The notes below the pieces were generated by a model. That model was not told where the DNA came from. It was given only the letters and a program-made list of their open reading frames with translations, and searched no databases. Shown in pieces: positions 1 to 20,811 of a stretch of DNA of 20,811 nt; position 1 is the stretch's first letter, and each line of letters opens with the position of its first letter. This DNA comes from a virus. The stretch lies in the IMG/VR virus record IMGVR_UViG_3300045912_000945, positions 1 through 20,811 of that record; one strand, 5' to 3'. The position numbers and the translations under genes are program-made.

Positions 1-234
1 GCGCCCACGGCCGCGCCGGCGCGCAAGACCCGCGAGGGCAGCAAGCAGGCGCAGCTGATCGGCATGCTGAAGCGCCCGGAGGGCGCCAGCATCGAGGAGA
101 TCGTCGCCGCCTTCGGCTGGCAGGCCCACACCGTGCGCGGCGCCATCGCCGGCGCGCTCAAGAAGAAGCTCGGGTTCGACGTGACCTCCGAAAAGGTCGA
201 CGGACGCGGCCGCGTCTACCGGATCGCCGATTGA
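1..234 (+). CDS. DUF3489-domain protein, 5' end missing
   Basis: The frame is open from the first base and ends with TGA at 232-234, giving 77 visible residues; the N-terminus lies outside the window. The visible part holds a basic Ala/Pro/Lys stretch (residues 1-18) followed by a small helical domain with QLIGMLKRPEGASIEEI and GWQAHTVRGAI, then GRGRVYRI near the end. This pattern is typical of DUF3489, a small winged-helix-like family found next to recombinases and in alphaproteobacterial phages and integrative elements. Function is unknown; DNA binding is an inference from the fold. It is followed 11 bp later by another small gene on the same strand, so the two may be co-transcribed. Confidence 0.75.
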   Translation, partial: APTAAPARKTREGSKQAQLIGMLKRPEGASIEEIVAAFGWQAHTVRGAIAGALKKKLGFDVTSEKVDGRGRVYRIAD

Positions 235-245
235 GGGAGGCGCCG

Positions 246-467
246 ATGAAAACCATCAAGGTCCGTGACGCTACCTACCGGGCCATCGCCGAAGCCGCCC
301 TCCTGCCCTTCCGCTCGACGGCGACGCGGCAGCCGGACGGCACCTGGCTGGTGCCGGTCGAGGACGACACCTATGAGCGGCTCGAAGCGCATCGCCTTCC
401 CGGCGAGAGCGACGACGACACCGTCCAACGGCTCATCCACCGCTACCGCGGCCAGCCGTTGAGCTGA
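246..467 (+). CDS. Small hypothetical protein, antitoxin-like C-terminus
   Basis: A 73-residue protein. The ATG at 246 is chosen because GGGAGG lies at 235-240; an in-frame upstream TTG at 231 has no such site. The sequence starts MKTIKVRDATYRAIAEAA and ends with YERLEAHRLPGESDDDTVQ and RLIHRY. The C-terminal half resembles the short dimerisation/DNA-binding segment of VapB- or ribbon-helix-helix-type antitoxins, where a GES motif precedes a final helix, but no toxin gene is adjacent. I do not recognise the family by name. It lies 11 bp after the DUF3489 gene and converges on the broken membrane-protein gene whose stop codon lies in the shared hairpin. Confidence 0.65.
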   Translation: MKTIKVRDATYRAIAEAALLPFRSTATRQPDGTWLVPVEDDTYERLEAHRLPGESDDDTVQRLIHRYRGQPLS

Positions 468-484
468 GCCGCTCTGCCACAACC

Positions 485-511
485 CACCGCCGGGTTCATC
501 GCCCGGTGGTG
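485..511. terminator. Bidirectional hairpin between convergent genes
   Basis: CACCGCCGGG (485-494) pairs with CCCGGTGGTG (502-511) with one mismatch across a 7-nt loop. It sits 18 bp after the plus-strand stop at 467, and the minus-strand stop (496-498) lies in its loop. There is no clear T-run on either side, so termination is inferred from position and stem strength. Confidence 0.45.
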
Positions 512-588
512 GTCGTCTCACTGCTCCAGACTCGGATCGCTTCGAACAGGCGCCGCAGCATGTAGGAACGCCCAATCGACACGGCCGT
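496..588 (-). pseudogene. 3' half of interrupted DUF7220-like membrane protein gene
   Basis: Read on the minus strand from the insertion point: ACG GCC, then a frame encoding VSIGRSYMLRRLFEAIRV followed by WSSETTTTGR and TGA. RSYxLRRLFEAIR is the characteristic C-terminus of a roughly 70-80-residue two-helix phage protein family annotated, from memory, as DUF7220. The first half of the same protein lies at 4040-4204. The split point falls exactly at the RIT element end. The fragment has no plausible start of its own apart from the GTG at 582, so it is probably not expressed as a functional protein. Confidence 0.85.
583..588. repeat. Left copy of 6-bp target duplication GGCCGT
   Basis: GGCCGT here and at 4049-4054 directly flank the inserted element. 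The uninterrupted site reconstructs to CACGGCCGTG, a perfect 10-bp palindrome, in the DUF7220-like gene. Confidence 0.8.
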
Positions 589-619
589 TTATGCCGAGCG
601 CATGGTTATGCGGAGTCTG
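589..619 (+). repeat. Left terminal inverted repeat of RIT element
   Basis: Begins TTATGCCGAGCGCATGG and continues TTATGCGGAGTCTG. It matches the reverse complement of 3992-4022 with one difference (G against A in the second TTATGC block). It contains two TTATGC boxes (589-594, 606-611) and a small internal stem CGCAT-GGTT-ATGCG (599-612). These boxes are probable recombinase-binding arms. Confidence 0.9.
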
Positions 620-673
620 GGTGTCGATGGCTGTGCAAATGTCTGATCCAGAACGCATTCTTCGGGTGAAGTG

Positions 674-688
674 CTCCGCATAATCCGG
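674..688. repeat. Left inner inverted repeat of RIT element
   Basis: CTCCGCATAATCCGG here matches the inverse of CCGGAATTATGCGGAG at 3933-3948, with one inserted base. It contains another GCATAA box (678-683) and precedes the first recombinase gene, so recombinase binding here could also affect its transcription. Confidence 0.7.
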
Positions 689-734
689 TTGTCCTTCGGA
701 AGGCGCCATGGTGGCGTCTTTGACGGAGGACAGC

Positions 735-2033
735 ATGAACGAACAGAAGCGAGCGGCCGGCCGACGGCGGCTGCTGGGTGCGGGGCCCCATCAGCCTCTG
801 CTCGACGATTACGGTCGCCACCTTGCCGGGATCGGCTTCGCGCCGGTGTCCGTGCATATCCATCTCGGCTCGGCACGGCATTTCCTGGCCTGGCTGGTGC
901 AGAGCGGCATCGCGCTCGGAGAGGTCGACCCGGATATCGTGGCGAGCTTCGCGGCCCACGATTGCCGGTGCCACAGTGCGCCGCGGCCGCTCGGGCAGTA
1001 TTACATCAACCGCGTCGATCGCTTCGTGTGCCACCTTGCGGCGGAGGGTCATGTGCCGTCCCGGCCGACGCCGGAAGCGGTTGAGACCGACGAGAACGTC
1101 GCGGGCTGGCTCGATGCGCTGGCGCGCCACAGGGGCCTCGCGCCCGTCACCATCGCGCGCCACGGCCGAATGCTGGCGCAGTTCCTGCCGCTGATCGGCG
1201 CCGATCCGTCCCGCTACACGCCGCGGATCATCCGCGACGGGCTGCTCGAACATGCCCAGACGGCTCGGTCCGTGCACTATCCCAAGATGGTGGCGAGCGC
1301 GCTGCGGCTCTATCTGCGCCATCTCGCGCATCGTGGCCTCGCCGCGCCCGATCTCGATCGCGCTGTACCCGCGGCAAAGAGCTGGCGGCTGGCGAGCCTG
1401 CCGCGCTATCTGGACCCGGACGATGTCGAACGCCTTATCGCGTCCTGTGATCCGGATACCTCGGGCGGTCGGCGTGATCGGGCAATCCTCCTACTCTTGG
1501 CGCGCCTCGGGCTTCGGGCGCGCGACGTGGCCGAGCTTCGCCTTGCGGACATCGATTGGCGGGCGGCGACGATCACGGTCTGCGGCAAGGGACGCCGCGA
1601 GGTCCGGCTGCCGCTGCCGCAGGATGCCGGCGATGCCCTGATCGCCTGGCTGACCGAGCCGCGGCCTGCCGCTCCCGGCGACATCGTGTTCGTGGAACTT
1701 CTGCCGCCCTTCGGGCCGATCGGCTCGGGCGTTGTGGGCGGTGTCGTGCGTCGGGCTGTCGAGCGTGCGGGCGTTGAGAACGCGCCCTCGCGCGGCAGCC
1801 ATCTGCTCAGGCACTCGGCCGCCACGGCGATGTTGCGCGGCGGCGCCACGCTGGATGCGATCGCCACCGTGCTGCGGCACCGCTCGACGGACACCACGGC
1901 GCATTACGCCAAGGTCGACATCGCAATGCTGGGCACAGTGGCACAGGCATGGCCGGCGGATGGACCGGCGAGCGCAGCGTCCTCGGCAGCACCCTCCCTC
2001 GGACTGTCCTGGCCGGAGGGCGCGCCATGCTGA
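735..2033 (+). CDS. ritA: RIT tyrosine recombinase A
   Basis: A 432-residue site-specific recombinase that cuts and rejoins DNA through a catalytic tyrosine. The ATG at 735 is preferred over one at 708 because GGAGGA lies at 725-730. The N-terminal half (about 20-210) holds core-binding helices. The C-terminal catalytic domain carries the full set: Arg261 (LGLRARDVAELRL), Lys285 (GKGRREVRLPL), His356 and Arg359 (HLLRHS), His382 and the nucleophile Tyr391 (LRHRSTDTTAHY). It is first in the trio and its stop overlaps the start of ritB (ATGCTGA), implying coupled translation. The proline/alanine-rich tail after Tyr391 is unremarkable. It most likely acts with the other two proteins on the TTATGC-bearing ends. 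Confidence 0.93.
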   Translation: MNEQKRAAGRRRLLGAGPHQPLLDDYGRHLAGIGFAPVSVHIHLGSARHFLAWLVQSGIALGEVDPDIVASFAAHDCRCHSAPRPLGQYYINRVDRFVCHLAAEGHVPSRPTPEAVETDENVAGWLDALARHRGLAPVTIARHGRMLAQFLPLIGADPSRYTPRIIRDGLLEHAQTARSVHYPKMVASALRLYLRHLAHRGLAAPDLDRAVPAAKSWRLASLPRYLDPDDVERLIASCDPDTSGGRRDRAILLLLARLGLRARDVAELRLADIDWRAATITVCGKGRREVRLPLPQDAGDALIAWLTEPRPAAPGDIVFVELLPPFGPIGSGVVGGVVRRAVERAGVENAPSRGSHLLRHSAATAMLRGGATLDAIATVLRHRSTDTTAHYAKVDIAMLGTVAQAWPADGPASAASSAAPSLGLSWPEGAPC

Positions 2034-2941
2034 GCCGCGACCTCGACAGCTATATCGCGCTGCAACGCGCACGCGGGCTGAAGTTCACGACCCAGCCCGG
2101 TCTGCTCAGAAGCTTCGTCGCCGTGGCCGAGGCGGCGGGGGACACGCATATCCGCACCGCACGCGTGCTCGACTGGGCGGCGCGGACGACTTCCGACGAA
2201 CAGGCCCGCAACCGTCTGGCCATCGTCCGGCGTTTTGCCGAGCATCTCGCCATTGCCGATCCGGCGCACGAGGTGCCGCCCGCCGATGCCTTCGGGCGCT
2301 GGCGGTTCGAACGGCGGATGCCGCACATCTACACGGGCGCCGAGATCGCCGCATTGATGGCGGCGGCCCGGCGGCTCGGTCCTCCAGGCGCGGTCCGGGG
2401 CGAGACCCTGGCCACGCTGATCGGCCTTCTGGCCGCGACAGGTTTGCGCGTCTCCGAAGCGCTCGGGCTCGATCTGGATGACGTCACCGCCGATGGGCTC
2501 GTGATCCGCGAGACCAAGTTCCGCAAGAGCCGCCTCGTGCCGTTGCATCCGTCGGCGCGCGCGGCGCTCGACAGCTACATCCGGCGGCGTCGGCGAGACC
2601 AGAGGGCGGGCGACGCTCTGTTCATAGGCGACCATGGACGGCGCCCGTCCTATGTCACGCTCTACGCGCTGTTCCTGCGGATCGCCCGCGAGACCGGTCT
2701 GCGCGGTCTGCCCGGCGAGAAGGGGCCGCGGCTGCACGATCTGCGGCACACCTTCGCGGTGCGCTCGCTGGAAGGCTGCGGCGGCGACCGGCGCGCGATC
2801 TCGCGGCACATGTTGGCGCTCGCCACCTACATGGGCCATGCCGATCCCAGCCACACCTGGTTGTATCTGCAGGCGACACCGGCGCTGATGCAGCACATCG
2901 CCGAGGCCGGCGAGGCCCTGATGGCGGAGGGCCGAGCATGA
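2027..2941 (+). CDS. ritB: RIT tyrosine recombinase B
   Basis: A 304-residue tyrosine recombinase. The start is ATG 2027, overlapping ritA's stop by 7 nt and preceded by GGAGGG at 2015-2020; the longer upstream frame is not needed. An N-terminal SAM-like core-binding region (about 1-95) precedes the catalytic domain. Visible catalytic residues are Arg141 (ATGLRVSEALGL), a lysine in KFRKSRLVPL (164-173), His237 and Arg240 (LHDLRH), His271 (MGHADPSHTWLYL) and Tyr280. The spacing is that of an active integrase. Its stop overlaps ritC's start (ATGA), so the three proteins are made from one message. Which of the three performs strand exchange and which helps is not visible from sequence. Confidence 0.93.
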   Translation: MLSRDLDSYIALQRARGLKFTTQPGLLRSFVAVAEAAGDTHIRTARVLDWAARTTSDEQARNRLAIVRRFAEHLAIADPAHEVPPADAFGRWRFERRMPHIYTGAEIAALMAAARRLGPPGAVRGETLATLIGLLAATGLRVSEALGLDLDDVTADGLVIRETKFRKSRLVPLHPSARAALDSYIRRRRRDQRAGDALFIGDHGRRPSYVTLYALFLRIARETGLRGLPGEKGPRLHDLRHTFAVRSLEGCGGDRRAISRHMLALATYMGHADPSHTWLYLQATPALMQHIAEAGEALMAEGRA

Positions 2942-3951
2942 CGCCGCTCGCCCCGTACCTGTCCGCCTTCCTCCGCGAGCATCTGCCGCGCGAGCGCGGC
3001 GCCTCGCAGCACACCATCGCGTCCTACGCGCATTGCTACCGGCTGCTCCTGACCTTCGCGGCAGAACGGCGGAAGACCAGACCAAGTCGGCTCGGCATCG
3101 AGGATTTCGACGCAGAGCTGATCTCCGCCTTCCTCGACCATATCGAAGTGGAGCGGTCAAACTCGGCGCGCAGCCGCAACGCCCGGCTGGCGGCGATCCA
3201 TTCGCTGTTCCGGTTCCTTGAGTATCGCGTGCCCGCCTGCCTGGAGCAGGCCCGGCGGATCCACGCGATCCCGATGAAGCGCAGCGCCCAGCCGCTGGTG
3301 GGCTACCTCACGCGAGCCGAGATGCAGGCGCTCCTTGCGGCGCCCGATCCGCGCACCGCTGCGGGGCTGCGCGATCAGGCGATGCTGCACCTCTCCTTCG
3401 CGGCTGGGCTCCGCGTCTCGGAGCTGGTTGGCCTCAGGCTCGACCAGTTCGACGATGCCGCGATGCCCAGCCTGCATGTGGTCGGCAAGGGCCGGCGCGA
3501 GCGCATCCTGCCGCTCTGGCAGGAAACGGCCCGGGCGCTCCGGCGCTGGATCGCGGTGCGCCCGACAAGGGGCGATCCGCAGCTGTTCCTGAACGCAGCG
3601 GGCCGGGCCATGACGCGGTCCGGCTTCGAGTACATTCTGCGCAAGCACGCAGCCGCAGCGGTGCAGGTCGAGCCATCGATCGCGGCGAAGCGGGTGACGC
3701 CGCATGTCCTGCGCCATAGCTGCGCCATGCACACGCTACAGGCCACCGGCGATGTCCGCAGGGTCTCGCTCTGGCTCGGACATGCCAGCGTTCAGACCAC
3801 CGAGATGTACCTGCGCGCAGACCCAACCGAAAAGCTCGAAGCGCTCACCGCCATGGGACCGCCCAGCTTGAAACGCGGCCGGTTCACCGTGTCGGACAAG
3901 CTGATGGCCATGCTCGCCGACGCCGGAAACGGCCGGAATTATGCGGAGTGA
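2938..3951 (+). CDS. ritC: RIT tyrosine recombinase C
   Basis: A 337-residue XerC/XerD-like tyrosine recombinase. The ATG at 2938 overlaps the ritB stop by 4 nt. An N-terminal SAM-like domain (about 5-110, ending with a short SLFRFLEYRVP helix) precedes the catalytic domain. Key residues are Arg159 (AAGLRVSELVGLRL), Lys184 (GKGRRERILPL), His256 and Arg259 (HVLRHSCAMH), His282 (LWLGHASVQTTEMYL) and Tyr291. The last codons overlap the right inner repeat (3933-3948), so part of a probable recombinase-binding site is also coding sequence. It is the last gene in the trio and is followed by a strong hairpin at 3970-3992. Confidence 0.93.
   Translation: MTPLAPYLSAFLREHLPRERGASQHTIASYAHCYRLLLTFAAERRKTRPSRLGIEDFDAELISAFLDHIEVERSNSARSRNARLAAIHSLFRFLEYRVPACLEQARRIHAIPMKRSAQPLVGYLTRAEMQALLAAPDPRTAAGLRDQAMLHLSFAAGLRVSELVGLRLDQFDDAAMPSLHVVGKGRRERILPLWQETARALRRWIAVRPTRGDPQLFLNAAGRAMTRSGFEYILRKHAAAAVQVEPSIAAKRVTPHVLRHSCAMHTLQATGDVRRVSLWLGHASVQTTEMYLRADPTEKLEALTAMGPPSLKRGRFTVSDKLMAMLADAGNGRNYAE
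3933..3948. repeat. Right inner inverted repeat of RIT element
   Basis: CCGGAATTATGCGGAG, the inverse partner of 674-688, containing TTATGC at 3939-3944. It lies within the last codons of ritC. Confidence 0.7.
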
Positions 3952-3969
3952 ACTCTGCCCGAAACCCCT

Positions 3970-3992
3970 GCGGCGCCGATCTACGGCGCCGC
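3970..3992 (+). terminator. Strong hairpin after ritC
   Basis: GCGGCGCCG (3970-3978) and CGGCGCCGC (3984-3992) form a perfect 9-bp GC stem with an ATCTA loop, 18 bp after the ritC stop. There is no U-run, so it may be a terminator, an RNA-stabilising structure or part of the element end. Confidence 0.5.
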
Positions 3993-4022
3993 AGACTCTG
4001 CATAACCATGCGCTCGGCATAA
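3992..4022 (-). repeat. Right terminal inverted repeat of RIT element
   Basis: The inverse of 589-619 with one mismatch. It contains GCATAA boxes at 4000-4005 and 4017-4022. Unlike the left repeat it is not at the very edge: 26 more bases of inserted DNA follow before the flanking GGCCGT. Confidence 0.9.
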
Positions 4023-4027
4023 ACCGG

Positions 4028-4049
4028 CTTATGCTGAGCTCAGCATAAG
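4028..4049. repeat. 22-bp perfect palindrome at right end of RIT element
   Basis: Two back-to-back 11-bp arms, CTTATGCTGAG and CTCAGCATAAG, each carrying a TTATGC box (4029-4034, 4043-4048). The left element end has no equivalent, so the palindrome is an asymmetric extra end module. Its last base is shared with the flanking GGCCGT. Confidence 0.85.
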
Positions 4050-4204
4050 GCCGTGAAAACCGCTCCTATAGCCAAGTTGTCCGAGAAGGACACGTCGAGC
4101 CCGAACAGGGGGAACACCACGATCTGCGCCAGCACCGCCACGCCGAACCCGACACCCACGTTGGCGACCGCCTCGACCAGCGACATGGTGCGCGACTGCT
4201 TCAC
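4040..4204 (-). pseudogene. 5' half of interrupted DUF7220-like membrane protein gene
   Basis: A GTG at 4204 overlaps the stop of the upstream methyltransferase gene (GTGA). The frame reads VKQSRTMSLVEAVANVGVGF, then a hydrophobic helix with VLAQIVVFPLFGL, then SDNLAIGAVFTA. At ACG GCC it runs into the RIT end and stops two codons later (TTA TGC TGA). Joined to the fragment at 496-588 it restores an 80-residue protein with the usual family pattern (SLVEAxxNV, VFPLFGL, IGAVFTAVSIGRS, LRRLFEAIR). The family is a small, probably membrane-associated phage protein of unknown role. The truncated 54-residue product may still be translated by coupling. Confidence 0.88.
4049..4054. repeat. Right copy of 6-bp target duplication GGCCGT
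   Basis: The partner of 583-588. On the minus strand it encodes the Thr-Ala codons (ACG GCC) at which the DUF7220-like gene was split. Confidence 0.8.
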
Positions 4205-5454
4205 GCCGCCGCCCGCTCGTCCTTCAGGTCCGCAAAGGCCCGCTCATCGCCATCGAGGATCGCGGACGATCCCGTGAACGCGTGCCATCGCTCGACGATC
4301 ACGTCGCAGTAGCACGGGTCGATCTCCAGCGCGAGACATGCGCGCCCCACGCTCTCTGCAGCGACGATGGTCGTGCCGCTGCCGGCGAAGGGCTCGTAGA
4401 CGAGGTCGCCGCGCTTGCTGTTGTTGACGATCGGCCGGCGCATGCACTCGACAGGCTTCTGCGTGCCGTGTGTGGTCGCTTCGTCCTCGTCGCCGCCGCC
4501 GCCGATCGTCCATAGCGTCGACTGGTCGCGCGCTCCCTGCCAGTGTCCGTTCGCGCCCTTGCGGACCGCGTAGAAGCACGGCTCATGCTGCCAGTGATAG
4601 TCACCACGGCCGAGCACGAAGCGCGGCTTCGCCCAGACGATCTGCGAGCGGATCATCAGCCCGCTCGCCTCCAGACTCTCAGCAACGGTGCGCGCATGGA
4701 CACCCGCGTGCCAGACATAGGCGACGTCGCCCGGGAACAGCGCCCATGCCTCGCGCCAATCGGCACGGTCATCGTTCGAGACCCGGCCCGTGCGCGCGGT
4801 GGCGGATACGCCCGCTTCGTTGCGCCAAGCCGGGTCGTACTCGACCCCATAGGGCGGGTCTGTGACCATCAGATGCGGGACCGCTCCGGCGAGCAGCCGC
4901 TCGACATCGTCGGCGCTCGTGGCGTCACCGCAGAGCAGGCGATGCGTGCCAAGCAGCCAGAGGTCGCCCGGGCGCGTGACGGGCTCTACAGGCGGCTCCG
5001 GGACGACGTCCTCGCCCTCCGCGGCGCCATCGGTCCCGTTCAGGTCGTCGAGCAGGCGGTCGAGCTCGTCCTCGCCGAAGCCGAGGAGATCGAGGTCGAC
5101 CCCGTCGTCCTTGAGACGCGCCACCTCCGTGGCGAGCATCGCGTCGTCCCAGCCGGCGTTGAGCGCGATCTGGTTGTCGGCGATCCGGAAGGCGCGCGCC
5201 TGCGCATCCGTCAGATGGCCGAGCCGGATGACCGGCACCTCAGCCAGACCGAGGCGCCGGGCCGCCAGCAGCCGGCCGTGGCCGGCCACCAGCACGCCGC
5301 GCTCATCGACGAGGCACGGGACGTTGAAGCCGAACTCGGCGATCGATCCAGCGATCTGGGCGACCTGGTCCTCCGGATGGGTCCGGGCGTTCGCCGCATA
5401 CGGCAGGAGCCGCTCGATCGGCCACCGCTCGACGGCAAGCTCCTCACGCGGCAT
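4201..5454 (-). CDS. ParB-domain/DNA methyltransferase fusion (DPPY type)
   Basis: A 417-residue predicted modification enzyme. The ATG at 5454 overlaps the end of its upstream paralogue by 11 bp. Residues 1-130 form a ParB/Srx-like domain with AGHGRLLAARRLGL (57-70) and FRIADNQ. A Pro/Glu-rich linker leads to RPGDLWLLGTHRLLCGD, then the methyltransferase catalytic motif TDPPYG (198-203), HGTQKPVE (329-336) and the AdoMet-binding motif EPFAGSGTT (354-362) followed by ALEIDP. The order, catalytic motif before AdoMet motif, is that of beta-class amino-methyltransferases. DPPY usually indicates N6-adenine methylation, so that base is inferred; the recognition sequence is unknown. No restriction nuclease is nearby, which suits a phage enzyme that shields DNA from host cleavage. 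The ParB domain here is probably not for partition. Confidence 0.88.
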   Translation of the reverse strand: MPREELAVERWPIERLLPYAANARTHPEDQVAQIAGSIAEFGFNVPCLVDERGVLVAGHGRLLAARRLGLAEVPVIRLGHLTDAQARAFRIADNQIALNAGWDDAMLATEVARLKDDGVDLDLLGFGEDELDRLLDDLNGTDGAAEGEDVVPEPPVEPVTRPGDLWLLGTHRLLCGDATSADDVERLLAGAVPHLMVTDPPYGVEYDPAWRNEAGVSATARTGRVSNDDRADWREAWALFPGDVAYVWHAGVHARTVAESLEASGLMIRSQIVWAKPRFVLGRGDYHWQHEPCFYAVRKGANGHWQGARDQSTLWTIGGGGDEDEATTHGTQKPVECMRRPIVNNSKRGDLVYEPFAGSGTTIVAAESVGRACLALEIDPCYCDVIVERWHAFTGSSAILDGDERAFADLKDERAAA

Positions 5455-6856
5455 CGGTGATCTCGACGCCGCGCCAGGCGGCGATCTCATCGAAGCTGCG
5501 GCCATCGTCGTCGAGCGCGATCGGCTCTGCCGGATAGAGCTGGCGCCAGCGCAGGAGCGCGACGTCCACATACTCGGGCGCAAGCTCGATGGCGCGCACG
5601 CGGCGCCCCGCTCGCTCGCCGGCGATAATCGTCGTGCCGGATCCCGCGAACGGCTCGAATACCACGTCGCCCTCTGCCGAATAGGTGCTCATGACGAACT
5701 CCGGCAGCGCCACCGGAAACACCGCCGGGTGCTCGGTCTCGATCCCGCGCGCCTTGTGCCGCGTGATGCGCAGCACGTTGTCGGGAATGCGGGTCTCCTG
5801 GACGCCCTGGCCGGCGTGCGTCCATGCGCCCACGGTGCCGTCCTTGCCGCGCATGCCGCCGTGGCTGTCGTTGATGTGCCCAGCCCACTTGCAGGGCACG
5901 ATCTTGTTGGGCTTGCGCGCCTGCCTGTTAAAGTGGAACAGAAGCTCGAAGGCGGGCGCCAGCCGGCCGTTCCAGTCGCCGGGCAGGCCCGGCCCCTGGT
6001 CCCAGACGTAGAGCCCGAAGCGCCGCCAGCCCTGTGCCCGCATCCAGTCGAGCCAGGCCTCCCAATAGGGCTGCCACTCGTTGTCGCGGTGGACAAGGCC
6101 GAGATTGACAAGCACCTGGCCATCCGCGGCCATGACCGCATCGAGATGGCCGAAGATGCCGCGCATCAGCGCATCCCAGTCGCTGATGCCGCCGGTCGTG
6201 TAGTTCCGCTGGTTGCCATAGGGCGGGCTGGTGAAGAGGAGCGACGCGCGCTCGCCATCCATGATCCGGGTAACCGACTCCGCATCCGTGCTGTCGCCGC
6301 AGAGCAGCCGGTGATCACCGAGCCGCCACAGATCACCCGGCCGGCTGACCGGATTGCGCGGCGGCTCGGGCGCTTCGTCAACATCGTCGCCTTCGCCAGT
6401 CTCACTATCCGACGACATCGCCTCCGTGTCGTCGAGCGGCGCCATCAGCCGGTCGAGCTCGGCCTCGTCGAAGCCGGCAAGCGACAGGTCGAAGCCGTCG
6501 CCGTTCAGCGCATGCAGCTCGGCGGCGAGCAGCTCATCGTTCCAGCCGCCGAGCTCCGTCAGCTTGTTGTCGGCAAGGCGATACGCGCGCGCCTGGGCCG
6601 GCGTGAGATGCGCGACCCGGATCACCGGGACGCTCTCGAGGCCCAGGCGCTGCGCCGCCAGCACGCGGCCATGCCCGGCGATCAGCGTGCCGTCGTCATC
6701 GACCAGGCAGGGCACCAGCCAGCCATATTCCACCAGACTGCCCGCCAAGAGGCCGATCTGGCGCTCGTCGTGGGTCCTGGCGTTTGCCGCATAGGGCGCA
6801 AGCCGGCCCGTCGGCCACTGTTCGATGGCCGATGCCTGAAAGCGAAGATCGTGCAT
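5444..6856 (-). CDS. ParB-domain/DNA methyltransferase fusion (SPPY type)
   Basis: A 470-residue paralogue of the downstream gene with the same plan. The ParB/Srx domain (1-135) has AGHGRVLAAQRLGL (60-73) and YRLADNKLTELGGWND. An acidic linker (142-168) is followed by RPGDLWRLGDHRLLCGD (172-188), TSPPYG (209-214), HPAVFPVALPEF (376-387) and EPFAGSGTT (401-409) with AIELAPEYV. The catalytic SPPY rather than DPPY is the form usual for N4-cytosine enzymes, although some N6-adenine enzymes also use it, so the base is uncertain. The start at 6856 has no obvious ribosome site; the region upstream is the 5-bp-period array. Matching flanking phrases in both genes indicate an old tandem duplication. 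Confidence 0.88.
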   Translation of the reverse strand: MHDLRFQASAIEQWPTGRLAPYAANARTHDERQIGLLAGSLVEYGWLVPCLVDDDGTLIAGHGRVLAAQRLGLESVPVIRVAHLTPAQARAYRLADNKLTELGGWNDELLAAELHALNGDGFDLSLAGFDEAELDRLMAPLDDTEAMSSDSETGEGDDVDEAPEPPRNPVSRPGDLWRLGDHRLLCGDSTDAESVTRIMDGERASLLFTSPPYGNQRNYTTGGISDWDALMRGIFGHLDAVMAADGQVLVNLGLVHRDNEWQPYWEAWLDWMRAQGWRRFGLYVWDQGPGLPGDWNGRLAPAFELLFHFNRQARKPNKIVPCKWAGHINDSHGGMRGKDGTVGAWTHAGQGVQETRIPDNVLRITRHKARGIETEHPAVFPVALPEFVMSTYSAEGDVVFEPFAGSGTTIIAGERAGRRVRAIELAPEYVDVALLRWRQLYPAEPIALDDDGRSFDEIAAWRGVEITDAA

Positions 6857-6884
6857 GATTGCTGGGGATCAGTCAGTCAGAGGA

Positions 6885-7190
6885 CGCCTTGACGTGCCCA
6901 GCCCCGCCAACCTCGACACGCCATGCCGGCCACGACTTGCCCCGCCCAGGCTTGCCCGGCTCTGCCGGACCAGAACCTGCCATGCGGCGCCTGCCTCGTC
7001 GCGCCATGCCCAGCCTCGCCATGTCAGGCCGTGCCGATCCTTCCCGGCCGCGCCGGCCTCACCGCGCCTCGCCTTGCCCGGACCGAGATGGCCAAACCGG
7101 ACCTTGCCGCACCGGCCGCGCCTAGACTCACCTCGCCTCGCTGAGCCACGCCAAGCCCCGTCTCGCCAGACAAGGGCTCGCCAGCCATGC
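6885..7190. repeat. Degenerate array with 5-bp periodicity (gene-free gap 6857-7199)
   Basis: Throughout this stretch GCC (plus strand) or GGC (minus strand) recurs about every five bases, for example GCGCC ATGCC CAGCC TCGCC (7011-7030 region) and AGGCC GTGCC GATCC shortly after. Spacing is kept while the other two positions drift, as in an old pentanucleotide expansion. The periodicity removes stop codons from several frames on both strands, which produces long but spurious open frames. No start site, domain or codon-position bias points to a real protein. It separates the methyltransferase genes from the genes at 7200-8374. Confidence 0.65.
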
Positions 7191-7199
7191 CGAGATCGA

Positions 7200-7706
7200 T
7201 CACGCCGCCAGCGGTGGCAACGCACGCTCGATCTCGTCGAGCGCCGCGAACAACCGGGCGAACTCGGTCAAGTCCGCATGGCGCTTGCGCAGCGCCTGGA
7301 AATCCTCCCAGGCTTGGCGCAGCACGATGGCGCGCCGCTCGGGGTCCGACAGCGCAGCGGCGGTCGCGGTGTAGTACTGGCGATCGCGATCCTTCACGTT
7401 GACGAAGGCGACGACGGTGCGTGGTCCGCCATCGGGCATGGCGCGATAACGCACGACCACCGCGCGGATCAGAGCGCGGGCCTGCACGAGGCGATATCGA
7501 TGGGCTGCCTCCGCTTCGTCCCATTCGAACAGGGAATGCAGTGGCGAGCCCGGATAGCGCGCATCGGAAACGACCGCTTCCGGCGTCAGCTCACCGCCAC
7601 CGCCGGCGCGCAATTGTTCCAGCCGCTCGCCCACGACTTGCGCCGCCACGCGCGCGCCCTTCTGCAGCCGCGCACCGTCACGCCAGGCATAGTCGAGCCG
7701 GTCCAT
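7200..7706 (-). CDS. Conserved phage protein of unknown function, 168 aa
   Basis: The ATG at 7706 shares one base with the preceding stop (TGATG), indicating coupled translation with the gene at 7706-8374. The protein is soluble and largely helical. The middle carries RYPGSPLHSLFEWDEAEA, then AHRYRLVQARALIRAV and a strand-rich VVAFVNVKDRDRQYYT, and the C-terminal half is a long charged helix (about 121-163). The FEWDEAxAAxxYRxxQARxLIR pattern recurs in alphaproteobacterial prophages near recombination genes, but I know no assigned function. No catalytic motif is evident. The constant pairing with the upstream gene suggests the two products act together. It is followed by the 5-bp-period array. 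Confidence 0.75.
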   Translation of the reverse strand: MDRLDYAWRDGARLQKGARVAAQVVGERLEQLRAGGGGELTPEAVVSDARYPGSPLHSLFEWDEAEAAHRYRLVQARALIRAVVVRYRAMPDGGPRTVVAFVNVKDRDRQYYTATAAALSDPERRAIVLRQAWEDFQALRKRHADLTEFARLFAALDEIERALPPLAA

Positions 7707-8374
7707 CAGGCAGCCTCCGAACCAAGGCGCCGCAGCTCTTCTGCCGTCGCCACATGGAACATGCCGAACTGGCCATCCTTCTCCGGACGCCACTCGCCGA
7801 TGCCGACGCCGAAACCCGCCGTGTTGAACAGGTTCACGATCTGCGCCGCGCTCAACACATTGGCGTTGAAGCGCACCCGCACCGTCGCATGCCAGGGCCA
7901 GAACTGGCCGCGGTAGCGGATGTCGGCGGTGCCCATGGCGATCCGCACCATGTCCTCGCGCATCTCCGGCTCCGATCCCAGAATGCGCACCAGGTCCATG
8001 CGCATCAGCGCCCCGTTGAACGCGCCGCGCACCGCCGACTGCTCGCCCACCACGTGGAAGGCCTGCCGAGCCGCCACCTTGGTGATGCCGGCAACCGAGG
8101 TGCACGCCGTGACCGCGGCCGCCTTGAAGGCGACCGAGGGGAAGCCGTAGCCGCCGCCTTCGATCCGGTAGAGGCTCTGCTGAAAGTCCTCGTGCGGGTC
8201 CTTCGCCTCCTTGGCCGGCTTGGCCAGCTTCATCTGCTTGCCGAGCATCTCGCGCTTGGCCTTCTCGGACCAGGCATGCGAGATCAGCGGTGTGTCGCCC
8301 ACCAGGGTCACCTCAATGATCTCGAGGTTGATGGGCGGAAGTTCGATCTGCGTGGATTCCTTCTTGGTCGTCAT
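7706..8374 (-). CDS. Phage protein with RAMP/Cas7-like features, unknown function
   Basis: A 222-residue protein. GGAG at 8381-8384 favours the ATG at 8374 (6-nt spacing) over the adjacent ATG at 8377. The N-terminus contains a strand INLEIIEVTLVGDTPLISHA. It continues with AWSEKAKREMLGKQM, then YGFPSVAFKAAAVTACTSVA, then TADIRYRGQFWPWHATVRV, and near the C-terminus a glycine-rich AGFGVGIGEWRPEKDGQFGM. An early beta strand, a helix after a GFP-type turn and a late glycine-rich loop recall single-domain RAMP (Cas7-like) proteins; this is pattern recognition only. It leads the short operon containing the 7200-7706 gene and is preceded by a long structured leader. Related proteins in prophages are usually left as hypothetical. 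Confidence 0.7.
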   Translation of the reverse strand: MTTKKESTQIELPPINLEIIEVTLVGDTPLISHAWSEKAKREMLGKQMKLAKPAKEAKDPHEDFQQSLYRIEGGGYGFPSVAFKAAAVTACTSVAGITKVAARQAFHVVGEQSAVRGAFNGALMRMDLVRILGSEPEMREDMVRIAMGTADIRYRGQFWPWHATVRVRFNANVLSAAQIVNLFNTAGFGVGIGEWRPEKDGQFGMFHVATAEELRRLGSEAA

Positions 8375-8383
8375 CATGGTCTC

Positions 8384-8455
8384 CATCGGGTCCGGCGCGG
8401 CCACGCCCCGGACGCGAATCAGGGGGTCACACCAATGCGACCACCGGACCCGATG
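8384..8455 (-). promoter_or_regulatory. Inverted-repeat leader of the 7706-8374 gene
   Basis: CATCGGGTCCGG (8384-8395) and CCGGACCCGATG (8444-8455) are a perfect 12-bp inverted repeat with a 48-nt spacer. The proximal arm lies next to the ribosome-binding GGAG (8381-8384) and the start codon. If the leader is transcribed, folding would place the site at the foot of a stable stem and could modulate translation. Confidence 0.5.
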
Positions 8456-8484
8456 AAGCTCGGATCGCACATGGTCGCGTCTCA

Positions 8485-8562
8485 TCCCCGGTGGCCGCCG
8501 GGGAATGCCGAAAGGCAATGGGTCCGCAGGACGACACCGATCATCGCCCGGCGCTGCCGGGC
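8485..8562. other. Run of three perfect stem-loops in gene-free stretch
   Basis: TCCCCGG-6-CCGGGGA (8485-8504), TGCC-GAAA-GGCA with a GNRA-type loop (8506-8517) and GCCCGGC-GCT-GCCGGGC (8546-8562) follow one another. They belong to the 543-bp gap 8375-8917, in which I find no convincing gene on either strand. They may form a structured untranslated leader, a small RNA or an origin-like element. Confidence 0.5.
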
Positions 8563-8606
8563 AGCCGGGGCAGGATGCTGGTGCAGCGGCGCGATATCGA
8601 TGGAGT

Positions 8607-8722
8607 GGTAACCGTGGTGCCGGTTACCGGGCTGGCGTTACCAGCCTGCCAGTGCACACAAGGTGCGACGGGCCAAAGGCTTGGCGGCGCTATCGAAGGC
8701 GCGCGGCCCGGTAACTGGTAAC
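8607..8722. promoter_or_regulatory. Cluster of five GGTAAC/GTTACC boxes
   Basis: GGTAAC occurs at 8607, 8710 and 8717 and its complement GTTACC at 8623 and 8637. Two pair as GGTAACCG-6-CGGTTACC (8607-8628), and CTGGTAAC (8715-8722) is the inverse of GTTACCAG (8637-8644). Five copies of a 6-mer within 116 bp, in both orientations, suggest binding sites for a repressor or replication initiator. No gene overlaps them. Confidence 0.5.
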
Positions 8723-8883
8723 TCGGTTCTCGCCGCTGGCGGTAGCGAGCTTTCGGGCCATTGCCGCCAGCATACGCTCTCGGCCAGGGAGGACCCGCGC
8801 TCGCTGGCGATCGGCGCCATCCGCGCGCGGCTCACCTGAGCATGACCGAAATCTACGCCGATCCGACTGATTTTGTCCGAGCG

Positions 8884-8902
8884 AAAAGTGTCCGCCGGAC
8901 AC
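8884..8902 (-). terminator. Terminator of the long replication operon
   Basis: On the minus strand GTGTCC-GGC-GGACAC (8902-8888) is followed by TTTT (8887-8884), 16 bp after the DUF6362 stop. Stem, position and U-run fit intrinsic termination. The same palindrome could also be an operator. Confidence 0.65.
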
Positions 8903-8917
8903 GTTTCTCTTTGCTGC

Positions 8918-9358
8918 TCAGCACTTCGCTGCTCCGGTCATCTCGATCACTCTGCGCCGCGAATGATTGCGATTGAGCCGCCGCCCATTGAGCCGCCACG
9001 CAATCACGCAGAGCGCATAGAGCCAGTGCTCGTGGGCGGCGGAGCGCTGCAGCCCCACCGTCCAACAGATGGTCTTCCAGCGTTCGCCGAAAGCGCGCAT
9101 CCAGACGATCTTGCCGTCGACGGGGTCGAGCCCGACGGTCCAGGTCAGCGTCTCCTCCATGCGGCTGATCGCTGCGGGCGACGGCAGTACACGCATCGGC
9201 CTGGGCTCCTGTCCCACCAGATCACTAAACTCGTAGATGATCCGTGGCCAGAGATTGTAGTAGCCCTGCAGCTTCGGCTCGGGCAGCCGCTTCAACACGC
9301 CTGCCGCCTCGGCGAGCCGCTCCTCGACCAGCGACGGCGTCCAGTGCGTCTCAACCAT
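8918..9358 (-). CDS. DUF6362-family phage protein
   Basis: A 146-residue protein with AGGAGG 6 nt before the ATG at 9358; it overlaps the previous gene by 8 bp. The sequence shows the family landmarks WTPSLVEERLAEAAGVLKRL, a WP near residue 37, the central SPAAISRMEETLTW, VWMRAFGERWKTICWTVGL and the final segment AHEHWLYALCVIAWRLNGR. This matches what I know as DUF6362, a helical phage family in Alphaproteobacteria. The RAxGxxWKxIxxxxGxxR segment looks like a helix-turn-helix, so DNA binding (possibly terminase-small-subunit-like) is an inference. It is the last gene of the operon, followed by a hairpin with a T-run. Confidence 0.8.
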   Translation of the reverse strand: MVETHWTPSLVEERLAEAAGVLKRLPEPKLQGYYNLWPRIIYEFSDLVGQEPRPMRVLPSPAAISRMEETLTWTVGLDPVDGKIVWMRAFGERWKTICWTVGLQRSAAHEHWLYALCVIAWRLNGRRLNRNHSRRRVIEMTGAAKC

Positions 9359-9548
9359 GGCGCGCCTCCTGAGACGCGCGCCGGCCGTAGAGCCTCTCGC
9401 CGAGCTGGCGGATCAGCTCGCGCTCGGGCCAGGTGAGCCGCTGGTCCTCGGCGCTCACCACCAGCAGGCCCTGCTCGCGCCAGCCCTCGCGCTTGATCTC
9501 CTCGGCGGATCGGCGCTCGCCGCCATAGCCCTTCGGAAACCACCTCAC
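9351..9548 (-). CDS. Small phage protein, 65 aa, unknown
   Basis: A GTG start at 9548 overlaps the DUF6378 gene's stop (GTGA), with GGAGAGG 7 nt upstream. The product begins with RWFPKGYGGERRSAEEIKRE, then GWREQGLLVVSAEDQRLTW and PERELIRQLGERLYG. REGWREQGILVVSxxDxRLxWxERELVRQLGxxLYG is a conserved arrangement in phage operons of this type, which supports a real gene despite the GTG start. Function is unknown. The 3' end overlaps the DUF6362 start by 8 bp. Confidence 0.72.
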   Translation of the reverse strand: MRWFPKGYGGERRSAEEIKREGWREQGLLVVSAEDQRLTWPERELIRQLGERLYGRRASQEARHG

Positions 9549-9802
9549 CGCGTTACCTCTCCGAGGCACGCGGCATAGCCGGCGACATCGACCATGCTGT
9601 CGAGGTGCGCCGGATCGTGCGCGAGGCGCGCGAGCTTGAGGTCGATGAGGCAGAGCGCCACCTGAGCCGGCGTCACGTTGTGGCCAAGCGTGAGTGACCA
9701 GCGCTTCGCGATCGCCTCGAGGCTCGCGCGAGGGTCGCCATAGGTCTCGCGCCGATTGGCGACCACCGCGGCGGCGTGCTTCAGCAGCATCTCGGCGGTC
9801 AT
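9545..9802 (-). CDS. DUF6378-family phage protein
   Basis: An 85-residue protein starting at ATG 9802, overlapping the RuvC-like gene's stop by 4 nt (ATGA). The landmarks are AAAVVANRRETYGDPRASLE, then AIAKRWSLTLGHNVTPAQVA, LIDLKLARLAHDP and HLDSMVDVAGYAACLGE. This pattern, R-x-x-x-YGDP near the N-terminus and DSxVDxAGYAA near the C-terminus, is DUF6378, a small all-helical phage family. The layout recalls MazG-like nucleotide hydrolases, so nucleotide handling is possible but unproven. Confidence 0.85.
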   Translation of the reverse strand: MTAEMLLKHAAAVVANRRETYGDPRASLEAIAKRWSLTLGHNVTPAQVALCLIDLKLARLAHDPAHLDSMVDVAGYAACLGEVTR

Positions 9803-10335
9803 CGCACGCCTCCCTGCGTCTCGATCGCCCAAAGCAGGATGGCGATGGCGTCGGCCTCGTTGTCGTCGGCGGGCGCAAAGCCGCGTGCGCGGACAGCTGC
9901 GATCACCGCCGCCTTATCGGCGTTGCCCCGACCGGTGACGTGGCGCTTGATGGCGCCGACCGGGATGCCCTGATAGGGGATCTCGTGCTCCTCGCACCAC
10001 GAGGTCAGCGCCCCAAGAAATCCGCCATAGATGTGGGCCGCATCGGTGCCGGCGTGGCGGCGAACCTCCTCGAAGACGACGCGGCCGATGCCACGCGACA
10101 GCATCGCCAGCTCGAGAAGCCAGTCGGTGAAGCGCAGGTAGCGCATGCCGCCGCCCTCGAAACGACGAGGCCGGAAGTCCTGGGTGCCGGAGACGATGCG
10201 CCCATCGGAGGTGCGCAGCGCCCATCCCGTGGTGGTGCCGAGATCGAGGGCCAGCACCGCGCCGGTGCAGGGCGGCATCGTCAGCGCCGGCGCGCTTGCT
10301 TGTTCGGCCGGCAGAGTCAGAGTCGTCGAAGCCAT
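9799..10335 (-). CDS. RuvC-like Holliday junction resolvase
   Basis: A 178-residue RNase H-fold nuclease predicted to cut four-way DNA junctions formed during phage replication or recombination. The ATG at 10335 is used because GGAGA lies 5 nt upstream; the longer frame is low-complexity. The N-terminal 25 residues are Ala/Thr-rich. The fold's acidic residues are visible: Asp31 in VLALDLGTTTGWAL, Glu89 in GRVVFEEVRRHAGT, and Glu160/Asp162 in ADDNEADAIAILLW. IPVGAIKRHVTGRGNADK matches the family's conserved Lys-Thr-Gly region. It lies after the primase-helicase gene, separated by a 499-bp repeat-rich gap, and is coupled to DUF6378 downstream. Confidence 0.85.
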   Translation of the reverse strand: MASTTLTLPAEQASAPALTMPPCTGAVLALDLGTTTGWALRTSDGRIVSGTQDFRPRRFEGGGMRYLRFTDWLLELAMLSRGIGRVVFEEVRRHAGTDAAHIYGGFLGALTSWCEEHEIPYQGIPVGAIKRHVTGRGNADKAAVIAAVRARGFAPADDNEADAIAILLWAIETQGGVR

Positions 10336-10490
10336 GATGGTCTCCGTGATCGGGATCGTTGTGGTCAGGACGGCGACGGTCTGGTTCTTGGCGGAGCTGG
10401 CCGTCGTCGTCCGCTGCGGGCGCCATCGATCGAGACGGGTGGATCGCGGGCGCCGGCGCCGAGGACGGCAGCACGCGCGCGCGAACCCTC

Positions 10491-10559
10491 GGGGGTGGCG
10501 TAGGAGAGCCGCGCCAAGCGCGCTCTCCTCCACCCCCGAAGGGGGTGGGTTTCACCCCC
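10491..10559 (-). promoter_or_regulatory. Mutually exclusive stem-loops upstream of the RuvC-like gene
   Basis: Four alternating blocks, GGGGGTGG (10491-10498), CCACCCCC (10530-10537), GGGGGTGG (10541-10548) and CACCCCC (10553-10559), can pair 1:2, 2:3 or 3:4. Pairing 1:2 is extended by AGGAGAGC/GCTCTCCT (10502-10509, 10522-10529) and GCGC/GCGC, giving about 20 paired bases. This alternation resembles an attenuator. The rest of the gap, 10336-10490, shows nothing recognisable. Confidence 0.5.
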
Positions 10560-10605
10560 ACAACTTGCCAGAGCACCTAATGCCTTGATGGATAAGGAGA
10601 AAACC

Positions 10606-10796
10606 AAGTTGGGACGTGGAGCCCGCGCAGCGCCGTTCCCAACTTGAATCCGCGTGACGCCACGCAACGTGTCGGGGCCGCGCGCAGGTAGTTGGGAAAG
10701 CCCTTCCCAACTTGAATCCACGTAAGGCCAAGCAGTCGTGCAAAGCGCAGCGAAGGTAGTTGGGAAACCCGTTCCCAACTTCTCCCAACTTGAATC
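10606..10796. repeat. 68-bp tandem repeats with conserved hairpins
   Basis: Two adjacent 68-bp units (10636-10703 and 10704-10771) agree at 49 of 68 positions, with conserved ends and a variable middle. A third partial unit follows, and a half-unit precedes them. Each junction makes a perfect 9-bp stem AGTTGGGAA-5-TTCCCAACT (10690-10712 and 10758-10780) followed by TTGAATC or a close copy. In all, AGTTGGG/CCCAACT occurs seven times. The block lies between the primase-helicase and RuvC-like genes and contains no convincing gene. Confidence 0.8.
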
Positions 10797-10834
10797 TGCG
10801 CGATGCTGCGCAAGCGCCGGATCGGGACCGCGCA

Positions 10835-13120
10835 TCATGTCTCCTCCTCCGGATAGACCCACACATGCGGGTTCTCGACCGGCAGGGCGGCGCCGCTCTG
10901 CGGGCACTTGTAGTGGCTGGGCAGGACGGGCAGACGGTGCGTGATCACCTCGCCGGTCTCGGGATCGACCGACTCCTCGGCGGCGCCGAACTCCATGCCC
11001 TCGACGCAGAGATAGCCGAACTTGGAGCGAGACGAGGGAAGTCCGAAGGGCGTGCCGTTACGGATGAACTTCACGTAGCCCTTGGTGGCGAGCACGCTGA
11101 TCCGATCCCGGATGGTGTCCTTGCCGCCGAGACCGGCCTTGTTCTCGAAGGCCTCGGCGAACTGCAGCGCCGTGTAGAGACGGCCCTGCCGCGCCTCGTC
11201 ATAAAGCAGCTGCAGGATGACGTCGTGCTTGCGTGCGCGCTCGGCATCGAGCTTCTCCCCGAGCGTCTTTCGCACCAGCCGCTCACCGCTCCGGTCGATC
11301 TCGACCCAGCGACCACCCACCTTGTCGACGATCTTGGGCGCGATGGCCGGACCGTTGCGCAGCTCGAAATGCAGCATGCGCTGCGTCGAGTCCTCGTCGG
11401 GCCGGTGCATGACGATGCCCGAGGTGTAGAAGCTGCGTAGGGATCCAGCGCCGGAGAGCGCCATGAAGGGATCCTCGGCGAGCTGCTTCTTGGTGGTCTT
11501 GCGCGTGTGGTGACAGAGGATGAGGCCGGCATCCGGTGCCGTGGCCTCGCGCAGCGCCTCGACCCGCTCCTGAAGGAAGAAGAGCATGGCCGAGTTGTCG
11601 TTCTCGCCCTCGCCGCCCGGGCCGCCGTCGAACAGGTTACGGATGGGATCGAGGCAGACGATGTCGAGCGGCGCGCCCGCGAAATGCATCTGAATAGCGG
11701 CGATGGCGAGCGCGAGCCCCTGCGCGTCGAGGAGCATCCGCACCTTCGGTGTAGCGACGAGGTTGTCTCGCGCCGCCGCCAACACGGAAGCGTCGAGGCC
11801 GATCGCCTGCAAACGCTCGCGCAGATAATGGTACTGGATCTCGGCCTGCAGATAGAAGACGCGCAAGGGTCGCGGGCTAGCGAAGCCGAGGAATGGCACG
11901 CCCGCCGCCATATGCACGAGAAGCGAGGTCAGGAAGTCGCTCTTGCCCACCTTGGGCGCGCCGCCGATGACCAGCATGCCGCCGGGGGTCAGAACCCGCG
12001 GCGCGATGATGTCGGCCGGCATCGGCGAGGTGTCATCGAGGAGCGCGCCCAAGCTGAAGGCGGGCAGCGCCGCCGGAGCATCGGGGAGTCGCTCAAGCGC
12101 CGGTCCGTGGCGCGTCTCGTGCAGCCGCCACAGCCGCTGGGCCTCCGCGGCGAGCCGCTCCAACGGCCAAGCGGGGCGCAGCATGGCGGCGTTATACTGG
12201 CAGATGGCCTCCCAGGCTTCGTCGCGGCTCATGCGCCCCTCATGCGCCATGCGCACGTAGTGGCCGATGGCGGCGCTCGCGCCCTGGAACCGGGTCCAGC
12301 CATCTGCGCTCCCTTCGCGCACCGGCGTGACGAGCACGTCGTCGATGTCGGGCTTATGGGATGCGGGACCGGGCCCGGTACCAACGCCGGCCAAGGGCGG
12401 CATGGCCTCGACCGCCTCGGCGAGTTCCCGCAGATCGACCTCGATGCGCGGCTCGTGAGCCCGAATGGTGACGAGGCGCTTGAAGCCGCTCTTGTGGTAG
12501 ACGGTACCGGCGACCCGGATCGGCTGGTGGGCGGAGCGGAAGTGCGTGTCGCCACCGACCTTGACCGCGATGTCGCCACGCAGCCGGCAGAGCTGCGCCA
12601 GCTCCTCGCCCTCCGCCGGCTCGGTCAGCCGCCACCAGACGTGCAGCTTGTCGAGCCCCTCCGAGGTCCGCCCACCGCTCTCGACGATCAGGGTCGGTTG
12701 CCCAAGATGATGGATGAGGTGATCGAGCTTGGCGGCGACGTCGCCGGCATCGAGGTCGACCACCGCGGTCTGCATCTGCCGCACGTCGCCGGCCTTAGCC
12801 TGGCCCGGCTCACCGACGGTGCCCGGCACCACATAGACCGCGGCCCCTTCGCGCGCGGCCCAGGCGGCGAAGGTGGCCATTTTCTCACGGACGCTGGCGT
12901 CGGCCTCGATCCAGATGTTGTGCGGCCGCCCGTCGAAGCCTTGCCCCTTGTCGACGAAGCCGCGGACGGGAATGAAGCCCTCGCAGTAGCCGAACACGAC
13001 GTCGAGGAAGTCGCCGATCTCCGCGATGTCGGGCTCGAGCTCGAACACATCAGCCGAGACAGGCGCATCGTTGAAGTCCCGCCACGGATTGAAGTGGACG
13101 ATGTTGCCGTCGCCGCTCAT
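10835..13120 (-). CDS. Primase-helicase fusion (AEP primase + RecA-like ATPase)
   Basis: A 761-residue replication protein; ATG 13120 overlaps the nuclease gene's stop (ATGA). Residues about 20-250 are an archaeo-eukaryotic primase/RepB-like domain with the metal-binding TAVVDLDAGD (Asp122, Asp124), a LHVWWRL segment (His160) and RVAGTVYHKSGFKR (202-215). A helical linker, where PriCT-like segments usually lie, precedes a RepA/DnaB-like ATPase: Walker A GGAPKVGKSD (386-395), Walker B DIVCLDPIR (486-494, Asp491) and a LCHHTRKTTKK sensor segment (535-545). The C-terminus (about 630-700) resembles a winged helix, and a short Cys/His tail follows. It should prime and unwind phage DNA at its origin. 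The hairpin repeats directly after it could be its target. Confidence 0.88.
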   Translation of the reverse strand: MSGDGNIVHFNPWRDFNDAPVSADVFELEPDIAEIGDFLDVVFGYCEGFIPVRGFVDKGQGFDGRPHNIWIEADASVREKMATFAAWAAREGAAVYVVPGTVGEPGQAKAGDVRQMQTAVVDLDAGDVAAKLDHLIHHLGQPTLIVESGGRTSEGLDKLHVWWRLTEPAEGEELAQLCRLRGDIAVKVGGDTHFRSAHQPIRVAGTVYHKSGFKRLVTIRAHEPRIEVDLRELAEAVEAMPPLAGVGTGPGPASHKPDIDDVLVTPVREGSADGWTRFQGASAAIGHYVRMAHEGRMSRDEAWEAICQYNAAMLRPAWPLERLAAEAQRLWRLHETRHGPALERLPDAPAALPAFSLGALLDDTSPMPADIIAPRVLTPGGMLVIGGAPKVGKSDFLTSLLVHMAAGVPFLGFASPRPLRVFYLQAEIQYHYLRERLQAIGLDASVLAAARDNLVATPKVRMLLDAQGLALAIAAIQMHFAGAPLDIVCLDPIRNLFDGGPGGEGENDNSAMLFFLQERVEALREATAPDAGLILCHHTRKTTKKQLAEDPFMALSGAGSLRSFYTSGIVMHRPDEDSTQRMLHFELRNGPAIAPKIVDKVGGRWVEIDRSGERLVRKTLGEKLDAERARKHDVILQLLYDEARQGRLYTALQFAEAFENKAGLGGKDTIRDRISVLATKGYVKFIRNGTPFGLPSSRSKFGYLCVEGMEFGAAEESVDPETGEVITHRLPVLPSHYKCPQSGAALPVENPHVWVYPEEET

Positions 13121-13884
13121 GCCGGCAGGCTCCAGCAGCGTCGGGCCCAGGGGCATATCCGGCACTCGTGGAACTCAGGCTCGCGCGCGATCCGCGGCAG
13201 CAGCTCGCCGGCGTCGGTCGCCTGGAGGATGCGCACGGCGCGATCGCTCATGGTCTGCGCCAGCGCGGCATCGAACGGCACGAGCTCGTGATGGAGCTCG
13301 GCGGTGTCCTTGTTGATGGCGGTGAAAAGCGCCGGATTCTGTGCGATCCCAGCGACCGCGCCCTCCATGTAGGCTTGATAGAGCGCGATCTGCGCGGCGT
13401 AGACGGGCTTGGCGATGACCACACCCTTGGCCACCGTCTCGCGCCAGTTTCGCGCGTTCATGGTCTTGCATTCCCAAAGCGCCGGCCAGGCGAGGCCCGG
13501 TAGCGCCGGGCCGTCGGAGAGGATTCCATCTACATGGCCGCGGATGCGCCCGCCGGCGACCGAGAAGCCGAACTGCTCGCCGTCCGGTCGGTTGCCCTTG
13601 CGGGTGTAGAGGTCGAAGCCGGCGCTGCGGAGCCACCCTGCTGCCAGGTCCTCCAGCGCATGACCGATCGCGAAGATGCGCAAGGACTGCCCATCGAACT
13701 CGGCGCCCTCATCCTTCGGTGCGCCGGCGAACTCGAACTGCAGCGCCCGCTCGCACGGGTGACCCAGCCGCGAGCCGCCGAGATAGGCGCGCGGAGGCAG
13801 CACTGCGCGCTCCGCCTCAAGGGCCGCGTTGATGACGGCGTTGAGCTGCTCGGCAAAGGATGGGCGGTGGTTGTAGTCGAGCAT
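13117..13884 (-). CDS. Cas4-like PD-(D/E)XK exonuclease with Fe-S cysteines
   Basis: A 255-residue nuclease. ATG 13884 shares a base with the DUF6511 gene's stop (TGATG), and its own stop overlaps the primase-helicase start. The core is IRGHVDGIL (Asp119), ALWECKTM (Glu138, Lys140) and YAAQIALYQAY (Gln165, Tyr169), the D-ExK-QxxxY order of RecB/Cas4 nucleases. One N-terminal cysteine (Cys44, GHPCERAL) and three C-terminal ones (Cys241, Cys244, Cys250, ECRICPWARRCW) match the iron-sulfur cluster ligands of Cas4/AddB. It probably resects double-stranded ends for the recombinase encoded upstream. There are no CRISPR genes in the window, so a phage recombination role is preferred over spacer acquisition. 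Confidence 0.88.
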   Translation of the reverse strand: MLDYNHRPSFAEQLNAVINAALEAERAVLPPRAYLGGSRLGHPCERALQFEFAGAPKDEGAEFDGQSLRIFAIGHALEDLAAGWLRSAGFDLYTRKGNRPDGEQFGFSVAGGRIRGHVDGILSDGPALPGLAWPALWECKTMNARNWRETVAKGVVIAKPVYAAQIALYQAYMEGAVAGIAQNPALFTAINKDTAELHHELVPFDAALAQTMSDRAVRILQATDAGELLPRIAREPEFHECRICPWARRCWSLPA

Positions 13885-14300
13885 CAGAACGGCACCTCCG
13901 CGCCGCTGTCCTCCGTCACCGCCCGGCTCTCGGCAGCCGCGTGCATGGCGTCCTGGAAGCCGCCGACGGCGACCTCGATCAGCGTCAGTACTTGGTCCTC
14001 GGTGAGGTCGGCGAGGCGGCGCTCCCAGCCGATCTCCTCCATGATCTCGGCGACCGGCTTGATGGCCGCACGGATCGCCGCCTTTTCCTGCTCGGTGAGG
14101 TCAACCATGGCGGACGACCTCCGCGCCAAGCGCCACCAGAAGCCCTGGCAATCGATCGAGCAGAACCACACCGAGGGGCGCGGCCGCTTCGAGCGCAGGG
14201 GATCGAACCAGCCAAAGCCACGGGCCGGTCGCCGACAGACGGCACAGAGCACCCCAAGCGGATGCCAGGTACGACGGCGCGTTTCGGTGGTGCCGGACAT
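13884..14300 (-). CDS. DUF6511-family protein with zinc-binding N-terminus
   Basis: A 138-residue protein starting at ATG 14300 with GAGG upstream, 12 bp after the helicase gene. The N-terminus has two cysteine pairs, Cys19/Cys22 (LCAVCRRPARGFGW) and Cys47/Cys51 (WFCSIDCQGFWW), a likely single zinc site. The C-terminal half (about 65-125) has MVDLTEQEKAAIRAAIKPVA, LADLTEDQVLTLIEVAVGG and a final EVPF, matching DUF6511 of alphaproteobacterial phages. Function is not known. Its place between a helicase and an exonuclease suggests an accessory role in DNA processing. An internal Met65 could give a second, zinc-free product but has no clear ribosome site. Confidence 0.82.
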   Translation of the reverse strand: MSGTTETRRRTWHPLGVLCAVCRRPARGFGWFDPLRSKRPRPSVWFCSIDCQGFWWRLARRSSAMVDLTEQEKAAIRAAIKPVAEIMEEIGWERRLADLTEDQVLTLIEVAVGGFQDAMHAAAESRAVTEDSGAEVPF

Positions 14301-14312
14301 GGATGCGCCGCC

Positions 14313-15992
14313 TCATGCCGCCTCGCTCCGCATGGTCTGCTCGGCGCCGAACACCAGTGAGCGGATGGCGGCGCGGTTGAAGGTGAAGGTAATGAGCGCC
14401 GAGGCCTGATAGCGGGTGAGCCCGTAGTCCTGCCGGTAGGCCGGCGGCAGAAGGGCGAGCTGCTTCTCCGTCGGCGGAGCCTTGAGCCAGCTGCGGCTCT
14501 TGTGCGCGCTCTCGTCGGTCTCGTGCTCGTTGAGCCAGTCATCGGCGGCGGCGAGACACACGGTGCGCTCGCCGATGGCCAAGAGCCGCGGCCTCTGACG
14601 CTGCAGGCCGCCGACGCCGTACCAGCGGCCGTTCAGGAAGAACACGCCGCCCCAGGCATTGAACCCGTTCGCAACCAGGGCGCCGTCATCGCCGAACAGG
14701 TCGCACCAGCGGAAGCTCGACCGCTTGAGGAGGTCGATCTCGCTCATCACGAAATCGCCAAGGGGCGCCGCCTCGCCAGCGTCCGAGCGCTCCCAAATGT
14801 AGCCGCAAAGCGGGCACTCGGTGCAGCCGAGCGGCACCTCGGCCTCACACTCCGGGCAGGTCTTGGTCGGCGCCTCGCCGTTCGCCGTGTGGCCGTCGAG
14901 ATCGACGTCCTGCTCCAGCGTGCCGTGCAGCAGGGTCGAGGTGCCGAAGTCGAGAACGATGCAGTCGATCTTGATGACACCCGGATGCTCCTCCGGGCTC
15001 ACGGTACGCAAGCCGCGGCCGACCATCTGAATCATGGTCGATTTGAAGGAGCTGGGCCTCAACAGCACGACGCAGCTCGTCGGTGGGTGGTCCCAGCCTT
15101 CGGTCAGCACCGCGACGTTGACGACGACCCGCGCCTCGCCGGACGCGTAGGCTTCGAGCACCGCCCGCCGCTCGGCGTCGCTCATCTCACCGTTGACCAT
15201 GACCGCAGGGAGGCCGGCGTCGTTGAACGCGGCGCAGACGTTGCGGGCGTGATCGACGGTCGAGCAGAAGACAACGGTCTGCCGATCGCCCGCCTTCTCA
15301 CGCCAGTGCTTGATGACGGCCTCGGTGACCGGCGCGCGGTTCATCACGCGGTCGACCTCGGTCATGTCGAAGTCGTCGGCGGTCCGCCGCACCTTGGCGA
15401 GCTGGTCCTGCACGCCGACATCGATGACGAAGGTGCGCGGCGGCACCAGGTGACCGGAGGCGATCCGCTCGCCGATGCGAATCTGGTCGGCGACGTTGGT
15501 GAAGACGGGCCTGAGCCCCTTGCGGTCGCCCCGGTTCGGCGTCGCTGTGACCCCATAGATACGGGCGGCCGGGTTCCTCTCCCGCACCCGGTCGATGATG
15601 CGCCTGTAGCTGTCGGCCGCCGCGTGATGCGCCTCGTCGATCACCAGCAGGTCGAGCGTCGGGAGACGATCGAGGTTCGCCGCCCGGGCGAGCGTCGGCA
15701 CCATGGCGAAGGTCACCTGGCCGGCCCAGGACTTCTCCTTGGCATCGACCACCGAGGTGGTGACCTTGGGATGGACCCGGGCAAACTTGCTCCGGTTCTG
15801 GTCGGTCAGCTCGTCGCGATGGGCGAGCACACAGGCCTTGGCATCGGTGCCGCCGACCATGCCTCCAGCGACGGCCGACAGCATGATCGTCTTGCCGGCG
15901 CCGGTGGGCGCGACGCCCAGTGTGTTGCCGTGCTTCGCCAGCGCACCGACGCTGCGCTCGACGAACTGCTTCTGACGGGGACGCAGCAGCAT
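14313..15992 (-). CDS. SF2 DEAD/DEAH-box helicase with zinc ribbon
   Basis: A 559-residue ATP-driven nucleic-acid translocase. The ATG at 15992 follows GGGAG and lies 13 bp after the SSB-like gene. Motifs in order: QKQFVERSV region, Walker A APTGAGKT (28-35), LVIDEAHHAA (116-125, DEAH), GVTATPNR (147-154), the second RecA-like domain with VVFCSTVDHAR, AVLTEGWDHP (294-303) and motif VI QMVGRGLR (322-329). After the helicase core comes a zinc ribbon, CPEC (379-382) and CTECPLC (390-396), then about 160 residues of unassigned C-terminal domain. The layout resembles RadD/UvsW-like helicases that remodel forks and recombination intermediates. It sits between ssDNA-binding and nuclease genes, which supports that role. 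Confidence 0.88.
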   Translation of the reverse strand: MLLRPRQKQFVERSVGALAKHGNTLGVAPTGAGKTIMLSAVAGGMVGGTDAKACVLAHRDELTDQNRSKFARVHPKVTTSVVDAKEKSWAGQVTFAMVPTLARAANLDRLPTLDLLVIDEAHHAAADSYRRIIDRVRERNPAARIYGVTATPNRGDRKGLRPVFTNVADQIRIGERIASGHLVPPRTFVIDVGVQDQLAKVRRTADDFDMTEVDRVMNRAPVTEAVIKHWREKAGDRQTVVFCSTVDHARNVCAAFNDAGLPAVMVNGEMSDAERRAVLEAYASGEARVVVNVAVLTEGWDHPPTSCVVLLRPSSFKSTMIQMVGRGLRTVSPEEHPGVIKIDCIVLDFGTSTLLHGTLEQDVDLDGHTANGEAPTKTCPECEAEVPLGCTECPLCGYIWERSDAGEAAPLGDFVMSEIDLLKRSSFRWCDLFGDDGALVANGFNAWGGVFFLNGRWYGVGGLQRQRPRLLAIGERTVCLAAADDWLNEHETDESAHKSRSWLKAPPTEKQLALLPPAYRQDYGLTRYQASALITFTFNRAAIRSLVFGAEQTMRSEAA

Positions 15993-16005
15993 CGCTCACT
16001 CCCCG

Positions 16006-16605
16006 TCACTGCGCCCAGTACGGCCGGATGCCGGCCGCCGGACGTGGCGCCGTTACAGGCTGGGCTGGCGCGGCAGGCTGCGGACCGGGTCCGGAGGTCG
16101 AGCCGCCCGTCCCCATGACCACCGCATAGTCCTTGTGATCCGGCGTCACCGCCGTGCGGATCTCGTTCTTCTCCTCGCCATTGACGTCCGTGCCGACATC
16201 GATGCGAGCGACGAACTCGAGGCCGTCGAGATCGGCGAATCCGTTGATACGGCGCGCCGCCTGCGCTTGCACCGAGGTGTCCTTGTCGGAGATGCCGCGC
16301 GCGGAGTTGAGCATGCCGCGGACGAGCGCCCGGCCCATGTTCGCCCAGTCGGGGCCCTTGGGGCTGTAGAGGCCGATGAGGGTGAAGACCTTGCGCCGCG
16401 CGTAGGGGCCCTCCAGCACCGTGAACTCGCCGTTGAGATAGACGGCGCCGCTGGTAGCGCGGGTCGCATAGCCGCCGGTCCAGCCCTGGGACGGATCGTC
16501 GTAGCCGCCCGGACGGATGGTGAGACGCACCTTGGCGAGCGTGCCCTTGGGGATCAGGTTCGTGACCTGCTTGGCGTCGTTGAAGTCGTTCCATGCACCG
16601 GTCAT
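16006..16605 (-). CDS. Phage protein, probable ssDNA-binding role
   Basis: A 199-residue protein; ATG 16605 with GGAG about 11 nt upstream. A beta-rich body carries IPKGTLAKVRLTIRPGGYDD, a YLNGEFTVLEGPYARRKVFT strand pair, LIGLYSPKGPDWANMGRALV and LDGLEFVARIDVG, then NEIRTAVTPDHKDY. The C-terminal 40 residues are Gly/Pro/Ala-rich and disordered-looking, ending PYWAQ. The order of strands and the YxxRKxF motif resemble DUF669-type phage proteins that act like single-strand binding proteins and accompany RecA-like phage recombinases. Here it directly follows such an ATPase. The aromatic tail could be a partner-binding tip like that of SSB, though it is not acidic. Function is inferred mainly from context. 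Confidence 0.72.
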   Translation of the reverse strand: MTGAWNDFNDAKQVTNLIPKGTLAKVRLTIRPGGYDDPSQGWTGGYATRATSGAVYLNGEFTVLEGPYARRKVFTLIGLYSPKGPDWANMGRALVRGMLNSARGISDKDTSVQAQAARRINGFADLDGLEFVARIDVGTDVNGEEKNEIRTAVTPDHKDYAVVMGTGGSTSGPGPQPAAPAQPVTAPRPAAGIRPYWAQ

Positions 16606-16624
16606 GGCTCTCGTGCTCCTTTCG

Positions 16625-17497
16625 TCAGGAATGGGATTGATCGGGAGTGCTCGGGGACGGCGCGGCCGGGCTTCGGAACTCCAGCCGCTCGCTGGCGGGC
16701 CTCACCGGGCCGCGGATCTTCTCCATCAGCCGCCCGAGATGCGGCTCCTCGACCAGGTCGAGCCGGCCGCTGCGGTCTTTCGCGGGATAGCCCCAGGGGT
16801 TGAGCGTCTGGCAGACGAAAGCGCGGTACGCAGAGCCGTCGTCGGCCTTCATCTCGGCCATGGTGATGACCTGGTCGACGATGCCGGGCAGCTCGTTGCC
16901 GGTCTTGGAGCCGTCGATCTGGGCTGAGAAGAAGCGCCGATTGAAGTCGTCGAGCTTCTCGTCGAGGACGCCGACGAACCAGACGTTCTTCGCCCGGGTG
17001 TGCTGCAGATGCGTGAGCCAGCCGATCATCTCGCGGCCGTGCAGCCCGTAGGCGCCGCGCACGTCCGGTTTGCCCGTCTTCTCCGACAGCGCCTCAGGCT
17101 GGCCCTTGCACCACTGGAAGCAGAGGCGCCCAGCCACCGTGATCGAGTCGATGAAGATCGTCTGGTAGCGGTCGAGCACCGCCCGCTCGCCGAAGCGCGC
17201 CGAGACCGCATCGAAGTGCGCCTGGCTGTAGGGCTGGTCGTCGCGAAAGCTGGGGTTCGGCCCGCCGATGAAGACGGCGAAGTCCCGGCACTCGGTCCAG
17301 GTGCGCGGGCGGATGGTGTCGCCCGGCCAGCCCTCGATGGCGAGGTCGCCGGCCTCGAGGTCCATGAACAGGGTCGCGGCGGGATCGAGCGTCCACAAGA
17401 GGCTGGTCTTGCCGATGCCCGACTTACCGAAGATGCAGCCCTTGATGCCGCGCGGCTCGGCGAGACGCTGGTCGGCGCTGATGATGGGGAGGCTCAT
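16625..17497 (-). CDS. RecA-like phage ATPase (AAA_24, possible Sak4-type recombinase)
   Basis: A 290-residue ATP-binding protein. ATG 17497 overlaps the previous stop (ATGA) and follows GGGAGG. Visible are Walker A GKSGIGKTSLLW (24-35), the acidic strand LFMDLEAGDLAIEGW (43-57), Walker B TIFIDSITVAGR (113-124) and a late KNVWFVGVLDEKLD strand (170-183). This is the AAA_24 arrangement common in phages, where members include Sak4, a RAD51-like single-strand annealing protein. Pairing with an SSB-like gene directly downstream and a Cas4-like exonuclease in the operon supports a recombinase role. The last 25 residues are a Ser/Pro-rich tail. A simple ATP-binding accessory protein remains possible. 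Confidence 0.78.
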   Translation of the reverse strand: MSLPIISADQRLAEPRGIKGCIFGKSGIGKTSLLWTLDPAATLFMDLEAGDLAIEGWPGDTIRPRTWTECRDFAVFIGGPNPSFRDDQPYSQAHFDAVSARFGERAVLDRYQTIFIDSITVAGRLCFQWCKGQPEALSEKTGKPDVRGAYGLHGREMIGWLTHLQHTRAKNVWFVGVLDEKLDDFNRRFFSAQIDGSKTGNELPGIVDQVITMAEMKADDGSAYRAFVCQTLNPWGYPAKDRSGRLDLVEEPHLGRLMEKIRGPVRPASERLEFRSPAAPSPSTPDQSHS

Positions 17498-17793
17498 CGC
17501 TTGCCTCCCTGCGGTGCGATCAGTGCGTCGATCGCGATCTCGGCGCCGAGGACGCCCGCCTTGCGCGCCTCGTCGTAGACGGTGCGGAGCGCGTCGATCT
17601 CGCGGTAGAGCGCGGAGGCCTGCTGGTTGAGGCCGAGGAGAGCGAAGGCCAGATCGTCGACGGTCGCGGTCTCGACCGGCTTCACCGTCTCGTCGCGACG
17701 AAGGCCAAGCGCCGGGATGCGGACCATCTCGGGGAGGCTGGCGAGGCCGTAGTGGTGCTCGCGCAGGGCCGCGAGCTTGCTCTTGGCGCTCAT
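17494..17793 (-). CDS. Small hypothetical phage protein, 99 aa
   Basis: ATG 17793 overlaps the upstream stop (ATGA), and its own stop overlaps the ATPase start the same way. The sequence is MSAKSKLAALREHHYGLASL, then PEMVRIPALGLRRDE, followed by a helical segment with LAFALLGLNQQASALYREID and ALRTVYDEARKAGVLG. It is charged and mostly helical, with a probable coiled-coil section around residues 48-80. I do not recognise a named family. The tight coupling to the ATPase suggests a partner or loader. Confidence 0.75.
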   Translation of the reverse strand: MSAKSKLAALREHHYGLASLPEMVRIPALGLRRDETVKPVETATVDDLAFALLGLNQQASALYREIDALRTVYDEARKAGVLGAEIAIDALIAPQGGKR

Positions 17794-18278
17794 CGCGACA
17801 CCTCGCTGGTCAGGGAAAGGCGGAAGGTCGGCTTGCCCGTGCGCACCGTCCGGGCCGGCGCAAAGAGCTGCCGGATCGACTCGGGCCAGGCGGCAAACGC
17901 GCGCTCGGAGACCTTGAGCTCGGTGGCGACGTACTCGGCGGGATCCTCGCCGCCGGCGCGGATGCGCTCGACGAGCGCCGAAAGCTGCGCCTGATCCCAC
18001 TCGATCTTCTTCGGCAGGTCGGCGATGACGGTGACGGCGCCGTCGGCGAGACGGATCGTGCCGGTGTCCTTGCCCGCCTCGCGGCGCAGCGCCGCAGCGC
18101 GCTCGCCGTACTTCAGCGCCAGAGCGCCATCGAGCCAGTCCTTCACCAACTTGGCGCGGCGCAGATTGTCCTCGATGTCCTGCTGCAGCAGTGCGAGCTG
18201 CTCCGCCGGCAGAGCGACCACGTCGCCCGCGGGCATCTGGAGGAAGTCCTGGAAGGTGGTGTGGTTGGGGAGGGTCAT
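17790..18278 (-). CDS. Hypothetical phage protein, 162 aa
   Basis: The second of two close ATGs (18278) is favoured because GGGAGG at 18287-18292 is 8 nt upstream, against 2 nt for the ATG at 18284. A helical N-terminal half (QLALLQQDIEDNLRRAKLV, WLDGALALKYGERAAALRRE) leads into a strand pair DTGTIRLADGAVTVIADLPK and KKIEWDQAQLSALVERIR, then GGEDPAEYVATELKVSERAF and a C-terminal WPESIRQLFAPARTVRTGKP. Similar proteins stand before AAA_24 ATPases in alphaproteobacterial prophages; no function is known to me. It ends with an ATGA overlap into the next gene. Confidence 0.75.
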   Translation of the reverse strand: MTLPNHTTFQDFLQMPAGDVVALPAEQLALLQQDIEDNLRRAKLVKDWLDGALALKYGERAAALRREAGKDTGTIRLADGAVTVIADLPKKIEWDQAQLSALVERIRAGGEDPAEYVATELKVSERAFAAWPESIRQLFAPARTVRTGKPTFRLSLTSEVSR

Positions 18279-18293
18279 GGACATGGCCTCCCC

Positions 18294-18503
18294 TCACGCC
18301 GACATCTTGGTCGGGGCGGCGGCCGTGCTCTTGCGGAGCTGCTCCGCCTCGAACGCCTCGACGTCTTCGAGGCGGTACACGACCCTGCCGCCGATCTTGA
18401 TGAACTGCGGGCCTTCGCCCGTCCAACGCCACCGCTCCAGCGTGCGATGGCTGATGTTCCAGCGAGCCGCCAGCTCGATCTGGTTCAAATGCCGAACCGC
18501 CAT
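18294..18503 (-). CDS. Helix-turn-helix protein (AlpA/excisionase-like)
   Basis: A 69-residue DNA-binding protein; ATG 18503 with GGAGA 5 nt upstream. HLNQIELAARWNISHRTLER forms a MerR-like helix-turn-helix and WTGEGPQFIKIGGRVVYRL the wing, followed by EDVEAFEAEQLRKS. This is the HTH_17 (AlpA/Xis) fold. It is the first gene of the long minus-strand replication operon. It may be an early regulator or a recombination directionality factor. No phage integrase is visible in the window, so a regulatory role seems more likely from context. Confidence 0.85.
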   Translation of the reverse strand: MAVRHLNQIELAARWNISHRTLERWRWTGEGPQFIKIGGRVVYRLEDVEAFEAEQLRKSTAAAPTKMSA

Positions 18504-18557
18504 CCGTCTCTCCTTCGGTCTCGTGAGCAAACCTGCGGAGACGTTGGCAGACGGGTC

Positions 18558-18598
18558 GGGGGGAAAAGCTGGGGGAGCGAGGGGGGAAACCGAGGGGG
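18558..18598 (+). promoter_or_regulatory. G-quadruplex motif at head of replication operon
   Basis: Four G-runs of 6, 5, 6 and 5 (18558-18563, 18571-18575, 18581-18586, 18594-18598) are separated by AAAAGCT, AGCGA and AAACCGA. This satisfies the canonical four-run, loop 1-7 definition. It lies 55 bp upstream of the HTH start, with the G-rich strand as transcription template, in the only place the operon's promoter could be. No clear -35/-10 pair is visible to me. Confidence 0.6.
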
Positions 18599-18613
18599 AA
18601 TTGCGTCACCGAC

Positions 18614-18637
18614 AAAAAAGCCGCCCCGAAGGGCGGC
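18614..18637 (-). terminator. Intrinsic terminator of the two-gene operon
   Basis: On the minus strand GCCGCCC-TTCG-GGGCGGC is followed by six Ts (18619-18614). It lies 28 bp after the stop at 18665, a classic rho-independent terminator that isolates the 18665-20811 genes from the phage operon. Confidence 0.9.
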
Positions 18638-18664
18638 GTCGTAAAGATCGGTGGATTGCGCCCT

Positions 18665-19639
18665 TCAGAGGCGCGCGGGCACTTTCAATCGAACCTGCCC
18701 ATCATGCGTTTCGATGTATTCTCTCCATGCGTTGCGCTTCTCGGGACGCTTGTCCTTGAAGACGTCCTCAATGCGGTCGGAATCGTACTCGGCCTCGGCC
18801 AGGAGCCACTCCTCGCTCACCCATTCGGCGCCTCGGGCCCAAGCCTCATAGAGCAACCGGATGAGTCGCTTCTTCTTGCCCCGGAAGAGGTACTGTCGCT
18901 CGTGGATGCGGAGCCATGATCCGTCCGGACTGCATTCGACGGGGCTGACCTGACGCTCGACCGCGGCGGGCCGCGAGTAGGCCATTGCGGCAAGGCGATA
19001 GAGATCCAGCTCCACATCGCTGGAGCCGCGGGAAAGAACGGTCCCGACGGGGATGATCCTGCTAACAGCCGGTAGTATGAGGTCATCCGGCACCCACTGA
19101 GCGGACGTCAGCAGAAGGGATGGCTTGGCGCCAAGCCGCAGCTTGAGCTCCGGATTCAGCGACGCTCGCACATCGGGCGCGACCAGGCGCCGGGCGAACA
19201 GGACTGGGATCCCTGTGCGCCGGCCGAGCCTCGGCGTGCCCAGGTCCCAAAGGAGGCCATCCACTAAGGGAATGGGTTTGCGGGTCGACGGGAGCCCAAG
19301 CAGCCGGCAGATCAGCGCCATGAAGGCGGCGGTGTCCAGACGCCACGTCCGCAGCTCGTCGGCGGCAACATCGACAAAGCCGGCCTCGGGATGGAAGTAG
19401 CTGGCAACACTGGTCGCGTGATCGAATTCGATCGAAGCCTGTGTTTCCCCGTCAGCAAGGGCCACACGGATCGAATCGAGGGGTTTGCCAGGCACGAGGA
19501 GCGCGCCCCCGGTCAGCTTTTCCCCCTCGGGGCCGATCTCGTCTTCGAGGACGCGCGCCGTCGCGATCGGTGGCTCCTGCTCGGCCAGCTGGACCAAGAA
19601 GCGGAACGCACGGGTCGAGATTGCGGCCTTGGCAATCAA
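18665..19639 (-). CDS. Unknown protein with C-terminal winged-helix-like domain, 324 aa
   Basis: The frame opens with TTG at 19639, overlapping the upstream stop (TTGA), so coupled translation is likely. Residues 1-130 are strand-rich (LTGGALLVPGKPLDSIRVAL, FHPEAGFVDVAADELRTWRL). The middle has LVDGLLWDLGTPRLGRRTGI and PVLFARRLVAPDVRASLNPE. The C-terminal about 75 residues, with YLFRGKKKRLIRLLYEAWAR, GAEWVSEEWLLAEAEYDSDR and IEDVFKDK, resemble an OmpR-type winged helix, so DNA binding is inferred. I do not recognise the family. The only visible neighbour in its operon is the 391-residue gene; the pair may be phage cargo or a host gene pair. Confidence 0.72.
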   Translation of the reverse strand: MIAKAAISTRAFRFLVQLAEQEPPIATARVLEDEIGPEGEKLTGGALLVPGKPLDSIRVALADGETQASIEFDHATSVASYFHPEAGFVDVAADELRTWRLDTAAFMALICRLLGLPSTRKPIPLVDGLLWDLGTPRLGRRTGIPVLFARRLVAPDVRASLNPELKLRLGAKPSLLLTSAQWVPDDLILPAVSRIIPVGTVLSRGSSDVELDLYRLAAMAYSRPAAVERQVSPVECSPDGSWLRIHERQYLFRGKKKRLIRLLYEAWARGAEWVSEEWLLAEAEYDSDRIEDVFKDKRPEKRNAWREYIETHDGQVRLKVPARL

Positions 19640-20811
19640 ACGATCAGATCCTCCACCACCCGCCAGCGCCGCAAGTACTTCTCGCCGATCAGCCGCTCCT
19701 TCTCTGTCTTGTCCTTGAGGTCGCAGCCATTGGGATGGTGTAGCTTGATGGTGATGGTACGGCCCCGCGGGTTGACCGTATCCGGTTTGAAACGGACGGA
19801 CAGGACCGCTTCGACGATACGATGGCCGCCAAGAAACGGGTCGCGCTCGCCAAACAGTCGGTGTGCCTCTGCGTGCACGGTCGCTTCTTCCGTCCTCGCC
19901 TCGATCGTCACGAACAGGCGCTCATCGAAGGTCTCGAATTTGACGAGGCGGAGACGTACGTTGTCGATCCCATCCTCGGGATCGTGCTCGAACTCCTTTT
20001 CCGTCATGAACACGGAAAGGTCGTAGCGCCGCAGGGGGATTCTTTGCCCCTCGATCGCATGGCCCAAAAGAGTCTTGGCGAACATCCGCGCAAGCTCCGT
20101 GCGGCGCGCCTTCTTCTGAGCCACCACCTCGATCACGCCGCTGGCCGGCTCGTAGGCGAACGCCAGCTCATAGACCGGTCTGTAGACGAGCGGCTCGAGG
20201 TCTTCCCCCTGGAAGACGGAGACGCTGTCTGGAAGTCCCTCGCGATAGATCGTGACCTGAACCAGCTCCTTGACCTCACCATCAAGATCTGTCCGGCTGC
20301 GGTCGAAGACCTCGATCTTGATCTTTTGGCCCTCACGGAAGAACTGCTGCACCTCCGCTGCGAGCGCCTGGAGGTGCACCGCCTCCCGAGAAACCTTCAG
20401 GCTCGCGGGGGCGACAAAGCCATCCCACAGTCTGCCGCGCCGGGAATTCTCGAAGAACGACGCTTCCTCGGCCCGGCGGAAGCGCTTTTCGTCGTTCCGA
20501 AGCAGCCACAGGGCGCGAGCATGACGGGTGGCGATGTCCCGGAGAATGTCCCGCTGCTCGGGACTGGCGATGTCCATGAGAGCCGTCTGCCCGACATCGC
20601 TTGTCATGCGGTCGGCCCGCTCAAAATCAAGCCGGATGCGCTCGCGCTCGATCTCACTCAATGCGTCGATCGCCTTCAACACGGGCTTGACCAGCGCGCC
20701 GTTGGAGCCGGTCCAGTCGACCGGCTCGGGGAACTCGACCGGGCGCTGCGCGAAATAGGCCTGCAGTTCGGATCCCGGGGTGTTCCGAAGCAGGCGCATG
20801 ACAACGGGCAT
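19636..20811 (-). CDS. Unknown 391-aa protein, possibly extending beyond the window
   Basis: An ATG occupies the last three bases of the window; an upstream start cannot be excluded. The N-terminal 110 residues are helical and charged (ALSEIERERIRLDFERADRM, TALMDIASPEQRDILRDIAT). A strand-rich remainder follows, with KIKIEVFDRSRTDLDGEVKE, VTIYREGLPDSVSVFQ, YRPVYELAFAYEPASGVIEV, KARRTELARMFAKTLLGH and, near the end, GRTITIKLHHPNGCDLKD. No nuclease, ATPase or membrane motif is evident. It is coupled by TTGA overlap to the winged-helix-like gene. Codon choice looks slightly less GC-biased than in the phage operon, hinting at separate origin. Function unknown. Confidence 0.7.
   Translation of the reverse strand: MPVVMRLLRNTPGSELQAYFAQRPVEFPEPVDWTGSNGALVKPVLKAIDALSEIERERIRLDFERADRMTSDVGQTALMDIASPEQRDILRDIATRHARALWLLRNDEKRFRRAEEASFFENSRRGRLWDGFVAPASLKVSREAVHLQALAAEVQQFFREGQKIKIEVFDRSRTDLDGEVKELVQVTIYREGLPDSVSVFQGEDLEPLVYRPVYELAFAYEPASGVIEVVAQKKARRTELARMFAKTLLGHAIEGQRIPLRRYDLSVFMTEKEFEHDPEDGIDNVRLRLVKFETFDERLFVTIEARTEEATVHAEAHRLFGERDPFLGGHRIVEAVLSVRFKPDTVNPRGRTITIKLHHPNGCDLKDKTEKERLIGEKYLRRWRVVEDLIV

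Follow-up and report, generated by a model that had tools for sequence, protein, structure and literature searches.

What do two coupled genes at the edge of a viral record do, and do they act together? The window analysed here is the whole of an IMG/VR virus record of 20,811 bp, in which end repeats were looked for and none were found. Gene A (19636-20811, minus strand, ATG start) encodes 391 aa and gene B (18665-19639, minus strand, TTG start) 324 aa; the start of B and the stop of A share the overlap TTGA at 19636-19639 (minus). The operon has an intrinsic terminator at 18614-18637 (minus), made of a perfect 7-bp stem, a 4-nt loop and six T. Both open reading frames, their overlap and the stem-loop had been described in an earlier sequence-only reading and were confirmed at these positions. 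The ATG of gene A is the final codon of the record, at the right edge of the window. Because two relatives (L002 and L003) show the identical start of a 391-aa A, with the ribosome-binding site AAGGAGC before it, gene A is complete, and just its promoter falls beyond the end of the record. Comparison of three close relatives gave a dN/dS of 0.11-0.18 for A and of 0.20-0.30 for B, and these substitution patterns show that both genes are under purifying selection. Nine of the loci scanned (the window counted in) have the terminator 25-29 nt downstream of the B stop, and the pair was found again in dozens of genomes. Given the dN/dS values, the recurring terminator and the recurring pair, A-B is more than a chance arrangement.

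The linkage of the two genes is strict. B is adjacent in every complete A locus found (about 36, many of them related and thus not independent events). Among 385 genomes of the class to which Erythrobacter cryptus belongs, nine contain A and the same nine contain full-length B, always adjacent, and four further genomes match just the C-terminal winged helix of B. E. cryptus DSM 12079 itself has an A with 94% identity (L003/L008). Within the class of one gammaproteobacterial carrier A was matched in 14 of 369 genomes, two of them weakly and over part of the length; wherever the surroundings of A were read, B or a shortened B stood beside it. A profile comparison aligns this shortened form, seen in the distant loci L111 and L113, with B from end to end (E 3e-4). 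Two genomes carry A and B as a single reading frame with the gene order kept, 742 aa long in one and 767 aa in the other; since these genomes are related, both fusions may go back to a single event. Between the distance matrices of A and B the correlation is r 0.91, as would be expected of genes moving together. The survey bears out the suggestion of an undescribed two-gene operon, and its homologues strictly co-occur: neither homology to a housekeeping pathway nor rare co-occurrence was found for the pair. In a Magnetococcales MAG (L018 9887-11166) A is split over two frames next to an intact B, which may be a frameshift or an assembly error.

By sequence, PHROG 37634 (unknown function) matches A across its full length. 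No usable match in Pfam, NCBIfam or PADLOC was obtained for A or B; the PADLOC models did not match the distant variants either, and the scans returned GAS2, Rnk_N and RecX weakly and far below the cut-off. Solved structures gave no match to A or B by sequence. No relatives of A or B were found in 50,697 phage records, and one of 72,556 plasmids has them, a Candidatus Tenderia electrophaga plasmid with both genes.

The sequence-only reading had described A as an alpha-plus-beta protein with no known motif. This picture has to be revised, as the model of A (built from 17 sequences; pLDDT 85.8, pTM 0.66) falls into the fold group of RdgC, RexA, CENP-N and CENP-L. Foldseek against the PDB places CENP-N/Chl4 or CENP-L/Iml3 at each of the first ten ranks (E 9e-5 to 0.012, probability up to 0.99). 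E. coli RdgC comes eleventh and lambda RexA thirteenth (E 0.029, probability 0.16). Using VIA-align, ranks 1-16 are occupied by chains of kinetochore complexes and RdgC at Z 7.6-5.9, the first unrelated chain scores 5.5, and the TM-scores of the fold matches are 0.2-0.3 with all Z below 8. This coherent list is meaningful because RdgC, RexA and Iml3/Chl4 have already been reported to have a common, DNA-binding fold (PMC11077077). With the two-domain fold on top of both rankings, A can be placed in this superfamily of DNA clamps with moderate confidence.

The model of A starts with an N-terminal helical region (residues 1-124; 20440-20811, minus), of which residues 57-124 align with the PYRIN-like domain of CENP-N. 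It is followed by a beta domain (residues 125-260; 20032-20439, minus), the part best matching the CENP-L/N homology domain, with conserved R171, R173 and R237. The C-terminal alpha/beta domain (residues 261-391; 19639-20031, minus) corresponds in position to the domain by which RdgC, RexA and Iml3 dimerise and contains the most conserved stretch of A, PNGCxLKxK...KYLxxW. The net charge of A is about zero. The whole RdgC chain is aligned by A residues 118-391, in the same two-domain order. RdgC is, however, a chromosomal recombination factor that has no partner B, and its sequence similarity to A is undetectable: the RdgC family model PF04381 gave no Pfam match to A at E up to 1. Profile-profile comparison did not link RdgC or RexA to A, which is uninformative since RdgC and RexA were equally unlinked to each other. 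We also considered a triphosphate tunnel metalloenzyme and rejected it: rows of that fold reach Z ~5, but the first strand reads LWDGF and the ExExK motif is absent. In a viral structure library, all significant matches to the model were unnamed proteins.

For B (pLDDT 87.2) the model predicts two winged-helix regions flanking an alpha/beta middle domain, with a conserved W-x-L-G. The earlier impression of an OmpR-type winged helix at the C-terminus is borne out by predicted structure: residues 231-322 (18674-18949, minus) match dozens of response-regulator DNA-binding domains of the OmpR/PhoB type at Z ~6. At the N-terminus a winged-helix-like topology was read from secondary structure only. 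The middle domain has the order alpha-beta-beta-beta-alpha-beta, like restriction-endonuclease folds, and is without a catalytic motif. No membrane helix was found in B; the top 19-residue hydropathy across all Bs is 1.61.

The genes around A-B fit its description as neighbour of an early phage module, with the HTH_17-Sak4 operon directly downstream. In the window this operon starts with an HTH_17 excisionase/MerR-like gene (18294-18530, minus), followed by a gene matching PHROG 2480 (17790-18284, minus) and a Sak4-like AAA_24 ssDNA-annealing protein (16625-17497, minus). Most loci show the recurring order serine recombinase-DUF2924, XRE/ImmA, divergent A-B, HTH_17, PHROG 2480 and Sak4; in most phage loci XRE/ImmA adjoins A, with XRE and ImmA either separate or fused. 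Terminase genes are present on four contigs of the set, and portal, head and tape-measure genes are spread over them, which identifies these phages as tailed. In most loci A-B is a constant component of the immunity region of a temperate tailed phage. In six divergent loci with a fused XRE/ImmA gene, all from one class, the promoters of the repressor and of A lie back to back in the intergenic region. In all six, the spacer that separates -35 and -10 in the A promoter holds the palindrome GTCCGATTNNCGGAC or a variant close to it; it is known from these relatives, as the window ends before that region. The palindrome looks like an operator, and because it is conserved in this spacer A-B is probably repressor-controlled.

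Lambda RexA resembles A in its predicted fold group, in its place beside the repressor in the immunity region and in being part of a two-gene operon; Rex genes are known to adjoin CI-like repressors (PMC11077077). The partners differ: lambda RexB is a four-helix membrane protein whereas B appears to be a soluble winged-helix protein. A is also longer (391 aa with an extra N-terminal helical region, against 279 aa for RexA). The A-B promoter diverges from that of the repressor and holds the operator-like palindrome. In lambda lysogens rexAB is co-expressed with cI, but the A-B operon looks repressed by the regulator. An identity of A-B with RexAB was ruled out, as B has no membrane helices and is predicted to be a winged-helix protein.

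Taking together the computed elements (real genes, strict linkage, the A-B fusion, predicted folds, the conserved operator-like palindrome and the immunity-region position), our preferred reading is that A-B is a Rex-like DNA-binding regulator or sensor complex with a new partner, situated in the immunity region and controlled by the repressor. We give this reading a probability of about 0.45; from these elements we infer that A and B form a complex, bind DNA and are repressed by XRE/ImmA, as well as the outcome described below. The two genes of this temperate-phage immunity region would encode one DNA-binding complex, in which A may act as a DNA clamp and B, via its winged helices, would direct A to DNA. 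XRE/ImmA, a putative repressor plus IrrE-type protease, would bind the candidate operator GTCCGATTATCGGAC inside the A promoter and so hold A-B off. Inactivation of the repressor would lead to early production of A-B, which, like RexA, would act when the phage decides between lysogeny and lysis, on DNA of the phage itself or of an invader. The induced state might thereby be stabilised, or other DNA might be sensed and hindered. Overall, A-B probably controls or guards DNA during the phage switch, and foreign-DNA sensing is the main rival or companion of this role.

The position of Sak4 downstream of A-B in most phage loci, along with the predicted fold common to A and RdgC, could also indicate that A-B modulates recombination in the manner of RdgC, acting on replicating DNA alongside the phage annealing protein. 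In many loci, however, the Sak4 operon is set apart from A-B by a terminator, and Sak4 was not detected in L017, L022, L023 and the loci linked to ubiquitin-like or restriction genes, which makes this explanation improbable. A different argument concerns B. In L083 (5338-6027) and also L074, A-B is replaced by a 229-aa protein that shares with B just the C-terminal winged helix; its gene diverges from an apparent LexA/CI-type repressor and lies upstream of HTH_17 and Sak4. By this analogy B may be an ordinary phage transcription regulator in a Cro-like position, with A just a co-factor and no sensing or exclusion involved. Against it, conservation is higher in A than in B and full-length B never occurs without A, while the A-B fusion suggests an integral joint function; we consider this explanation quite unlikely.

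Outside phages, the pair or a variant of it is also found in defence-like surroundings. In three gammaproteobacterial loci, genes for multiubiquitin, a JAB-like protein and ThiF follow directly after A-B (L007 12223-14670, L012 2802-5246 and L013 12239-14677). Clustering showed no other flanking genes in common, so all five seem to be mobile as one block. L013 also adjoins type I restriction genes, type III restriction genes lie beside L111 and type I near L113. The cassette is absent from the window and from the other phage and prophage loci examined, and neither A nor B is itself a protein of the ubiquitin system. Other multiubiquitin/E1/JAB operons likewise have a divergent XRE/ImmA: on Bradyrhizobium and Pseudanabaena plasmids (L028 3423-5999, L029 4016-5816), divergent helix-turn-helix and ImmA/IrrE genes precede multiubiquitin, the regulator type seen before A-B in phages.

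The sequence-only reading had suspected cargo or defence genes. Loose cargo does not hold in phages, where A-B is fixed between XRE/ImmA and HTH_17-Sak4; defence is supported only indirectly, by the non-phage loci beside restriction-modification and ubiquitin-like genes. In an anti-phage system of this kind (superinfection exclusion or abortive infection) A would be the sensor of DNA that is foreign or being replicated, and the block would be carried out by B or by linked genes. Both the restriction genes (type I at L013 and L113, type III at L111) and the cassette right after B in three loci are consistent with this, and Rex systems of Pseudomonas putida and actinophages protect their hosts (PMC12894663). 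On the other hand, no nuclease motif, membrane segment or other recognisable effector was found in A or B, and the phage pair looks repressor-controlled rather than expressed in lysogens. We consider such a defence system rather unlikely, though less so than the two explanations above.

The best structural matches of A, CENP-N/Chl4 and CENP-L/Iml3, suggest a wider explanation. In CENP-N a helical PYRIN domain precedes the CENP-L/N homology domain, and a dimerisation domain forms the C-terminus (PMC5777823), an order that A resembles with its helical N-terminal region. One could accordingly imagine A-B as the prokaryotic equivalent of the DNA reader CENP-N/CENP-L: a mobile two-protein complex recognising a particular DNA or nucleoprotein state, which phages would use for their switch and bacteria, by coupling it to restriction or ubiquitin-like conjugation, as an immune sensor. 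CENP-N and CENP-L are, however, eukaryotic, centromere-binding and without sequence similarity to A. No segregation genes were noticed near A-B, and for a prokaryotic origin of CENP-N/L the literature yielded nothing relevant besides the RexA paper (PMC11077077). We attach a low probability to this explanation.

If our preferred reading of a Rex-like complex is true, Rex-type immunity-region systems extend past RexA plus RexB to a RexA/RdgC/CENP-N fold joined by a winged-helix partner. It would also mean that a mobile prokaryotic relative with a CENP-N-like domain order exists, which bears on the origin of kinetochore DNA readers. As the same pair is tied to restriction and ubiquitin-like cassettes, a sensing role is directly testable.

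Some further observations concern the regulators and the window itself. In one class of the phages a PIN-like gene is tied to the fused XRE-ImmA gene, as in L003 (2411-4264), with equivalents in L002, L005, L019, L022 and L023. The PIN assignment was read from sequence, Pfam giving no match, and the two genes are possibly a toxin-antitoxin pair that doubles as repressor. At the other end of the window, three tandem overlapping genes on the plus strand (708-3951) all match phage tyrosine integrases, like a recombinase-in-trio. They are followed by a convergent ParB-N/N6_N4 DNA methylase gene (4201-5583, minus).
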